The notes below the pieces were generated by a model. The model worked only from the letters and a program-made list of their open reading frames with translations, made no database searches and was not told the origin of the DNA. A DNA stretch of 64,000 nucleotides from Chryseobacterium caseinilyticum (lineage in GTDB: Bacteria; Bacteroidota; Bacteroidia; Flavobacteriales; Weeksellaceae): the NCBI RefSeq assembly GCF_014837145.1, contig NZ_JACYFS010000002.1, positions 283,024 to 347,023 on the forward strand. The letters are read 5' to 3'. Below are positions 1 to 64,000 of this stretch, piece by piece; position 1 is the first letter of the stretch; each line of letters starts with the position of its first letter. Position numbers and translations under genes: made by a program.

Positions 1-147
<147 letters not shown>

Positions 148-190
148 ACGAAAACATTCGTCACCCGCTTCTATCTTCCCGCTTTTTCCG

Positions 191-198
191 TAAATTTG
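191..198 (+). promoter_or_regulatory. Bacteroidota -7 element, nitroreductase
   Basis: TAAATTTG matches TAnnTTTG. The ATG follows 5 nt later, so the transcript may be leaderless. No good -33 TTG at the usual spacing. Confidence 0.55.
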
Positions 199-203
199 TC
201 TTC

Positions 204-716
204 ATGAATAAAGCAGAAGTTTTAAAAGAAATCATAGAGCAGAGAAAAAGCATTTTTCCTAAAGATTATGCTGAAACAGAAATCTCACAGGAAATTATTG
301 AAGAAATTCTAAATTCGGGGACGTTTGCTCCCAATCACAAGCGCACAAAACCGTGGCGTTTTAAAATTTTTCAGAGTGAAGAAAAAGCAAAGCTGGCTTT
401 GGAAATGCAGGAAATTTATAAGTCCACGCAGGCTCCGCAGACTTTTCTCGAAAAAAAATATCAGGATATAGGTTTTAAAATCAATAAAGCAGACGCTGTG
501 GTTTCCATCGTTGTCAATTTCAGCGGAATGGTTCCTGAATGGGAAGAAATCGCTGCGGTTTCTATGGCTGTACAGAATATGTATCTTACCTGCACGGCGA
601 ATGGAGTAGGCTGCTACTGGAGTTCACCGAAAATTGTTGATCATTTGAAAGAGTCTTTGACCATTGAGGAAAACCAGAAATGTTTAGGGCTTTTTTATAT
701 GGGCAATTTGGATTAA
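204..716 (+). CDS. nitroreductase family protein, short C-terminus
   Basis: An FMN-dependent nitroreductase of the YdjA-like type, 170 aa. The N-terminal arginine region (EQRKS, about residue 12), the PNHKRTKPW segment typical of the family near residue 43, and the C-terminal core segment LGLFYMGN are visible. Members normally continue about 15-20 residues past this last strand; here the stop comes directly after GNLD and is followed by an octamer repeat. The tail may have been lost through repeat-associated change, though the FMN-binding core looks whole. The substrate cannot be told from sequence. The gene stands alone, with a heptamer array upstream. Confidence 0.85.
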
Positions 717-1034
717 TTTAACAGTGTAGCAATGTAACAATGTAACAGTGTAGCAATAAATAAGGGCGGAAATTTAGCGGTTTACCAATTTAACAGATTG
801 GGAAATTTTGTGTAGAAGTAAATACTTTTGAATTTAAGCGGGGTAGTGTCATAGCCCTGATGGCAGCGACATCCTTTTGTGTGGCGGACGGAACGGAGAG
901 GAGACCGCCATACAAAAGATACAGCGGACAGCAGGTTCCCGGCTCCTGATGATTTGAAATGGACGATCTGAAATTTGAGATTATATATGTTTTATTATTT
1001 TGAATATTAAATCCTGAATATTGAACTTTTTTCC
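717..1034. other. intergenic region with octamer repeat and dispersed palindromic element
   Basis: No gene is supported here. At 723-757 there are about four 8-bp units of the AATGTAAC/AGTGTAGC type. At 836-963 lies one copy of the hairpin-forming dispersed element described separately. The remainder is AT-rich leader sequence for rpsP. Confidence 0.8.
836..963 (-). repeat. dispersed palindromic element, copy A
   Basis: Read on the minus strand, this matches the copies at 24749-24890 and 50884-50990. Shared blocks are AGGAGC, CCGCTGTATCTTTT, CAAAAGGATG and AGGGCTA. The inner arms (about 870-886 and 907-922) are complementary with few mismatches and would form a stem of about 16 bp. Confidence 0.85.
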
Positions 1035-1042
1035 TATCTTTG
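1035..1042 (+). promoter_or_regulatory. -7 element of rpsP
   Basis: TATCTTTG matches TAnnTTTG and lies about 50 nt upstream of the rpsP ATG. Confidence 0.6.
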
Positions 1043-1090
1043 CACACTTAAATATTTAATCGGGACGAGTTCCCATAAAATTCAAACATT

Positions 1091-1654
1091 ATGTCAGTAA
1101 AAATCAGATTACAAAGACACGGATCTAAAGGGAAACCTTTCTTTCACATCGTAGTTGCAGATTCAAGATCAAGAAGAGATGGTAGATTCATCGAAAAGAT
1201 CGGAACTTACAACCCAATTACTAACCCTGCTACCATTGATTTGAACGTTGATTCTGCTGTAAAGTGGTTAAACAACGGTGCTCAGCCAACTGATACGGCA
1301 AGAGCAATCCTTTCTTACAAAGGTGCACTTTACAAAAAACACTTACAAGGTGGTGTTGCTAAAGGAGCTTTTGACGAGGCTGAAGCTGAGAAGAGATTCA
1401 ATGCTTGGTTGTCTGAAAAAGATGCTAAAGTACAGGGGAAAGTAGAAGGTTTATCTACAGCTAAAGCTGATGCTAAGAAAGCTGCTTTGGAAGCTGAGCA
1501 AAAAGTAAACGATGCAAGAGTAGCTGCTGCTGCACAGGCTGAGGCTGATGCCAAAGCTGCTGAAGAGGCTGCAAACGCTCCTGCAGAAGAAGTTACTGAA
1601 GCTACTGAAGAACCAACTGCTGAGGCAGAAGGAACTGAAGAAACTCAGGCTTAA
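1091..1654 (+). CDS. rpsP: 30S ribosomal protein S16
   Basis: The first 80 or so residues are a standard bS16 core (start [20 protein letters not shown], then [15 protein letters not shown]). bS16 helps assemble the 30S body domain. The protein is 187 aa, about twice the size of most S16 proteins, because of a tail from about residue 100 that is rich in Ala, Glu and Lys and probably helical or disordered. Long tails of this kind are common in Bacteroidota. rimM follows 106 bp downstream with its own promoter after a strong terminator, so the S16-RimM pairing is kept but transcription is probably partly uncoupled. Confidence 0.97.
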
Positions 1655-1675
1655 GTCTTTTAAAAGATACAAACT

Positions 1676-1706
1676 AAAGGCACGATTTTTTCGTGTCTTT
1701 TTTTTT
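1676..1706 (+). terminator. terminator after rpsP
   Basis: A 10-bp stem (AAAGGCACGA with TCGTGTCTTT, one G-U pair) is followed by a run of T. Confidence 0.9.
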
Positions 1707-1748
1707 AAATTTAAACCGTCATGGTTTTTTAAAACTTTGAAGGTTTCT

Positions 1749-1756
1749 TATATTTG
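1749..1756 (+). promoter_or_regulatory. -7 element of rimM
   Basis: TATATTTG, with the ATG 4 nt downstream. This suggests a leaderless transcript starting at or next to the start codon. Confidence 0.6.
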
Positions 1757-1760
1757 CACT

Positions 1761-2303
1761 ATGAAAAAAGAAGATTGTTACTTACTAGGAAAGATCACAC
1801 GCAGACACGGTCTTGCCGGAAATGTAATTCTTAAATTAGATACAGACCAGCCTGAACTTTACAAAAAACTGGATTCTATTTTTGTGGAAATCAACGGTTT
1901 GCTGGTTCCTTTTTTTGTGGAAAAAACTTCATTCAGTAAGCTTGATGCACTGAATATTGCTTTTAAAAATTCTTCTGAAGCCTTAGTGGATCAGTCTTTA
2001 GGAAAGAATGTTTATCTTCCTCTGACGACTTTGCCGAAGCTTACCGGAAAACAGTTTTACTACCACGAAATTATCGGCTACGAAATTTTTGATGAGCATG
2101 ATAAAAGCTGTGGTATCATCCGTTCTGTGAATGATCAGACGGCGCAAAATTATTTTGTGACCAATCTTGAGGGTAAAGAAGTGGTGATTCCATTAATCAA
2201 AGACTGGATTCTTGAGGTTGACCGTGAGGAAAGAACGATCAAAATGCAGCTTCCTGAGGGATTGATTGATGTGTTTTTGGTGCCTTCGAAAAAGGATGAG
2301 TAG
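1761..2303 (+). CDS. rimM: ribosome maturation factor RimM
   Basis: A 180-aa protein with the RimM layout: an N-terminal beta-barrel beginning CYLLGKITRRHGLAGNV, and a C-terminal PRC-barrel-like half with the conserved ending VVIPLIKDWILEVDREERTI and a final LPEGL. It acts in late maturation of the 30S head domain. I chose the ATG at 1761 because homology begins there. The reading frame stays open upstream into rpsP, but that part is a shadow of rpsP in another frame and is cut off by the terminator at 1676-1706. The gene sits next to rpsP as in many bacteria. Confidence 0.95.
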   Translation: MKKEDCYLLGKITRRHGLAGNVILKLDTDQPELYKKLDSIFVEINGLLVPFFVEKTSFSKLDALNIAFKNSSEALVDQSLGKNVYLPLTTLPKLTGKQFYYHEIIGYEIFDEHDKSCGIIRSVNDQTAQNYFVTNLEGKEVVIPLIKDWILEVDREERTIKMQLPEGLIDVFLVPSKKDE

Positions 2304-2327
2304 TTTATCTCATAAAAATTTATACAG

Positions 2328-2354
2328 AAAAAGTTGGCCTTGGTGCCAACTTTT
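2328..2354. terminator. bidirectional terminator
   Basis: Perfect stem AAAAGTTGGC/GCCAACTTTT with a 6-nt loop, between the convergent rimM and GlcG-like genes. A-rich on one side and T-rich on the other, so it can serve both strands. Confidence 0.85.
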
Positions 2355-2367
2355 CTAATTTTATTTT

Positions 2368-2769
2368 CTAAGAAACAGCTTCTGCTCCTGCAGTTGCAAC
2401 CTCGTGATCATCATCCACTGTGCTTCCGCTTACACCGATGGCTCCGATGATTTTTCCTGATGCGTCTTTGATTAAAACTCCGCCGGGAAAACTGATCAAT
2501 CCGTTATTCGAATGTTCGATGTTGTACAGAGGCTGTCCGGGTTGAGATAATTTTCCGATTTCACCGCTGTTCATATTAAAATATCTTGCGGTTTTGGCTT
2601 TCTTTTGCGCAATATCGATGGAGCCTAGCCACGCATCATCCATTTTTGCGAATGCTACAAGATTTACACCGCTGTCTACGACGGCGATATTCATTTTTAC
2701 TCCTAATTCTTTCGATTTTTCAAGGGCGGCTTCAATGGCTTTTTGAGCCTGTTCTAATGTAATGTTCAT
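2368..2769 (-). CDS. GlcG/HbpS-like heme-binding family protein (DUF336)
   Basis: A 133-aa cytosolic protein of the GlcG/HbpS (DUF336) family. The N-terminal helix [19 protein letters not shown], the central strands with [14 protein letters not shown] and MDDAW, and the C-terminal glycine-rich stretch [18 protein letters not shown] are characteristic. Some members bind heme or act in redox or cobalamin-linked processes; the role here is unknown. I chose the start at 2769 because family homology begins there; an upstream ATG at 2835 would add a non-homologous tail. The gene appears monocistronic. Confidence 0.88.
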
Positions 2770-2850
2770 ATAATTTGGATTTGATAGTTTTGTAAATCTA
2801 CACAAAATCGTGCCGATTAATGAGAATATTATCAATTACTATATTAAATT

Positions 2851-3783
2851 TCAGATTTTTAGTTTTTCAACCAAATCATCAATCTGCTGATACATTTTAT
2901 TAAAGAATATTTTACGGTCACGGTTTCCGGAAGTGCTCAGGGATTTTGAGTTTTTGATCTGATGCTCAAAATAATTGTACGTTTCACTGCAGGTTTTTAT
3001 GTCATTAATCAGAATATATCCGAAAGTATTTAAAGGCATTGCGAGAAGTGAGTTTTTAGGATGGCAGAAAAAAATATCGTTGGAAAGCTGCATCAGTTCA
3101 TTTTCGTAAATCTGATATTTTGGGTTGGTATCGGTTTTCTTTTCAATGTATTCAATGACTTCCTTTACTTCATTCAGGATAATTCCGGCTTCATTTTTAA
3201 GTAAAAGTCTCGTGTCGAAGTAAAAAGAAATTTGCTGAAGGATGCTGGAAATCGTCGTGTCATTCCAAATCTCAATGACGTTTTGCTCTTCGTATTTTCT
3301 GCGAAGTTCTTTTGTATTTAAATTAAAGTTGGGTGGCGAAAATTCTAAGAAGGGAACGAAAAACTGTTTTGCATTCAAAAGATTCATCCATACATAAATT
3401 TTAAATCTTGAAAGTAAAGTATCTGAAAGCGTGTAGAAAAACGGAATATCTTTCGCCGAATAGTAAATTTTCATCTCATCTGAAAGCGGAAGCCTGTCAA
3501 AAACATTCAGATTATTTTGGAAAAATGACTGTAAATCATCTGTTGAAATGACAGGAGTCGTTTTTTGCACCACTAGTTGATTTTCTGAATTGAGAAATTC
3601 ATTAAGTGAAATCTGATAGTATTTTGCCAGTTCCAAAGCTTCTTCAAAACTGAATTTTGCTTTGAGCGAAGTTCTTCTATGCGCCGCATCGTAGCTGATG
3701 TTGAGGATATTGGCAATTTCATCATTCAGAGATTTGTCCCCGATTTTCTTTCTGATCTGTGTCAGCAAAACTTCCTGATGCAT
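2851..3783 (-). CDS. XRE-type transcriptional regulator
   Basis: A 310-aa protein. Residues of about 4-60 form a helix-turn-helix (LLTQIRKKIGDKSLND, then ILNISYDAAHRR), followed by a long region of about 250 aa without a recognised domain, rich in aromatic residues. This one-HTH-plus-large-C-terminal plan is common in Flavobacteriia, and its ligand is unknown. The start at 3783 is preferred over an in-frame ATG at 3834 because a TACATTTG promoter box (3800-3807) lies between them. It diverges from the lipoprotein operon starting at 3889, so it could regulate that operon or itself. Confidence 0.8.
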   Translation of the reverse strand: MHQEVLLTQIRKKIGDKSLNDEIANILNISYDAAHRRTSLKAKFSFEEALELAKYYQISLNEFLNSENQLVVQKTTPVISTDDLQSFFQNNLNVFDRLPLSDEMKIYYSAKDIPFFYTLSDTLLSRFKIYVWMNLLNAKQFFVPFLEFSPPNFNLNTKELRRKYEEQNVIEIWNDTTISSILQQISFYFDTRLLLKNEAGIILNEVKEVIEYIEKKTDTNPKYQIYENELMQLSNDIFFCHPKNSLLAMPLNTFGYILINDIKTCSETYNYFEHQIKNSKSLSTSGNRDRKIFFNKMYQQIDDLVEKLKI

Positions 3784-3799
3784 ATTTTTGCGATTTTCA

Positions 3800-3807
3800 C
3801 AAATGTA
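3800..3807 (-). promoter_or_regulatory. -7 element of the XRE regulator gene
   Basis: TACATTTG on the minus strand, 16 nt before the chosen ATG. It decides the start codon, since the upstream ATG at 3834 would lie before the promoter. Confidence 0.55.
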
Positions 3808-3856
3808 GAGATTTATTTTAATTTTTTTTCGCATTCGGGTGAGATTGTTCTGTGGG

Positions 3857-3864
3857 TAGCTTTG
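3857..3864 (+). promoter_or_regulatory. -7 element of the lipoprotein operon
   Basis: TAGCTTTG, 24 nt upstream of the ATG at 3889; diverges from the regulator promoter at 3800-3807. Confidence 0.5.
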
Positions 3865-3888
3865 AATTATAATTTTAAAAGAACAGTC

Positions 3889-4443
3889 ATGAAAAATCTA
3901 ATTTTTTATTTAAGCTTATCGCTCCTGTCAGTGAGCTGTGCAGGTTTTAAAAATATTCATCCTGCGGAATCTGTTATCGGAAAAAATGTTGTTGATAACA
4001 TTGATGGAACGTATCGAAATCTGCCTTCTTCAGGAAATGGTTTTTACGTACAAGCGCTCACTGATGTTTTTGACCGGAATACTAATATGTTCAGTTGGAA
4101 AGAGAAATATGTAGGAGAACACACAAAAGTTAAACTGCAAATGATAAATAATAAAAGACTTAATGTTATGATTTTTCAGGATGAAAAAATATTATTCAAT
4201 AAAAATCTGAGGGTAAAGTTGAAAAACGACGGATACTTGCATTTAAAAGAAAAAAGATTAATGATTGACGGAATTCCTCTGGTTTTGGGAGGTTGGAATA
4301 TTCAAAAATCCAGATTAAGAATTGATGAGAGTAACAATTTGATTGTGGAAAGTAAATATTTCTTTTGCAACGGTTTTGCGGTTGTAATGAGCGATTGGAA
4401 AACACTTCATTATACTTTAACTTTTGAAAAGCAGAAACCATGA
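3889..4443 (+). CDS. hypothetical lipoprotein
   Basis: A 184-aa protein that I do not recognise. A lipoprotein signal peptide is clear (MKNLIFYLSLSLLSVSC, lipid-modified Cys at about residue 17). The mature part is about 165 aa, beta-rich and hydrophilic, with no transmembrane segment. It probably sits on the inner or outer membrane facing the periplasm. Its stop overlaps the start of the next gene (ATGA), so the two are translationally coupled. An ATG further upstream in frame would place the start inside the divergent regulator gene and is rejected. Confidence 0.75.
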   Translation: MKNLIFYLSLSLLSVSCAGFKNIHPAESVIGKNVVDNIDGTYRNLPSSGNGFYVQALTDVFDRNTNMFSWKEKYVGEHTKVKLQMINNKRLNVMIFQDEKILFNKNLRVKLKNDGYLHLKEKRLMIDGIPLVLGGWNIQKSRLRIDESNNLIVESKYFFCNGFAVVMSDWKTLHYTLTFEKQKP

Positions 4444-4907
4444 AAAGTCTGATAGTATGCATTGCTGTTTTCTTTTCAATATCACTCAAATCCCAGTTGG
4501 GAAATGAAAAAGACTGGAAGATCATAGGAATAATTATGTGCACAAGACTGGAGGCTACCTCAATTGATAACAAAGCTTTTTTATCGTTTGGTCCTAAAAT
4601 CCCGATTAATGAGAATAATTATGTGAGTTTGCGGGGGCATTTTAATTGGTGGGATGTTCCCGGAAAGAAATTCATAGTAATTCCCGAACTGGACTATTTC
4701 CGGAAAATAGGTTCGTTTTCGGACGATTCAATCACAAACTTGTACCTGGGTGCAGGGATTACTCCAAATGCAGTGTCTCCAAAAGTCGGCATTAATTTCA
4801 TCCATCTTTTTTCAGCTGAATTCGGTTACAATTTCGAATACAACACATATAAACATTTTGCTAGCGCAGGTTTTAGATTTTCAATCGGAATCAATCTCGT
4901 GCTTTAA
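4440..4907 (+). CDS. hypothetical exported beta-barrel-like protein
   Basis: A 155-aa protein with a signal peptide (MKSLIVCIAVFFSISLKSQ). The mature part alternates hydrophobic and polar residues in short strands with Gly and aromatic residues (for example NLYLGAGITPNAVSPKVGIN and FASAGFRFSIGINLVL) and ends in a hydrophobic strand, as small outer-membrane barrels do. No family is recognised. It overlaps the preceding lipoprotein gene by 4 bp and precedes the CDP-alcohol phosphotransferase by 16 bp, so the three probably form one operon. Confidence 0.7.
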   Translation: MKSLIVCIAVFFSISLKSQLGNEKDWKIIGIIMCTRLEATSIDNKAFLSFGPKIPINENNYVSLRGHFNWWDVPGKKFIVIPELDYFRKIGSFSDDSITNLYLGAGITPNAVSPKVGINFIHLFSAEFGYNFEYNTYKHFASAGFRFSIGINLVL

Positions 4908-4923
4908 TTTTTAAAATTTTATT

Positions 4924-5523
4924 ATGAAAACAATACCTTATTTACTAATCGCCACACGGTTTCTATTCTCTCCAATTATTTTTAGTTTGGCTTATTTTAA
5001 CGGAGAAAAATCCCAATTTGTAATTTTAGCTTTGATGTTTATAGGATTACTGACAGACATTTTCGACGGAATCATTGCCAGAAAAGTTGGTGTTTCATCA
5101 GAAAAATTAAGACGGCTCGACAGTCAGGTAGATTTAGTATTCTGGCTTTCCATAGGTTTTGCAGCGTATTATCTAAATTCTGATTTAATTAAATCTGAAT
5201 GGAAAAGTGTTTTGCTTATTCTGATTATGGAAACACTTTGCTATATCGTCAGCTGGATCAAATTTGGAAAGGAAACCTGCACGCACGCCTGGCTCTCAAA
5301 ATTGTGGGGACTGAGTTTACTGCTGGCTTTCACTTATCTCATCGGTTTTCAGAAGGCAGGTTGGGCATTTGATCTGACGGTAATTCTCGGTTTTATTTCT
5401 CATCTGGATGTTATTCTGATTATTTTTATCCTTCCAAAATGGCAGTACGATATTCCGAGTTCATTCCATGCCTGGAGAATCCGTAAGGGAAAACAACGCA
5501 AAAAATCAGTATTTTTAAACTGA
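4924..5523 (+). CDS. CDP-alcohol phosphatidyltransferase family protein
   Basis: A 199-aa membrane enzyme of the CDP-alcohol phosphotransferase family, which transfers a phosphatidyl group from CDP-diacylglycerol or a similar donor to an alcohol. The signature carries D45, D48-G49, A52-R53, D66 and D70, the metal and CMP-binding residues. The conserved second glycine of the signature (expected at residue 62) is Leu. About five or six hydrophobic segments are visible. The acceptor alcohol cannot be assigned; the neighbouring lipoprotein and barrel-like protein suggest an envelope lipid role, which is inference. Confidence 0.85.
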   Translation: MKTIPYLLIATRFLFSPIIFSLAYFNGEKSQFVILALMFIGLLTDIFDGIIARKVGVSSEKLRRLDSQVDLVFWLSIGFAAYYLNSDLIKSEWKSVLLILIMETLCYIVSWIKFGKETCTHAWLSKLWGLSLLLAFTYLIGFQKAGWAFDLTVILGFISHLDVILIIFILPKWQYDIPSSFHAWRIRKGKQRKKSVFLN

Positions 5524-5597
5524 ATCTGATTTAAATTTAAATAATTGATATTCTTTTTAAATAAACGGCGTAAACTTTAATTTGCGCTGTTTTTTTG

Positions 5598-5605
5598 TAA
5601 CTTTG
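5598..5605 (+). promoter_or_regulatory. -7 element of asnS
   Basis: TAACTTTG, about 40 nt before the asnS ATG. Confidence 0.6.
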
Positions 5606-5645
5606 CAAACATTAAATTTTCAGACAAAAATTTTATCATCAACAA

Positions 5646-7094
5646 ATGAAAAAGCAAACGATTAAAGAAGTCCTACAAGACTACAAAAAAGTATTACATC
5701 ATGACATTACAGTTTACGGTTGGGTAAGAGCCTTCCGTTCAAACCGCTTCATTGCACTTAATGATGGTTCTACGATTAATAATTTGCAAATTGTTGTTGA
5801 TTTCGAAAATTTTGACGAAGAGATCATTAATAAAATCAGCACTGCTTCTTCACTAAAAGTTGTGGGAGAGGTGGTTGAAAGCCAGGGAGCCGGACAGACC
5901 GTGGAAATCATTGCTAAAAAGATTATTATTCTTGGAGATAACTTTACTGAGGAGAGAGATAAAACAATCCTGCAGCCGAAGAAACATTCACTTGAAGTGT
6001 TGAGAGAGCAGGCTCATTTGAGATTCAGAACTAATCTCTTTGGGGCGGTTTTCAGAGTTCGTCACGCCGTGAGTTTTGCAATTCACTCATTTTTCAATAA
6101 AAACCAGTTTTTCTACATCAATACGCCGATCGTTACCGGAGCTGATGCAGAGGGAGCTGGCGAAATGTTCGGCGTAACCAACTTTGATTTAAATAACATT
6201 CCGAGAGACGAGCAGGGTGATATCGATTTTGCACAGGATTTCTTTGGGAAGAAAACCAACTTAACGGTTTCTGGACAACTTGAAGGCGAAACTGCAGCAA
6301 TGGGATTGGGAAGAATTTATACGTTCGGACCGACTTTCCGTGCAGAAAATTCAAATACAACCCGTCACTTAGCAGAATTCTGGATGATTGAGCCGGAAGT
6401 TGCTTTCAATAATCTCGAAGACAACATTGACCTGGCAGAAGATTTCCTGAAATATGTGATTCAGTATGTTTTAGATAACTGCAAAGACGATCTTGAATTC
6501 TTAGACAAGCGTTTTGAAGAAGAGCAAAAAACAAAACCTGAAAAAGAAAGAGCTAAAGAAGGTCTTATCGAAAAGCTGGAAAATGTAATCGCAAAACGTT
6601 TCAAAAGAGTTTCTTACACCGAAGCGATTGAGATTTTATTAAACTCAAAAGAAAATAAAAAAGGAAAATTTGCATTCCCAATCGAAGAGTGGGGTGCAGA
6701 TCTGCAGTCTGAGCACGAAAGATTCTTGGTAGAAAAACATTTTGAATGTCCGGTAGTATTGTTTGATTATCCGAAAGAAATCAAGGCATTTTACATGAAA
6801 CTGAATGATGACAACAAAACCGTAGCTGCAATGGATGTACTTTTCCCTGGAATCGGCGAAATTATTGGTGGTTCTGAAAGAGAAGCGAGATTAGACGTTC
6901 TAAAAACCAAAATGGCAGATATGCACGTAGACGAGCACGAACTTTGGTGGTACTTGGATACCAGAAGATTCGGGTCTGTTCCGCACGCAGGTTTCGGTCT
7001 TGGACTGGAAAGGCTGGTGCTTTTCGTGACAGGAATGACCAACATCAGAGACGTAATTCCTTTCCCGAGAACTCCGAAGAATGCAGAGTTTTAA
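5646..7094 (+). CDS. asnS: asparaginyl-tRNA synthetase
   Basis: A 482-aa class IIb aminoacyl-tRNA synthetase that charges tRNA-Asn. An OB-fold anticodon-binding domain covers about residues 15-105 ([20 protein letters not shown]). The catalytic core holds motif 2 ([20 protein letters not shown]) and motif 3 ([16 protein letters not shown]). Length fits bacterial AsnRS (about 465), with a modest insertion near residues 185-200 and a charged insertion near 285-320. The presence of AsnRS suggests direct charging rather than sole dependence on transamidation. A terminator follows, so it appears monocistronic. Confidence 0.97.
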
Positions 7095-7117
7095 ATTCAA
7101 ATAAAATTATATTTAGA

Positions 7118-7150
7118 ACCGCTGAAGATCATTGATTTTCGGCGGTTTTT
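7118..7150. terminator. terminator between asnS and convergent gene
   Basis: Stem ACCGCTGAA against TTCGGCGGT (imperfect in the inner pairs), followed by TTTTT; just at the end of the convergent gene. Confidence 0.75.
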
Positions 7151-7499
7151 AATTTTCTCCCAAATTTTCAATTTCAGAATTTTTAAACTGATGAGTATGT
7201 TGAAATTTAATTTTCAGATATCTGTAGTAAATAAATGCTGATGAAAACCCCGCAAAAAATGACGCAATATGGATGATGAAAATGTTTTCTATAATGATTT
7301 CTCTTGGATCAAATGAATCGCTGAAATTCATTGTGAGATATGAAATTAAGAAAGTTGCCAAAAATTTCAGACCGAAAAAAAGCAGCAACGCAATAAAGAT
7401 AGGAAGTCCTCTTTTTTCCTGATACCGGTCGCAGAGATTTCCGAAAACTACAAAGATTATAATAAAAGGTATGAGATAAAAAATGCCCAATAGTAACAT
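7149..7499 (-). CDS. hypothetical small membrane protein
   Basis: A 116-aa protein with three predicted transmembrane helices (about residues 2-22, 32-55 and 74-95) and a polar C-terminal tail. No family is recognised. It converges on asnS and shares the terminator region. Nothing in the sequence gives a function. Confidence 0.6.
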   Translation of the reverse strand: MLLLGIFYLIPFIIIFVVFGNLCDRYQEKRGLPIFIALLLFFGLKFLATFLISYLTMNFSDSFDPREIIIENIFIIHIASFFAGFSSAFIYYRYLKIKFQHTHQFKNSEIENLGEN

Positions 7500-7585
7500 A
7501 ATATTTTTTATTAAATATAAATAAATTATTTCCGCAAAATTTATTTTACCGACTTAAACTCAAAAATACAATGAATTTTTTACAG

Positions 7586-7620
7586 AAAAAAGCCCTAACG
7601 ACGTATCGTTAAAGCTTTTA
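7586..7620. other. hairpin upstream of rpoN
   Basis: Stem TAACGA/TCGTTA with loop CGTA, extended after a 2-nt bulge by AAAAGC/GCTTTT. It has no T-tract on the plus strand but has one on the minus strand. It lies in the 236-bp gap before rpoN; role unknown. Confidence 0.6.
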
Positions 7621-7735
7621 AAGTTCCTAATAGTTTATTATGCTGTCTTTACATCAAAAATCGTGCTAAAATTATTTTTTGTCGAATTTTTTTTATAAAT
7701 TCGTAGAATAACATTTACATACACCAGATAATAAT

Positions 7736-9199
7736 ATGCTAAAACAACATTTACAACTTAGACTTGGTCAGAAACTGGCTCCACAACAAATTCAGTTGAT
7801 GAAGTTGATTCAGCTCCACACTCTGGAATTTGAAGAAGAACTGGAGCGTGAGCTTGAAGAAAATCCTGCTCTCGAAATTGCCAAGGAAGATAATACAGAA
7901 GATGAATATTCGGCTCCTGATGAAACGTACGAAAGTGAAGGCAGCGAGAGCATAGAAACCGATTTTGATGTTGATCAGTACTTATACGATGATGAGCCGG
8001 GATATAAAACTGCCTCAAGCAACTATTCTGCAGACGATGAAGATTTTGACAACGAAAGTCTGCTTACAGAAGGGCAGTCTCTGTATGATTATCTTAATGA
8101 GCAGGTGCATTTGAGCAATATTGCTGAAGACGATCTTAAAATAGCAGAATACATTATTGGAAATTTAGATACCGACGGTTATCTCAGAAGAGAAATAAAA
8201 GCAATTGTTGACGATCTCGCATTTTCTCAGGGCGTTTACACTACAAAGGAAAAGGTAGAAGACGTGCTTGAAAATTACGTTCAGAAGCTGGATCCGCCGG
8301 GAGTAGGTGCCAGAAGCCTTCAGGAATGTCTTCTTTTACAGATTGAAAAGAAAGTAAGCTCAGACAAAGCCGTTTCTCTGGCAGCGAATATTCTCCGAAA
8401 TCAGTTTGATGCGCTTACCAACAAACATTACAATAAGATCATTCAGAAATACGATATTGAAGAATCGGATCTGAAAAAAGCTTTGGAGGAAATTGCAAAA
8501 TTGTCACCGAAAGTAGGAGGGAATTTTGATACTCAGACCATTACCATCAATCAGGAAATTATTCCGGATTTTGTGATTCAAGTGAAGGACGGAATGGTAA
8601 TTCCAATGCTGAACAGCAAAAATGCACCAACTTTGAGGGTAAGCGAAGAGTATAAGGATATTCTTTCTACGTATTCTCACGATAAAAAATCTTCGGAACA
8701 TAAGCAGGCAGCTTTATTTATCAAACAAAAACTGGATGCTGCAAAATGGTATATCGACGCGATTAACCAGCGCCAGAATACTTTATTACAGACGATTAAT
8801 GCAATTGTAAAGTTTCAGAAAGCTTATTTCCTAACGGGAGATGAGAAGTCTCTAAGACCAATGATCTTAAAAGATATTGCTGATATCACCGGTTTCGATA
8901 TTTCAACCATTTCAAGAGTTGTAAAAAGTAAATACGCCGATACACCTAACGGAATTCTCTATCTTAAAGATTTATTCTCAGATTCGTTAACAAATGATGA
9001 TGGCGAGGAAGTTTCAACAAAAGAAATCAAAAATCATCTTCAGGAAGTCATCAGCAAAGAAAACAAACGGAAGCCTCTTACAGACGATGCTTTGGTGGTA
9101 ATGCTGAAAGAACAGGGTTACAATATTGCCAGAAGAACTATCGCTAAATACCGTGAACAGCTCAATATTCCGGTAGCGAGACTGAGAAAAGAATTATAA
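7736..9199 (+). CDS. rpoN: RNA polymerase sigma-54 factor
   Basis: A 487-aa sigma-54. The glutamine-rich region I (MLKQHLQLRLGQKLAPQQIQ) that contacts AAA+ activators is at the N-terminus, then an acidic region II (about 55-110), the core-binding domain, and the DNA-binding part ending in the RpoN box (ARRTIAKYREQL, about residue 465) that reads the -24 promoter element. Length matches the family. Sigma-54 needs an enhancer-binding activator, and none is encoded in this window. A strong terminator follows directly. Confidence 0.97.
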   Translation: MLKQHLQLRLGQKLAPQQIQLMKLIQLHTLEFEEELERELEENPALEIAKEDNTEDEYSAPDETYESEGSESIETDFDVDQYLYDDEPGYKTASSNYSADDEDFDNESLLTEGQSLYDYLNEQVHLSNIAEDDLKIAEYIIGNLDTDGYLRREIKAIVDDLAFSQGVYTTKEKVEDVLENYVQKLDPPGVGARSLQECLLLQIEKKVSSDKAVSLAANILRNQFDALTNKHYNKIIQKYDIEESDLKKALEEIAKLSPKVGGNFDTQTITINQEIIPDFVIQVKDGMVIPMLNSKNAPTLRVSEEYKDILSTYSHDKKSSEHKQAALFIKQKLDAAKWYIDAINQRQNTLLQTINAIVKFQKAYFLTGDEKSLRPMILKDIADITGFDISTISRVVKSKYADTPNGILYLKDLFSDSLTNDDGEEVSTKEIKNHLQEVISKENKRKPLTDDALVVMLKEQGYNIARRTIAKYREQLNIPVARLRKEL

Positions 9200-9205
9200 A
9201 AAACG

Positions 9206-9238
9206 AAAAAGCATTTCAGAACGAAATGCTTTTTTTTT
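9206..9238 (+). terminator. terminator after rpoN
   Basis: Stem AAAAGCATTTC/GAAATGCTTTT with a 5-nt loop and a T run. Confidence 0.92.
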
Positions 9239-9262
9239 ATGCTGAAAATTATCCTTAAAAAA

Positions 9263-9937
9263 TTAATTTTCCTGAGAATCAATATCTTTTAACTGTTTTA
9301 AACTTTTATCCAATCTTCCCATAATGATGCCGTAAACCAATCGGTAGTAAAGCCAGATCAGAATTACGCAGAGAACAGTACTAATGATAATTCCTGCAAT
9401 GAAGCCTGTTTTTTCGGAAGATTCCAGATGAACGTTCTGGTGATTGATCACATAAAAAACAAAACAGGTAAAAACACTTGTAAATGTGATGAAAAGAATA
9501 ATATTAATTAAAATAAAGGCATTAACGGTCTTTTTAAAATTAATAATTCTAGTTATAAAAGCCTTAAGATCTTCCTCGATTCTTATTTTACGGTAATTCT
9601 GATAAAATTTAATCACAAAATAACCTGTGACCAAAAGGGTAATCGTTTTAATAACCAGATAAATATTTTCAAGATTACTTTTGAGCTCGGCATTTTTTTC
9701 CACACCCAATTTCTGAAGGGAAGACATAAAAGAACTCGATTCCTGATCCTGAATAATGTAATAAAATCCGAATAAAGTAAAGAAGAAAAACTCTGCTGCG
9801 CTGATCCAGAAAATATATTTCATGTAGTTGCGCGATTTTTTGTTGAGCATCTTCAGGATCTCACTGTCGTTATATTTATCTTCAACGGGTTGCTTTTGCC
9901 AGGTCGTTTTAAAGCTGTCTAAATCAAAATCAGGCAT
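9263..9937 (-). CDS. hypothetical membrane protein, probable ECF sigma partner
   Basis: A 224-aa protein. A cytoplasmic N-terminal part of about 38 residues (with FKTTWQKQPVE) precedes four hydrophobic segments (about 40-62, 91-112, 137-165, 177-202), and the C-terminal tail is charged. It overlaps the upstream ECF sigma gene by 8 bp, the usual arrangement for sigma and anti-sigma. The FKTTWQKQP-like N-terminal motif recurs in flavobacterial membrane proteins beside ECF factors (from memory). I see no zinc-binding anti-sigma motif, so the anti-sigma role rests on context only. Confidence 0.75.
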   Translation of the reverse strand: MPDFDLDSFKTTWQKQPVEDKYNDSEILKMLNKKSRNYMKYIFWISAAEFFFFTLFGFYYIIQDQESSSFMSSLQKLGVEKNAELKSNLENIYLVIKTITLLVTGYFVIKFYQNYRKIRIEEDLKAFITRIINFKKTVNAFILINIILFITFTSVFTCFVFYVINHQNVHLESSEKTGFIAGIIISTVLCVILIWLYYRLVYGIIMGRLDKSLKQLKDIDSQEN

Positions 9938-10421
9938 ATTTTTCCATCTTTTCTTTAAGAATTTTTTTCAGTCTGTTCATTTTTACACGGGCATTCACTT
10001 CAGTGATACCAAGGTTTTCTGCAATATCTCTGTACGGAAGATCGTCGAGATACATCATCACAATCGCTCTTTCCACATTGGGCAGCGTTTTGATCACCTG
10101 ATAAAGTAGTGAAATCTGTTGCTGCTTGTCGTCATTATCATCCTCATAATCTCTGAGGTTGATGTCGAGCTCATTGGTCTGTAAAGATTTGCTTTTTTTT
10201 CTGAATAACGTAATGGCAGTATTTAGAGCCACACGGTACATCCAGGTAGAAATTTTAGAATTTCCTTTAAAGGAATCATAGCTTTTCCAGAGTTGAAGAA
10301 CAATTTCCTGGAAGAGATCTTCTTCATCCTCAAGGGAATTGGTGTAAAGACGCGACACTTTGATAATCAATCCCTGATTATTTTTGATCAGCTGCGCAAA
10401 TTCTTTTTCTTTGGTCACCAA
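9930..10421 (-). CDS. ECF-type RNA polymerase sigma factor
   Basis: A 163-aa group 4 sigma factor. Region 2 is seen at about residues 20-85 (DLFQEIVLQLWKSYDSFKG, then ISTWMYRVALNTAI) and region 4 at about 108-155 with its helix-turn-helix (LPYRDIAENLGITEVNARVK). It directs RNA polymerase to a small regulon. The downstream gene overlaps by 8 bp and encodes a four-helix membrane protein, its likely regulator. Translational coupling would keep the two proteins balanced. Confidence 0.93.
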   Translation of the reverse strand: MVTKEKEFAQLIKNNQGLIIKVSRLYTNSLEDEEDLFQEIVLQLWKSYDSFKGNSKISTWMYRVALNTAITLFRKKSKSLQTNELDINLRDYEDDNDDKQQQISLLYQVIKTLPNVERAIVMMYLDDLPYRDIAENLGITEVNARVKMNRLKKILKEKMEKYA

Positions 10422-10768
10422 TTTAGTTTTTCAACTGCACGAAGATATGATATAATTTGAAAGTTTGAAAATTTTACTAATTTGAAAATGCTGCTGCTGC
10501 TTATTTTTTAAAGGAAAAAAAGTATCGATTCATTATCGAGGGAACATTCGATAATCATTTCTATCATTAATGCGATTAAAAAAATCTGCATAAGATTGCA
10601 AGGTTGGAGAAAATTATATGTTGTGGAGAATACGGGATCTAACCCATAACCTTTAGACTGCCAGTCTAACACTAAATGACGTGTGAACTGAAAATCTGTA
10701 AATAATGTGTGAATTTCCACGTATAATAAATTTTACAAATTATCTCATTACTAAATTTTCAAATTAGC
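10422..10768. other. intergenic region before rnpB
   Basis: This stretch of about 350 bp holds no supported protein gene. It contains the decayed tRNA-like sequence at 10624-10675 (annotated separately). The rest is AT-rich. Confidence 0.7.
10624..10675 (-). pseudogene. decayed tRNA-like sequence
   Basis: On the minus strand a perfect anticodon-arm pattern is seen: TTAGA, loop CTGGCAG, TCTAA. It is followed by a variable loop, a T-arm-like stretch (ATGGG, loop one base short, CCCGT) and an acceptor-like ATTCTCCA. The 5' side should supply GGAGAAT and a D-arm, but the sequence there has no matching stem. Loop position gives anticodon GGC (Ala), yet the acceptor lacks the G3-U70 pair of tRNA-Ala. 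I read it as a degenerate tRNA or a fragment left by integration. Confidence 0.45.
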
Positions 10769-10776
10769 TATCTTTG
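10769..10776 (+). promoter_or_regulatory. -7 element of rnpB
   Basis: TATCTTTG directly before the RNase P RNA. The RNA 5' end expected from the P1 helix lies about 4-6 nt after the final G, which calibrates start-site distance for other promoters in this window. Confidence 0.75.
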
Positions 10777-10779
10777 CAC

Positions 10780-11110
10780 CCACGAGAAAACCGGCCTGTT
10801 GATTCTCATTTTTTTGAGGGTAGGAAAGTCCGGACACCACAGGGCAGCAAAGCGGATAACATCCGTCATCCGCGAGGATAGGACAAGTGCAACAGAAAGC
10901 AGGTACAGTTCGGCTGTAGTGAAACCAGGTAAACTCTTTGCGGTGCAATGGTAAGTATATCGGTTCTTTTCAGAAATGAAAATAGGGGCGGCCCGTCCTG
11001 AAAACCGAGGGGTAATCAGCTCAAGTTGTGCAGCAATGTACAACGCAGATAAATAACAGGCGTCCTGATTTTTTGGGATACAGAATCCGGCTTACAGGTT
11101 TTCTCGTGGT
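10780..11110 (+). ncRNA. rnpB: RNase P RNA, bacterial type A
   Basis: The catalytic RNA of RNase P, which removes 5' leaders from pre-tRNAs. The universally conserved blocks are present: GAGGGTAGGAAAGTCCGGAC near 10825, and ACAGAATCCGGCTTACAG near 11080. The 5' end CACGAGAAAACC pairs with the 3' end GGTTTTCTCGTG to form helix P1, which sets the ends at about 10780 and 11110. The length of about 330 nt is normal. A TAnnTTTG promoter lies immediately upstream. Confidence 0.97.
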
Positions 11111-11272
11111 TTTTGTTGGGTGTGGGATGTCTAAACACCGCAAATCTCGTTTACTTCTTGGGTTTTTACCTGACTTTTTTGAAATTTTTTAGAAATTTAT
11201 AGTGTTATAAACAACATTTCTGAGTTAGCGATGTTATCACCTGTCTCTTTTTACTTTTGCCCTAGCTCATCC

Positions 11273-12142
11273 TTACTCACTTTCCAGCTGTTTTTTAGCT
11301 TCATCCAAACCTTTTTTGTCTTCTTTCGAAAGTTGTGGGAATTGTAAATCCATTTTCTCAAGAGTTTCAATAATAATCTGAATCGCTGCCAACCTCGCAA
11401 ACCATTTGTTATCCGCAGGAATTACGTACCAGGGTGCATAGTCTTTTGATGTTTCATTGATGGCGGTTTCGTAGCAATCCATGTATTTGTCAAACAACGC
11501 TCTTTCCGGAAGGTCTGCAGACGAGAATTTCCAGTTTTTTTCCTGTTCGTTGATGCGGTCCAGGAGTCTTTCCTTTTGCTCGTCTTTGGAAACATTTAGA
11601 AAAATTTTGATGATGGTTGTTCCGTTATTAGCAAGATGTTTTTCAAAATTGCTGATGCTTTCGTAACGGTTTTTCCAGAATTTACCGTCGAAATCTTTTA
11701 CGTCTTTCCAGGTTTTTTCACTTAAATTATACTCAGGATGCACCTTACAGACCAAAACGCTTTCATAGTGTGAACGGTTGAAAATTCCGATCATTCCTTT
11801 CTGCGGAACGGCTAAATAATGTCTCCACAGGAAGTCATGTGCATATTCTTTTGAGCTTGGTGTTTTGAAACTCATCACATTGCATCCCTGCGGATTTACA
11901 CCTCCAAAAACATGCTCAATTAACGAATCCTTTCCTGCTGCATCCATTGCCTGAAGTACAACCAGCAAAGATTGACTTCCGTCAGCATACAGTTTTTCCT
12001 GCAGGTCACGAAGTTTTTCTTTTTCCTTCATGATCATTTCTAAACCTTCCTCTTTTGTAAGTTTTCCCTTGTATGAAGTTTCTGTTTTTTTAATTGAAAA
12101 TTTACCGTTTACTTTAAATTCTTCTGAAAAATCGCTGTTCAT
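11273..12142 (-). CDS. polyphosphate kinase 2 family protein
   Basis: A 289-aa PPK2-family kinase, which uses polyphosphate to phosphorylate nucleotides or AMP/ADP. The Walker A-like loop (AMDAAGKDS, about residues 65-73), a second conserved segment (GIFNRSHYESVLV, lid region) and a late aromatic motif (DYAPWYVIPADNKW) are clear. A one-domain protein of this size fits the PPK2 class that acts on mono- or diphosphates; the exact class cannot be fixed by eye. It stands between rnpB and the DUF1573 gene on the opposite strand to rnpB and is probably transcribed alone. Confidence 0.93.
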   Translation of the reverse strand: MNSDFSEEFKVNGKFSIKKTETSYKGKLTKEEGLEMIMKEKEKLRDLQEKLYADGSQSLLVVLQAMDAAGKDSLIEHVFGGVNPQGCNVMSFKTPSSKEYAHDFLWRHYLAVPQKGMIGIFNRSHYESVLVCKVHPEYNLSEKTWKDVKDFDGKFWKNRYESISNFEKHLANNGTTIIKIFLNVSKDEQKERLLDRINEQEKNWKFSSADLPERALFDKYMDCYETAINETSKDYAPWYVIPADNKWFARLAAIQIIIETLEKMDLQFPQLSKEDKKGLDEAKKQLESE

Positions 12143-12164
12143 TTTTTAATATTTTATCTAAAAT

Positions 12165-12199
12165 AGCAAAAAAAAACCATCTCCGGTGAGAGATGGTTT
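12165..12199 (-). terminator. terminator of the DUF1573 gene
   Basis: Perfect stem AAACCATCTC/GAGATGGTTT with loop CGGT. The T run is on the minus strand, so it serves the DUF1573 gene ending at 12222. Confidence 0.88.
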
Positions 12200-12221
12200 A
12201 TATAATATTTTATTTCTAAAA

Positions 12222-12758
12222 TTAGTTTGCCGCTTTAGCTTCATTTGCCGCTTTTCTGGCTGCCTTTTCTGCTTTCTTAGCTTCTTTTGCTGCAATTTTA
12301 GCTGCTTTTTTATCAGCTTTTTCTTTAGCTTTTAATTCTTCTGGTGTTAAAACTATTGGCTCAGGCGCTGGTTCAGGTGCTGCTTCTACAGCGTTAGCAT
12401 CTACATTTCCTTTGATGTAGATAATACTTCTGCTGTTAACCGGGTCATTAGAAAATACTTCAATCATTTTAGTGAAAGGTCCTGCCAAAGCAGTGTTGTA
12501 TCCTACCTTAATTTTTGAAGATTTTCCTGGTAAAATAGGATCCTGGCTCCACTCAGGGGTTGTACATCCGCAAGATGGCTTTACGTTTGAAAGTACCAAA
12601 GGCTTGTCTCCGGTGTTTGTAACAGTAAAAAATCTTGTGCCGTCTGATCCGGGTTTGATTGTTCCGTATTCAAAAGTTGTATTGTCAAATGTGATGGTCT
12701 GCGCAGATGCAAAAGCAACTGTTCCCAATAAAGCAATTCCAGCTAGTAAGTTTTTCAT
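12222..12758 (-). CDS. exported DUF1573 domain protein with Ala/Lys tail
   Basis: A 178-aa exported protein. A Sec signal peptide (MKNLLAGIALLGTVAFASAQ) is followed by one DUF1573 domain (about residues 21-118), an immunoglobulin-like fold with the hallmark KPSCGCTTPEW. DUF1573 proteins are frequent in Bacteroidota and their role is unknown. From about residue 125 the protein is Pro/Glu and then Lys/Ala-rich (KAKEKADKKAAKIAAKEAKK), likely a helical or disordered tail that may bind the cell wall or nucleic acid; that is inference. It is transcribed alone. Confidence 0.88.
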   Translation of the reverse strand: MKNLLAGIALLGTVAFASAQTITFDNTTFEYGTIKPGSDGTRFFTVTNTGDKPLVLSNVKPSCGCTTPEWSQDPILPGKSSKIKVGYNTALAGPFTKMIEVFSNDPVNSRSIIYIKGNVDANAVEAAPEPAPEPIVLTPEELKAKEKADKKAAKIAAKEAKKAEKAARKAANEAKAAN

Positions 12759-12847
12759 ATACTTAAAGTTAATATGTATGTTAGATAATTTTGAGGAACA
12801 AAGTTAAAAATTATTTTAATTAGTGCTTACATTTTTTTACTTTAAAC

Positions 12848-12855
12848 TATTTTTG
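12848..12855 (+). promoter_or_regulatory. -7 element of valS
   Basis: TATTTTTG, 29 nt before the valS ATG. Confidence 0.55.
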
Positions 12856-12884
12856 CAGATTGTAAGATATAGAAATTAGAATTT

Positions 12885-15587
12885 ATGCAGATTTCAGAAA
12901 AATATAATCCTCAGGAAACAGAACAGAAATGGTACAAATACTGGCTGGAAAACAAATATTTCCACTCAGAACCCAACGAAAAGCCGCCTTACACAATTGT
13001 AATTCCACCGCCGAACGTCACGGGGATTCTACACATGGGTCACATGTTGAATAACACCATTCAGGATATTCTGGTTCGCCGTGCAAGAATGCAGGGCTTC
13101 AATGCCTGCTGGGTTCCGGGAACAGATCACGCTTCTATTGCTACAGAAGCGAAAGTTGTTGCCAAACTGAAGTCTGAAGGAATCAATAAATCTGACCTTA
13201 CCCGTGAAGAATTTTTGAAACACGCATGGGAATGGACTGACAAATACGGCGGAACTATACTTGAACAGCTGAAAAAACTGGGTTGCTCGTGCGACTGGGA
13301 CAGAACGAGTTTCACCATGGAACCGAAACTTTCGAGTCAGGTGATTAAGGCTTTTGTTGATTTGTATAATAAAGGTTTGATTTACAGAGGTTACCGTATG
13401 GTAAACTGGGATCCGGAAGCAAAAACCAATATCTCTGATGAAGAAGTAATTTTTAAAGAACAGAACGGAAAATTATATTTTCTTAAATATAAAATTGAAG
13501 GAACTGAAGAATTTCTTTCGGTAGCAACTACACGTCCGGAGACTATTTTTGGAGACACCGCAGTTTGTATCAATCCAAATGACGAAAGATATGCTCATCT
13601 GAAAGGTAAAAACGTTATTGTTCCCATCGTTAACAGAGCTATTCCAATTATCGAAGACGAATATGTTGATATTGAATTCGGGACTGGAGCACTTAAAATT
13701 ACTCCGGCTCATGATCTTAATGACTACGAAATCGGAAAGAAACACAATCTCCCAATGATTGATTCTCTGGATGACGACGCCAATCTGAATGAGCACGGAC
13801 TGCATTACGCAGGAAAAAACAGATTTGATGTAAGGAAACAGATCGCAAAAGAACTTGAAGAAAACAATCTGCTGCTGAAAGCGGAAGATTACGCCAATAA
13901 AGTAGGAACTTCTGAAAGAACAGGCGCTGTAATCGAGCCTAAAGTTTCTGTTCAGTGGTTTTTAAAAATGTCTGAAATCGGAAAACCTGCTTTGGATGTT
14001 GTGATGGATGATGAAGTAAAATTCTATCCTGAAAAATTCAAAAATACCTACAAACACTGGATGGAAAACATCCGCGACTGGAATATTTCCCGCCAGCTCT
14101 GGTGGGGACAGCAGATTCCTGCGTATTATTATGGTGAAGGTGAAAATGATTTTGTAGTTGCTGAAAATATTGAAGAAGCGCTGGAAATTGCGAAGGAAAA
14201 ATCTCAAATTTCAAACCTTCAAATTTCAAATCTCCGTCAGGACGGAGACGCCCTCGATACATGGTTCTCTTCATGGTTGTGGCCAATGTCGGTTTTTGAC
14301 GGACTGAATAATCCTGACAATAAAGACATCAATTATTATTATCCAACTGCAGATTTGGTAACTGGTCCGGATATCATCTTCTTCTGGGTTGCCAGGATGA
14401 TTATGGCAGGGTTGGAATACAGGAAAGAAATTCCTTTCAAAAATGTTTATTTTACAGGTATTGTGAGAGACAGACTGGGCAGAAAAATGTCTAAATCTCT
14501 CGGGAATTCACCGGATCCGTTGGATTTGATCGAGCGTTACGGAGCTGATGCAGTAAGAGTAGGAATTATGATGAGCTCTGCAGCCGGAAATGATTTAAAA
14601 TTTGATTCAGAACAGATTGATGAAGAAGGAAATGTTCTGACTGAAAAGCAGATCAAACAGAGAATGGAAGAGGGTAAAGATGCAGTTTACACTTCTCCGT
14701 TATGTGATCTTGGAAGAAATTTCGGGACTAAAATCTGGAACGCTTTCCGTTTGATCAACATGTGGAAGCATGAAGAAAAACCTGCAAATTCCACAGAGAT
14801 TCAGACTATCGAATGGTTTGAAAATCAACTCAATAAATCTATCGCAGAAATCAATGATCAGTTTGATAAATTCAGGATTTCGGATGCTTTAAATTTAATT
14901 CAGAAATTAATCAAAGATGACTTCTGTGGCTGGTATCTTGAAGCTGTAAAACCAAATTTCGGGGAAGGAATTTCAAAAGAAGTCTACACGAAAACCATTG
15001 AGTTATTCGAAGAACTGATGAAGCTGCTTCATCCGTTTATGCCTTTCCTTACAGAAGAATTGTGGCAGACGATTGCAGAAAGAAAGACGGAAGATGCTCT
15101 GATGATTGCTCAGCAGAAGAAATCAGAAACATTTGACGAAACAGTCATTAGGAATTTTGAAACAGCATCTGAAGTGATTTCAGGAGTAAGAAACTACCGT
15201 CAGACCAAAGGAATTTCTCCGAAAGAGAATGTGGAAGTTTACACGAATGCCGCAGAATTTGCCAATGAATCTGTCATTAAAAAACTGGCGAATATTTCAG
15301 AAATTCATTTCGCAACAAAAACAGATAAGCCAAGCTTCACATTCCTTGTCGGTTCTACAGAAATTTCAATTCCTTTAAGTGAAAACTTAGATTTAGGAGA
15401 AGAAAAAGAGAAAACCGAAGAAGAACTGAAATATTTAAAAGGCTTCCTGATTTCTGTAGATAAAAAGCTTTCCAACGAAAAATTTGTTGCCAACGCAAAA
15501 CCGGAAGTTGTAGAAGTGGAGCGCAAAAAACAGAAAGATGCACAGGATAAAATTGCAATTCTGGAAGAGAAACTGAAGAGTTTATAA
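12885..15587 (+). CDS. valS: valyl-tRNA synthetase
   Basis: A 900-aa class Ia synthetase that charges tRNA-Val and edits mischarged threonine. The HIGH motif is HMGH within PPPNVTGILHMGHMLN (about residue 50), the editing domain follows (ATTRPETIFGDTAV), and the KMSKS loop is in GRKMSKSLGNS (about residue 535). The C-terminus ends in a coiled coil. Near residues 439-451 the protein carries QISNLQISNL, encoded by a TCAAATTTCAAA-type stretch that matches the simple repeats found between genes in this window, just before the conserved DALDTWFSSWLWP. The insertion is in frame and the enzyme looks intact. Confidence 0.97.
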   Translation: MQISEKYNPQETEQKWYKYWLENKYFHSEPNEKPPYTIVIPPPNVTGILHMGHMLNNTIQDILVRRARMQGFNACWVPGTDHASIATEAKVVAKLKSEGINKSDLTREEFLKHAWEWTDKYGGTILEQLKKLGCSCDWDRTSFTMEPKLSSQVIKAFVDLYNKGLIYRGYRMVNWDPEAKTNISDEEVIFKEQNGKLYFLKYKIEGTEEFLSVATTRPETIFGDTAVCINPNDERYAHLKGKNVIVPIVNRAIPIIEDEYVDIEFGTGALKITPAHDLNDYEIGKKHNLPMIDSLDDDANLNEHGLHYAGKNRFDVRKQIAKELEENNLLLKAEDYANKVGTSERTGAVIEPKVSVQWFLKMSEIGKPALDVVMDDEVKFYPEKFKNTYKHWMENIRDWNISRQLWWGQQIPAYYYGEGENDFVVAENIEEALEIAKEKSQISNLQISNLRQDGDALDTWFSSWLWPMSVFDGLNNPDNKDINYYYPTADLVTGPDIIFFWVARMIMAGLEYRKEIPFKNVYFTGIVRDRLGRKMSKSLGNSPDPLDLIERYGADAVRVGIMMSSAAGNDLKFDSEQIDEEGNVLTEKQIKQRMEEGKDAVYTSPLCDLGRNFGTKIWNAFRLINMWKHEEKPANSTEIQTIEWFENQLNKSIAEINDQFDKFRISDALNLIQKLIKDDFCGWYLEAVKPNFGEGISKEVYTKTIELFEELMKLLHPFMPFLTEELWQTIAERKTEDALMIAQQKKSETFDETVIRNFETASEVISGVRNYRQTKGISPKENVEVYTNAAEFANESVIKKLANISEIHFATKTDKPSFTFLVGSTEISIPLSENLDLGEEKEKTEEELKYLKGFLISVDKKLSNEKFVANAKPEVVEVERKKQKDAQDKIAILEEKLKSL

Positions 15588-15597
15588 ATAAGTTTTG

Positions 15598-15636
15598 GGC
15601 TGAGATTAAGTTTCAGATTGATCTTTAATCTCAGCC
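15598..15636. other. long hairpin between valS and DUF4241 gene
   Basis: Perfect 12-bp inverted repeat GGCTGAGATTAA/TTAATCTCAGCC with a 15-nt loop. No T-tract follows; instead CCTCAGCCTTAACCTTAAA. It may end valS transcription or be a repeat-derived stem. Confidence 0.7.
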
Positions 15637-15659
15637 TCAGCCTTAACCTTAAAATTATA

Positions 15660-16295
15660 ATGCAACATATAGAAAATATAAAAAAACTGTTCTCAAAAAA
15701 CTTCGTGGAAAGTCCACTCATAGAAAGTTTTGAGGTTGGGAAAATCTATCTTTCAAGCGGAAAACTGGTGGCTTGCGATCCGGTTCTGACCAATGATATG
15801 AAACCGTTTACCACAGATTTCCCGACAGGCGAATTTCAGGTACTGCTTCATAAAGAAAGAGAAAGCAACTGCGTGGCATACGGCGAAATTGTTTTTGCCA
15901 AAAACGAGATTTTGAATTGGGAAATGGCTACAACACAAGGTCAGAATATTAAGGATCTCGCTAACGAAGAAGTCTTTGGTTATCCGGTAGAAAGCGGAAT
16001 GGGCTGTTTTATGGACCTCGAAAGTCAGAACAGTCTCAATGACCTTGAGCAGAAGCTTTTCCAGAGAAAAGGAGATGATTTCATGGGAATTTATGAAGAA
16101 TTTTTTCACGAACATTTTTTCGATGAAAACGGAGCCATCGATCAGTACGCATTTTTGAAACCTGATGAAGAGCAGCCCAGAAATATTTTCGCTTTTGAAA
16201 CCGGATATGGTGAAGGATTTTATGCAAGTTACATCGGATTTGACTCAAATAATAACCCTGTGAAGATAGTTACGGAATTTATTGAAATTCAGTAA
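15660..16295 (+). CDS. DUF4241 domain protein
   Basis: A 211-aa protein that fits DUF4241: the SGKLVACDPV strand near the N-terminus, a segment giving a pressure of Gly and aromatic residues (YPVESGMGCFMD), and the C-terminal ETGYGEGFYASYIGFDSNN. No signal peptide or membrane segment, so it is probably cytosolic. The family has no known function and is often linked to bacterial immunity-type proteins. The start at 15660 is preferred because the upstream 14 codons come from the repeat-like CAGCCTTAACC leader. Its neighbours do not suggest a toxin pair. Confidence 0.8.
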   Translation: MQHIENIKKLFSKNFVESPLIESFEVGKIYLSSGKLVACDPVLTNDMKPFTTDFPTGEFQVLLHKERESNCVAYGEIVFAKNEILNWEMATTQGQNIKDLANEEVFGYPVESGMGCFMDLESQNSLNDLEQKLFQRKGDDFMGIYEEFFHEHFFDENGAIDQYAFLKPDEEQPRNIFAFETGYGEGFYASYIGFDSNNNPVKIVTEFIEIQ

Positions 16296-16340
16296 AACAT
16301 ATAGTTTTTTAAGTTAAATTAGACTTCTGAAAACTGTAAG

Positions 16341-17228
16341 ATGAATTTTTCTAAATCCCAGCCCAAAATTGTGGTCATCGGAAGCTGCTCCATTGATCAT
16401 TTTGTAACTACCGACAGACTTCCGGCTTCACATGAATTTGTGACTGCACAGAAGTACGAGTATTTTTTTGGTGGAAAAGGCGCTAATCAGGCGGTGGGAA
16501 TGTCCCGTTTGGGAGCTCACGTTTATTTTATCGGCTGTGTGGGGATGGATCCTGCTGGGCAGCAGATTATGAGAAATCTTGTTCAGGAAAATGTAAATGT
16601 AGGTTTTGTAGCTGAAACAGATCTTGAAACTACCGGCAGTGCCTTTATTACAAAAACAGATACAGATTATTCTGTTGTAGTAATTCCTGCAGCAAATCAA
16701 TATCTTACAACGCAAAACATCGATGCCGCAGATAAATACATCCGCGAAAGTGATATGCTTCTCCTACAACTCGAAATTTCTGATGCACTTTTGAAACACG
16801 CTGTTCTAAAAGGCAAATTATACCGTAAAACAGTAGGGCTTTACGCATCACCGGCCAGAAAAGTTGATCAGATCATTTTAGATCAGGCTGACTTTATTGT
16901 GGCAAAAAGCAACGAACTTTCTCTGGTTTTTGGCAGTGAAAATCTTGAATCACTTTTAGAAAAGTATTCCAATAAACTTTTTGTGCGTGATGAAACCAAT
17001 TCTACCGTATATCAGAACGGAACTAATATGAAATATCAGCGGGAGGAAAATGAAAATATGAAATATCAGATTGGAATGGGAGATGGCTTCACATGCGGAT
17101 TTGCATACGCTTTGGCCCATGGAAATCAACTTGAAGACTGTGTACACCTCGGAAATAGAGTTTCGGCAGAAGTTTCTCTGAAAACAGGCGCTCAGACCGG
17201 GCTTCCATACCTGAAGGATCTTCTTTAA
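16341..17228 (+). CDS. PfkB-family carbohydrate kinase, ribokinase-like
   Basis: A 295-aa ribokinase-type sugar kinase. The substrate-binding motif GGKGANQAVGMSRLGA is near residue 44, and the C-terminal motif with the catalytic base reads GMGDGFTCGFA (family form GAGD; the Asp is kept). The order of motifs and length (about 300) fit RbsK. The last quarter includes a short repeat, NMKYQ twice within 16 residues, just before the catalytic motif. No ribose transport or pentose gene is nearby, so the sugar is undetermined. Confidence 0.9.
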   Translation: MNFSKSQPKIVVIGSCSIDHFVTTDRLPASHEFVTAQKYEYFFGGKGANQAVGMSRLGAHVYFIGCVGMDPAGQQIMRNLVQENVNVGFVAETDLETTGSAFITKTDTDYSVVVIPAANQYLTTQNIDAADKYIRESDMLLLQLEISDALLKHAVLKGKLYRKTVGLYASPARKVDQIILDQADFIVAKSNELSLVFGSENLESLLEKYSNKLFVRDETNSTVYQNGTNMKYQREENENMKYQIGMGDGFTCGFAYALAHGNQLEDCVHLGNRVSAEVSLKTGAQTGLPYLKDLL

Positions 17229-17284
17229 AAGTTATTTACAGCATATTTAAAAAGCGTTTCCAAGCTTTTTTAATCACATTATTT

Positions 17285-17308
17285 TTCCACCTTTGAGGTG
17301 GAATTTTT
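17285..17308 (+). terminator. terminator after the sugar kinase
   Basis: Perfect stem TTCCACCT/AGGTGGAA, 3-nt loop, followed by TTTTT. Its 3' arm contains the GTG at 17298, so the next gene is better started at the ATG 17313. Confidence 0.8.
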
Positions 17309-17312
17309 CTTT

Positions 17313-18158
17313 ATGGAAAGAATATATCTTACCAATTTGAGTGGTGCTAAAATCTGTCTTCATATCTTCAGTGCTGACATTGAAAGTGACAGCAAAAAAG
17401 TTCTGCTCATCAACTCTGCAACCGGCGTTCGGCAGCAGATTTATTTTTCCTTTGCGGCATTTGCCAAAAGAAACAATATCACTGTAATTACCTATGATTA
17501 CGAAGGAATCGGACTTTCAAAGCCTGCAAATCTAAAAAAATCGAAAGCTTCCATGCGGTCGTGGGGAAATTCTGATTTTAAAACGGTCACTGATTTTATA
17601 GTTAAAACTTTTCCGAAGCATACGAAATTTTGCCTCGGACATTCAGTTGGAGCATTGATTTTAGGGATGAATAAAGATTCTGCAATATTTGAAAAATTTT
17701 TCTTTGTCGCCACGCAAAATGCCTTCATCGGAAACTTAAAATGGAAAACAAAAATTGAAGCTTTTTTCGGTTTTGGATTTGTTCAGCCATTTTTTACAGA
17801 GTTATTCGGTTATTTTCCAGCGCATTGGTTTGGACTTGGAGAAAGTCTTCCAAAAAATTGCGCTTATGACTGGAGAACCTTAATTTTGAACCGGAAATCC
17901 ACCAATAAATTACTGAGTAAAACGAGTGATTATTCTAAAGATTTAAATCAGAAAGTTTTAGTTCTGTATGCTGAAGATGATACGTGGCTGACGGAAAAAG
18001 GAGTGAAGTCTTTACTGAATGAAACTTATTCAAATTTAAAACCTCAATACAAAATTCTAAAAATTTCGGAATCTGAACAAGGAAAAATAGGTCACATTAA
18101 TTTTTTCAGAAGCTATAATGAAAATCTTTGGGATATTATTCTGACTGAAATTGTATAG
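17313..18158 (+). CDS. alpha/beta hydrolase
   Basis: A 281-aa alpha/beta hydrolase-fold protein. The strand-nucleophile elbow reads LGHSVGA (Ser near residue 110), preceded by TYDYEGIGLS; a late Asp (YAEDDTWL) and His (IGHINFF) complete a plausible triad. The middle section with FGFGFVQPFFTELFGYFPAH is a hydrophobic cap. The substrate is unknown. The frame opens with GTG at 17298, but that codon is in the terminator stem; ATG 17313 is the better start. Confidence 0.87.
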   Translation: MERIYLTNLSGAKICLHIFSADIESDSKKVLLINSATGVRQQIYFSFAAFAKRNNITVITYDYEGIGLSKPANLKKSKASMRSWGNSDFKTVTDFIVKTFPKHTKFCLGHSVGALILGMNKDSAIFEKFFFVATQNAFIGNLKWKTKIEAFFGFGFVQPFFTELFGYFPAHWFGLGESLPKNCAYDWRTLILNRKSTNKLLSKTSDYSKDLNQKVLVLYAEDDTWLTEKGVKSLLNETYSNLKPQYKILKISESEQGKIGHINFFRSYNENLWDIILTEIV

Positions 18159-18167
18159 TTGGTTGAG

Positions 18168-18247
18168 ACACGAATACACGAATTTTTTCTTTATTGAAAA
18201 CTGAAAAATATTCGGCTAAATAATTTTCGTGCGTTGGTGGCAAAAAT
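18168..18247. repeat. imperfect ACGAAT-type inverted repeat
   Basis: ACACGAATACACGAATTTTT is matched further on by an imperfect reverse complement, ATTTTCGTGCGTTGGTGGC. This looks like one of the small dispersed repeats of these genomes. Confidence 0.5.
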
Positions 18248-18263
18248 AATTAAAACTTAAAAA

Positions 18264-18908
18264 ATGAACAGCACAATCCAAAAAACAATAGAATTCGTAA
18301 AGCAAAAACTGGAAGGCGCAGAAGCCGGTCACGACTGGTTTCACATCGAAAGGGTCTGGAAACTTTCAAAAAAAATTGCTGAGACCGAAAACTGTAATCT
18401 TGAAGTAGTGGAATTATCTGCCTTGCTTCACGATATCGCCGATCCGAAATTTCATGATGGTGACGAAACTTTAGCTCTAAAAATTTCAAGAGAATTACTT
18501 GAAAAATTAGAGGTCGATGAAAGTGTGATCACGCAGGTTTTATTTGTGATTCAAAATATTTCATTTAAAAACAGGGGAGAAGCTCCGAAAGATTCACTAA
18601 TTGAACTGAAAATCGTACAGGATGCCGACAGAATCGATGCTATCGGTGCTATTGGTGTTGCAAGAACATTTAATTTCGGTGGTTTTAAAAATAATCTGAT
18701 GTATCATCCTGATATTCAACCAAAATTGAATATGTCGAAAGATGAATACAAAAAATCAGACGGAACTACAATCAACCATTTTTACGAAAAACTGTTGCTT
18801 CTGAAAGATTTGATGAATACTGATGAGGGCAAAAAAATAGCCGGAGAAAGACATCAGTTCATGATTTCGTTTCTGGATCAGTTTTATAAAGAATGGAATG
18901 TTGATTAA
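18264..18908 (+). CDS. HD-domain phosphohydrolase (YedJ-like)
   Basis: A 214-aa metal-dependent phosphohydrolase. The HD signature is spread as expected: H in GHDWFHIERVW (about residue 23), HDIADPKFHDG (about 57), and QDADRIDAIGAIG (about 124). Length and motifs fit the YedJ/YpgQ-type group, which acts on nucleotides or small phosphate esters. The exact substrate is unknown. It is separated by 105 bp from the hydrolase upstream and 37 bp from the membrane protein gene downstream, which has its own promoter. Confidence 0.9.
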   Translation: MNSTIQKTIEFVKQKLEGAEAGHDWFHIERVWKLSKKIAETENCNLEVVELSALLHDIADPKFHDGDETLALKISRELLEKLEVDESVITQVLFVIQNISFKNRGEAPKDSLIELKIVQDADRIDAIGAIGVARTFNFGGFKNNLMYHPDIQPKLNMSKDEYKKSDGTTINHFYEKLLLLKDLMNTDEGKKIAGERHQFMISFLDQFYKEWNVD

Positions 18909-18933
18909 TGTTTTAGGCTAAAAAATCAATTCA

Positions 18934-18941
18934 TATCTTTG
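18934..18941 (+). promoter_or_regulatory. -7 element, membrane protein gene
   Basis: TATCTTTG with the ATG 4 nt downstream; another leaderless-type layout. Confidence 0.55.
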
Positions 18942-18945
18942 TTTC

Positions 18946-19539
18946 ATGGGATTTATTCTTTCTTTGGTTTTTGTAATTCTGGTACTCTCGCTTTTTCTTT
19001 CAAAAGTCAGAAAAGGACGGGCTGGCGAACTGGCCAGACTGTTTAGGATTTTAAGTCTCGTTTTTGCCATTTCACTTTTTACCTATTGGTTCATCAAAAA
19101 AAGTACAATCAGGATTGTTGATCATTCTGTTTCGCTTCAGCTGATCAATAAACTTCCGCAGGCGCTCGATTTTTATCTTATTAAAGTTAACAGAAGTGCG
19201 ACGGAACAGGCCTTGGAAACCAGCCACATCGGAAAAATCCGCCCCGAATATTACCGTGTGGAGTATCTTTCCATGAAAAACTCAGATGAATACTGGATTG
19301 CTGGTTATCTTGGCAAAAAAAATCTGGTTTATTTCTCACAGCATTCTGTACCCAATAAAAATATGGATCAGATGATTGAAGTTCAGAATTACATCAATCA
19401 AAGTGAAAAACTGTCAGCGATTGCAAAAAAGGAGATTGAGGAAGACAATTACCAGAATATGTTTTCTGGAATTTGGGTTACCCTCAATTTGCTTCTTATT
19501 TTTCTGAATCTTGTTTTGATATTGCGGAAGAAAAATTAA
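18946..19539 (+). CDS. hypothetical membrane protein
   Basis: A 197-aa protein with an N-terminal hydrophobic segment (about 1-19), a second (about 31-50) and a C-terminal one (about 172-193), enclosing a soluble domain of about 115 residues. No family recognised. Its end overlaps by 4 bp the end of the convergent DUF72 gene, so the two transcripts run into each other. Confidence 0.65.
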   Translation: MGFILSLVFVILVLSLFLSKVRKGRAGELARLFRILSLVFAISLFTYWFIKKSTIRIVDHSVSLQLINKLPQALDFYLIKVNRSATEQALETSHIGKIRPEYYRVEYLSMKNSDEYWIAGYLGKKNLVYFSQHSVPNKNMDQMIEVQNYINQSEKLSAIAKKEIEEDNYQNMFSGIWVTLNLLLIFLNLVLILRKKN

Positions 19540-20426
19540 AACAAACTCGGCGGATTTTCCTGAGCAAGTTTAGGAATGTGCATATCTGTTTTCCATTCTT
19601 TATTCATCTCTTCAATCAAGTGAGCAGAAAGCAGAGGCGACGCTTTTTCAAGGTTTTGATGAACGAAAAAGTAGAGATTTTGCAGACCTTCTTTCTTCCA
19701 TTTCGTTAAATGTTTCAACCAGTCATCCAATCGTTCGTAATCGCTTTCATGATTGGCTCCCACGTATCTGATGAACGCGTTTGGAGTCGTAAGTCTCATA
19801 TGAAGCATATCTCTTCTTCCTGCTGTGTCAACGATGATGTTGGTAATGTCATTATCCTCAAAAAGCTGGCAGGTTTTATCAAAAATCTCTTCATCAGTAA
19901 ACCATTCAGTATTTCGGAGTTCGATTGCTAAAGGCACTTCTTTGGGCCACTTCGTCACAAACTGTTCCAGCCTTTCGTAGTCTTTCGGCTTGAAATTATC
20001 GTGAAGCTGAAGGAAAACCATTCCTAATTTTTCATCAAAATTTAAAACGGCTGTTGCAAACTGAGTCACCACGTCATCAATATTCAAAAGTCTTCTGAAG
20101 TGAGAAACGGTATTGGTAATTTTTGGGAAAAATTTAAAGTCAGCCGGCGTTTTTTCCTTCCACGTTAAAACCTGTTCTGAAGTCGGCATTCCGTAGAAAG
20201 TTGCGTTCAATTCAATCGAATTAAACTGTGTCGAATAATATCCCAGTTCATCTTTCGTACCTTTTGGGTAGAAACCTTTCAAATCTGTTTTATTCCATTT
20301 TGCACAGCCTATGGAGATATTTTCAAGCCCCTTTTTATTTTGCTTTAAAATTTCTTTGGTTCTCGAATGGTCTTTTGGTAATGTGAAATCTATTTTTGAA
20401 GGGTCTTCTACTTGTCCGAATTTCAT
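19536..20426 (-). CDS. DUF72 family protein (YecE-like)
   Basis: A 296-aa protein of the DUF72/YecE family, a TIM-barrel fold. Typical segments are IGCAKWNKTDLKGFYP, FNSIELNATFYGMP, AIELRNTEWF and the C-terminal RLTTPNAFIRYVGAN. Function in bacteria is unsettled; some family members have been linked to metal-dependent hydrolysis or DNA ends. Cytosolic. Convergent with the membrane protein gene, with a 4-bp overlap of stop regions. Confidence 0.9.
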   Translation of the reverse strand: MKFGQVEDPSKIDFTLPKDHSRTKEILKQNKKGLENISIGCAKWNKTDLKGFYPKGTKDELGYYSTQFNSIELNATFYGMPTSEQVLTWKEKTPADFKFFPKITNTVSHFRRLLNIDDVVTQFATAVLNFDEKLGMVFLQLHDNFKPKDYERLEQFVTKWPKEVPLAIELRNTEWFTDEEIFDKTCQLFEDNDITNIIVDTAGRRDMLHMRLTTPNAFIRYVGANHESDYERLDDWLKHLTKWKKEGLQNLYFFVHQNLEKASPLLSAHLIEEMNKEWKTDMHIPKLAQENPPSLF

Positions 20427-20610
20427 GAGGTTGGGTTATTTATATTACAAAGTTAAGAGAATTTATGTTTAGAAGTGCAGTTAAGATCCTTTCATAATTC
20501 ATTTATTTTAGATTAGAGCCTGGTAATTTCAGTCCATTATAAATTTACTTTTTAACAAAGCTCAATTTCGGTAAAGAAAAGTGATTGAAATTATGCTGAC
20601 TGTTAAATTA

Positions 20611-20973
20611 TTATTCTTTCCAAACCGTAAATTTCCGAACTCTTTTTATCCCCAGTTTGCTGCCCGTAATGTATAAGATATTATCTTTAACTTCAGCTTC
20701 ACATTTAATCCAGCCATATTTTTGCACAAAAGCACGGCCATTTTTATATTTTCCGTTGGTTTCCACTAACTCCTTTAAAATGATTTTGCCCTCCTTCAAT
20801 TCTGGATCAGGTTTGCCAATCCAATGCATAATCCCAACATATTCGTTTTTCATTTTATAAATTTTTATTGCTCTGCTTTTTTCTTCATTAAGCCATATCC
20901 CTACAATTTTGTCTGTTTTTGCGGCATTTGAAGATAAAATAAGGATGAGCAGAAGTATTAATAAATTTTTCAT
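20611..20973 (-). CDS. exported DUF2147-like protein
   Basis: A 120-aa protein with a signal peptide (MKNLLILLLILILSSNAA) and one small lipocalin-like DUF2147 domain: KIVGIWLNEEKSRAIKIYKM, then IMHWIGKPDPELK, and a C-terminal GSKLGIKRVRKFTVWKE. The periplasmic function is unknown. Its start overlaps the stop of the fatty acid hydroxylase gene by 4 bp, so they form a coupled two-gene operon. Confidence 0.82.
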   Translation of the reverse strand: MKNLLILLLILILSSNAAKTDKIVGIWLNEEKSRAIKIYKMKNEYVGIMHWIGKPDPELKEGKIILKELVETNGKYKNGRAFVQKYGWIKCEAEVKDNILYITGSKLGIKRVRKFTVWKE

Positions 20974-21896
20974 TTTGTGTTATATTTATTGTTTTTAATT
21001 CTTTTCGCAAGTAATTTTTCTTTATATATTTTTGATGGATTTCCGAATAAAAAATAAATTTTTCTTCTGATTCCTTCTGCATTTCTCACATCATGAAACA
21101 TTTCTGAATATTCGTGAAAGTTGATATAAAAAATATTGTACTTTTTTTTGAGCTTATAGCCAATTCCATATTTCGGTTTGATAGTTTCAGAGGCGTAAGT
21201 CCCAAAGATTCTGTCCCAAATAATAAATGTTGCTCCGAAATTCTTATCGATATACTCCGGTTGAGATCCATGGTGAACTCTGTGATTAGAGGGGGTGGCA
21301 AAGATAAATTCAATAAATGCCGGAAGTTTTTTTATATATTCGGTATGAACCCAAAACTGAAACAGTGTTGCAATCTGATTGGTTAAAAGGAAAATTAAAG
21401 GATGGAAACCGAAAAGCATTACAGGAAAAAAGAATATCAGTTTTAAACTTTGCATCCAGCTTAAGCGGAATGATACTGAAAAATTATAAGTATCACTGCT
21501 GTGGTGAACTACATGTGTTGCCCACCAAAATCTGCATTTATGGCTGACGAGATGTGAAAAATAGCTGGCAAGATCATATATAATGTAACAGGGAATTAAC
21601 GTCCACCAGTTAAATGATAATCTCCATGGAACTGAATTGTAGATGAAGATTATAGGTAAGAAGAATATCGATTTAAAAATCAGGTTGATTCCCACACTAC
21701 CTAATCCTACGAAAAAGCTGCTTACAGACTCTTTTCTATCGTAATTTCCATCATGATGATTCTGAGAAATTTTATATTCTAAAACAGTTAGGATTATCAT
21801 AACGGGAACAGCAAATATTAGTAAATTGGGATGATCACGGGACAATGCAGTTATTTCATCAATAGTTACAGGTTTAGAATAAGTAATAGTTTCCAT
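20970..21896 (-). CDS. sterol desaturase / fatty acid hydroxylase family protein
   Basis: A 308-aa integral membrane di-iron enzyme of the fatty acid hydroxylase superfamily. The histidine clusters are visible in order: HLVSH (about residue 115), HVVHHSS (about 128) and HRVHHG (about 205), among four or more hydrophobic segments. It would hydroxylate or desaturate a lipid in the inner membrane; the substrate is unknown. The coupled DUF2147 gene downstream may act with it. The 5' region up to 22039 holds a terminator of the next operon. Confidence 0.9.
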   Translation of the reverse strand: METITYSKPVTIDEITALSRDHPNLLIFAVPVMIILTVLEYKISQNHHDGNYDRKESVSSFFVGLGSVGINLIFKSIFFLPIIFIYNSVPWRLSFNWWTLIPCYIIYDLASYFSHLVSHKCRFWWATHVVHHSSDTYNFSVSFRLSWMQSLKLIFFFPVMLFGFHPLIFLLTNQIATLFQFWVHTEYIKKLPAFIEFIFATPSNHRVHHGSQPEYIDKNFGATFIIWDRIFGTYASETIKPKYGIGYKLKKKYNIFYINFHEYSEMFHDVRNAEGIRRKIYFLFGNPSKIYKEKLLAKRIKNNKYNTK

Positions 21897-21984
21897 GTGA
21901 TAGAGTTTAAATGATTATTGATCAAAATTGATATTACTGCATAAAAAATGCAATTACCCATTCGTGTGATATTTGAAAAACAAT

Positions 21985-22011
21985 AAAAAAGCCGCAGAAA
22001 TAATCTGCGAC
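21985..22011 (-). terminator. terminator of the XRE/membrane operon
   Basis: Stem GTCGCAGA/TCTGCGGC (read on minus, one G-U type pair) with T run on the minus strand. Confidence 0.82.
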
Positions 22012-22039
22012 CCTGTAATTTAAAATCTGTTTTTAAAAT

Positions 22040-22240
22040 TTATTCTTCTTCCTCCAGCTCAAAAATATCCTCCACCTTCTTCCCAAAATATCTCGCAATC
22101 TTCAAAGCCAAAACCGTCGACGGAACATATTTTCCAGCTTCCATAGCATTAATAGTTTGCCTCGAAACGCTTATTATTTTTGCTAAATCTTCCTGAGTAA
22201 TACTTTTTAAAGCTCTCTCAATTTTTATCGTGTTTTTCAT
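22040..22240 (-). CDS. small XRE-family repressor
   Basis: A 66-aa Cro/CI-type DNA-binding protein, almost all helix-turn-helix: QEDLAKIISVSRQTINAMEA then KYVPSTVLALKIARYFG, ending in an acidic tail (FELEEEE). It is of the YgzD/YozG-like group of minimal regulators usually paired with a membrane gene. It overlaps the upstream membrane gene by 4 bp. The dyad in the operon promoter (22724-22738) is the natural candidate for its binding site. Confidence 0.9.
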   Translation of the reverse strand: MKNTIKIERALKSITQEDLAKIISVSRQTINAMEAGKYVPSTVLALKIARYFGKKVEDIFELEEEE

Positions 22241-22686
22241 TTTTTAAGCAGTAAATAATTAAATCTGAAAACATATAAAACCAGCGGCAGAAACATAATG
22301 AGAATCATCACGGTAAGAAACAGGCTTCCGAAAACGGAAATGAATAAAATAAAAACGATAGAGTAGGAAACAATCAGACTCCAGAAAACGGATTTTAAAC
22401 GCAGACTTGAAATATATTCATCCTCAATTTTTTCTTTGGAAAACCCCACCAGAATTCCACCGATGATAATTAAAAGACCAAATAAATTCGGAAATAAATC
22501 AATCTCAGCAGTTTTAAAAAAGCCCTTATTTTCATCGCTGAAAAATCCTGAATTGTAAATCACAGGCAAGGAGACTTCAAAATTCATCACTCCCGAAAGA
22601 GAAATCAATCCCAAAATTAAAGAAGGAAGAAAAATAAACCATCCGATCAATTTAAAACGGTTTGGGAAAAGTTGTAATGTATTCAT
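22237..22686 (-). CDS. hypothetical four-helix membrane protein
   Basis: A 149-aa protein with four hydrophobic segments (about 13-33, 64-82, 97-120, 122-142). No family recognised by eye; it fits the DUF-type small membrane proteins found beside minimal XRE regulators. The gene is first in a two-gene operon with the repressor gene, coupled by a 4-bp overlap. Confidence 0.72.
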   Translation of the reverse strand: MNTLQLFPNRFKLIGWFIFLPSLILGLISLSGVMNFEVSLPVIYNSGFFSDENKGFFKTAEIDLFPNLFGLLIIIGGILVGFSKEKIEDEYISSLRLKSVFWSLIVSYSIVFILFISVFGSLFLTVMILIMFLPLVLYVFRFNYLLLKK

Positions 22687-22707
22687 TTTTGTAATTTTTT
22701 ATTAAAA

Positions 22708-22738
22708 CAAATGTAAAGAATGTTTTACAATATGTAAA
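22708..22738 (-). promoter_or_regulatory. promoter with embedded dyad, candidate operator
   Basis: On the minus strand the -7 box TACATTTG is at 22715-22708, with a TTTA at 22738-22735 spaced 19 nt upstream as a near -33. A perfect dyad TTTACA-ATA-TGTAAA (22724-22738) overlaps the -33 and spacer. Further TTTAC half-sites lie at about 22711-22718 and 22743-22750. This suits autorepression by the XRE protein. Confidence 0.6.
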
Positions 22739-22796
22739 GTTTATTTTACATTTATTCAATCAGAAAATATAAACTTTTTTGATGTGGATTTTTTAA

Positions 22797-22943
22797 AACC
22801 ACAAAAGTCACAAAAGGTGGAGCGAAAATTATAGTTCTTTAAAGTGCAAATAAGTAGCATGTTGTAACCCAACACCTTTTTTGCTCTTTTCAATTTTTTT
22901 TGAACTTCTTCAATTAATCTTCTCTTTTGTGACTTTTGTGGTT
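22797..22943. mobile_element. MITE-like element with 20-bp terminal inverted repeats
   Basis: AACCACAAAAGTCACAAAAG at 22797-22816 is the exact reverse complement of 22924-22943. The 107 bp between encode nothing convincing. No clear target-site duplication is visible. A small minus-strand reading frame crosses it but looks spurious. Confidence 0.6.
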
Positions 22944-23006
22944 GGAAATTTTTAGTTTGAAACCAAAAAACCGCAGAAAAAATTCCACGGTTAATATACA
23001 CAGCCA

Positions 23007-23040
23007 ACTTGGCTCTTTTTACTTTTTACTTGGCTCTTCC
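23007..23040. repeat. AAGAGCC-type dispersed repeat, copy 1
   Basis: On the minus strand reads AAGAGCCAAGTAAAAAGTAA followed by AAAGAGCCAAG. It directly abuts the nrdA stop. Related copies lie at 27999, 28131, 30831, 50706 and 51035. Confidence 0.8.
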
Positions 23041-23041
23041 C

Positions 23042-24700
23042 TTAAGCTTCACAAGCCGAACAGCTCACAAAATTCACCATCATTTCCTTAGAAACAGACG
23101 AACTTCTTTGGTAATACAAAGTTTTCACACCTTTCTTCCATGCCTCAATGTAAAGATAATTCACATCTTTCACAGGCATCGTAGACGGAATCTGTAAATT
23201 CAGAGACTGCGCCTGATCAATGTACTGCTGTCTTTGTGCAGCCTGAGAAATAATCTCCATCGGAGAAATTTCTTTGAAGGTTTTGAATACTGCTTTTTCT
23301 TCGTCAGTCAGTTCAGTTAAGTGCTGTACAGAACCGTGGTTCAACATAATTGTTCTCCATGTTTCTTCGTTGTCAAGACCTTTATCTTCAAGCAATTTAG
23401 CCAAATATTTATTCTTACGCATAAAGTTTCCTTTCGCCAGACCCGCTTTGTAGTAATTTGACGCAAAAGGCTCGATTCCCGGAGAAGTCTGACCTAAAAT
23501 CGCAGAACTTGAAGTTGTAGGAGCGATCGCCATTACCGTTGTATTTCTCATTCCGTAACCTTTCAGAAGTTCAGGCTCACCGTAGATGTTTGCCAGTTCT
23601 TTCGATGCAATATCTGCCTGAGCTCTGATGTGTTTGAAAGCTCTTGCATTAAACTGCGTTGCCTCAAAACTCTCAAAAGGAATCATGTTTTTCTGAAGGT
23701 AAGAGTGGTATCCCAAAACTCCCAAACCAAGCGCTCTGTGACGCATCGCGAAGTCTCTCGCTCCTTTCAGGTAATAATTTCCTTCCGTTTTTTCGATAAA
23801 CTCAGACAAAACAGCGTCAAGAAAATAAATCGCCAACTGTACTGCGTTCGTATCTTTCCACTCGTCGTATAATTCTAAGTTCATAGAAGAAAGACAGCAG
23901 ATAAATGATTCCTCTCTGGTAGAAGGAAGCATAATTTCCGAACAGAGATTACTCGCATTAACGGTTAATCCTAAGTCCTTATAAACTTGTGGCTTGTTTC
24001 TGTTCACGTTATCCGTAAAGAAAATATAAGGAAGACCTTTTTGCTGACGGCTTTCCAAAACTCTCGCCCAGATTTTACGTTTGTCGGCATCACCCTCAAT
24101 CATATCCTGCATCCAGTAATCCGGTACACAAATTCCTGTAAACAGGTTCTGAATCGGACTACCAATGTCTTTAATTGATAAAAATTCTTCAATATCACCG
24201 TGGTCAACATCAAGATAAGCCGCAAAAGCACCTCTTCTCACACCGCCCTGAGAAACGACATCCATAGACGTGTCAAACAGTTTCATAAACGAAACCGCAC
24301 CCGAAGATTTTCCGTTATCGGTCACTGCCGTTCCTCTGTTACGAAGTTCCCCGAAATATCCCGAAGTTCCGCCCCCGATTTTCGTCTGCATAATCACTTC
24401 ACCCATTTTGTGGGTAATTCCTTCAATGCTGTCCGGAATATGCACGTTGAAACAAGAGATTGGAAGACCTCTCTGCGTTCCCATATTCGCCCACACCGGA
24501 GAAGAAAAACTGATCCATCCTTTCATGATCATCTCCTTAAAAGCCGGCTGCAGTTCAGGTTTGTATAATTTTTTTGCTGCGGCAGTCGTGATTCTGTCGA
24601 TTGCACCGTCTACGGTTTCCCCTTTCAGAAGGTAACCTCTGTTCAGCATTTGCTCAGATTCTTCGTTGAGCCACCAGATATTGTTGTTTTGTTCTTCCAT
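23042..24700 (-). CDS. nrdA: ribonucleoside-diphosphate reductase, alpha subunit
   Basis: A 552-aa catalytic subunit of class I ribonucleotide reductase, which reduces NDPs to dNDPs. The N-terminal Cys is in LPISCFN, the active-site Cys and Glu in NLCSEI, its redox partner in FICCLSSMNL, the phosphate-binding loop in APTTSSSAILGQTSPGIEP, and the C-terminal cysteine pair in SCSACEA (C547, C550). There is no N-terminal ATP-cone, so overall activity control by dATP through a cone is missing. It pairs with nrdB at 25902-26876; two small genes and repeats lie between. Confidence 0.95.
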   Translation of the reverse strand: MEEQNNNIWWLNEESEQMLNRGYLLKGETVDGAIDRITTAAAKKLYKPELQPAFKEMIMKGWISFSSPVWANMGTQRGLPISCFNVHIPDSIEGITHKMGEVIMQTKIGGGTSGYFGELRNRGTAVTDNGKSSGAVSFMKLFDTSMDVVSQGGVRRGAFAAYLDVDHGDIEEFLSIKDIGSPIQNLFTGICVPDYWMQDMIEGDADKRKIWARVLESRQQKGLPYIFFTDNVNRNKPQVYKDLGLTVNASNLCSEIMLPSTREESFICCLSSMNLELYDEWKDTNAVQLAIYFLDAVLSEFIEKTEGNYYLKGARDFAMRHRALGLGVLGYHSYLQKNMIPFESFEATQFNARAFKHIRAQADIASKELANIYGEPELLKGYGMRNTTVMAIAPTTSSSAILGQTSPGIEPFASNYYKAGLAKGNFMRKNKYLAKLLEDKGLDNEETWRTIMLNHGSVQHLTELTDEEKAVFKTFKEISPMEIISQAAQRQQYIDQAQSLNLQIPSTMPVKDVNYLYIEAWKKGVKTLYYQRSSSVSKEMMVNFVSCSACEA

Positions 24701-24748
24701 CTTTTATATTGTAAAATGTACCAGGTACACTGTTATGTTATTATTTTT

Positions 24749-24890
24749 TAGGAGCAGAAAATTTTGTCTGTCTCCTCACTGTTCTACCTGCTTTCCGCTA
24801 TATCTTTTTTGTGATTGAGGACAACATTATTTTATCATTTTCACTTTTCTGCCACCGCAATCACAAAAAAGGATGCCGCTGCAATCAGGG
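24749..24890 (+). repeat. dispersed palindromic element, copy B
   Basis: Outer blocks CTGCTTTCCGCTATATC and GGATGCCGCTGCAATCAGGG flank the arms ATCTTTTTTGTGATTG and CAATCACAAAAAAGGAT, complementary over about 16 bp. The loop is longer than in the other copies. Confidence 0.85.
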
Positions 24891-24963
24891 CTAAGACGAC
24901 GTTTTGTTTTCCCTCACCATTGAATCCCGTTTTTGCGAGGAACGAGGCAATCCATTAATAAGT

Positions 24964-25017
24964 TTTGGCTAAAGCCAAATGAACTTCCTCTTTTTGCAAA
25001 CGGGCTAAAGCCCGTTC
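24964..25017. repeat. paired GGCTAAAGCC hairpins
   Basis: TTTGGC-TAAA-GCCAAA at about 24964-24979 and AACGGGC-TAAA-GCCCGTT at about 24999-25016. Two consecutive hairpins with the same loop. Confidence 0.75.
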
Positions 25018-25027
25018 CTAGTGATAT

Positions 25028-25315
25028 TTAAACAGGCTGTAAAAATTCTACTTTATGAGAATCATTCAATCCGCTTTCGTCTCTTAACCTCTGAAATTCT
25101 TTGAAAGACTGAATGTTTAAAACCTCATTCTGAACCTCCTCATTTTCATAATTTGAAAAATGAACAAACGTAACACCGTCTTCTTTCACAAAAACTTTAT
25201 ACTCAAATTTTGTCTGGTTTAAAGTTTTAAAGTCATTCAAAAACTTCTGAATATTGCTTTTGTTTTCAGAAACAAATTCAGGTTTTACGGTGTAAGTTAC
25301 GATTACATTAATCAT
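25028..25315 (-). CDS. putative antibiotic biosynthesis monooxygenase-like protein
   Basis: A 95-aa protein with the length and pattern of a dimeric alpha/beta-barrel (ABM) protein: an N-terminal strand INVIVTYTVKPEF, a helix, the strands FEYKVFVKEDGVTFVHFSNY, and a final HKVEFLQPV. Members act as quinol oxygenases or small stress enzymes. Catalytic residues cannot be confirmed. It lies between nrdA and nrdB on the same strand but is separated from each by repeats. Confidence 0.65.
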   Translation of the reverse strand: MINVIVTYTVKPEFVSENKSNIQKFLNDFKTLNQTKFEYKVFVKEDGVTFVHFSNYENEEVQNEVLNIQSFKEFQRLRDESGLNDSHKVEFLQPV

Positions 25316-25515
25316 ATTTTCTCCTTTTTGTCATTGTGAGGAACAGCCTTTTCCGAAATCCGTTAAATGCAATCCCAGCCAAACCTAACGGGTTTTGAAA
25401 ACCCGTTAGGTTTTTATCCTCATTTATTTTGTTTTGTCATTGCAAGGAACAAAGCAATTTCATGTTTCCGCAGATGCTTTGACAGGCTCAGCATGACATC
25501 GCTAATACTATCTTT
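25316..25515. repeat. composite of three small dispersed repeats
   Basis: A perfect palindrome (left arm 25381-25396, right arm 25398-25413; AAACCTAACGGGTTTT) makes a 16-bp stem. On either side are GTCATTG-GAGGAAC type fragments (about 25329 and 25437) and a GACAGGCTCAGCATGACA fragment (about 25480). No gene. Confidence 0.75.
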
Positions 25516-25890
25516 TCACCATTCAATAAAATTTTCTAAATCATCAAATCTCATAATTTGGTAGATGACCTCTTTAGCCAGTAATTTTGAACTAGATTTT
25601 ACATCCATGGCTACATATGAAAATTCTTTGACTGGCTCAATCTCATTGAAAACATTTCTAGGATGAAATGTCAATTGTGGAATGTAACCAATTATTTTAT
25701 CATTTTTATCTATCATTACTGAATTGACAAACCCCAGTCCTAATTTTGTAACAAATGCATCTAGAATAAGATAATAATTAGAAGAGTGCTTACTTGTCTT
25801 CCTTATTAACTCTATTGTTTGTGACACATTGCTTCCTTTGAGATTTTCTAACTCAGAAATTTTAGCGTTGAAAACTTGTTCATCAATCAT
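25516..25890 (-). CDS. hypothetical protein downstream of nrdB
   Basis: A 124-aa soluble protein that I do not recognise. It has an amphipathic N-terminal helix, a central region with YYLILDAFVTKLGLGFVNSV, and a C-terminal part with FSYVAMDVKSSSKLLAKEV. No signal peptide or membrane segment. It starts 11 bp after the nrdB stop on the same strand, so it is probably co-transcribed with nrdB. It ends just before a repeat cluster. Confidence 0.65.
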   Translation of the reverse strand: MIDEQVFNAKISELENLKGSNVSQTIELIRKTSKHSSNYYLILDAFVTKLGLGFVNSVMIDKNDKIIGYIPQLTFHPRNVFNEIEPVKEFSYVAMDVKSSSKLLAKEVIYQIMRFDDLENFIEW

Positions 25891-25901
25891 AAGTCCAATC
25901 C

Positions 25902-26876
25902 CTAGAAAAGATCATTCGCCGTAATACTCTTATCGTGCTTCGTATAATCCACCGGTCTTTTTGCGAAGAAATCATCCATAGAATTAGCGAAAACTTCTTC
26001 TTCAAACCATTTCATCGGACTGTACTGTTCTGCAGTAGTATTATAACGTTTTTCCATGTTGATTTTGGTTAAACTTTCGTCAACACGGTATTTCATAAAG
26101 TTAATCAAATCCTGTTTAGAGAATTTATCCAGTTCGCCCATTTCAAAAATCCAGTCAAGAATTTCACCTTCCAGTTCGATCGATTGGTCTACCAAAGTAT
26201 AAATATCTTCAATATCAGAATCAGTTAAAAGATCCGGCTGCTCTTCACGGATTTTGTTGATCAGGTAAATTCCGCCGTTTGCGTGAATCTGCTCGTCAAT
26301 AGATGTCCACGCAATAATATTGGAAACATTTTTCATGAAACCTTTAAATCTTGTGAACGATAAAATAATCGCAAACTGCGAGAATAAAGACACATTCTCA
26401 ATCAGAATACTGAACAGAAGCAAAGACGACACATACTCTTTCGGAGTTGCAGAATTGGCGTGTTTCAGCACATTAGATAAAAACTGAATTCTCTTTTTCA
26501 GGGCAGGAACTTCCACTACATGAAGAAACTCTTCATTGTAACCCAACACCTCAAGCAAACGTGAGTACGCTTCCGAATGACGGAATTCACATTCTGCAAA
26601 CGTCGCTCCCAAACCGTTCAGTTCCGGCTTTGGAAGGTGGTTGTAAAGATTACCCCAAAACGACTTTACCGAAACTTCGATCTGAGCAATCGCCAAAAGT
26701 GCATTTTTTACCGCATTTTTCTCGTGCGGCTCCAGCTGCGACTGAAAATCCTGAACATCTGCCGTGAAATCCACTTCCGAGTGTACCCAGAAAGATTTGT
26801 TGATCGCTTCTGTAAACTGAAGAACTTCAGGATACTCAAATGGCTTGTAGCTTACTCTTTTATCAAAAATTCCCAT
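25902..26876 (-). CDS. nrdB: ribonucleotide reductase beta subunit, probable class Id
   Basis: A 324-aa ferritin-like radical subunit. The six metal ligands read as E67, E97, H100, E160, E195 and H198, with Tyr104 at the radical-Tyr position (EFRHSEAYS) and the second helix pair in IDEQIHANG. The first ligand is Glu rather than the Asp of class Ia and Ib. From memory, this pattern and numbering agree with the Flavobacterium johnsoniae class Id protein, which uses a dimanganese cofactor activated by superoxide and needs no NrdI; no nrdI is seen here. There is no ATP-cone. Confidence 0.93.
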   Translation of the reverse strand: MGIFDKRVSYKPFEYPEVLQFTEAINKSFWVHSEVDFTADVQDFQSQLEPHEKNAVKNALLAIAQIEVSVKSFWGNLYNHLPKPELNGLGATFAECEFRHSEAYSRLLEVLGYNEEFLHVVEVPALKKRIQFLSNVLKHANSATPKEYVSSLLLFSILIENVSLFSQFAIILSFTRFKGFMKNVSNIIAWTSIDEQIHANGGIYLINKIREEQPDLLTDSDIEDIYTLVDQSIELEGEILDWIFEMGELDKFSKQDLINFMKYRVDESLTKINMEKRYNTTAEQYSPMKWFEEEVFANSMDDFFAKRPVDYTKHDKSITANDLF

Positions 26877-27308
26877 ATCGAATTGTAATGTCTTTAAATT
26901 TAAAAAAAAATGATCACTGTGTATAAAACTCAGGCGATGTATAACTTTCTGATTCGTTGACGTTTAAATCTTGAACTTGTCAACCGTCATGCTCATTCAT
27001 CTCCTGTACCGTGCGAAGCACAAAGTTCGAAAAAAAGAACTGATTTAAAAAGGGGTAAAGACTAATTGGCTGTCTTTTAACCTTAAAAGTTTTCCACAAT
27101 TACCTAAAACTCGCTCTGCTATTGGTTTAGAGTGCATTATGGCAATTAAAAACCGTCTCTGTGAAATCTGGAGTTAAACAGTTTTTTGTATTGGTCTGAT
27201 TATTAAGTTATTTAATATTAAACACATCTTTTTTTCTAATTAATTGCGGTATTTGTAACAAATCTTTTCTGCCTACTACTTATAGAGTACAAAAACAAGG
27301 ACCACTTC
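26877..27308. other. divergent intergenic region between nrdB and the ABC exporter
   Basis: No gene is supported. It must hold the nrdB leader and the exporter promoter. A GTTGAC/GTCAAC inverted repeat spans about 26955-26983, and AAAGAC/GTCTTT forms a small stem near 27056-27077. A weak -7-like GAACTTTG on the minus strand is at 27028-27021. I see no clear riboswitch or NrdR-type box. Confidence 0.5.
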
Positions 27309-27998
27309 ATGCTAATAATTCAGGATTTACACAAATCATACGATACAGGAAAAAGTAAACTTCACGTGCTGAAGGGCATTGATCTTACCATTTCGGCAGG
27401 AGAATTTGTCTCCATTATGGGAAGTTCCGGCTCCGGAAAATCTACGTTACTGAACATCATCGGAATTCTCGACGAGAAAGACAGCGGCGTTTACGACCTC
27501 GACGGAATTCCTATCGAGCACCTCAATGAAGTGAAAGCTGCGGAGTACCGCTCAAAATTTTTAGGTTTCGTTTTCCAGTCCTTCAACCTGATTGGTTATA
27601 AAACCGCTTTAGACAACGTCGCACTTCCTTTATATTACCAAAACGTTCCGAGAAAAGAGCGCAACCTCAAGGCAATGGAATATCTTGAAAAAGTAGGTCT
27701 TGCACAATGGGCAACGCATCTTCCCAACGAACTGTCGGGTGGACAGAAACAAAGAGTGGCAATCGCAAGAGCTTTGATCACTGACCCAAAAGTCGTTTTG
27801 GCAGATGAGCCAACCGGAGCATTAGACTCAAAAACAACCCACGATATCATGAAACTCCTTCAGGACATTAACAACGAAGGAAAAACAATCATCGTCGTAA
27901 CCCACGAACCCGACGTAGCCGCCCAAACCAAAAGAAACGTCATTTTAAAAGACGGAGTTATTGAGAGTGATGAGTTTATTAAGCAGATTGTTTTGTAA
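27309..27998 (+). CDS. ABC transporter ATP-binding protein, MacB/LolD type
   Basis: A 229-aa ATPase. Walker A GSSGSGKST (about residue 40), Q-loop, signature LSGGQKQRVAIARAL (about 142), Walker B VVLADEPTGALD (about 163) and the H-loop VVTHEPD are intact. The sequence fits the MacB/LolD group that powers FtsX-type permeases. It begins a four-gene cluster with two permeases and a periplasmic adaptor, all on the plus strand, so it is the motor of a MacAB-like exporter. Confidence 0.95.
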   Translation: MLIIQDLHKSYDTGKSKLHVLKGIDLTISAGEFVSIMGSSGSGKSTLLNIIGILDEKDSGVYDLDGIPIEHLNEVKAAEYRSKFLGFVFQSFNLIGYKTALDNVALPLYYQNVPRKERNLKAMEYLEKVGLAQWATHLPNELSGGQKQRVAIARALITDPKVVLADEPTGALDSKTTHDIMKLLQDINNEGKTIIVVTHEPDVAAQTKRNVILKDGVIESDEFIKQIVL

Positions 27999-28031
27999 AG
28001 AGCCAGGTAAAAAGGCTAAAGAATCAAGTTT
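27999..28031. repeat. AAGAGCC-type dispersed repeat, copy 2
   Basis: AGAGCCAGGTAAAAAGGCTA followed by AAGAATCAAG, directly after the stop of the ATPase gene. Confidence 0.75.
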
Positions 28032-28130
28032 AAAAAAGTGAAAAAACGAATGTTTTTTGATATAAATGATGTTTTAATAATAAAAATAAAATTGAGTAAT
28101 CAGATGTAGTTATTGAGCAGACTTATTGTC

Positions 28131-28167
28131 TTTTATTTGGCTCTTTTATCTTTTTACTTGACTCTTA
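28131..28167. repeat. AAGAGCC-type dispersed repeat, copy 3 (reverse orientation)
   Basis: TTTATTTGGCTCTTTTATCT then TTTTACTTGACTCTTAA, the reverse complement of the family pattern, just before the first permease gene. Confidence 0.75.
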
Positions 28168-28177
28168 AATTTAAATT

Positions 28178-29407
28178 ATGTTTGATTTAGACCGTTGGCA
28201 GGAAATATTCAGTTCAATCCGGAGCAATGTTTTGCGTACGGTGCTTTCGGGCTTTACCGTGGCATTGGGGCTTTTCATTTTTATTGTTCTTTTCGGAATT
28301 GGTAAAGGCCTGCAGAATGCTTTTACAGAAGGTTTTGCGAGAGATGCACAGAACCTGATTACGATTGCAACAGGAAAAACAACCATTGCCTACAAAGGTT
28401 TGCAAGCTGACCGTGAAGTGATAATGAATAATGATGATTACGATTTTCTGGTCAATGCAGATAAAGAAAAAGTAGGTTACGCAAGTCCGAGATACACAGC
28501 CAGTCTCTTGGTAAAATACGGAAAAGAAAGTGGAAATTATCAGATAAACGGCTCGGTTACCGATGAGAAATTTATTGAAAACAGAAAGCTTTTGGATGGA
28601 AGATATCTTTCTCCGAATGATTTGAAAAACAAGCAGAATGTAGCGGTAATCGGAAGGATGGTGCAGCGGGATTTAATTAAAAACGGAAATCCTGTAGGAA
28701 AAGATATCGACATCAACGGAACGATGTTCAAAGTTGTCGGCGTTTTCTCAGATGACGGTGGTGACTGGGATGAAAGACATATTTCGGTACCGATTTCCAC
28801 GCTCCAGCAGATGAAAAAAGGTTCTGATACGGTGACTACCACTTTTATCGCGTACGATGAAAAACTGACACCCGATCAAGCGATCAAATACGGGGATGAA
28901 CTGAAGGAGAAACTCAAATCGAGAAAAAACGTGTCACCTGATGATGAAAACGGTGTCCGCGTATGGAACAATGCCCAGAATATGAGTGATACCTTCGTGT
29001 TTATGGCTGTTCTTACTGCAATTGTCGGCTTTATTGGGTTAGGAACTCTACTTGCCGGAATTATCGGCATCAGCAACATCATGGTCTATATCGTAAAAGA
29101 GCGTACTAAGGAAATCGGAGTAAGAAAAGCAATCGGAGCAAAACCTTCAAGTATTGTCGGACTGATTGTGCAGGAGAGTGTTGTCATCACAGTAGTTTCA
29201 GGACTTGTAGGCGTCGGGATTGGAATTTTAACCCTGCATCTCATCGGTGACAGTCTGGAAGAATACTTCATCAAAAACCCGAGTGTCGGCACCACTGAAA
29301 TTGTAATGGCTTTCGTAGCACTGGTGCTTTCAGGTTTGATTGCGGGATTTGTTCCGGCCTACAGAGCTTCGAAAATAAAACCGATTGAGGCATTGAGAAC
29401 GGAGTAA
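28178..29407 (+). CDS. ABC transporter permease, MacB/FtsX type
   Basis: A 409-aa permease. One N-terminal transmembrane helix (about 22-42), a large periplasmic domain (about 43-285, MacB-PCD-like), then three C-terminal helices with the FtsX-domain coupling segment RTKEIGVRKAIGAKPSSIVG. The end AYRASKIKPIEALRTE is typical. It works with the adjacent ATPase; the following gene is a similar permease, so the transporter is probably a heterodimer. The cargo cannot be deduced. Confidence 0.93.
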   Translation: MFDLDRWQEIFSSIRSNVLRTVLSGFTVALGLFIFIVLFGIGKGLQNAFTEGFARDAQNLITIATGKTTIAYKGLQADREVIMNNDDYDFLVNADKEKVGYASPRYTASLLVKYGKESGNYQINGSVTDEKFIENRKLLDGRYLSPNDLKNKQNVAVIGRMVQRDLIKNGNPVGKDIDINGTMFKVVGVFSDDGGDWDERHISVPISTLQQMKKGSDTVTTTFIAYDEKLTPDQAIKYGDELKEKLKSRKNVSPDDENGVRVWNNAQNMSDTFVFMAVLTAIVGFIGLGTLLAGIIGISNIMVYIVKERTKEIGVRKAIGAKPSSIVGLIVQESVVITVVSGLVGVGIGILTLHLIGDSLEEYFIKNPSVGTTEIVMAFVALVLSGLIAGFVPAYRASKIKPIEALRTE

Positions 29408-29555
29408 AAAAGTGAATAGTGAATGGTCAATTTTACTTCGTAAGTGAATTTTTAAGGAATAAAATTCACGATTGATTTAAAGAAATTGACTTGTGAAGCA
29501 AACTTCACTGCAGAGCAAAATCACTTTTACAAAGTAAAAAATTGATATTAAAAAA
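29408..29555. repeat. AGTGAAT/TTCGTAAGTGAA-type intergenic repeat
   Basis: AAGTGAATAGTGAATGG, TTACTTCGTAAGTGAATTT and GAAGCAAACTTCAC are simple or self-complementary pieces between the two permease genes; no gene. Confidence 0.5.
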
Positions 29556-30824
29556 ATGAATATTCTATTTAGCAAAGATACATGGCAGGAAATTTATTAT
29601 TCTTTGAGGAATAATAAGCTCCGTACCTTTCTTACCATGATTGGTGTGGGATGGGGAATGTTTCTCTATGTGAGTCTTCTCGGTGCTGCAAAGGGTATGG
29701 AAAATGGTTTTGATAAACTTTTCTCAGGATTTGCGACCAATACCATTTTTCTGTGGGCACAGAATACTTCTATACCTTACGAAGGTTTTCCAAAGGGCAG
29801 AGAGATGGATCTTCACCTTTCAGACATTGACCTTCTGGAGCGTAAAGTGCCGCAGGTAGACTATATCTCTCCGCAAAATTCGCGGGGTAATTTTGGAAGT
29901 GCCGGCGAACAGATGTCAAGAAACGGAAAATACGCCACCTACACGCTGACAGGAGATTCACCTATTGGAAATAAAATTTCAGAGAAAAAACTGATTTTCG
30001 GAAGATATCTGAATGATGCCGATTTATCACAAAATAAAAATGTAGCCGTCATCGGAGAAGAGATCTACAAAAACTTTTTTGATGCAAAGAAAAATGAAAA
30101 TCCTCTTGGGAAATCTATTAATGTAAAAGGGGTCTTCTTTAATGTTATTGGGGTTTTCAGAGTGAAAAGAGGTGGCCCGATGGAAAATGACCGCACTGTC
30201 TATATTCCGCTTTCATCTTTCACAAGATTATTCAATAACGGAGATAAAATCGATGTGTTTTCAGTGGTAAGCAAGCCCGATGCTGAGGTGAGTGAGGTGG
30301 AAGTACAGATTAAAAACGTTTTAAAGAATAAAAACAAAGTTTCGCCTGAAGACACCAACGCGTTTGGAAGTTTCAATCTCGGAAAGGAATTTAAAAAACT
30401 GACGGGATTTTTAGATGGAATGCAGCTTTTAACCATCATCGTAGGAACTTTAACGATTCTTGCCGGAGTTATCGCCATATCAAATATTCTTTTGATTACT
30501 GTTAAAGAAAGAACCAAAGAAATCGGAATCCGGAGAGCTTTAGGGGCAAAGCCGTCAGAAGTCCGCAATCAGATACTGCTTGAAAGTGTTGTAATTACGC
30601 TGTCATCGGGGCTTTTAGGATTTATTTTCGGAATTCTTTTGCTCATGGGATTGGATCTGGCAACACAGGGACAGGAAGAATTTCCGTTCTATAATCCAAC
30701 TGTGAACTACGGAAACGTTTTTTCAGCCATGTCTGTGATGGTCTTTTTAGGCCTGATTATCGGAATGATTCCTGCGCAGAGAGCTGTGAAAATACGGCCG
30801 ATAGAGGCGTTGAGATCGGAGTAG
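29556..30824 (+). CDS. ABC transporter permease, MacB/FtsX type
   Basis: A 422-aa permease built like the preceding one: N-terminal helix (about 20-40), a periplasmic domain to about residue 295, and three C-terminal helices with RTKEIGIRRALGAKPSEV and final AQRAVKIRPIEALRSE. It is a paralogue of the previous protein, the likely partner subunit. The two permease genes are separated by 148 bp of repeat sequence. Together with the ATPase and adaptor it forms a MacAB-like exporter that would meet a TolC-type channel encoded elsewhere. Confidence 0.93.
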   Translation: MNILFSKDTWQEIYYSLRNNKLRTFLTMIGVGWGMFLYVSLLGAAKGMENGFDKLFSGFATNTIFLWAQNTSIPYEGFPKGREMDLHLSDIDLLERKVPQVDYISPQNSRGNFGSAGEQMSRNGKYATYTLTGDSPIGNKISEKKLIFGRYLNDADLSQNKNVAVIGEEIYKNFFDAKKNENPLGKSINVKGVFFNVIGVFRVKRGGPMENDRTVYIPLSSFTRLFNNGDKIDVFSVVSKPDAEVSEVEVQIKNVLKNKNKVSPEDTNAFGSFNLGKEFKKLTGFLDGMQLLTIIVGTLTILAGVIAISNILLITVKERTKEIGIRRALGAKPSEVRNQILLESVVITLSSGLLGFIFGILLLMGLDLATQGQEEFPFYNPTVNYGNVFSAMSVMVFLGLIIGMIPAQRAVKIRPIEALRSE

Positions 30825-30830
30825 GTTTTG

Positions 30831-31045
30831 AAGAGCCAGGGAAAAAGAGCCAGGTAAAAAGTAAAAAGAATCAAGGCAGGAGATAATGTAAATGTAAAAG
30901 ATACATGTGTGATCTGATGTTTTTACGAAGTCTCTTCGAATAAGGATAAATCCTATAGGGACATCAGTCATCAGCACAGGGTGAAGCCCTGTGATTTGGA
31001 AGAAATTTTTAAAGAAAGCCCCAAGGGCGGCATCACAGTCGCGGG
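30831..31045. repeat. AAGAGCC-type repeat plus hairpin-rich dispersed repeat
   Basis: 30831-30876 holds a double AAGAGCC unit (copy 4). Then come stems CGAAG/CTTCG (30926-30938), AGGAT/ATCCT (30943-30954), CACAGGG/CCCTGTG (30975-30993) and GCCC/GGGC (31018-31028). The second part is the type of intergenic sequence with GGTGAAGCCCTG that recurs in flavobacterial genomes, from memory. Confidence 0.7.
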
Positions 31046-31121
31046 GAGAGCGCAAATATCAAATATAAATTGTATTCCTTCAAAATTCAATTTAAATAAA
31101 AATTAAAAAAATAAACTATAT

Positions 31122-32318
31122 ATGAAAAAGAAGTTCAGCTGGAAAAAAGCGATCTACATTGTCCTCGGAATAATTTTCGCAGGCATCCTCATCCTGGGAA
31201 TCAGATATCTGGTAAAATCAAATTCCAAGGAAAGCGTAACCTTTTTAACGAGAAAACCTACCGTTCAGACTATGGATGACAAGGTCATGGCTACGGGAAA
31301 AATTATTCCAAAGGAAGAGATTGAAATTAAACCCAACATTGCCGGAATTATTGATAAAATATTGGTAGATGAGGGCGACAGAGTAGAGGCGGGACAGTTG
31401 ATTGCTACCGTGAGAATTATTCCAAACATTGCGGAGGTTAATAATGCAACACAAAATGTTCAGAATTCACAGCTTCAGATCAGCAATGCTAAAATGAATC
31501 TTTCCAACGCGCAGACTCAGTTTGGAATGTCTGAAAAACTTTATAAACAAGGTGTAATTTCAAAACAGGAATATCTTACAGCTCAACAGCAACTGTATAC
31601 ACAGCAACAGGCTCTCAGAAATGCAAATCAGCAACTGGTAACGGCTCAGAAATCTTTACAGATCGTAAAAACCGGTGCTATTCCTGAATTACAAGGCTTA
31701 GCAACTACACAGATCCGTTCAAAAGCTGCAGGAACAGTTCTTGAAGTTCCTGTGAAAGTGGGAAGTCAGGTAATTGAAGCGAACTCCTTCAATGCGGGGA
31801 CAACGATCTGTTCGATTGCAGATTTGAATTCACTGATTTTCCAGGGTGAAATTGATGAAGCTCAGGCAGGAAAACTGAAGCAGGGAATGGGCATGAACAT
31901 TGTGATCGGTGCACTTCAGAACAAAACTTTTCCTGGAACGCTTACGATGATTGCTCCAAAAGGGAAAGACGAAAACGGAACCATTAAATTTCCTGTAGAA
32001 GGTGATGTGAAAAATCCAAATAATGAATACATCAGAGCCGGTTTTTCTGCCAACGGCGAAATCGTTTTAAAATCAGAAAAAAATGCTCTGCTTTTGGATG
32101 AATCTTTAATCCAGTACGATAAAAAGAACGGAAAAGATATTCCTTTCGTTGAAGTGAAACAGGCAGACGGAAAATTCAAAAAAGTGAATGTGAAGCTGGG
32201 TGCCAGCGACGGTATCAATGTTCAGATTCTCTCCGGTATCGATAAAAATGCTGAGGTGAAAGTCTGGAATCCGTCAGATAAAGACAAAGAAGAACTGAAA
32301 GAAAAATCGAAGAAGTAA
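31122..32318 (+). CDS. efflux transporter periplasmic adaptor subunit (MacA/HlyD type)
   Basis: A 398-aa membrane-fusion protein. One N-terminal membrane anchor (about 10-30), then the lipoyl-like domain in two halves (KIIPKEEIEIKPNIAGIIDK and later RSKAAGTVLEVPVKVGSQV), a helical hairpin (about 110-190, rich in Gln, Asn and Ala), a beta-barrel and a C-terminal domain ending LSGIDKNAEVKVWNPSDKDK. It links an inner-membrane exporter to an outer-membrane channel. Last in the four-gene exporter cluster, though 297 bp of repeats separate it from the permease. Confidence 0.93.
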   Translation: MKKKFSWKKAIYIVLGIIFAGILILGIRYLVKSNSKESVTFLTRKPTVQTMDDKVMATGKIIPKEEIEIKPNIAGIIDKILVDEGDRVEAGQLIATVRIIPNIAEVNNATQNVQNSQLQISNAKMNLSNAQTQFGMSEKLYKQGVISKQEYLTAQQQLYTQQQALRNANQQLVTAQKSLQIVKTGAIPELQGLATTQIRSKAAGTVLEVPVKVGSQVIEANSFNAGTTICSIADLNSLIFQGEIDEAQAGKLKQGMGMNIVIGALQNKTFPGTLTMIAPKGKDENGTIKFPVEGDVKNPNNEYIRAGFSANGEIVLKSEKNALLLDESLIQYDKKNGKDIPFVEVKQADGKFKKVNVKLGASDGINVQILSGIDKNAEVKVWNPSDKDKEELKEKSKK

Positions 32319-32339
32319 TTTCTACAAATCATTATATAC

Positions 32340-32368
32340 AAAAAGTCCCGGTAATTCGGGACTTTTTT
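32340..32368 (+). terminator. terminator after the exporter adaptor gene
   Basis: Stem AAAAGTCCCG/CGGGACTTTT with 6-nt loop and T run. Confidence 0.92.
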
Positions 32369-32410
32369 GCATTTGTACTTGACAGTTGATGAAATTTGAT
32401 CTGTAAGAAA

Positions 32411-32704
32411 TTAGCTTAAAAACTTGATTTCCTTGTCTTTAAACTTATTTTTAACGACAATTTTGTTCATCGTTTTCATCATTTTTCTTCTGAGCTCTGC
32501 CAGTTTTCTGACGTTTTTATCTTCACTGTAATCAAAAATATTATCTTTAAAACTGAAAGTGTCACCGTCTTTAAATTCAATTTTGTTTTTCTTGAATTCT
32601 CCCAGAAGCATCAGATTAGTCATGCTTTCCAGAATGTAATGTTCCGTTGTACTCAGCGATTTCAGAGAATTCAGCAGTTGTTTTTTATATTTTTTCTTTC
32701 CCAT
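32411..32704 (-). CDS. hypothetical protein
   Basis: A 97-aa basic protein (many Lys) that I do not recognise. Start MGKKKYKKQLLNSLKSLST is strongly basic; the rest is mostly helical with a short FKDGDTFSFKDNIFDYSED strand part. No signal peptide or membrane segment. It stands alone between the exporter cluster and msrAB. Confidence 0.55.
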   Translation of the reverse strand: MGKKKYKKQLLNSLKSLSTTEHYILESMTNLMLLGEFKKNKIEFKDGDTFSFKDNIFDYSEDKNVRKLAELRRKMMKTMNKIVVKNKFKDKEIKFLS

Positions 32705-33097
32705 AGTTCAGGCTTTTCAATTTTTAAGATTATGCAAATATATCATTTTCATTAAAACCAATTGTCGTGCCTTACAATTCATTATTTGTCAGTTTCGGTG
32801 GAAGTATTTCAGAAAACCTATAATTAATGTTCACATTCTTTCAGTTTTAAAATTTATTAAATTTTGACCTAACCTTTACCAAAATTTCTTATCTAAATTT
32901 AGGCTTGATTTCAATGATAAGTGTCTGATTTTAAATTAACATTTTATTAACTCAACAATACTTAGCTTTTAAAATCCACTGATGAAAAAATCTCGTAAAT
33001 CATTATAAACCGGATAGAGATTATCTTTTGAGTTTACAGATTATTTGCCTGAAATTTGATCACATTTGATGGTTTTAAAAATGATAAATATTAAATA
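32705..33097. other. AT-rich intergenic region upstream of msrAB
   Basis: A 393-bp region with no supported gene. It should hold the msrAB promoter, but I see no convincing TAnnTTTG box; TTATCTTTTG near 33020 is the nearest. Confidence 0.5.
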
Positions 33098-34213
33098 ATG
33101 TTCAATAAAGATAAAATGAAAAATATACTGGTTTTGATAGCTTTCGTTTTCGGAATTACAGCTTTTGCCAATTCGTGTGAAAAGGCTGTAAAATCTAAAG
33201 AAAGTTTATCTGAACGTGAAAAAAAAGAAGAGATGGATAGCAAAAATCTGAAGGAGGTTTATTTTGCGGGAGGATGTTTCTGGGGAACTGAGCATTTCTT
33301 TCAGCAAATTAGGGGAGTGGTTGCAACGGAAGTTGGTTACGCCAACGGAAATAAGAAAAATCCAACTTATGAAGAAGTAATCAGTCACACAACAGGTTTT
33401 GTAGAGACGGTAAAAGTAAAATACGATCCGGAACAGGTAGATTTAAAATTACTCATTGATCTGTATTTTAAAACGATCGATCCCACCAGCAAAGACCAAC
33501 AGGGAAATGACAGAGGGAATCAGTACAGAACGGGGATTTATTCAACAGATAAAGAAACAGAAGCAATCATAAAATCGGAGGTTGAAAAATTAGCTAAAAA
33601 CTATAAAAAACCGGTGCTGGTAGAAACGATTCCTTTGAAAAATTTCTACAGTGCAGAAGCTTATCATCAGGATTATCTTGTAAAAAATCCGGGAGGTTAC
33701 TGTCACATTGAACCGGGATTGTTTGAGATGGCAAAAAATGCAAATCCACTTCCTGCAAAATCTACAAAATATGAAAAGCAGGATAAAAGTACCTTAAAAA
33801 AGAACCTGACTTCCGAGCAATACAGAGTAACTCAGGAAAATGGAACTGAAATGCCGTTTGAAAATGAATACTGGGACGAAACACGTGAAGGAATTTATGT
33901 GGATATCACAACAGGCGAGCCGCTTTTCATCTCAACAGACAAATTTGAATCAGGTTGTGGATGGCCAAGTTTTTCTAAGCCGATTACGCAGAAACTGATC
34001 GACGAGAAAGTAGACCGCTCAGCCGGAATGGAAAGAACAGAAGTAAGAAGTAAAACTGGGAACGCCCATTTAGGTCACGTTTTCGACGACGGACCTAAAG
34101 ATAAAGGCGGATTAAGATACTGCATCAATTCAGCATCGCTGAAGTTTGTTCCGAAAGCGGAAATGAAAGATAAAGGCTACGGAGATTATATTTCTCTTTT
34201 AGATAAAAAATAA
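33098..34213 (+). CDS. msrAB: MsrA-MsrB methionine sulfoxide reductase fusion
   Basis: A 371-aa bifunctional enzyme reducing both epimers of methionine sulfoxide. The MsrA domain comes first with catalytic Cys60 in AGGCFWG; the MsrB domain follows from about residue 230 (GCGWPSF, then catalytic Cys in [11 protein letters not shown]). The MsrB half has no CxxC zinc sites ([13 protein letters not shown] where zinc forms have two Cys), so it is a zinc-less form. A lipoprotein-type signal is probable, with Cys at about residue 27 (FANSC), so it repairs envelope proteins. A second ATG at 33116 would also give a good signal peptide. Confidence 0.94.
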
Positions 34214-34245
34214 TACGTTTTCATAGTTTATTAGTGTTTGGTTAG

Positions 34246-34272
34246 AGATCGCCGCGAGGCGGTCTTTTTTTA
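34246..34272 (+). terminator. terminator after msrAB
   Basis: Stem AGATCGCC/GGCGGTCT (one G-U) with loop GCGA and T run. Confidence 0.9.
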
Positions 34273-34302
34273 TTGATAAATCCACATCAGAACCGGTTTT
34301 GA

Positions 34303-34935
34303 TCAACTTTTCAGAATTGGGTCGACCTGTAAAAATGCATTGTTGGACAGCGTGGGGCAACCCCAGCCTTCCGGCGATCCTTTTGGGAAGATTTCATCAT
34401 CACTCATTCTTTCCCACGAGTGAAAAACGATAACTCTTTTTAAGGCGTTGCTGTTGGTATTTTCGAGGCCGTGCATCAGATATTTTGTTTTCACGCCCCA
34501 TTCGCTTACACCTCTCGCCCCGATTTTATATTTACCCAAAGACGAAAGATAACTTCCATCTATATTGCTGAATTCCGGACTGTCTTTTGAATCATCCGAG
34601 CTCCAGCTGTTGTTTCCGCAGCCAAGACCGACAAGATGTTGCTGGGTTATTTTTTTAGTTTTAAAATCATATACAAAAAATCTTTTCAGACCTGAGTGCA
34701 GACTCATATCAATTAAAATTGCAAAATCTGTATTGAATTTATTTTTCTTGCAGAAATCCAAAGCTTCACTAGCTTTATTATGTGTTTTTACTGAATCTAA
34801 AACTGGTTTTTCGTAGGTCTTATTATTTTCGAAAGCGACAGACAACATAGTCTTATCCTGAGATTGTGAGCAGGAAATGATACCAGCAATCATTGCTGAA
34901 TTAATTAAAGTTTTTATCCAAAATTTTTTCTGCAT
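34303..34935 (-). CDS. murein L,D-transpeptidase catalytic domain protein
   Basis: A 210-aa lipoprotein-type protein (signal MQKKFWIKTLINSAMIAGIISC, Cys at about residue 22). The catalytic domain fits the YkuD-like L,D-transpeptidase family: MHGLE, then VFHSWERM, and the catalytic Cys193 in EGWGCPTLS. It would cross-link or anchor to peptidoglycan peptides. The next gene upstream (212 aa) is 39 bp away on the same strand, suggesting one operon. Confidence 0.88.
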   Translation of the reverse strand: MQKKFWIKTLINSAMIAGIISCSQSQDKTMLSVAFENNKTYEKPVLDSVKTHNKASEALDFCKKNKFNTDFAILIDMSLHSGLKRFFVYDFKTKKITQQHLVGLGCGNNSWSSDDSKDSPEFSNIDGSYLSSLGKYKIGARGVSEWGVKTKYLMHGLENTNSNALKRVIVFHSWERMSDDEIFPKGSPEGWGCPTLSNNAFLQVDPILKS

Positions 34936-34974
34936 TACTTTATATGATTTTAATAGAATAGATGATCTGTAAGT

Positions 34975-35613
34975 TCAATATGTTTGAAATTTTTCTTTAA
35001 TTGAAAACATTGAGAGGTTCAGAAATATTATGAAGGAAAATAATAAAACGAGTCCTTCCTTCGGCAGTTTTTGAAACTGACTTGAAGCCTCTTTATAAAA
35101 ATTTGTTTGACCTTTTGATTCTTCAACAAAATAATCTGTTCCACACATCAAAAAATCATTTATTTTTTCAGCATCTGGGTCGATATAGCGATGAGGTGCA
35201 AAAATATGATACGATGTCTCTGCATCAATTCCGTACATTTCTTGTTCTGACATTTCCAAAGCATCTAAAACAGTGACAAAATCCTGCAGGTTGTTTTGAT
35301 CACCGAGAGAAAATTCAATTCCGGTTTCCTTCTGGTTGTTTTGTTGAAGTTTTTTTAGTTCTGAAATATAATAATTCTGGTTTTCCAATGCTCTTCCGGG
35401 AGAAACTATAATCTTTTTGTAATTCCAGTCTCTGAAAGGTTCAAAAGTCATTGAAAAATTACTTGAGTCTTTTTTAACATCTGCACCTAACCGAATGGGC
35501 TTTTCAAACAGGTTTATTTCATTAAATTTTCTGTTTCCGAAATACCAAAATAAAATGGGAATTATTGCAGCACTTATAAGTCCCGGGAAATAATAAATTT
35601 TCTTCCTTTTCAT
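34975..35613 (-). CDS. hypothetical membrane-anchored protein
   Basis: A 212-aa protein with an N-terminal hydrophobic segment (about 8-25) and a C-terminal one (about 186-204), enclosing a soluble domain. The domain has NYKKIIVSPGRALENQNYYI and ETSYHIFAPHRYIDPDAEKI. No family recognised. It precedes the L,D-transpeptidase gene by 39 bp, suggesting a joint envelope role. Confidence 0.6.
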   Translation of the reverse strand: MKRKKIYYFPGLISAAIIPILFWYFGNRKFNEINLFEKPIRLGADVKKDSSNFSMTFEPFRDWNYKKIIVSPGRALENQNYYISELKKLQQNNQKETGIEFSLGDQNNLQDFVTVLDALEMSEQEMYGIDAETSYHIFAPHRYIDPDAEKINDFLMCGTDYFVEESKGQTNFYKEASSQFQKLPKEGLVLLFSFIIFLNLSMFSIKEKFQTY

Positions 35614-35645
35614 TGTTTAAAGTTAAGAAAATCAGCAGATTTTAT

Positions 35646-35680
35646 GTAAAAAAAAGTGATCCATAAAGAATCACTTTCTT
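35646..35680 (-). terminator. terminator of the ABC-2 permease gene
   Basis: Stem AAAGTGAT/ATCACTTT with a T run on the minus strand, downstream of the permease ending at 35743. Confidence 0.8.
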
Positions 35681-35698
35681 TTAATAGTAATATTTCAA

Positions 35699-35740
35699 TT
35701 TTATTCAAATTTCAAATTTCAAACGTCAAATTTCAAATCA
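35699..35740. repeat. TCAAATT simple repeat
   Basis: Several TTTCAAA and GTCAAA units next to the permease stop; same family as the array at 37650. Confidence 0.7.
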
Positions 35741-35742
35741 AC

Positions 35743-36588
35743 TTACCAATCTCTCTTCTTCAAAATCAAATAAGATCCTCCGATAAATATTGCACACCAA
35801 ACGATGCAGGCAATTAAACTTTCTGTAGGATAGGTAAATTCGTATTTTAAATTCATCATTTTTGCCATATTTGTCCTTACCATCGGATTGGGAATTAAAC
35901 TGGACATACTTTCCAAAGGAAAAAGTTTACTGATGAAAAAGTCGTTCTGTAAAATTTTCGTGCGTTCTGCGGCTTGCGTTCCGGCAACTTTGGTGTAGGT
36001 TTCAATTCCGGCAAGAATAGATTCTCCCACCCAGATCCCGAAAAAAGCTAAGAAAACGAAGATGGATTTTCTAAGTAATATAGATAAAAACATCATAAAG
36101 CAGAAGAATGTAAACAGTTTAAGGAAATAATTTCCAATGAAAAATATTTCCTGATAAACAAGAGCTGAATCTGTTGTGTTTGAATACTGATATCCCAAAA
36201 ACAGAGTGATCACAAACACAAGAATTGTAGAAATCAATGTGAAAATACCGATAGTCAAAAGTTTTGAGCCAATAAATTCTTCTCGGCTTAAACCGTCAAT
36301 TGTATTTTGTTTAAACATTCTGTTGCTGAATTCCTGACAGATTGAAAAAACAATAATCAGCCCCAAAAATATTTTCAGCAATGCAACTGTCCAGGTTGTA
36401 AAATTCCACACGCCCGGGAAGTTGTACATTCCCTGTTCTTTCAGATTGATGGTGCTTCCAAAAACTTTCACGTCAATCAAACCGATACACAGAAAAATAA
36501 CCAGTATCGCAAAATACATAATGGTAAAAATCTTAAATGGTGTATAATTCAGATTTTTATAGTATTCTAATTTTAATAGTTTAATCAT
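35743..36588 (-). CDS. ABC-2 type transporter permease
   Basis: A 281-aa permease with six hydrophobic segments (about 21-38, 68-88, 107-130, 147-170, 172-190, 255-275). The first cytoplasmic segment and the FLCIGLIDVK region suit ABC-2 permeases. Two bp separate it from the ATPase gene upstream on the minus strand, so they form one transporter. Substrate unknown; such pairs often export antibiotics or surface molecules. Confidence 0.88.
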   Translation of the reverse strand: MIKLLKLEYYKNLNYTPFKIFTIMYFAILVIFLCIGLIDVKVFGSTINLKEQGMYNFPGVWNFTTWTVALLKIFLGLIIVFSICQEFSNRMFKQNTIDGLSREEFIGSKLLTIGIFTLISTILVFVITLFLGYQYSNTTDSALVYQEIFFIGNYFLKLFTFFCFMMFLSILLRKSIFVFLAFFGIWVGESILAGIETYTKVAGTQAAERTKILQNDFFISKLFPLESMSSLIPNPMVRTNMAKMMNLKYEFTYPTESLIACIVWCAIFIGGSYLILKKRDW

Positions 36589-36590
36589 GA

Positions 36591-37493
36591 TTATTTAGTG
36601 TTTTTTACAAGTTCAAGGAATTGAGTTTCAAGAGAAAGTTTTTTCTTATTCAGATGAGAAAGATAAATGCCTTTTTCTGCCAGATTTTGATTCAGCATAG
36701 ATGCTGAAATTGAAGCATCATCACGGATATGAGCTTTTACAAACTCACCTTCAGAAGTTACAGAACTGAACCAGTTCAGACTCTCTAAAGTTTGCAGAAG
36801 TACAGCATTATTATCAGCTTTCAGTTCAAAAAATCCTTTATTGCTGGTCATTTCATCCACTCTTCCGCCGTAAATGGCCGTTCCTTGTTTTAAAACGATC
36901 ACGTGGCTGCAGATTTTTTCAATTTCATCCAGAAGGTGACTGGCGATAATGATGGTAATTCCCTGTTTTGCGATCGTTGAAATGATTTCTCTGATCTGAA
37001 TTATTCCTTCAGGATCGAGTCCGTTCGTAGGCTCATCCAAAATTAAAACTTCAGGATTATTGAGCAGGGAAGATGCAATCGAAAGACGCTGTTTCATCCC
37101 GAGTGAAAATGTTTTGAAGGCATCTTTTTTTCTTTCAAGAAGTCCAACGGTAGCCAAAACTTCGTCGATTCTGCTGTGGGGAGTTCCCTTAATTTCAGCT
37201 ACGATTTTCAGATTTTTCTCTGCACTCAGATAAGGATAGAAATTGGGTTGCTCGATGATAGCACCGATTCTTTTCAGGGTTTCCGGATCTGTACCTTTTT
37301 TCCCAAACCAATACCACTCGCCTGAAGTAGGATTGATAGTAGAAAGAAGCATTCCGAAAGTGGTAGATTTTCCGCTTCCGTTCGGACCGAGAAGTCCGTA
37401 AACGTTGCCTCTTTCAACATCAAAAGAAATTCCGTTCACCACGACTCTTTTGAATTTTTTTGTCAGATTTTTTACTGATAAAACTTTTTCCAT
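36591..37493 (-). CDS. ABC transporter ATP-binding protein
   Basis: A 300-aa ATPase: Walker A GLLGPNGSGKST (about residue 33), signature FSLGMKQRLSIASSLL (about 128), Walker B VLILDEPTNGLDPEG (about 150), H-loop IIASH. The C-terminal 80 residues are a regulatory extension as in BcrA/ABC-2 ATPases. It is first in a two-gene operon with the permease. Confidence 0.94.
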   Translation of the reverse strand: MEKVLSVKNLTKKFKRVVVNGISFDVERGNVYGLLGPNGSGKSTTFGMLLSTINPTSGEWYWFGKKGTDPETLKRIGAIIEQPNFYPYLSAEKNLKIVAEIKGTPHSRIDEVLATVGLLERKKDAFKTFSLGMKQRLSIASSLLNNPEVLILDEPTNGLDPEGIIQIREIISTIAKQGITIIIASHLLDEIEKICSHVIVLKQGTAIYGGRVDEMTSNKGFFELKADNNAVLLQTLESLNWFSSVTSEGEFVKAHIRDDASISASMLNQNLAEKGIYLSHLNKKKLSLETQFLELVKNTK

Positions 37494-37581
37494 GTTTATT
37501 TTGCTTTACGTTTAAATAGTAGGAAAACTCACAGGTTTGTTACAAAGTAAAAGAAAGAATTTGATCAAGAGCAGGAGGAGA

Positions 37582-37775
37582 GACTCTTCGGCAGGCTCAG
37601 AGTGACACAGTGGAAGCTATAAAATGATAAGTCTTTCAATATACCGAACTTCAAATCTCGAATCCCGAATCTCGAATCTCAAATCTCGAATCTTGAATCT
37701 CAAATCTTGAATTTTTGAATTTTGAATTTTGAATTTCGAATCTCAAATCTCAAATCTCAAATCTCAAATCTCAAT
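37582..37775. repeat. dispersed CTTCGGCAGGCTCAG repeat and AATCTCA-type array
   Basis: GACTCTTCGGCAGGCTCAGA at 37580-37599 is a fragment of a common dispersed repeat. From about 37650 to 37775 there are many units of CGAATCT/CAAATCT, ending in repeats of CTCAAAT. The array runs into the leader of the AAA gene and, if translated upstream of the true start, gives SQISNLKSQIS. Confidence 0.85.
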
Positions 37776-37795
37776 TTTGCAAAAGCAAAATTTAG

Positions 37796-37803
37796 TATAT
37801 TTG
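37796..37803 (+). promoter_or_regulatory. -7 element of the AAA-protein gene
   Basis: TATATTTG with the ATG 3 nt downstream and a TTG 16 nt upstream (37777-37779). Leaderless-type layout. The promoter lies within the repeat region and separates it from the start codon. Confidence 0.55.
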
Positions 37804-37806
37804 AAT

Positions 37807-39162
37807 ATGAAGCTTACAGAACTCGCACACGAACTCAGCATAACTCCCGAAGCCATTAAAAGATTTATTCAGGATTTTGATCTTGATCTCGGAGAGTGTA
37901 TTTCCACCAATTTTGAGGTAAAAGATGATTTTGAAAAATTTGCCCGCGAAAATTCAGATTTTCTGCGTCAGTACGAGAAAGATCTGGATGAAAATAAATC
38001 GGCAAAAGAAATAGCCGAAACCATAAAACAACCTCAGGAAAAGGTTGAGAAAGTTATTAAGGAAAATCAGAATAATATTTTCGACAACGGTTTTTTCAGA
38101 TCATCGGTTTCCAGTTTTGGGGTTGATCAGAAACTGGGCGGAAACTATCAGTTCGTTTACAATTATTTCGGAAATAAAACCAGCCTGCAAAAAAGAGATT
38201 TTATCGGTTACCGTGATCTGTTCTTTTATATTTCAGGAGTTTTGGAACCGTTTTTAAATCCTCAGCAGATCAAAGACTGGGGAATTCATAAGCCTGCAGG
38301 AATTATTTTATATGGGCCTCCCGGAAGCGGAAAAATTTTCTGGGCTCACAAAATTGCTGAAATCATCAGCTATGAATTTAAGGAAATCAAAAAACATTAC
38401 CTCTCAACTTCTTTCGTAGATGGTACCCAGACGAGTTTCAACGATTTTCTGCTTACAATACTTAAAAACGGAAAGACGGCTCTCTTTCTGGAAGACTTTG
38501 ATGAAATAATGATGGACAGAAATCCCGAGAACAGTATTGCCGCATGCAATCTGGAAACGCAGGAAGTTATTCTTCACCACATCAGCAGATTCACTTCGGA
38601 AAATATTCTGATGTTGGGTTCGGCCAATTCTGTCTCGGAAATTGATGAAGAAATCCTCGCTCCCGGCAGATTTGATGTTTTAGTTCCTGTTTTTCCTCCC
38701 AACGCCGCTGAGAGAGCGGAGATTATTCTGTATTCAATGCTGAAAGGTCTTGAAGAAGATTCTTTACTCTACAAAATTCTGAAACACAACAAAGCAGATA
38801 AAATTCCGTTCTGGCATACGGTTTCGGGGAGAATGAAAACGTTCAGCAACACGATGATAATCGATTTCAGCCAGAGTTTAAAGAAGAGAATTAAAAATCT
38901 CTATCAGAAAACGAGAAACGAAAAATTAATCATCGATCAGAATCTGATCAATTCTGCGCTTCGGGAAGCTGCCGCGAAACTTACTCCCGAATACCTCGAT
39001 CAGGTGGCTCAGTTTCTTAACGATGCAGTGATTAATAATCTTGAAGATTTTCAGTCGAGAATAAAAGCATTAAAATCAGAACTGGAATCTTACAAAGCTG
39101 TGGAGCCGCCGCGGCGTGCGATAGGTTTTCAGCACAATGAAGGAGAAGATAAAAAAGGTTGA
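37807..39162 (+). CDS. AAA-type protein with IF2N-like N-terminus and degenerate ATPase motifs
   Basis: A 451-aa protein. The first 45 residues (MKLTELAHELSITPEAIKRF) resemble the N-terminal helical module of translation factor IF2. An AAA domain follows, but Walker A is GPPGSGKI (residues 170-177), where Ile replaces the Thr/Ser that holds magnesium, and the Walker B end reads LFLEDFDEI, with Glu229-Asp230 where Asp-Glu is usual. The sensor 1-like GSANS and APGRFD arginine region are present. The C-terminal 100 aa are helical. The start at 37807 is set by homology and the promoter. ATPase activity is uncertain. Confidence 0.8.
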   Translation: MKLTELAHELSITPEAIKRFIQDFDLDLGECISTNFEVKDDFEKFARENSDFLRQYEKDLDENKSAKEIAETIKQPQEKVEKVIKENQNNIFDNGFFRSSVSSFGVDQKLGGNYQFVYNYFGNKTSLQKRDFIGYRDLFFYISGVLEPFLNPQQIKDWGIHKPAGIILYGPPGSGKIFWAHKIAEIISYEFKEIKKHYLSTSFVDGTQTSFNDFLLTILKNGKTALFLEDFDEIMMDRNPENSIAACNLETQEVILHHISRFTSENILMLGSANSVSEIDEEILAPGRFDVLVPVFPPNAAERAEIILYSMLKGLEEDSLLYKILKHNKADKIPFWHTVSGRMKTFSNTMIIDFSQSLKKRIKNLYQKTRNEKLIIDQNLINSALREAAAKLTPEYLDQVAQFLNDAVINNLEDFQSRIKALKSELESYKAVEPPRRAIGFQHNEGEDKKG

Positions 39163-39732
39163 TTGCGGATTACTGATAGATTTTAAAAAGACGCTGGTTC
39201 CTTGGATTAGTTCAAATCTAAATTTTCAATTCAGATAATTTTTACGGTCGCATCTTTTAACCCTGAACGGACTGAAAATAATTGTGATTTGTATTCAGCT
39301 ACGCTTAAAATATTTTAAATCTACACGTAAATGATGGTCAGTTGGCCATCATTTATTTTGTTAAAGGATTTTTAAATTTTATTAAGAATCAAAAATATTA
39401 AAATTTCCCATTTGATTACGATTTTAGTTTTTGAATATAAATTTATACAGTGAAAGGCAGTTTTTATTGCTGAAAACTCAGTTTGAAAATCTTCAGAGTA
39501 TGAAATGAGTATCCTGAGTACCACATTTATATACGTTTTCCACTACATTTGTTCGTCTTCTATTTCTTTTAAAAGTGAATACTTAATTTTCAGTAAAATG
39601 ATTATTTCGGTATTTAGTTGATTTCATTATTAATCTTTTCAGTATTTAAATTAATATAAAATTTTAAATCACTAAAGTATTCGTAATTGGAAATAGTCAG
39701 ACTTAAAAAAATTAAACCTAAAACAGTTAACT
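39163..39732. other. AT-rich intergenic region with one terminator hairpin
   Basis: A 570-bp stretch without a supported gene. The only clear structure is the hairpin at 39329-39360. The region before 39733 contains the promoter for the secreted protein; no good TAnnTTTG is seen. Confidence 0.6.
39329..39360. terminator. hairpin, possible terminator
   Basis: Perfect stem AAATGATGG/CCATCATTT with an 8-nt loop, followed by ATTTTG. About 170 bp downstream of the AAA gene. Confidence 0.55.
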
Positions 39733-40692
39733 ATGAAAAAACAATTCCTCTCTCTTGGATTGGTTTTGGCTTTTGCCGTTGCAAACGCTCAAACTTACCA
39801 GACCATTTCACTTTCAGGATTCAATGCTGATGTTATCGCAAACGGAATTGGTGCAGCATCGTCATCTACCAACGCAAGTCTGGATAAGCCGACAGATAAC
39901 TTTGCTTATATGTCTAAAGACTACAAACTCACCTCCACATCTGCAACACTGACGTACGGTCTCCCTGAAAACGGATTGATCGCTTCTGCAGCAGCGGGAA
40001 CCAGTGGTTTAACTTTTCAGCTGGCACCTTATTCTGCGAATAATTCCTTAAGGCTTCCCAATGCCAATGACACCGGAACACTCACATTTGCCATTCCCGG
40101 ATCTGCAACCACACTTTACGTTTTAGCGGTAAGTGGCAGTGGTCCGTCTACCGGAGAAATTACAGTAAATTTTCAGGATGGGACGACGCAGGTTTTTGCC
40201 AACACCAGTTTTCAGGATTGGTATGACGGAACCAGTTTTGCAATTCAGGGAATTGGAAGAATCAACAGAAATTCAAATGGTTTGGAAAACGGCGGCGGTA
40301 CAAATCCGAGAATTTACCAGATCCCTTTGACTCTTTCCACAGCGAATCAGTCTAAAATGATAACGTCTGTTACTGTAAAGAAAACATCCACTGATGTTAC
40401 GGTCGTCAATGTTTTTGCAATCTCTGCCCAAGGGCTTGTTTTGTCTGTTTCAGATGCCAAGGCAGAAAAGAAATCAGCAGTTTATCCAAATCCATTTACA
40501 GATTCAATTTATTTTGATAACATTAAAGATTTGGCTTCTGTAAGTATTGTTGATTTTACGGGGCGCACTTTAATGAAAGACATTCAGCCTCAGACGCAGT
40601 TAGATCTTTCTTCTCTGGAAAGCGGTAACTACACTGTTGTTCTTAAATTTAAAAACGGTACACAGACTTCAAAGAAAGTCATTAAAAAGTAA
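39733..40692 (+). CDS. secreted protein with T9SS sorting domain
   Basis: A 319-aa protein: Sec signal peptide (MKKQFLSLGLVLAFAVANAQ), a central beta-rich domain of about 220 residues of unknown function, and a C-terminal type IX secretion signal of about 70 residues (VYPNPFTDSIYF, then VSIVDFTGRTLM, LDLSSLESGNYTVVLKF and KKVIKK end). It would be exported by the Sec system and then by T9SS to the cell surface or outside. The central domain is Ser/Thr/Asn-rich. No partner is close by. Confidence 0.9.
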   Translation: MKKQFLSLGLVLAFAVANAQTYQTISLSGFNADVIANGIGAASSSTNASLDKPTDNFAYMSKDYKLTSTSATLTYGLPENGLIASAAAGTSGLTFQLAPYSANNSLRLPNANDTGTLTFAIPGSATTLYVLAVSGSGPSTGEITVNFQDGTTQVFANTSFQDWYDGTSFAIQGIGRINRNSNGLENGGGTNPRIYQIPLTLSTANQSKMITSVTVKKTSTDVTVVNVFAISAQGLVLSVSDAKAEKKSAVYPNPFTDSIYFDNIKDLASVSIVDFTGRTLMKDIQPQTQLDLSSLESGNYTVVLKFKNGTQTSKKVIKK

Positions 40693-40744
40693 ATTTTTTC
40701 ATAGAATTATTTTTTGTTAGAAACAGTAAATGTTTGTTTGGAAT

Positions 40745-40777
40745 CAGACCTCATCATCTTTTTGAGGTCTGTTTTTT
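40745..40777 (+). terminator. terminator after the T9SS protein gene
   Basis: Stem CAGACCTCA/TGAGGTCTG, followed by TTTTTT. Confidence 0.88.
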
Positions 40778-40802
40778 ATGCTGAATCTTCGTGATTTATC
40801 CG

Positions 40803-40810
40803 TAAATTTG
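40803..40810 (+). promoter_or_regulatory. -7 element of prfB
   Basis: TAAATTTG. Predicted transcription start is near 40815, before the ATG-TTT-TGA mini-frame (40825-40833) and the TTG start of prfB. Confidence 0.5.
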
Positions 40811-40829
40811 CAGTTCAAATTTTTATGTT

Positions 40830-41942
40830 TTGATCAACAACGACCAGATAAAAGAAACACAGTCCCGAATAGAAGATCTTCAGAAATATCTTCAGATTGA
40901 TAAAAAGAAAATCGAAATCGCCAATGACGACGAGAAAACCGCTTCTCCGGAATTTTGGGATAATCCTAAAACCGCTGAAGTGTTCCTGAAACAGCTTCGC
41001 TCCAAGAAAAAATGGGTGGAAGATTATGAAGATATCCATACACAGTTTGAAGACCTCCAAGTGTTACTGGAATTTGCCAGAGAAGATCCTGATTCTGAAA
41101 AAGAACTCGACGAAACTTTTCCTCTTTTACTGGAAAAAATAGAAAACATAGAGTTTAAAAATATGTTGTCTAATGAAGGCGACGAGCTTTCTGCTGTGCT
41201 TCAGATCACTGCGGGAGCGGGTGGAACAGAAAGTTGCGACTGGGCTGCGATGCTGATGAGAATGTACAATATGTGGGCAGAGAAACAGGGCTATAAAATT
41301 CGTGAACTCAATTATCAGGAAGGGGAAGTTGCCGGTGTAAAAACGGTAACCATGGAAATTGACGGTGAGTTTGCCTTCGGATATCTTCGTGGCGAAAACG
41401 GGGTGCACCGTCTGGTAAGAATTTCACCTTTTGATTCCAATGCGAAAAGACATACAAGTTTTGTTTCGGTTTATGTTTATCCTTTGGTGGATGATACGAT
41501 TGAAATTAACATTAATCCTGCTGATATTTCATTTGAAACCATGCGAAGTTCAGGTGCTGGTGGACAGAACGTAAACAAGGTTGAGACCGCTGTCCGTCTT
41601 CGCCACGCCCCGACAGGAATTATCATCGAAAACTCAGAGTCGCGTTCCCAGCTTCAGAATAAGGAAAAAGCAATGCAGCTTTTGAAGTCCAGATTATATG
41701 AAATGGAACTGGAAGAAAGATTAAAGGCAAGAAACGAAATTGAAGCCGGCAAAATGAAAATCGAGTGGGGAAGTCAGATCAGAAATTACGTAATGCATCC
41801 ATACAAACTCGTCAAAGATGTACGTTCAGGACATGAAACTTCGGACGTTGACGGTGTGATGAACGGTAATCTTACGCCCTTCCTCAAAGCCTTTTTAATG
41901 GCTGACGGAACGGCAGTTTCAGACGACGATCTCGACCTATAA
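40830..41942 (+). CDS. prfB: peptide chain release factor 2
   Basis: A 370-aa RF2 that ends translation at UGA and UAA. The stop-codon reading tripeptide SPF (in [12 protein letters not shown]) and the GGQ loop ([14 protein letters not shown]) are in place. The usual RF2 autoregulatory frameshift site (CTT-TGA after the N-terminal helix) is absent: the matching position reads TAT-CTT-CAG (40887-40895). The frame has no ATG before the conserved region; a TTG at 40830 is the only start-like codon. A two-codon mini-frame ATG-TTT-TGA (40825-40833) overlaps it in a different phase. Confidence 0.93.
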
Positions 41943-42029
41943 AATATCATCTTTATATTTAAGTTAAAATATGCTAATATATTTTCAGCATAATTTTATT
42001 AAGCTTATTTTTGTTCATCATCATTATAT

Positions 42030-42761
42030 ATGGAATACAATAGCTGGAGAGATTTATTAAATCCCGAATTTTACATCAACATGGGTGGATTTTGGGTAAT
42101 CTTGTTCATTATTTTTGCCGAAACAGGCTTGTTTGTAGGTTTTTTCCTTCCCGGAGATTCACTGCTTTTCGTTTCCGGAATTTATGCCGTAGACATTATC
42201 TCAAAAACATTCGGTTCTACAGGAAGTGACTTTCTGGATACTACTTTACTTGCCACCGCTGTTGCATTTGCTGCAGTCGTTGGAAATCAGGTAGGATATT
42301 GGTTCGGAAGCAAAACAGGACCGGCTTTGTATAAAAAACAGGATACTTTTCTTTTCAAGAAGAAATACCTTTATCAGGCGCATGATTTCTTTGAAAAAAA
42401 CGGAGCTTTAGCTGTAATTATGGCGAGATTTTTACCTGTGGTGAGAACTTTTATGCCGATTGTTGCAGGTATTGTCAACATGGATAAGAAAGCTTTCCTT
42501 CGGGACAATATCATCGGTGGTGTACTGTGGTCATTCAGTTTGATTTTTGCGGGGCACTATCTGGATAAACTGTTCATGGATCAGTTTGGAATTAATCTGA
42601 AAGAAAAACTGGAGTTCATTATTATTATTATCGTTTTGGTAACAACGGTTCCTGTAATTCTGAAATTCGCTTTCGGAGCACCAAAAGAAAATCCAATTGT
42701 GGAAGATGAGGTTCTTGACGAACTGATTGATAAAGAACAAGAAAACGACAAAGAAAAATAA
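42030..42761 (+). CDS. DedA family membrane protein
   Basis: A 243-aa DedA/SNARE-associated family protein with five or so hydrophobic segments. Conserved features are FVGFFLPGDSLLFVSG in the N-terminal half and FMPIVAGIVNMDKKAF, plus the arginine in ARFLPVVRTF. These proteins flip lipid carriers such as undecaprenyl phosphate across the inner membrane. The C-terminal 20 residues are highly charged. A terminator follows. Confidence 0.93.
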   Translation: MEYNSWRDLLNPEFYINMGGFWVILFIIFAETGLFVGFFLPGDSLLFVSGIYAVDIISKTFGSTGSDFLDTTLLATAVAFAAVVGNQVGYWFGSKTGPALYKKQDTFLFKKKYLYQAHDFFEKNGALAVIMARFLPVVRTFMPIVAGIVNMDKKAFLRDNIIGGVLWSFSLIFAGHYLDKLFMDQFGINLKEKLEFIIIIIVLVTTVPVILKFAFGAPKENPIVEDEVLDELIDKEQENDKEK

Positions 42762-42767
42762 AATACC

Positions 42768-42791
42768 AACCTGCTCCGGCAGGTTTTTTTG
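42768..42791 (+). terminator. terminator after the DedA gene
   Basis: Stem AACCTGC/GCAGGTT with a 4-nt loop, then a T run. Confidence 0.9.
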
Positions 42792-42802
42792 TTTTGAACT
42801 GA

Positions 42803-42853
42803 GGTTAAGGATGAGGTTAAGGTTAAGGTTAAGGTTAAGGTTAAGGTTAAGGT
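42803..42853. repeat. GGTTAA hexamer array (telomere-like)
   Basis: Six perfect tandem GGTTAA units at 42815-42850, preceded by diverged units. It follows the DedA terminator. A similar CCTTAACCTTAA piece occurs at 15640. Confidence 0.95.
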
Positions 42854-42900
42854 TGCAAACTTGCAATTTTTTTTTAAAAAGGATTTAATATTTCTTAAAT

Positions 42901-42953
42901 ATCATCCATCACTCATCACTCATCATTCATTACTCATTACCCATTACTCATTT
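42901..42953. repeat. CATCACT/CATTACT heptamer array
   Basis: About seven units of CATCACT, CATTACT or CATTCAT type, overlapping the end of the esterase gene on the opposite strand. Confidence 0.85.
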
Positions 42954-43808
42954 TTTAATCCACTCCAAAATATTTGGATAAATAATACTGTCTCTTTTTG
43001 TCTTATTAAAAAAGCGTGGCGCATGCCCCGTATTTTCCATAAAAACCAATTTATGGGGAATATTCATCCTGGTTAAAACTGAATCCAACGCCAGTCCCTG
43101 TTTCTGATTCACCAGAAAATCTGTATTTCCCTGAAATAAAAGCGTTGGTACGGATGAAACATTTGCTACCGGACTTGCTGTTTTAAATTCTTCGGAAAGA
43201 TTTTTTCTTTTAAATTTTGTCCCCACCATTTTCTGGATCGTTCCGGAAGTATATTTTGAGTAAAAAGATTTCAGATATTCTTCAGAATAAAAGTCGGTTG
43301 GTCCGCTCAGTGAAATTATTTTTTTGATTCTGTCAGGATTTTTGTAGCCGTAGAGCAGAGCCAGATGTCCACCGGCACTTTCGCCCAGAAGAATATAATT
43401 ATCAGGTAACAATTCTGATTTTTCGGAAAGAGAATTGAACTTTTCAATAGCCAGATCAATATCCTCAAGCTGTTCGCGGTAGGTAATTCCTTTTTTTACC
43501 AAACGGTAATTCATATTGACACTCGGAATATTATTGTCGAAAAGCATTTTCTGAATCTTAATCATGTGCTCCTTTCTGCCGTATTTCCATGCGCCACCGT
43601 GGATGATTAAGACGACAGGAGATTCTCTGGGGTAATCCGCAGGAAGAAAAACATCCATCTTTTGGCGTTTGTCGTCACCATATTTCAGGTTGTAAACTTT
43701 TTGAGCATCATTTCCTACCCAAACTCTGAATTTTGAATTGCAGGAATTTAAAGCAAAACCCGCTAATCCTAAAACGAAGTAATGGTAATTGAGAATCAGC
43801 TTTTTCAT
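42948..43808 (-). CDS. alpha/beta hydrolase, esterase-lipase family lipoprotein
   Basis: A 286-aa esterase-type hydrolase of the BD-FAE/hormone-sensitive lipase group. The oxyanion motif is HGGAW (about residue 70), the nucleophile elbow GESAGG (about 143), with a late Asp (GNTDFLV) and His (TGHAPRF). The N-terminus carries a signal with a Cys at about residue 23 (FALNSC), so it is an exported lipoprotein. It may act on polysaccharide esters. Its 3' end meets the CATTACT array. Confidence 0.9.
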   Translation of the reverse strand: MKKLILNYHYFVLGLAGFALNSCNSKFRVWVGNDAQKVYNLKYGDDKRQKMDVFLPADYPRESPVVLIIHGGAWKYGRKEHMIKIQKMLFDNNIPSVNMNYRLVKKGITYREQLEDIDLAIEKFNSLSEKSELLPDNYILLGESAGGHLALLYGYKNPDRIKKIISLSGPTDFYSEEYLKSFYSKYTSGTIQKMVGTKFKRKNLSEEFKTASPVANVSSVPTLLFQGNTDFLVNQKQGLALDSVLTRMNIPHKLVFMENTGHAPRFFNKTKRDSIIYPNILEWIKK

Positions 43809-44042
43809 AGAGTAAAGGTAAGGAGAATTTTTTTTTGATGATCAATTTTACACTCTGTTTAAATTTTTAAAACCAATTTTTAATCTATTGTTGGGACGCA
43901 GATATGATGAAGCGATGACGAAGGAACTTCAGACAGAAATTTGCTTTAAAAAATGAAAATTTTTCAGACTGTTTAGTTTTTTAATATGAACAATTCATAA
44001 TAAAATGAAATTTAAAAATCTATCAAAACCAAATTAAAACAT

Positions 44043-44050
44043 TATTTTTG
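44043..44050 (+). promoter_or_regulatory. -7 element of the yedI-like gene
   Basis: TATTTTTG, 43 nt before the ATG. Confidence 0.5.
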
Positions 44051-44093
44051 CGCAGGCTTTATTTTAACAAACCTTAAAAATAAATTAAATTTT

Positions 44094-44978
44094 ATGGCTT
44101 CAGGCTTTTTTGCACTTCTTGATGATGTTGCAGCTTTAATGGACGATGTGGCGGTAACCACTAAAATAGCTACAAAAAAAACAGCAGGAATTTTAGGTGA
44201 TGATCTTGCCGTGAATGCCGAGAAAGCTACAGGGTTTATGTCTTCAAGAGAAATTCCTGTGCTGTGGGCAATTACCAAAGGTTCGTTTTTAAACAAACTG
44301 ATTATTCTACCCATTGTATTTTTACTGAACTGGCTGTATCAGCCGGCTATCAACTATATTTTAATTGTCGGAGCAATGTATCTGGCTTTTGAAGGCGTCG
44401 AAAAAATTATTGAGTTTCTTTTTCACCGGAAAAAGGAAGGGCACGAGGTCATAGAAGAGCGGGAAGCTGATACACAGACCGCCGAGGAAATCGAAAAAGC
44501 AAAAGTGAAATCTGCAGTGACCACAGATTTTATTCTTTCTCTGGAAATTGTAATTATCGCATTGGGAACTGTGCTTGAAGAAAGCCATCCTTTCATTACC
44601 CAAATTCTTGTAACAAGCCTTGTTGCCATAGTAGCAACAGTTGGTGTATATGGAATTGTAGCATTAATTGTGAGAATGGATGATGCCGGTTTCAAATTAA
44701 TCAAAAAAAGTAACGGTAAAGGTTTTGCATCAAAATTAGGTCAGTTCTTGGTAGATGCGTTGCCGTGGGTAATTAAATCGTTAGGTGTGATTGGAACAAT
44801 TGCTTTGATCATGGTTGCAGGAGAAATTTTCGCCCACAGGATTGAATATCTGCATCACATTTTACCTGACTGGAACGCCACTTTAAAACAGGTAGTCTTC
44901 GGTCTTGCAGGTGGATTGATCGGTGTAGCTTTGTTCACTGTTGGAAAAAAAGCATACAGCCTTGTTTCCGGAAAATAG
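44094..44978 (+). CDS. DUF808 family membrane protein (YedI-like)
   Basis: A 294-aa inner-membrane protein of the DUF808/YedI family: MASGFFALLDDVAALMDDVA, then TKKTAGILGDDLAVNAEKAT are diagnostic. Four to six hydrophobic segments follow (about 68-88, 145-165, 168-190, 222-245, 265-287). Function unknown. A strong terminator follows. Confidence 0.92.
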   Translation: MASGFFALLDDVAALMDDVAVTTKIATKKTAGILGDDLAVNAEKATGFMSSREIPVLWAITKGSFLNKLIILPIVFLLNWLYQPAINYILIVGAMYLAFEGVEKIIEFLFHRKKEGHEVIEEREADTQTAEEIEKAKVKSAVTTDFILSLEIVIIALGTVLEESHPFITQILVTSLVAIVATVGVYGIVALIVRMDDAGFKLIKKSNGKGFASKLGQFLVDALPWVIKSLGVIGTIALIMVAGEIFAHRIEYLHHILPDWNATLKQVVFGLAGGLIGVALFTVGKKAYSLVSGK

Positions 44979-45001
44979 AAACTGATTAATAAAAAAATAT
45001 A

Positions 45002-45044
45002 AAGGTTTACGAAGATGTTTTTGAACGGTTTTCGTAAACTTTTT
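45002..45044 (+). terminator. terminator after the yedI-like gene
   Basis: Stem GTTTACGAA/TTCGTAAAC with a 17-nt loop and a T run; the acyltransferase ATG follows 9 nt later. Confidence 0.8.
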
Positions 45045-45052
45045 CGTTTAAA

Positions 45053-45979
45053 ATGAGAAGCTTAGCAATAGATCTTTTGAAAATTGTTCTCGCCATGTTT
45101 GTGGTCGGGCTTCATATTCATTTTCTCAGAGATTCGTATCCAACAGTCAGCTATCTGCTTGTTAATGGGCTTTTCCGCTTGGGAGTTCCCGTTTTTCTGA
45201 TTATTACCGGCTATTATTTTTCCTTTGTTAATGATTTTTCGAAACTTAAAAAGTGGCTTTTCAGAATCTCTATTTTATACGCAATCTGGACGGTCGTCTA
45301 CATTCCGCTTTGGAAAGAAGGTGATGCAGTTACGAATATCGTTTTCGGTTACCATCATTTATGGTATCTCAACGGAACTTTATTTGCCGGAATTCTTCTG
45401 TTTTATCTCAGAAATAAAAGCCCGAAACTCCTGATTTTATTGACTTTTCTGTCTTTCATTTGTGGTTATACAATTCAATATTTAGGAAACTCTCATTTTT
45501 TTGAAGGCGAAACGAATGAGCTCTTCAACCGCTACCCGATGTACCGGAACTTTCTTTTCGACTGCTTCCCGTTTCTAACCATTGGTTTTCTGATTAAAAA
45601 ATACGAATGGGATGTGAAAAGAAATCCTTCACTCTGGCTGGTTTTATTATCAGTTACAGCTGTCATCGCGGAAGCCTTTGTCAATATTCAGATTCTTAAA
45701 CTTTCGAAAAAGGAAAGTGTCGATCTCTTATTTTCCCTGTTGATAGCTTGTCCGCTCCTGTTTATTTACTTTAAAAATTTAAAATATAAAACCGATTCAA
45801 AAATTCTGGCGAGCATTTCCACGGCCATCTATTTTATTCATCCGCTGCTGATGTTTTATGTTTACAAATCTGAAAATCTTTTTGTACTGCAGCATGCAGA
45901 TTTCTTTTTTGTAAGTTCTCTTATTTTGTCAAGTTTAGTTTTGGTGTTTTTAAACCGAAAGCTAAAGTATCTTCTTTAA
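45053..45979 (+). CDS. acyltransferase 3 family membrane protein
   Basis: A 308-aa membrane protein of the acyltransferase 3 (OafA/WecH-like) group with about ten hydrophobic segments. The early His-containing helix reads LAMFVVGLHIHFLRD, followed by LFRLGVPVFLIITGYYF and HHLWYLNGTLFAGILLFY, which match family motifs. It would move acyl groups onto surface sugars. No polysaccharide cluster is nearby. Confidence 0.9.
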   Translation: MRSLAIDLLKIVLAMFVVGLHIHFLRDSYPTVSYLLVNGLFRLGVPVFLIITGYYFSFVNDFSKLKKWLFRISILYAIWTVVYIPLWKEGDAVTNIVFGYHHLWYLNGTLFAGILLFYLRNKSPKLLILLTFLSFICGYTIQYLGNSHFFEGETNELFNRYPMYRNFLFDCFPFLTIGFLIKKYEWDVKRNPSLWLVLLSVTAVIAEAFVNIQILKLSKKESVDLLFSLLIACPLLFIYFKNLKYKTDSKILASISTAIYFIHPLLMFYVYKSENLFVLQHADFFFVSSLILSSLVLVFLNRKLKYLL

Positions 45980-45981
45980 TT

Positions 45982-46986
45982 TTATTTTGAAATCGCCATT
46001 CCATCCGGTCGCCCACCAATTTCCAGTTTTTTGATGACTTCTTGAGTTGCTAAATCAACAACTGAAATGTAATTATTGGGTGTACACGACACAAAAAGTC
46101 TGTTTCTTTCATGGTCAACAAACAATCCCGCGCCTTGTCCCGCATTAATTCTTTTAAGTTCTTTTCTGCTCTTGAAATCTATAAACAGCAGGTCGCCGGT
46201 TTTTACGCTGACTGCGTAAACAGTTTTACCATCAAAACTGAATTTTAATCTGTGCAGTCCCAAAACTTTGGTGTCTAAATCTTGCTTAATGATCTTCTTT
46301 TCGGGATCAATGATGATGATATGCCCATCTGGTCTCACTGCCCAAAGTTCTTTTCCATTGGGCGATACATCAAAACCTTCCACACCTTTTCCTGCAGGTA
46401 TTAAAGTCTGAATCCAGTCCAGGCGTGGTTTTACGTTCGGAGGTAAAACTCCCGTGGGCGGAACAGTTGGCTGCAACAAAACATGATCAAAAATACTTAC
46501 CGTTCCGGATTCTATATTTGTGGTGTAAAAGTGTTCAGAGTCGGAAGTCACATGGATCAAATGTGTAACATTTTGCCCTGTTCCCACAGACCATTCAAGC
46601 TTTTCTGAGCTTACATCATATCTTCCTACAGATTTTGAACCCTGTGCAGTGAACCAAAGTTTGTTATCATTTAATGCCAAACCATGAGCGCCGTACAAAG
46701 GACGGATATCAATGTTTTGTTTCGGAACTAAATTCTTTAGATCTATAACATTTATTTCATGAGCAGCTCCATTAGATGTATTGGCTACATAAGCTTTTTC
46801 TCCGTTTTCCGATACGATAAGTTCATGTGGATCTTCTCCTACCGGAATTTTTTTAATGATACTTAAATTATCATAATCTAAAACCACCATTTGATGATCT
46901 GATTTTGAAAGTGCAAGAATGTATTTGTTTTGTGCGAAGGAAAATTGAATACTGCAAAAAAGAAGTAGAAAATGTATAAACTTCAT
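45982..46986 (-). CDS. YncE-like beta-propeller protein
   Basis: A 334-aa exported protein: signal peptide (MKFIHFLLLFCSIQFSFAQ), then seven-bladed YncE-type beta-propeller repeats (PVGEDPHELIVSENGEKAYV, GAHGLALNDNKLWFTA, GVEGFDVSPNGKELWAV, QGAGLFVDHERNRLFVSC). Function unknown; such proteins often bind ligands or act in metal or surface processes. It is separated from the GH43 gene upstream on the same strand by a terminator, so it is probably a separate unit. Confidence 0.9.
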   Translation of the reverse strand: MKFIHFLLLFCSIQFSFAQNKYILALSKSDHQMVVLDYDNLSIIKKIPVGEDPHELIVSENGEKAYVANTSNGAAHEINVIDLKNLVPKQNIDIRPLYGAHGLALNDNKLWFTAQGSKSVGRYDVSSEKLEWSVGTGQNVTHLIHVTSDSEHFYTTNIESGTVSIFDHVLLQPTVPPTGVLPPNVKPRLDWIQTLIPAGKGVEGFDVSPNGKELWAVRPDGHIIIIDPEKKIIKQDLDTKVLGLHRLKFSFDGKTVYAVSVKTGDLLFIDFKSRKELKRINAGQGAGLFVDHERNRLFVSCTPNNYISVVDLATQEVIKKLEIGGRPDGMAISK

Positions 46987-47001
46987 TAGTTAAGATTTAA
47001 A

Positions 47002-47027
47002 AATAAAAAAGAGACTTAAAAGCCTCT
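47002..47027 (-). terminator. terminator of the GH43 gene
   Basis: Read on the minus strand: AGAGGC/GTCTCT (one G-U pair) with T run. Confidence 0.72.
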
Positions 47028-47064
47028 GTTATGATAAATTTTTATGCATTAAGTTAAATCAATA

Positions 47065-48078
47065 TTAATCCTGTCCGTTCATCGGAATGATTTTTCCGTT
47101 ATCATTGTATTTCAATTCTCTCACTTTCAAGCTTCTTAAGTAACTTTTTCCACCGGAATTTTTGCTGTCGTGATAGAATAAATACCATTTATTGTCGATT
47201 TCTACAATACTGTGGTGCGTTGTCCAGCCAACAACAGGTGTAAGGATTTCACCTTTAAAAGTAAACGGCCCATAAGGATTGTCGCCAATGGCATAAACCA
47301 GTTTGTGGGTTTCGCCGGTAGAGTAGGACAGGTAGTATTTGCTGTTATATTGATGAACCCAGACTCCTTCAAAGAATCTCCGGTGCTGGTCGCCGGCCTT
47401 CAGAAGATTGCCGTTCTCATCCAGAATCTGAATGTCTTTCGGTGCCTCCGCCAGTTCTTTCATATTGTTTTTCAGCATAGCCATCTTCGGAAGAAGTGCT
47501 TTTTCGTCTTTTCCTAATTCCGGATACTTTTCAGAATGAACATTATTTCTGTACTGCTGAAGCTGGCCGCCTTTCAAACCTCCAAAATAGATATAATATT
47601 TACCGTTGTCTTCCAAAACTTTAGGATCAATGCTGTAAGTTCCTTTGATAGGCTCTCTTTCTGCTTTAAAGGGTCCCTCAGGATTTTTAGAACTTGCCAC
47701 GCCAATTCTAAAAATACCGTTTTTATCTTTCGCCGGGAAATAGAAATAATAGTTTTTGCCTTTCTTTGCAATGTCAGGCGCCCAAAGCTGTTTTTCGGCC
47801 CACGGAATATCTTCAAGTTTTAAAATCAGACCTTCATCTTTTGCTTTGTGAGAAGGAGATTCCAGACTCAAAACATGGTAGTCTTTCATATTAAAATGCC
47901 CTCCGTTATTGGCATCTGTCACTTCAGTCTGAATATCATGAGAAGGGTAAATGTAAATTTTATTATTAAAGACATGCACCGAAGGATCGGCAAAATACAA
48001 ATCATTAAAAAGATACTTTGGAGCCTCCTGAGCATAAAAATTCTGTGAAAATATGATGAATGCAAAAATCTTCTTCAT
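47065..48078 (-). CDS. glycoside hydrolase family 43 protein
   Basis: A 337-aa exported enzyme of GH43, with a signal peptide (about 1-17) and a five-bladed propeller. The three acidic residues are present: Asp31 in FADPSV (base), the pKa-tuning Asp in YSIDPKVLEDNGKYYIYFGG, and the acid Glu in FFEGVWVH. GH43 enzymes cleave arabinofuranosides or xylosides. There is no SusC/SusD pair nearby, so this is not part of a polysaccharide utilisation locus in this window. It follows a hypothetical gene by 16 bp. Confidence 0.9.
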   Translation of the reverse strand: MKKIFAFIIFSQNFYAQEAPKYLFNDLYFADPSVHVFNNKIYIYPSHDIQTEVTDANNGGHFNMKDYHVLSLESPSHKAKDEGLILKLEDIPWAEKQLWAPDIAKKGKNYYFYFPAKDKNGIFRIGVASSKNPEGPFKAEREPIKGTYSIDPKVLEDNGKYYIYFGGLKGGQLQQYRNNVHSEKYPELGKDEKALLPKMAMLKNNMKELAEAPKDIQILDENGNLLKAGDQHRRFFEGVWVHQYNSKYYLSYSTGETHKLVYAIGDNPYGPFTFKGEILTPVVGWTTHHSIVEIDNKWYLFYHDSKNSGGKSYLRSLKVRELKYNDNGKIIPMNGQD

Positions 48079-48094
48079 GGTTGGAAAGTTTTAA

Positions 48095-48775
48095 TTATTT
48101 CAAAGAAAGGTTATTGATGAAAGCAAGTTTAATATGAGCAGCATCAACGAATTCAGAATGATTAAGGTCGATTTCTTTGTCGGTTTTTAATTTTTCAAAA
48201 AAGCTGATGATTTTATCTTTGTTAATACTGTTTTCAATATAATGATTAAAAAACAGCTCAGAAGTTTCGTGATCGGTATGGCAAAGTAGAAAAGCAAGTG
48301 GACCTAAAGAATCTTCGCAGTAAGGGTTGAATTTTGTTCCTTTGTTTTTTAGAAATTCAACAGCAGTTTCTTTAGCATCAAAGATTTCAAAAATGGGTAA
48401 TACGAATTTTTGAATATTCTTCACAATTTCACTGATTGATTTTTCATGAGACAATCCTGCTAAATTCCATTTTTTCCAGGTTTGGAGTGGTGTAATATAT
48501 CCGATGTGGTTGGCATAAATTAATCCCGTACAAAATTCACTTTTGATATTTTCAATCTGCCATTTCTTTAGACTTGTAGAATAAATAGCCATACTGGGAT
48601 TGATCATAATATGAGAAGAATGATTGTTGAAACCAGTCTGAAAGGTGATTTCAAAGAAAATATCTTTATCCGATGCAACTTTTTTCAGCCGTCGCCCTTT
48701 TTCATAGATTTTAAAATCTCCAAGCTGATTGGCTATTTCATTACAGGAGTATAAAAAAACAATTTTGGAATCCAT
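48095..48775 (-). CDS. hypothetical protein upstream of GH43
   Basis: A 226-aa soluble protein I do not recognise; it has a segment reminiscent of DUF4304-type proteins (FKIYEKGRRLKKVASDKDIF, then FEITFQTGFNNHSSHIMINP). No signal peptide. It is on the minus strand and 16 bp precedes the GH43 gene, so it could be co-transcribed, but the cytosolic nature does not fit a sugar role. Confidence 0.6.
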   Translation of the reverse strand: MDSKIVFLYSCNEIANQLGDFKIYEKGRRLKKVASDKDIFFEITFQTGFNNHSSHIMINPSMAIYSTSLKKWQIENIKSEFCTGLIYANHIGYITPLQTWKKWNLAGLSHEKSISEIVKNIQKFVLPIFEIFDAKETAVEFLKNKGTKFNPYCEDSLGPLAFLLCHTDHETSELFFNHYIENSINKDKIISFFEKLKTDKEIDLNHSEFVDAAHIKLAFINNLSLK

Positions 48776-48830
48776 TAATTTTTGTAAATGTCGGGGTGTT
48801 CAAACAAATATAGATTAAAATTTGATGAAT

Positions 48831-48857
48831 AAAAAAAGGAGGCTTAAAAAAGCCTCC
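48831..48857 (-). terminator. terminator of dnaJ operon
   Basis: Stem GGAGGCTT/AAGCCTCC with a 4-nt loop; T run on the minus strand, downstream of dnaJ. Confidence 0.92.
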
Positions 48858-48864
48858 CGTATAT

Positions 48865-49986
48865 TTAATTGAATAGATCCTTCACTTTATCAAAGAAAGT
48901 TTTTTCTTTTCCAGATGGTTCGGCTTCCATTTCACCACTGCTCATCATCTTTTCAAAGAAATCTTTTTGCTCTTTATTTAATTTTTGCGGCGTCCAGACA
49001 TTAATGTGAATAAACATATCGCCTTTTCCGTAGCTGTCGATGCTTGGCAGACCCTTTCCGGCAAGTCTGAGGATTTTCCCCGACTGAGTTCCTGCATCTA
49101 CGGTTATTTTAACTTTTCCGCCAACTGTAGGTATTTCCTTTTTTGTTCCCAATGCAGCTTCTGCAAAAGAAACATAAAGCTCCTGATGAAGATTGTCGCC
49201 TTCTCTTTTGATCGTCTGATCAACCTCTTCTTCTACAATCACCAAAAGATCACCGGGAACTCCGCCAAATGGTGCATCGTTACCTTTTCCTCTTACATTC
49301 AGCTGGATGCCGTCTCTGGCTCCCGCAGGAATGTTGATTGAAATTTCTTCTTCATCTTTTATCAAACCCTGTGCATTGGCTCCAGCAGGAATTTTATCGG
49401 CAACTTTACCGATTCCCTGGCAGGTTCCACAAGTGGTTTGCGTCTGCATCTGTCCAAACATCGTGTTCATAACTTTCATCTGAACTCCGGCTCCGCCACA
49501 GGTAGGGCAGGTTTTAGACGTAGCACCTTCCGCCATCTTCATCTTTTTGACTTTGATAGTTTTCTGTGTTCCGTTCACCATTTCTTCAAGATTAAGCTTG
49601 ATACGGATTCTGAGATTTGAACCTTTCACCTGCTGACGGCCACCACCGCCGCCGCCAAATCCGCCGAAACCACCACCGAAAATATCGCCAAACTGGCTGA
49701 AGATATCTTCCATATTCATTCCGCCGCCGCCGAAGCCGCCGCCTCCAAAACCACCGGCACCGCTCATTCCTGCATGACCATATTGGTCGTAGCGCGCTTT
49801 CTTGTTGTCGTCGCTCAACACTTCATAGGCCTCTGCAGCTTCTTTGAATTTTTCTTCAGCTTCCTTGTCACCCGGATTTTTATCAGGGTGATATTTGATC
49901 GCCATTTTGCGGTACGCTTTCTTAATTTCGTCGGCTGATGCAGATTTGCTGATCTCAAGAACCTCGTAATAATCTCTTTTTGACAT
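48865..49986 (-). CDS. dnaJ: chaperone DnaJ (two zinc-motif form)
   Basis: A 373-aa Hsp40 that stimulates DnaK. J domain residues 1-70 with HPD at 33-35, then a Gly/Phe-rich stretch (about 75-118), a zinc-finger part and the substrate-binding C-terminal domains. The zinc region has only two CxxCxGxG motifs (TCPTCGGAG and TCGTCQGIG) where DnaJ usually has four, so it probably binds one zinc. Downstream of grpE on the same strand, with 98 bp between, so a grpE-dnaJ operon. Confidence 0.96.
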
Positions 49987-50084
49987 CTTTTCTTATAATT
50001 GATTATTGATAAATGATAAAAGATATTTAAAATTAAAAGATGAGTATGTTATCAATTATCACTCATCATTTATCATTCATTAAA
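49987..50084. repeat. ATGATAAA-type simple repeat between grpE and dnaJ
   Basis: GATTATTGATAAATGATAAA and TATCACTCATCATTTATCAT are partly complementary and could form a stem in the intergenic RNA. Confidence 0.6.
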
Positions 50085-50621
50085 TTAGTTTCCTGTTACT
50101 ACTTTCGCGAATCTGATTACTTTTTCTCCCAAAGTATATCCTGTTTCGATAACGTCTACGATTTTTCCTTTCAGATCTTCAGACGGTGCAGGAATTTGTG
50201 TAATTGCTTCGTGATAATCTACATTGAAACTGTCTCCGGCTCTTACTTCCATGGCTTTTAGACCTTTCTCAGTTAATTTGTTCTTAAATTTCTGATAGAT
50301 CAGTTCAACACCTTGCAGTTCAGCTGCGTTTTCGTTTTTCGCAATTTCCTTGATCGCTCTTTCAAAATCATCCAAAACACCAAGCATAGAAACCATCATT
50401 TCCTGATTAGCATACTGGAAGTACTCCATCTTTTCTTTTGATGTTCTCTTTTTATAATTTTCAAACTCAGCATAGAGACGAATGTAACGATCTTTTTCCT
50501 GTGCCAAAACTTCCTCTGCCGTCGGTTCTGCTGTCACATTTTCCTCAGAAACTGTTTCGTTCTGAACCTGTACTTCTTCCTGTTGATTGATGTTTTCTTC
50601 GTTGATATCCTGATTTTCCAT
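50085..50621 (-). CDS. grpE: nucleotide exchange factor GrpE
   Basis: A 178-aa GrpE, the exchange factor that releases ADP from DnaK. An acidic, Gln/Glu-rich N-terminus (about 1-40) leads to a long coiled coil (about 40-100), then the beta-wing domain with YHEAITQIPAPSEDLKGKIV and ETGYTLGEKVIRFAKVVTG. First gene of an operon with dnaJ. No CIRCE element is seen upstream. Confidence 0.95.
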   Translation of the reverse strand: MENQDINEENINQQEEVQVQNETVSEENVTAEPTAEEVLAQEKDRYIRLYAEFENYKKRTSKEKMEYFQYANQEMMVSMLGVLDDFERAIKEIAKNENAAELQGVELIYQKFKNKLTEKGLKAMEVRAGDSFNVDYHEAITQIPAPSEDLKGKIVDVIETGYTLGEKVIRFAKVVTGN

Positions 50622-50705
50622 ATTTCAATAACTTTTACAAGGTGTTTTGACAAAGATTCTGCCAAAGAAAAAAAAGTGACAATTAGGCAGATGAGGAAGA
50701 GGCAA

Positions 50706-50767
50706 GGCAAAAGTAAAAAGAGCCGTAAAGAAAGAGCCAGATTAAAAGTATAAAGAATCAAGTTTAA
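50706..50767. repeat. AAGAGCC-type dispersed repeat, copy 5
   Basis: AAAAAGAGCCGTAAAGAAAG followed by AGCCAGATTAAAAGTATAAA and GAATCAAGTTT; two units in tandem. Confidence 0.75.
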
Positions 50768-50883
50768 AAATGCTGTTAAATCATAATTTTTTTTTTCTTA
50801 TCTCAACCTCAACCCAAATCTCGCCGCGGGATCCCGAACTAAAATCTCAAATCTCATATCTCAAACCTAAAATTTCAAATCAT

Positions 50884-50990
50884 TTAGGAGCTAATCCGGC
50901 TATCCGCTGTATCTTTTTTGCAGCGGTCTCCTCTTCGTTCCGTCCGCCACAAAAAAGGATGCCGCTTCTATCCGGGCTAGTTTTGAAAGA
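50884..50990 (+). repeat. dispersed palindromic element, copy C
   Basis: GGAGCTAATCCGGCTATCCG, then CTGTATCTTTTTTG, an inner loop of CTCCTCTTCGTTCC type, and CAAAAAAGGATGCCGCTTCT then ATCCGGGCTAG. Its inner arms pair as in copies A and B. Copy A is the reverse of it, at 836-963. Confidence 0.9.
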
Positions 50991-51034
50991 AACAAGATTG
51001 TAAGAGCTAAGTAAAAAATATAAATAACCTTATT

Positions 51035-51068
51035 GGAAGAGCCAGGTAAAAAGTAAAAAGAGCCAAAT
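51035..51068. repeat. AAGAGCC-type dispersed repeat, copy 6
   Basis: AAGAGCCAGGTAAAAAGTAA then AAAGAGCCAAATT. It is the best-preserved unit of the family. Confidence 0.8.
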
Positions 51069-51116
51069 TTTGAAATAAGCTATTGAATAATGATATTTTT
51101 TTATCTCAACCTCAAC

Positions 51117-52448
51117 CTAATCAGTAAAAGTCTGGTACAAAAGATAAATATTCAGCACAATAATAATCACCGCAATAATCCAGACACAGGTTTTCAGAAA
51201 TGGTTTGTTGGCAAATTCTCCCATTTTTCCCTTGTCATTGGTAAACATAACCAAAGGAACAACAGCAAAACTCAACTGCATCGACAGAATTACCTGACTT
51301 AAAACCAAAAGATCAGTAGTTCCCTGTTCGCCATAGATTATTGCCACAATCAATGCCGGAATTACTGCAATCAATCTTGTGATCAGTCTTCTCAGCCAGG
51401 GTTTTAATCTGATATTCAGAAAGCCTTCCATTACGATTTGTCCGGCTAGGGTTCCCGTTAAAGTTGAATTCTGTCCCGATGCCAAAAGCGCAATGGCAAA
51501 AACAATACTCGCCATCGAAGCTCCAAGGATTGGGGTGAGCATTTTGTAAGCGTCATGAATGTCTGCGACGTCTTTATTTCCGCTGGTGTGAAAGGTTGCA
51601 GCCGCCAGAATTAGAATTGCAGCATTAATGAAAAACGCCAAAATCAATGAAACTGAAGAGTCTACAGTAGCAAATTTTATAGCTTCCTTCTTTCCTTCTT
51701 TAGTTCTGTCATAATCACGGGTCTGAACAATACTGCTGTGGAGATAAAGATTGTGAGGCATCACCGTTGCACCAAGAATTCCAATTGCAATGTACAGCAT
51801 TGCCGGATTGCTGATGATTTCTTTTTTGGGAACAAGTCCTCCAAAAATTTCTTTTAACGCAGGTTCTGAAATCACGAGTTCATAAACAAAACATCCGAGA
51901 ATAATAAAAATGAGTCCGCCAACTATACTTTCAATCCAGCGGAAACCTTTTGCCTGAAGTAAAAGAATAATCAAAACATCAATAGTAGTAATCACAATTC
52001 CCCAGGTTAGCGGAATTCCAAAAAGTAAATTTAATGCAATTGCAGATCCGATGACTTCTGCCAGATCGCACGCAGCAATGGCTATTTCACATAAAATCCA
52101 GAGTATAAAATTGGTTTTGGGACCATAGTGGTCACGGCATGCCTGTGCCAAGTCTCTTTCTGCAACAACACCCAGTTTTACTGAAAGATGCTGCAAAACC
52201 ATCGCAAATATATTTGAAATCAGAATTACTGAGAGAAGGGTATAGCCAAACTGCGCACCACCGGCAATGTCTGTAGCCCAGTTTCCGGGATCCATATATC
52301 CCACAGCTACCATCAGACCAGGTCCGGCAAAGGCAAGATATTTTCGCCAAAAACTTCCATTTTTTGGGATCTTGACGGAAGAGTAAACTTCGGGAAGAGA
52401 ATGCATGGTTTTTTCTTTACGCCAGGCACTTTTTAATTTCAGATTCAT
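51117..52448 (-). CDS. mntH: Nramp-family divalent metal transporter
   Basis: A 443-aa proton-coupled manganese or iron importer with about eleven transmembrane helices. The two hallmark metal-binding motifs are intact: DPGN (Asp53 in GYMDPGNW) and MPH (in GATVMPHNLYLHS). MntH supplies manganese, which a class Id ribonucleotide reductase in this organism would need. The promoter carries a dyad that overlaps its -7 box, suggesting control by a metal-sensing repressor of the MntR/DtxR or Fur type. The second in-frame ATG (residue 15) is less likely. Confidence 0.95.
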   Translation of the reverse strand: MNLKLKSAWRKEKTMHSLPEVYSSVKIPKNGSFWRKYLAFAGPGLMVAVGYMDPGNWATDIAGGAQFGYTLLSVILISNIFAMVLQHLSVKLGVVAERDLAQACRDHYGPKTNFILWILCEIAIAACDLAEVIGSAIALNLLFGIPLTWGIVITTIDVLIILLLQAKGFRWIESIVGGLIFIILGCFVYELVISEPALKEIFGGLVPKKEIISNPAMLYIAIGILGATVMPHNLYLHSSIVQTRDYDRTKEGKKEAIKFATVDSSVSLILAFFINAAILILAAATFHTSGNKDVADIHDAYKMLTPILGASMASIVFAIALLASGQNSTLTGTLAGQIVMEGFLNIRLKPWLRRLITRLIAVIPALIVAIIYGEQGTTDLLVLSQVILSMQLSFAVVPLVMFTNDKGKMGEFANKPFLKTCVWIIAVIIIVLNIYLLYQTFTD

Positions 52449-52496
52449 ATTTGTTAGAAATGACTAACAAATGTAATTAAATCTGTACCAACTCAA
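52449..52496 (-). promoter_or_regulatory. mntH promoter with candidate metal-repressor operator
   Basis: On the minus strand TTG (52496-52494), 18 nt, then TACATTTG (52475-52468). A perfect dyad ATTTGTTAG-AAATGA-CTAACAAAT (52449-52472) overlaps the -7 box and the predicted start. A bound repressor would block transcription; the regulator gene is not in this window. Confidence 0.7.
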
Positions 52497-52508
52497 TCAT
52501 ATTTAAAC

Positions 52509-52540
52509 AAAAAAATCCCAAAGATTTACTTCGGGATTTA
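52509..52540 (-). terminator. terminator of the DUF937-OmpA gene
   Basis: Stem AAATCCC/GGGATTT, about 13-nt loop, T run on the minus strand. Confidence 0.75.
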
Positions 52541-52562
52541 ATTTTTATTGATTCTAAAGAAT

Positions 52563-53861
52563 TTATTTGGCGAATCTTACAGACATTTTTCTGTCAGTTG
52601 CTCTTTCAGAATCTGAAGCAGATGCATCTACTGTTGCAAATTTACTTCCGTATCCTTCGGCTCCTAAAACCTGCGTACCAACGCCGTTTTTACCAAGCCA
52701 GTCTTTTATGTAATTAGCTCTTGCTGTAGAAATTCTCACGTTGGTAGCTTCGTCACCGGTTTTGTCGGTATAACCTCCGATTTTAATTTTTGCATCAGGA
52801 TATGCTTTGAGGATAGCTACAAGATTGTTCAGCTGACCTTCTGAGCCGGCCTCTAATTCAGATGAACTGTTCATTTTAAAATTTACATGGTCAAAATCAT
52901 ACCACTGATCTTTCAAAACAGCATCATCTGAGGCATTTTTATAGCCATCAGTTTTAAGAAAAGCAATCATCTGATCTTCCATTCCACCTTTGTAACCCAT
53001 CAGCGTAACTCCGTTAAGATCGATGCTTTCGTCTGTACGTGCTTCAGCTGGGGAGTTTGCAGAATCTCCGGTATAGGCATCAACAGTATCAGACCTGTTA
53101 ACTGCGATAGAATCATTTGCTGTTGTTGTAACTGTTGTTTCTTTTTTCTCACATTGTTTCCAGACAAAATATCCTGCAGCCAATAAAAGCAAAAGAGGAA
53201 GCAACCATTTCCAGATTGAGCCGCCTTCGCTGGTATTTCTGTCGGGAAAAGTGCCTCCGTCAGCTACACTTCTTGTTACTTCAACCTGAGGCTCAGCTTT
53301 GGGAGTTGTTGTTGCAGGATTTTCATTTCCGTCAAAACCGTAACCTTTTGCCCAGTTTCCAAGATTTAATGAAGCTAAAGATAATCCTGCAGGCAATAAA
53401 CCTGAAACAAGACCTTTCTGTTCATTCAAAAGATGTGAAATTCCTGATATGTCGAGATTCTGATCCTGGGCATACTTTGCCACGGATCCTGCTGTAGCTC
53501 CGGTTACAAGATTTAAGAGAGATCCTGCGGAGTTAGAACTGATTCCTGCGTAGGTTGCTACAGAATTAATCAAAGTAGAAAGCTGTTCACCAAAAATACT
53601 TCTCAAAAGCGTGTTGATCCAGCTGTTTCCCTGTACGTTTGCACTCAGATTCGAAACAGAATCTCCCGAACCAGCTCCTGTAATGGCATCCAGCACTTCC
53701 GGTTTATCAGAATTGTTGGCCAGTCCACCCAAAACTGCCGGGAGAAGTCCGCCGACAGCTTTCGAAATTCCGGATTCACTTTCTCCCAGTTGCTGGGCTG
53801 TCTGCGATGTAAAAGCCGGTCCGAGCTGGCCTTTAATAAGATCAATTAGATTCAATGACAT
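52563..53861 (-). CDS. OmpA-family protein with DUF937 N-terminus
   Basis: A 432-aa protein. The N-terminal 150 residues are a DUF937 (YidB-like) helical domain (MSLNLIDLIKGQLGPAFTSQ, GGLLPAVLGGLANN). A hydrophobic segment at about 216-233 (WKWLLPLLLLLAAGYFVW) anchors it, and the C-terminal part (about 315-430) is an OmpA peptidoglycan-binding domain (YPDAKIKIGGYTDKTGDEAT, then NVRISTARANYIKDWL). The order suggests a cytosolic DUF937 domain and a periplasmic OmpA domain. Monocistronic. Confidence 0.88.
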   Translation of the reverse strand: MSLNLIDLIKGQLGPAFTSQTAQQLGESESGISKAVGGLLPAVLGGLANNSDKPEVLDAITGAGSGDSVSNLSANVQGNSWINTLLRSIFGEQLSTLINSVATYAGISSNSAGSLLNLVTGATAGSVAKYAQDQNLDISGISHLLNEQKGLVSGLLPAGLSLASLNLGNWAKGYGFDGNENPATTTPKAEPQVEVTRSVADGGTFPDRNTSEGGSIWKWLLPLLLLLAAGYFVWKQCEKKETTVTTTANDSIAVNRSDTVDAYTGDSANSPAEARTDESIDLNGVTLMGYKGGMEDQMIAFLKTDGYKNASDDAVLKDQWYDFDHVNFKMNSSSELEAGSEGQLNNLVAILKAYPDAKIKIGGYTDKTGDEATNVRISTARANYIKDWLGKNGVGTQVLGAEGYGSKFATVDASASDSERATDRKMSVRFAK

Positions 53862-54127
53862 AATAATTTATTTTGTAGTTAATGTATTTTAAAATTAATA
53901 AAAAACTTTTCAATATTTTAAGTTTAATTGAAAAATTTTGATTTAAAATAGGTTTTTAATATAATTTAAAGCTTTTCGTTGTGAAGTTTTCATTTTAAAA
54001 TTCATCAGAATTCCATTTACCTGAAAGCATTATCTATAAAGAAAGATATAAGATTTTTGAAGATTATTTTTTCTGTAGTATTTAAAAATTTCCGCACATC
54101 TATAATCCAAACTTTTTTTGTCCGGAA
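53862..54127. other. AT-rich intergenic region
   Basis: 266 bp without a supported gene or clear structure; upstream of the DUF937-OmpA gene on the minus strand. Confidence 0.5.
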
Positions 54128-54505
54128 TTATTTTTTACCTGAAAATAATGCCCATGCAATCAGAACAGGCTGCATAAAAAGTCGTGCAAAACGCCTGGAA
54201 TCTGTATCTAAAACAAAAGCATCTTTTCTGTTGAGGTATTGAGAAATGTTACCGGGAAATACAGCGGCGAAGAATGTTCCTGCAATGATTCCTGCGGGTT
54301 TCTGATATTTTTTCGGTGCTAAGATTAAGCCGGTTCCCAAAGCTATTTCTGCAATTCCGGAGTAAACAACGGTATCATCTTTTTTGAGGGGAACCCAATC
54401 GGGAACCTGCGCCTGAAATTCTTTGCGGGCAAACGTTAAATGTGCAATGCCCGCTGCAACGAGCATTCCGCCTAGAGCGATCTGTGCTATTTTTTGCTTT
54501 TCCAT
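54128..54505 (-). CDS. DoxX-like family membrane protein
   Basis: A 125-aa protein with four hydrophobic segments and the pattern of small DoxX-like proteins: ALGGMLVAAGIAHLTFARKE, then VYSGIAEIALGTGLILAP and FMQPVLIAWALFSGKK. These proteins often accompany redox or oxidative-stress genes; the function is unknown. It precedes the proS terminator region; its own operon is a single gene. Confidence 0.8.
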   Translation of the reverse strand: MEKQKIAQIALGGMLVAAGIAHLTFARKEFQAQVPDWVPLKKDDTVVYSGIAEIALGTGLILAPKKYQKPAGIIAGTFFAAVFPGNISQYLNRKDAFVLDTDSRRFARLFMQPVLIAWALFSGKK

Positions 54506-54570
54506 AATATATTTTTGTGGGTTGTATGTAAAAAATCAACTTCAGTACCAAAAAGCAGATTGCTGTAAAC

Positions 54571-54596
54571 AAAAAAAGACCGCCGCAGCGATCTTC
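54571..54596 (-). terminator. terminator of proS
   Basis: Stem AAGATCGC/GCGGTCTT type (one G-U pair), T run on the minus strand. Confidence 0.82.
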
Positions 54597-54617
54597 TTTA
54601 TATTTTGAAAGAATTTT

Positions 54618-56093
54618 TTAATAAGCTTTTGCAAATAAAACTCTTCTAGCTGAAGGTTTTCCTGTAACCAAAGAAACACCTTCTTCCACATCATTATCTG
54701 AGGGAATACATCGGATCGTAGCCTTAGTTTCATTTTTAATCTGCTCTTCTTCTTCTGCTGTACCGTCCCAGTGAGCGTAGATAAATCCGCCCTTTTCGTC
54801 TAAAACTTTTTTGAACTCTTCATAGGAATCAACCTTTGTAATATTTTCTTTTCTGAAGTTCAAAGCTTTCTCGTATAGATCAGTCTGGATGGTCTTTAAA
54901 AGATTTTCGATATGAGAATCCAAACCTTCGATAGAGACAGTTTCCTTTGTCAGATTATCGCGTCTTGCAATCTCTACAGATTTATTCTCAAGGTCTCTTG
55001 GTCCCATTGCAATTCTTACCGGAACTCCTTTCAGTTCGTATTCTGCAAATTTCCAGCCCGGTTTATTCTGAGTATCATTATCAAATTTTACCGAAATTCC
55101 TTTTGCCTTGAGTTTTGCCTGAATGTCTAAAGCGACCTCGCTGATTTGAGCCAGTTGTTCTTCACCTTTAAAAATAGGAACAATCACCACCTGAATCGGT
55201 GCCAGAGTCGGAGGTAAAACCAAACCTAAATCGTCAGAATGCGTCATGATTAAAGCACCCATCAAACGTGTCGATGTTCCCCATGAAGTTGCCCAGGCGT
55301 GCTCTATTTTTCCTTCCTTGTTGGTAAATTTTACGTCAAATGCTTTCGCGAAATTCTGTCCTAAAAAGTGAGATGTTCCAGCCTGAAGAGCCTTTCCATC
55401 CTGCATTAATGCCTCGATGCAGTAAGTATCATCTGCGCCTGCAAATCTTTCAGAAGGTGTTTTTACACCTTGAATAACCGGCATTGCCATAAATTTTTCG
55501 GCAAAATCAGCATATACTTTATTCATTTTTTCCGCTTCTTCTACAGCTTCATCTTTCGTTGCGTGAGCAGTATGGCCTTCCTGCCACAGGAATTCTGCTG
55601 TTCTCAGAAACAGTCTCGTTCTCATTTCCCAACGTACTACGTTTGCCCATTGGTTGATCAGAATCGGAAGATCTCTGTAAGACTGAATCCAGTTTTTGTA
55701 GGTGCTCCAGATGATGGCTTCAGAAGTTGGTCTTACGATAAGCTCTTCTTCAAGCTTGGCATCAGGGTCAACAATCAGTTTCCCCGGATTGTCCGGATCA
55801 TTTTTAAGTCTGTAATGGGTAACTACTGCGCATTCTTTTGCAAATCCTTCAGCATTTTTTTCTTCAGCCTCGAATAAACTTTTGGGCACAAAAAGAGGGA
55901 AGTAAGCATTCACGTGACCGGTCTCCTTAAATTTTTTGTCCATTTCGTCACGCATCTTCTCCCAGATGGCGTATCCGTAGGGTTTTATCACCATACATCC
56001 ACGAACTCCTGAGTTTTCTGCCAGATCAGCTTTTACAACAAGCTCATTATACCATTTGCTGTAATCATCGCTTCTTGAGGTAAGTTTTGCCAT
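54618..56093 (-). CDS. proS: prolyl-tRNA synthetase, archaeal/eukaryotic type
   Basis: A 491-aa class II synthetase that charges tRNA-Pro. It lacks the INS editing domain of the long bacterial form and belongs to the shorter type 3 form common in Bacteroidota. Motif 2 is visible in [20 protein letters not shown], preceded by [17 protein letters not shown], and the C-terminal end reads [14 protein letters not shown], close to the typical C-terminal Tyr. It diverges from the lipoprotein gene at 56238. Confidence 0.95.
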
Positions 56094-56127
56094 TATTTTA
56101 TAGAATTTTTTTAACTTTTATTAATAA

Positions 56128-56157
56128 TTGTAATCTAAAATAAAAAGTCTATTTTTG
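56128..56157 (+). promoter_or_regulatory. promoter of the Gly/Trp-rich lipoprotein gene
   Basis: TTG (56128-56130), exactly 19 nt, then TATTTTTG (56150-56157): a full match to the Bacteroidota consensus. About 80 nt of leader follow. Confidence 0.75.
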
Positions 56158-56237
56158 ATTGAATTTTATACCGTTTATTTGGTATGTTTTTGGTACAGAA
56201 TGCAAATATAATTTAAATAAAAAATTTTTACGTCATC

Positions 56238-57362
56238 ATGAAAAGAAATATACATAAAAATTTGCTTGGGATTTTAAGGTCAAAGGGTATCCTGGCCATT
56301 TCCAGCGGATTACTTTTAGTTTCTTGCGGGGCTCAGATGGGTGGCTACAGCGAGACAGACGGGGTATACTATGATCCCAGCAAAGATACTTTACCTGAAG
56401 GTGTTATCGTAAATGAAGGTGGAAACAGAGTAGGAGAATATTACGATTATTATCAGCAGGATAATACTACTATCCAGAATGCTCAGGCAAATAATTATGA
56501 GCAAAGCAATCTTTACAATACCTGGAATACCAACTATGATCAGGGCGCTACAGATTCAGACTTTGGGAACTATGCAGGAAGCGAAACCAATTACTATGAT
56601 AACTCATGGGGTTGGGGCGGCTGGGGCGGTCCCTGGGGTATGTATGGCGGCTACGGCGGTTGGGGCTGGGGCGGCGGCTGGGGCATGGGAATGTCTTTCG
56701 GCTGGGGCAACAGCTGGGGTTGGGGATACAGCCCGTGGGGTTGGAACAACGGCTGGGGCTGGGGTTCTGGCTGGGGAATGGGAATGTATAACCCCTACTG
56801 GGGCTGGGGTGGCTATCCTTACGGAGGATGGGGCGCCGGTTACTGGGGCGGAAACTATTACCAACCATACAACAGAAGAAGTGCAGCAAACGGTTATGGA
56901 TTTACCAACAGAAATTCTAATATCGTAAGCAGAAATACTGCTCCGGGATACGGATTCAGAAATTCAAACAGTTCAGGCTTCAGAAATTCGAACAGTTCAG
57001 GTTTTAGAAACTCTAATAATTCCGGTTTTAGAAACCAGGGGAATTCAGGTTTCAGAAATCAGGGACAGGGTGGATTTAGAAATAATAATGGTGTAAGACC
57101 GCAATCCGGTTACAACAGACCTCAGGGTCAGGGTGGTTTCAGAAACAACAGTGGTACAAGACCTAATTATAATCAATCTCAACCCCGTTATAATAACCAG
57201 AATAACAATGGAGGATTCAGAAATGAGTCAGCACCAAGATCCAACGGCGGGTGGACATCACCAAGTAACGGTGGCGGCTTCAGAGGAGGCGGCGGTTCTA
57301 CCGGAGGCGGCGGTGGCTTCAGAGGCGGCGGCGGTGGCGGCGGTTTCCGTGGAGGCAGATAG
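56238..57362 (+). CDS. low-complexity Gly/Trp/Asn-rich lipoprotein
   Basis: A 374-aa exported lipoprotein with lipidation Cys at about residue 30 (LLLVSCGAQ). An Asp/Tyr/Asn-rich stretch follows (about 35-120), then a Gly/Trp/Tyr region of about 90 residues (GWGWGGGWGMGM type), then about ten GFRN-type units (SNSSGFRN, QGNSGFRN, QGQGGFRN) and a Gly-only tail. The repeats are typical of surface proteins and may be variable between strains. Such proteins have been annotated as prolyl-tRNA synthetase or vitellogenin-like, which is misleading. It precedes a FadL-like channel by 32 bp, so likely one operon. Confidence 0.85.
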   Translation: MKRNIHKNLLGILRSKGILAISSGLLLVSCGAQMGGYSETDGVYYDPSKDTLPEGVIVNEGGNRVGEYYDYYQQDNTTIQNAQANNYEQSNLYNTWNTNYDQGATDSDFGNYAGSETNYYDNSWGWGGWGGPWGMYGGYGGWGWGGGWGMGMSFGWGNSWGWGYSPWGWNNGWGWGSGWGMGMYNPYWGWGGYPYGGWGAGYWGGNYYQPYNRRSAANGYGFTNRNSNIVSRNTAPGYGFRNSNSSGFRNSNSSGFRNSNNSGFRNQGNSGFRNQGQGGFRNNNGVRPQSGYNRPQGQGGFRNNSGTRPNYNQSQPRYNNQNNNGGFRNESAPRSNGGWTSPSNGGGFRGGGGSTGGGGGFRGGGGGGGFRGGR

Positions 57363-57394
57363 AAATTAAGTTTCAACATATTCTAAAAATAATA

Positions 57395-58810
57395 ATGTTA
57401 AAAAAATCTTTAGTTATAATGAGCATTTCTGCGGCTTTCTTCGTACAGGCGCAGGATGTTTCATTGATCAGAAACACGTTGGACGTGTATTCGAATTCTC
57501 AGATTGGAGGTTCGGCAAGGTTTAATGCAATGGGAGGCTCAAACGGTGCTTTGGGTGGTGATGCAAACGCATTGCTTACCAACCCGGCAGGTTTAGGTGT
57601 TGCCATTTCCGGAGAAGTGTCGGGAACGCTTTCTGTGATGTCTAATAAAAATACATCAAATTATGCAGGATCATCTTTTGGATATAAAGTGAATAATGCA
57701 GATTTGGGAAATGTAGGTGGTGTGATGACTTTCCAGCTGATGACGGAGAGTGCATGGAAGTTTGTTAATATTGGTGTGAATTTTTCAAACCAATCCATTG
57801 ATAATTACATTGAAACTCCCGGGAACAGTAATATCGTCTTTGATTTTGATGCTAATAACAGTTCTGCCTTGGCAAGACATGCTTATGACAGATATGGAAC
57901 TTTGTCTAAAACCAGTTTTGGGGTCGGTGCCAATTATAATCATAATCTTTACATTGGTATGGGATTAAATTTTTCCAATGTATCTTTAGATCAATCCGAT
58001 ACCGCAGCGCTTCAGTCTTTACAGAATGGTAGTGTAGATTATTTAAGCAAGCAGAATACACCTTATTTTGAAAGATCTTCAGGCTTTTCAGCGTCAGTGG
58101 GTGTAATCGGAAAATTAGGTCGTAACTTTAGATTGGGAGCCGCAATTGAAACACCGACATTCTGGGATATTGACAGAAGCTACAACTTCTACAATGACCC
58201 CCAGTTTGGTGATGATTATGCTGTTGAAAACAGAAGGCTTACGTCTCCAATGAAAGCAACACTGAGTGCAGCATTTGTGGCCAACAAAAATTTTTCAATG
58301 AACCTTGATTATACATTAGGACTAACCAAGCCAAGTTACAAAGTATACGGTGGAGCTGAACGACAGCTAAATGATTTTTTTGATCAAAATCAGAGGAGTT
58401 TGTCTGAAGTGAAGTTGGGAGCTGAATACAGAGTGAAACAATTTAGATTAAGAGGAGGTTATTCTTATACAGCAAGTCCTTTTGATGCACTTACAGTGAG
58501 TAGATATGGCGCTAATGGTACCAGTGGAGATCCAGTTGATCAATCCTATAATAATATGATTTTAGGTGATAGAAACGCATTGTCATTTGGTTTAGGATAC
58601 GATTTCAAATCTTTCTATATCGATGCGACCTTCCAAAATATAAGTTCAACATTTAATAATCCATTATTATTTGGTGTTATAGATCAGACTGAGGGTATTG
58701 AAGATGGATACTATTCTCCAAGTCGTTTAATTAGCAGCTCAGAATACGTTGTTTCTGACGTGAAGAACGTAATCAATAATTTTTACGTGACATTCGGCTG
58801 GAAGTTTTAA
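57395..58810 (+). CDS. outer-membrane transport protein, OmpP1/FadL/TodX-like
   Basis: A 471-aa outer-membrane protein: signal peptide (MLKKSLVIMSISAAFFVQAQ), then the FadL-type N-terminal hatch (RFNAMGGSNGALGGDANALL then TNPAGLG) and a barrel of about 14 strands ending NNFYVTFGWKF, with a C-terminal aromatic. FadL-type channels let hydrophobic compounds through. It starts 32 bp after the lipoprotein gene, so the two may act together on the surface. Confidence 0.9.
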   Translation: MLKKSLVIMSISAAFFVQAQDVSLIRNTLDVYSNSQIGGSARFNAMGGSNGALGGDANALLTNPAGLGVAISGEVSGTLSVMSNKNTSNYAGSSFGYKVNNADLGNVGGVMTFQLMTESAWKFVNIGVNFSNQSIDNYIETPGNSNIVFDFDANNSSALARHAYDRYGTLSKTSFGVGANYNHNLYIGMGLNFSNVSLDQSDTAALQSLQNGSVDYLSKQNTPYFERSSGFSASVGVIGKLGRNFRLGAAIETPTFWDIDRSYNFYNDPQFGDDYAVENRRLTSPMKATLSAAFVANKNFSMNLDYTLGLTKPSYKVYGGAERQLNDFFDQNQRSLSEVKLGAEYRVKQFRLRGGYSYTASPFDALTVSRYGANGTSGDPVDQSYNNMILGDRNALSFGLGYDFKSFYIDATFQNISSTFNNPLLFGVIDQTEGIEDGYYSPSRLISSSEYVVSDVKNVINNFYVTFGWKF

Positions 58811-58833
58811 AAACCAATCAGTTGATGATATAA

Positions 58834-58866
58834 AAAGAGCTCTGCAGTATTATTGCAGAGCTCTTT
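58834..58866 (+). terminator. terminator after the FadL-like gene
   Basis: Perfect 13-bp stem AAAGAGCTCTGCA/TGCAGAGCTCTTT with a 7-nt loop. Confidence 0.85.
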
Positions 58867-58890
58867 GTTCTATTAATTTTAATCAAAATA

Positions 58891-59607
58891 TTAATGATGG
58901 TGATCATGACTGTGAAATAAATGCATGATCAAAGCTAAAGAAACTCCTACGATCACGAGACCGATTTTAGACCAGTCGATATTGTGGTTTTTGTTGCTTT
59001 CAAATATAATGACTGATGAAATATGAAGGAAGATTCCGCCTACTATTGCTAAAAAGTAAGGCTGCCAGTTTGGATTAAAATAATTTCCTAAAAACATTCC
59101 GAATGGCGATGCCAAAGCAAATAAAGCCACAATCAGCATCGAGGGGTAAGACATTTTTGAACCTTTTCTGTTGAATAGAAATGCCCCCAGAATAAATGAA
59201 ATCGGAAGATTGTGAAAAACAATTCCCATCAGATAAGGAGAAAACGGATTCGTTTCATTGGCCAAAGGAATTCCTTCAATAAAAGCGTGGATGAAAAGTC
59301 CGACCATCAAAGCCATCGGAAGAACCGTGCTGTCGTTGTGATGATGAAAGTGACCGTGCTCAAAACCTTTGGTTAAAGCCTCTAAAATCATTTGTAACAG
59401 AACACCGCCGATTACAAAGATCCCGAGATTAATTCCGGATTCATTGTGATGATGATAGACTTCAGGAAAGACTTCATTGAGGCAGATTGTAATCAGAAAT
59501 CCTGCACTTAAAATAAGCAGATTTTTCGAGAACTTCTCTGTCTGTCCGAAATATTTACCCAGAAACACACCGGCAAGAACACTTAAAATAAGTAAAATGA
59601 CAATCAT
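58891..59607 (-). CDS. ZIP family metal transporter
   Basis: A 238-aa ZIP protein with eight hydrophobic segments. The metal site of helix 4 is HAFIEGIPLA, helix 5 holds HNLPISF. His-rich loops (FEHGHFHHHND) and a C-terminal HSHDHHH suggest zinc or manganese binding in the loop. Imports divalent metal into the cytosol. It overlaps closely (1 bp gap) with the small membrane gene 59609-59860, same strand. Confidence 0.92.
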   Translation of the reverse strand: MIVILLILSVLAGVFLGKYFGQTEKFSKNLLILSAGFLITICLNEVFPEVYHHHNESGINLGIFVIGGVLLQMILEALTKGFEHGHFHHHNDSTVLPMALMVGLFIHAFIEGIPLANETNPFSPYLMGIVFHNLPISFILGAFLFNRKGSKMSYPSMLIVALFALASPFGMFLGNYFNPNWQPYFLAIVGGIFLHISSVIIFESNKNHNIDWSKIGLVIVGVSLALIMHLFHSHDHHH

Positions 59608-59608
59608 A

Positions 59609-59860
59609 TTAAATAAATAGGGGTGATAAACAATATAAAACTATGAGTAGATTTATACTTATTAAAATAAGATGTATTCTAAAAATTATTTTATTTTCAA
59701 ACAATATTTTCCTGATAATAATTAAAAGTATTCCGGTTATTAACAGCAAACCAGAAATGACAAACGGCAACGGAGGAGTATGACTGTGAAAATATCCTGA
59801 TTCAATTCCAGCGTATAATGAAAGTAAGGTTGCTATCGTAAATATAACAATGGTTTTCAT
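59609..59860 (-). CDS. hypothetical small membrane protein upstream of ZIP gene
   Basis: An 83-aa protein with three hydrophobic segments (about 2-20, 31-50, 59-80) and the motif YFHSHTPPLPFV. No family recognised. It lies 1 bp upstream of the ZIP gene on the same strand, so it is co-transcribed and may assist the transporter; this is inference. Confidence 0.65.
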   Translation of the reverse strand: MKTIVIFTIATLLSLYAGIESGYFHSHTPPLPFVISGLLLITGILLIIIRKILFENKIIFRIHLILISINLLIVLYCLSPLFI

Positions 59861-59881
59861 TCCCGAACTTTTTACTTCTAA

Positions 59882-60607
59882 TTACTTCTTTCGAAATAAA
59901 TTAATACATCTCGGTGAAACTTCTGCGTCAAAATCATTCAGCTGATAATCGCCCCAGATTTTCACCCGCTCAAAACCATTATCCTCAGCGTATTTTTGTA
60001 TTGAATCTGGTGTGTGCAGTTTTACTTTTTCGAAAAAATTAAAATCCTGCCCGTCAGCGGTAAATTTAATTTCTTTTACAATATGCTGATTTTCGATTTT
60101 CTTGGAAATTTTAAAATCAATTCCACCACGGTTAATTTCAGCTTCAGATACCATTTTATTTCTGACGTAATTTTCATTTAAATAATCTAAAACGAAATAT
60201 CCGTCAGTTTTCAAAACATCAGAAACAGATTTAAATACTTTTCGGTCATCGTCTTCAGAATCAAAATAGCCAAAACTTGTAAACAGATTGAAAACAGCAT
60301 CTACGGGCTGATGGTTTACTTTGTCACGCATATCGTGAACAGCGAACTGGAGGTTTTCATTCTCAAACTGCCTGTTGTGTGCAATACTTTTTTTAGAAAG
60401 ATCAAGACCCAAAACTCTGTAACCCAATTTGTTCAAGAAAACAGAATGTCTTCCCTTTCCGCAGGCGAGATCAATAATTTCTGAATTTTTTGGGAGTTGC
60501 AGCTCGGCAGTCAGCTGAGTGATAAAATTTTCTGCTTCAGTATAATCTCTGTTGCTGTAGAGAATATGATAATAAGGTGTGTCAAACCAAGATTCAAACC
60601 ATTCCAT
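59882..60607 (-). CDS. class I SAM-dependent methyltransferase
   Basis: A 241-aa methyltransferase. The SAM-binding motif IIDLACGKGRHS (about residue 45), motif with GLDLS, and the catalytic-side FTSFGYFDSEDDD are visible. N-terminus MEWFESWFDTPYYHILYSN is typical of a small-molecule methyltransferase family in Bacteroidota. Substrate unknown. It is first of three minus-strand genes reaching the ZIP gene, with 21 bp to the next. Confidence 0.88.
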   Translation of the reverse strand: MEWFESWFDTPYYHILYSNRDYTEAENFITQLTAELQLPKNSEIIDLACGKGRHSVFLNKLGYRVLGLDLSKKSIAHNRQFENENLQFAVHDMRDKVNHQPVDAVFNLFTSFGYFDSEDDDRKVFKSVSDVLKTDGYFVLDYLNENYVRNKMVSEAEINRGGIDFKISKKIENQHIVKEIKFTADGQDFNFFEKVKLHTPDSIQKYAEDNGFERVKIWGDYQLNDFDAEVSPRCINLFRKK

Positions 60608-60772
60608 CGTGCAAAAATAAGGATTTTTGTTGGATGCGTGATGTAAGATGCCAGATGTTTATTTAACAGTATTAAAATTATAAATAATCTGTCGGTGATG
60701 AAATATGTTCTGAGATTACACATTTTTTATTTTCATCCCGCATCAAACATCCAACACCCAGTAAAAATTACC
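60608..60772. repeat. GATG-type simple repeats in a divergent gap
   Basis: GGATGCGTGATGTAAGATGC then CAGATG at about 60635-60659, and ATCCCGCATCAAACATCCAA at about 60736-60755. They are weakly complementary and resemble the CCGCATC array at the window start. Confidence 0.55.
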
Positions 60773-60780
60773 TATTTTTG
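60773..60780 (+). promoter_or_regulatory. -7 element of the RlmL-like gene
   Basis: TATTTTTG, 4 nt before the ATG; leaderless-type layout. Confidence 0.6.
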
Positions 60781-60784
60781 CAAA

Positions 60785-61954
60785 ATGAATACAGAAAATT
60801 TAAAAATACAGATAAAAACTTTTTTCGGACTTGAGCAGGTGCTTTTTGAGGAGATCAAAAAACTTGGCGGTGCCAATGTTGAGCTTAAAAACCGGGCTGT
60901 AAACTGCGAAGGAGATCTTGGATTTTTATATAAAATAAATTATTCTGCCCGTACAGCCCTGAAAATTCTGGTGCCGATTTATGAATTTAAAGCCTTTAAT
61001 CAACATCAGTTTTATAACAAACTTTCGCAGTTTCCCTGGGAAGATTTCCTGGATGTAGACCAGACTTTTGCGATCGATTCCACTGTGAATTCTGAAACAT
61101 TCAAACATTCTCAGTTCGTTACTCTGAAGATGAAGGATGCGATTGTAGATTATTTTCAGGAGAAATTTAAGAAAAGACCCAATATCGAAACCAGAAGTCC
61201 GGAAATCAAATTTCACCTGCACATCGACAGAGAACTGGTGACGATTTCTTTGGATTCTTCCGGTGATGCTCTGTTTAAAAGAGGTTACAGAAGAGAGCAG
61301 GGTGAAGCGCCCATCAATGAAGTTTTGGCAAGTGGAATGTTACAGTTGGCTGGCTGGGACGGAAAAGGAAATTTTCTAGACCCGATGTGTGGTTCGGGAA
61401 CGATCCTGATTGAGGCTGCAATGATTGCACTTGATCTTCCGGCTCAGATTTTCAGAAAGAGATTTGCTTTCCAGAACTGGAATAATTATGATGCCGATTT
61501 GTTCGCAAAAATAAAAGAAGTCAGAATCAACCGTGTGAGAGAATTTACCGGAAAGATTGTTGGCTACGATTTAGACGGAAGAATGCTGAATGCCGCAAGT
61601 ACAAACATAGAATCTGCCGAAATGGAAGATATCATTGATGTAAGAAGACAGGATTTCTTTGAGTCCAAGAAAGATTTATTCCCATTGCTGATGGTTTTCA
61701 ATCCGCCTTATGATGAGAGAATTTCGATTAATGATGATGATTTCTATAAAAAAATTGGTGATACATTTAAAAGCAGCTATCCTAATACGCTAGCATGGCT
61801 GATCTCTTCAGATTTGGATGCTCCCAAGAAAATCGGATTAAGACCTTCAAGAAAAATCAAATTGTTCAACGGTAAACTGGAAACGAGATTTTTGCAGTAC
61901 GAAATGTATGAAGGTACGAAGAAGGTGCATAAACTGGAGAATAGAGAAGAATAA
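60785..61954 (+). CDS. THUMP domain rRNA methyltransferase, RlmL-like
   Basis: A 389-aa enzyme of the RlmL-type 23S rRNA guanine-N2 methyltransferases. A THUMP-like RNA-binding domain covers about residues 45-165 and the catalytic domain the rest: the SAM site FLDPMCGSGTILIEAA, the substrate motif FNPPYDER (NPPY), and YDLDGRMLNAASTN. The start at 60785 is chosen because the upstream in-frame stretch is non-homologous and lies before the -7 box. It methylates a 23S rRNA guanine; the exact site is inferred. Confidence 0.92.
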   Translation: MNTENLKIQIKTFFGLEQVLFEEIKKLGGANVELKNRAVNCEGDLGFLYKINYSARTALKILVPIYEFKAFNQHQFYNKLSQFPWEDFLDVDQTFAIDSTVNSETFKHSQFVTLKMKDAIVDYFQEKFKKRPNIETRSPEIKFHLHIDRELVTISLDSSGDALFKRGYRREQGEAPINEVLASGMLQLAGWDGKGNFLDPMCGSGTILIEAAMIALDLPAQIFRKRFAFQNWNNYDADLFAKIKEVRINRVREFTGKIVGYDLDGRMLNAASTNIESAEMEDIIDVRRQDFFESKKDLFPLLMVFNPPYDERISINDDDFYKKIGDTFKSSYPNTLAWLISSDLDAPKKIGLRPSRKIKLFNGKLETRFLQYEMYEGTKKVHKLENREE

Positions 61955-61956
61955 AT

Positions 61957-62046
61957 ATGTCTTTTGATTTCTTTGATGGTTTAGATTTTCTTGCAGATTT
62001 ATTGAGTGTAGATTTGTCTTTTAAATCATCTTCAAATACTAAATAG
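61957..62046 (+). CDS. possible 29-aa small protein
   Basis: ATG two bases after the RlmL-like stop; translation starts MSFDFFDGLDFLADLLSVDL and is acidic and hydrophobic. It would be translationally linked to the methyltransferase. Very short and without support from homology; may be chance. Confidence 0.2.
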   Translation: MSFDFFDGLDFLADLLSVDLSFKSSSNTK

Positions 62047-62091
62047 AGTAAATATTCAGAAAAATCAAAATATACTACAGAAATATGAAGT

Positions 62092-62130
62092 GGAAGCTTT
62101 CTTGTGATGGCTTCCGTTTTCTATTTTATT
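62092..62130 (+). terminator. probable terminator
   Basis: Stem GGAAGC/GCTTCC followed by T-rich sequence (GTTTTCTATTTTATTG). Confidence 0.65.
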
Positions 62131-62145
62131 GTTTTTAAAAATCCT

Positions 62146-62356
62146 ATGCCTGAAGAAAATAATTCACAGACGTTGATAATCTGTATTCTCGCTGGCTTTT
62201 TGCTTTCTTTTATTGTGTTTTTCTGCCTTTATCATCTTGGGCTTTTTTTATTTTAAGAATTTGTCTAAACTTTTATTATTCAGCATCTCTTTAATTTTAC
62301 TTACGATCTCAATCGTTTTAATTGTTTATTTTAAACTTCTTCTATCTGACAATTAA
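62146..62356 (+). pseudogene. small two-helix membrane protein gene broken by a frameshift
   Basis: The ATG at 62146 opens a 36-codon frame (MPEENNSQTLIICILAGFLL then a hydrophobic helix) that stops at 62254-62256. In the next frame the reading continues YFKNLSKLLLFSISLILLTI and further, a second hydrophobic helix, to a stop at 62354-62356. The two join exactly at a run of seven T (62243-62249): losing one T gives a 69-aa two-helix protein. It is a frameshift, a slippage site, or a sequencing error. Confidence 0.6.
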
Positions 62357-62380
62357 AAACACAAATTATTCAAAAATACA

Positions 62381-62410
62381 TTGAGATTTCTTTTCAAATT
62401 TTTAATTTTG
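62381..62410 (+). promoter_or_regulatory. promoter of the glycosyltransferase gene
   Basis: TTG (62381-62383), 19 nt, TAATTTTG (62403-62410): a full match to the Bacteroidota consensus. The ATG is 4 nt downstream. Confidence 0.75.
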
Positions 62411-62414
62411 AAAA

Positions 62415-63425
62415 ATGTTCAGTCAAAAACCTACACTTTCTATTATTGTCGCTATTTTTAACCGAAAAGACGAACTTTTCGAGCTTCTCAATTCTTTAAA
62501 TGCTCAGACTGATAAAGATTTTGAAGTCATTATCGTAGACGACGGTTCTTTGATTGATCTGAAACCGACAGTTCATCAGTTTGAAGATATTTTAACGGTG
62601 AAATATTTCAGAAAGGACAATTCGGGACCTGGGCTGTCGAGAAATTACGGCTCAAAAAGAGCTTCTAACGAATGGTTGGTTTTTGTAGACAGTGATGTGA
62701 TTGTAGAATCAGATTACATTGAAAGTATTAAAAAGAGTATTGCAGAAATTCCGTGTGATGCTTTTGGTGGGGCAGACAAAGCGCATAAAGGTTTCAACCT
62801 TATGCAGAAAGCCATTTCGTATTCTATGACTTCCGTTTTTACGACAGGAGGAATCAGAGGAAATAAAAAAGCGGTTTCAAAGTTTCAACCCAGAAGTTTC
62901 AATATGGGTGTGAAGAAAGAAGTTTTCGAAAAGGTGGGCGGTTTTTCTGAAATGAGAATCGGTGAAGATCCGGACTTGTCGATGACGCTATGGGAAAATG
63001 GTCTTACCACTGCGTTTTTTGATAATATTGCTGTCTATCATAAAAGGAGAGTTGATTTTGGTAAATTCTCAAAACAGGTGTATCAGTTTGGTTGTGCGAG
63101 ACCAATTCTTAATCAGAGACATCCAAAATATGTGAAAATATCGTTTGCATTTCCGACGTTGTTCTTTTTGGGATATATTTTAGGCGTTATAGAAAATTTT
63201 GTTTTGGGCAGAGGGATTATTCTTGCTTTCTATGGCATCTATACTTTTATGGTTTTAATTCATGCACTGATTGTCACAAAAAATATTGCTATCGCCGGAA
63301 TGGCGGTTATTTCTACCTACATACAGATGTTCTCGTACGGTTACGGATTTTTAAAATCATGGATTTTACTTAATATTTTAAAGAAGAAACCTGAAGACGC
63401 TTTCCCGAAGCATTTCCATAAATAG
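62415..63425 (+). CDS. glycosyltransferase family 2 protein
   Basis: A 336-aa GT-A fold glycosyltransferase. The N-terminal Rossmann part has IIVAIFNRKDELFELLNSLN, DFEVIIVDDGS and the metal motif in FVDSDVIVES, then EDPDLSMTLWENG as the catalytic-acid region. C-terminal hydrophobic segments (about 245-262 and 270-300) suggest a membrane-bound enzyme. Donor and acceptor unknown; probably surface polysaccharide or glycolipid synthesis. Confidence 0.92.
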   Translation: MFSQKPTLSIIVAIFNRKDELFELLNSLNAQTDKDFEVIIVDDGSLIDLKPTVHQFEDILTVKYFRKDNSGPGLSRNYGSKRASNEWLVFVDSDVIVESDYIESIKKSIAEIPCDAFGGADKAHKGFNLMQKAISYSMTSVFTTGGIRGNKKAVSKFQPRSFNMGVKKEVFEKVGGFSEMRIGEDPDLSMTLWENGLTTAFFDNIAVYHKRRVDFGKFSKQVYQFGCARPILNQRHPKYVKISFAFPTLFFLGYILGVIENFVLGRGIILAFYGIYTFMVLIHALIVTKNIAIAGMAVISTYIQMFSYGYGFLKSWILLNILKKKPEDAFPKHFHK

Positions 63426-63521
63426 TATTGATTAATCAGGTATTTAAAGTGAATTGAACTTGAGAATTTAGATTTCAATTTAAGTTTAACTAAAATATTA
63501 AATGTTTAAACTAAGTTGATT

Positions 63522-63550
63522 AAGACTTTTTTATTGAAGAGTCTTTATTT
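63522..63550. terminator. terminator between convergent genes
   Basis: Stem AAGACT/AGTCTT with a 12-nt loop, T-rich on both sides, between the glycosyltransferase and bestrophin genes. Confidence 0.6.
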
Positions 63551-64000
63551 TTAAGCTAAAACTCCGTTTTTAGAAGCGATAGGCTCCGGAAGATCTTCAT
63601 TTTCTCCGATTATTTGTAAAAGATCAATTTCAATTGTGCGACAAATAGATAACATGGGAATATCAAACATTAAACCTCCAAAAGGATTTTCAGAATAATC
63701 GCCTACCAATTCCATAATGATATAGATCCAGCCTACAATTACGCAAAATGGAATGCAAGTCCAGATTCCCCAATCGCCTAATTTGCTGAATTCACTTACC
63801 AGACCAAGTGGCAGCATAACGATGAAAATAACGATAAAAATAAATCCTGAATTGGCAAATTGTCTTGGTACCGGAAACTTTTTAATACGCTCTGCCTGAC
63901 CTTGAAAATCATAAAAATCGTTCTGACAATTTTGTAATTGCATATGTTCGAAATCTGTAATAGCATCTGCATTTCTAAGTGATACAAGATCTTTTGCCTG
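63551..64000 (-). CDS. bestrophin-like family protein, N-terminally cut by the window edge
   Basis: The C-terminal 149 residues of a bestrophin (RFP-TM, YneE-like) anion channel. The frame is open from the window edge (QAKDLVSLRNADAITDFEHM) and does not start at the internal ATG at 63943. Visible are the PRQFANSGFIF helix, a long hydrophobic segment, GDWGIWTCIPFCVIVGW and the conserved ELVGDYSENPFGG. Bestrophins form pentameric chloride or bicarbonate channels. The 5' part lies beyond the window. Confidence 0.88.
   Translation of the reverse strand, partial: QAKDLVSLRNADAITDFEHMQLQNCQNDFYDFQGQAERIKKFPVPRQFANSGFIFIVIFIVMLPLGLVSEFSKLGDWGIWTCIPFCVIVGWIYIIMELVGDYSENPFGGLMFDIPMLSICRTIEIDLLQIIGENEDLPEPIASKNGVLA

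Follow-up and report, generated by a model that had tools for sequence, protein, structure and literature searches.

Genes and TAnnTTTG boxes in the window

The window, by which we mean the whole stretch of 64,000 nt analysed here, contains seven protein-coding genes with a TAnnTTTG box ending a few nucleotides before the ATG, and these are labelled c1 to c7 in Table 1. A sequence-only reading had listed six of them as leaderless candidates; all six boxes and their ATGs were found exactly where it had placed them, with distances from box to ATG (hereafter gaps) of 5, 4, 4, 3, 4 and 4 nt for c1 to c6, respectively. A seventh box, which it had missed, is located on the minus strand and is separated from the ATG at 60607 by the four nucleotides CACG. 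The start codon is ATG in seven of the seven cases (the genome survey below took in ATG starts only), and all seven boxes match TAHHTTTG, the form of the -7 element. The 197-aa product of c3 had no match in Pfam or NCBIfam.

The rnpB gene had served as calibration for the sequence-only reading, with the same box 4 to 6 nt before the RNA end. That box is present, separated by 6 nt from position 10783, where the match to the Rfam RNase P model starts. The TTG that had been placed exactly 19 nt upstream of the c6 box was also found there. In-frame start candidates upstream of the ATG exist for c2, c4 and c5; c1, c6 and c7 are clear on both sides, and c7 has no in-frame start codon between the upstream stop and its ATG. 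Three copies of the Flavo-1 RNA motif scored above the gathering score in the window, at 849-942 (plus strand), 24780-24896 (minus strand) and 50889-50982 (minus strand).

Table 1. Boxes and associated genes in the window
Feature	Position	Strand	Basis
c1 -7 box TAAATTTG, gap 5	191..198	+	sequence
c1, nitroreductase-family protein, 170 aa	204..716	+	
c2 -7 box TATATTTG, gap 4	1749..1756	+	sequence
c2, RimM, 180 aa from ATG 1761	1761..2303	+	TIGR02273 above cut-off
rnpB -7 box TATCTTTG, calibration point	10769..10776	+	
c3 -7 box TATCTTTG, gap 4	18934..18941	+	sequence
c3, 197-aa protein	18946..19539	+	
c4 box-like sequence TATATTTG, gap 3	37796..37803	+	sequence
c4, AAA ATPase, 451 aa from ATG 37807	37807..39162	+	
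c7, SAM-dependent methyltransferase, 241 aa	59882..60607	-	
c7 -7 box TATTTTTG, gap 4 (CACG)	60612..60619	-	sequence
c5 -7 box TATTTTTG, gap 4	60773..60780	+	sequence
c5, RlmL-like THUMP methyltransferase, 389 aa from ATG 60785	60785..61954	+	
c6 promoter TTG, -33-like element, 19-nt spacer	62381..62383	+	
c6 -7 box TAATTTTG, gap 4	62403..62410	+	sequence
c6, GT2 glycosyltransferase, ATG on predicted transcript start	62415..63425	+	

Excess of boxes next to start codons in the genome

The boxes were counted in 40 stretches of 20 kb from the same genome together with the window, 864 kb in all. Genes were predicted with a home-made caller that relied on coding potential and the type of start codon and ignored upstream signals; genes truncated at the ends of stretches are missed, and its starts are uncurated. 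Of 654 genes called, the 631 with an ATG start and 120 nt of upstream sequence entered the gap counts. Gene c1 stands outside these counts because it is absent from the calls. TAHHTTTG was found 23 times at gaps of 3-6 nt, 4 times at 7-13 nt and 76 times at 14-26 nt, against means of 1.6, 2.8 and 5.6 and maxima of 7, 8 and 12, respectively, in 200 dinucleotide shuffles. At gap 4, a box was present before 12 of the 634 ATG starts that had been called, compared with 14 of the 26866 remaining ATGs.

Since the window was chosen for its layout, and is indeed rich in it (6 of 55 starts at gap 3-6), the count was repeated without it. Boxes at gap 4-6 were then found at 17 of 576 ATG starts, compared with a mean of 0.92 and a maximum of 5 in 500 shuffles. 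There were none at gaps 0-3, 4 at gaps 7-13 (shuffle mean 0.99, maximum 6) and 71 at gaps 14-26 (shuffle mean 4.25, maximum 14). Of 579 called starts, 7 had a box at gap 4, compared with 14 of the 24998 remaining ATGs (odds ratio 22, p 2.6e-7). In the sampled stretches the layout near the ATG is therefore above chance, also without the window. Over the whole genome the pattern occurred at 130 sites with gap 4; its reversed form gave 48 sites, and the phase-matched gap 10 gave 37. The -33 element (TTTG about 17-20 nt upstream) did not serve as a class marker, with no outstanding spacing among the 23 leaderless-type or the 76 leadered boxes of the genome sample; in F. johnsoniae the -33 element is also weak, according to the excerpt of PMC6847099 consulted.

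Box positions in related genomes and across the phylum

The same pipeline was applied to 20 stretches from each of four further genomes: one of the same genus (G095), one of another genus of the same family (G216) and two (G057 and G103) of another family of the same order (f2), which we take to be Flavobacteriaceae. Pooled over the five genomes, gaps 0 to 13 held 1, 0, 0, 2, 22, 12, 7, 6, 2, 2, 3, 2, 3 and 4 boxes, and gaps 14 to 20 held 10, 8, 18, 28, 17, 18 and 21; the window contributed one box at gap 3 and five at gap 4. An onset at exactly 4 nt fits a transcript start 4 nt after the box, because a closer box would cut the AUG, and it agrees with the box-to-start spacing of F. johnsoniae, which in many sequences is 4 or 5 nt from the -7 element (PMC6847099, from an excerpt).

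The four genomes had 7 (G095), 4 (G216), 3 (G057) and 5 (G103) boxes at gap 4-6, with means of 0.42, 0.56, 0.50 and 0.39 and maxima of 2, 3, 4 and 3 in 200 shuffles each, so that the count of G057 lies inside its shuffle range. The trough at 7-13 nt was missing in G216 and G057, where that bin (6 boxes in each) was not below the 4-6 bin. A clean trough is therefore a feature of the genome studied here and of the pool, and not of each genome. Boxes at gap 4-6 made up 22 of 177 in this genome with the window and 17 of 156 without it, compared with 8 of 156 in the two f2 genomes (Fisher p 0.02 for the count with the window), and we make no claim that leaderless genes are more frequent in Chryseobacterium than in other families.

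For the phylum, 148 genomes were surveyed for sites at gap 4 and at gap 10, which has the same codon phase, with sites inside genes included. Only these two gaps were compared, because gaps 3 and 5 differ from gap 4 in codon phase; a whole-genome distance profile from raw pattern counts was dropped on the same ground, and the raw count at gap 3 was raised in many of the genomes. The tally covered 106 of the 148 genomes, 37 from the nine families of the same class and the remainder from the four largest of the families outside this class, and its statistics treat sites as independent. Within the class, gap 4 exceeded gap 10 in all 37 genomes (2954 versus 1445 sites). The corresponding counts outside the class were 697 versus 543 in f21 (18 genomes), 194 versus 151 in f15 (30 genomes) and 679 versus 641 in f14 (13 genomes). 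The reversed-pattern control was less uniform: G126, of the same class, had 82 gap-4 sites versus 124 reversed ones, and G049 and G107 were nearly even.

One family stood out in this tally. In f22, also outside the class (8 genomes: G027, G059, G086, G101, G105, G113, G136 and G144) the counts were 202 at gap 4 versus 35 at gap 10, a ratio of 5.8 and the highest of the 13 families tallied; this Bacteroidota family may use leaderless starts far more often.

The divergent methyltransferase genes c7 and c5

Relatives of c5 numbered 154; loci for comparison were taken from the best 80, of which 78 are titled Chryseobacterium and 2 are Weeksellaceae MAGs; the best named match of c5 was Chryseobacterium sp. 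Leaf394 (99%). In all 80 of these loci c7 keeps its ATG and has the box at gap 4. An order-wide search with c7 matched 94 of 119 genomes, and the best 30 loci were examined. The gap was 4 in all 14 loci of the same family (the window's own included, with two further genera represented, and some of the loci from the same species as among the 80). Together with L144, of another family, 15 of the 30 loci had the box at gap 4-6. In the rest, the gap was 14-17 in four (three of f2 and one of f38), no start was usable in four, and no box was found within 52 nt in seven.

Over 44 distinct 40-nt upstream sequences (94 rows) all eight columns of the c7 box are invariant. The columns further upstream mostly vary, and the sequences form 8 clusters under 60% identity; exceptions are CAAA at -22 to -19 (conserved at 91-98%) and, on the other side of the box, CA at -4/-3 (91 and 95%). 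With this record c7 is the best-supported leaderless candidate.

The box of c5 behaves differently among the same best 80 of 154 relatives, being at gap 4 in 15 loci and at gap 11 in one; the other 64 loci lack a box within 52 nt. Leaderless transcription of c5 is plausible as a lineage-specific trait. The divergent region between the two genes (60608-60784) was observed in two forms, and 15 of the 80 loci have gap-4 boxes for both genes.

A conserved promoter box and a probable shift of the start codon at the glycosyltransferase gene c6

Gene c6 is present in 61 of the 80 loci drawn from the best 80 of 154 c5 relatives. The box is aligned in 58 of the 61, lying at -12, the distance seen in the window, in 45 and at -13, with one extra base, in 13. 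Of 59 loci with a box, 56 have a TTTG at spacing 20 and three an xTTG at spacing 19 as the -33 partner. The start codon is less constant. In 44 of the 61 loci the first possible in-frame start past the stop is a TTG situated 13 nt beyond the box, and in 12 there is a TTG at 14 nt; in six of these 12 the start is less certain because a further in-frame TTG lies upstream of the box. Among the exceptions, L065 has an ATG at 17 nt, L054 and L067 have a TTG and no box, and L095 has a different upstream region. The ATG at 4 nt of the window is found in only one other of the 61 loci, that of Leaf394 (L041), a near-identical genome, which counts against the leaderless reading. Since this ATG occurs in two genomes, a sequencing error is disfavoured.

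In the window, CAA occupies the place of the old TTG codon, and 6 nt ahead of the ATG there is an in-frame TGA. The use of AUU as a general start in the c6 relatives was considered and rejected, because the extra base in 13 loci puts out of frame the ATT that occupies the position of the window's ATG; 12 of these 13 keep the in-frame TTG and the thirteenth, L065, has its ATG at gap 17. In most relatives the TTG would lie about 9-10 nt into the predicted transcript, and the window and Leaf394, which lack that TTG, have an ATG on the predicted transcript start itself. The promoter of c6 would thus be ancestral, with the start codon apparently moved onto the predicted transcript start, and it is plausible that c6 is leaderless in this lineage specifically.

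Between c5 and c6 lie 460 nt (61955-62414) in which the plus-strand reading frames are short, up to 50 aa; this interval may hold a small gene.

Conservation of the boxes of c1 to c4

For the remaining genes, the locus counts include the window's own locus. The search with c1 matched 33 of 40 genomes, and 30 loci were taken, 28 of them with a usable start. The box was at gap 4-6 in 10 of the 28, at 14-26 in six and at 27-52 in two, and no box was found within 52 nt in 10; in L168, scored among the latter, an in-frame ATG further on is preceded by a box at gap 4. The search with c3 gave 21 loci, 20 with a usable start, of which 10 had the box at gap 4-6, two at 7-13 and one at 14-26, and seven had none within 52 nt. 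Support for leaderless transcripts at c1 and c3 is fair.

The rimM gene c2 was matched in 38 of 40 genomes, and 30 loci were taken. The gap was 4 in three, 2 in one and 14-52 in seven, with no box within 52 nt in the other 19, and c2 is plausibly leaderless as a lineage-specific case. For c4 the loci L232-L249 were used, and L250-L261, which matched in the ATPase domain only (about 25%), were left out. A usable start was present in 16 relatives, none of which had a box within 52 nt, and was lacking in one further relative. The gap of c4 is 3, and therefore the predicted transcript start would fall inside the ATG. With no relative carrying a box, c4 is not supported as a leaderless gene, and its box-like sequence is probably due to chance. 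A short tandem repeat with a CAAATCT-like unit lies directly upstream of this sequence, at about 37736-37775.

The proposal that all six listed genes are leaderless thus has to be narrowed: five of them can be read in this way, and c4 is not supported.

Leaderless transcripts and the alternatives

In this genome a promoter core is placed for initiation on the start codon more often than expected by chance. We consider it likely that the boxes are sigma-A promoters of leaderless mRNAs. The reasons are the excess at gap 4-6 with its abrupt lower limit of 4 nt, the scarcity of boxes at 7-13 nt in this genome, their renewed abundance at 14-26 nt and the conservation at several of the genes. The boxes would be the -7 elements of ordinary sigma-A (sigma-ABfr) promoters, from which RNA polymerase would start 4-5 nt past the box, at the A of the ATG or 1-2 nt before it, and the ribosome would enter the resulting mRNA at its 5'-terminal AUG. 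Both the transcript ends and the leaderless translation in this strain are what we infer from these data.

An excess of this kind might also arise from translation initiation or base composition, the region before starts being A/T-rich, with no promoter involved. The columns before starts are indeed A/T-rich, and an A at -3 is described as aiding translation in F. johnsoniae (from an excerpt of the source). However, column shuffles that keep this composition gave a mean of 0.98 and a maximum of 6 boxes at gap 3-5 in 500 shuffles, against 18 observed in the window and the 40 stretches. The exact motif ranked ahead of its other 839 anagrams (first of 840) in the 3-6 nt peak and again in the peak at 14-26 nt, and the c6 box of the relatives has a TTTG partner at the spacing of a promoter. 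We therefore give hardly any credence to this explanation. That the assigned start codons are wrong, with the true starts downstream and leaders of normal length, is also very unlikely. An in-frame TTG 18 nt downstream of the c3 ATG does offer an alternative start, and in most c6 relatives the start codon lies about 9-10 nt further in. Against this, the next in-frame start lies 195 nt downstream in c1, 123 nt in c2, 54 nt in c5, 135 nt in c6 and 171 nt in c7, and the ATG of c7 is kept without exception among the 80 loci compared (the best 80 of 154).

A less remote alternative, although still an unlikely one, accepts the boxes as real promoters and ascribes expression mainly to promoters further upstream or to read-through, with the leaderless transcripts as minor products. 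It draws on c6, which follows c5 in the same direction after 460 nt and could be read through from it, and on rimM, with its 19 of 30 loci lacking a box within 52 nt and several loci located shortly after the stop codon of what is probably rpsP. Read-through does not suit c7 and c5, however, which diverge across a gap of 177 nt, so that neither can be read there from a co-directional neighbour; and the plus strand from the end of c5 to the start of c6 has no TAHHTTTG other than the box at 62403. The reading of the boxes as promoters of leaderless mRNAs remains the one that we favour.

Comparison with other Bacteroidota and significance

Leaderless genes had been expected to form a notable group here. 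The layout does exceed chance, but leaderless or short-leader mRNAs have already been measured in Bacteroidota, at about 4-13%, and since such cases are published the class itself is already known. According to the excerpts consulted, in F. psychrophilum, where mRNAs at 890 CDSs were examined, 5.5% were leaderless (PMC9723704), 13% of the predicted transcripts of F. johnsoniae have leaders of 10 nt or less and 87% leaders over 10 nt (PMC6847099), and dRNA-seq of B. thetaiotaomicron, a distant member of the phylum likewise with short 5' UTRs, found about 3.7% of them shorter than 10 nt (PMC7366714). The two Flavobacterium species share with our case the phylum and the sigma-A -7 consensus TAnnTTTG, as far as the excerpts go; unlike theirs, the Chryseobacterium class is read from sequence, and the 16S rRNA tail lacks CCTCC. 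The tail in this genome (L342) is GGCTGGAACATCTCATTTT / AACATCTCATTTT, in agreement with published reports that Chryseobacterium, Elizabethkingia and Riemerella have no CCUCCU anti-Shine-Dalgarno (PMC6107228; PMC10783764 is an additional source on its absence; both consulted in part). A survey of TA-like signals used the same logic as ours, in which a promoter signal at a fixed distance before the start codon marks a leaderless gene, and reported such genes in 1 of 37 Bacteroidetes/Chlorobi genomes (2.4%) (PMC3160421). In the part consulted it sought Pribnow-like signals, unlike the TAHHTTTG used here, and its authors thought that Bacteroidetes were perhaps underestimated, yet that high missed percentages were unlikely.

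What this analysis adds is conservation at the level of single genes, a lower limit of 4 nt for the gap and the shift of the start codon at c6. That shift, conservation followed gene by gene and the scarcity of boxes at 7-13 nt go beyond the consulted parts of PMC9723704 and PMC6847099. Our literature search, which covered titles and the openings of abstracts and had most subscription journals outside its coverage, found none on mapped transcript starts in Chryseobacterium.

A broader proposal is possible, and we put it forward tentatively and with considerable doubt. In Chryseobacterium and closely related bacteria, for which an absence of the anti-Shine-Dalgarno CCUCC is reported, leaderless initiation may be a regular and conserved second mode of gene expression. 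Leaders may in effect have two states (0-2 nt versus about 10 nt or more) with few in between, and genes may switch between the states during evolution, some by moving the start codon onto a fixed transcript start, as at c6. The count without the window and the shuffle range of G057 weaken the words "regular" and "two-state".

If the proposal is true, the question arises why this genome seems to have so few leaders of about 3-9 nt. Leaderless genes would be readable from sequence alone in a group without Shine-Dalgarno signals, whose absence leaves the choice of start codon there poorly understood, and this would aid start-codon annotation. Conserved genes for testing would be named, above all the methyltransferase gene at 60607 (c7), and c6 would provide a natural before-and-after pair, from a leadered TTG to a leaderless ATG.
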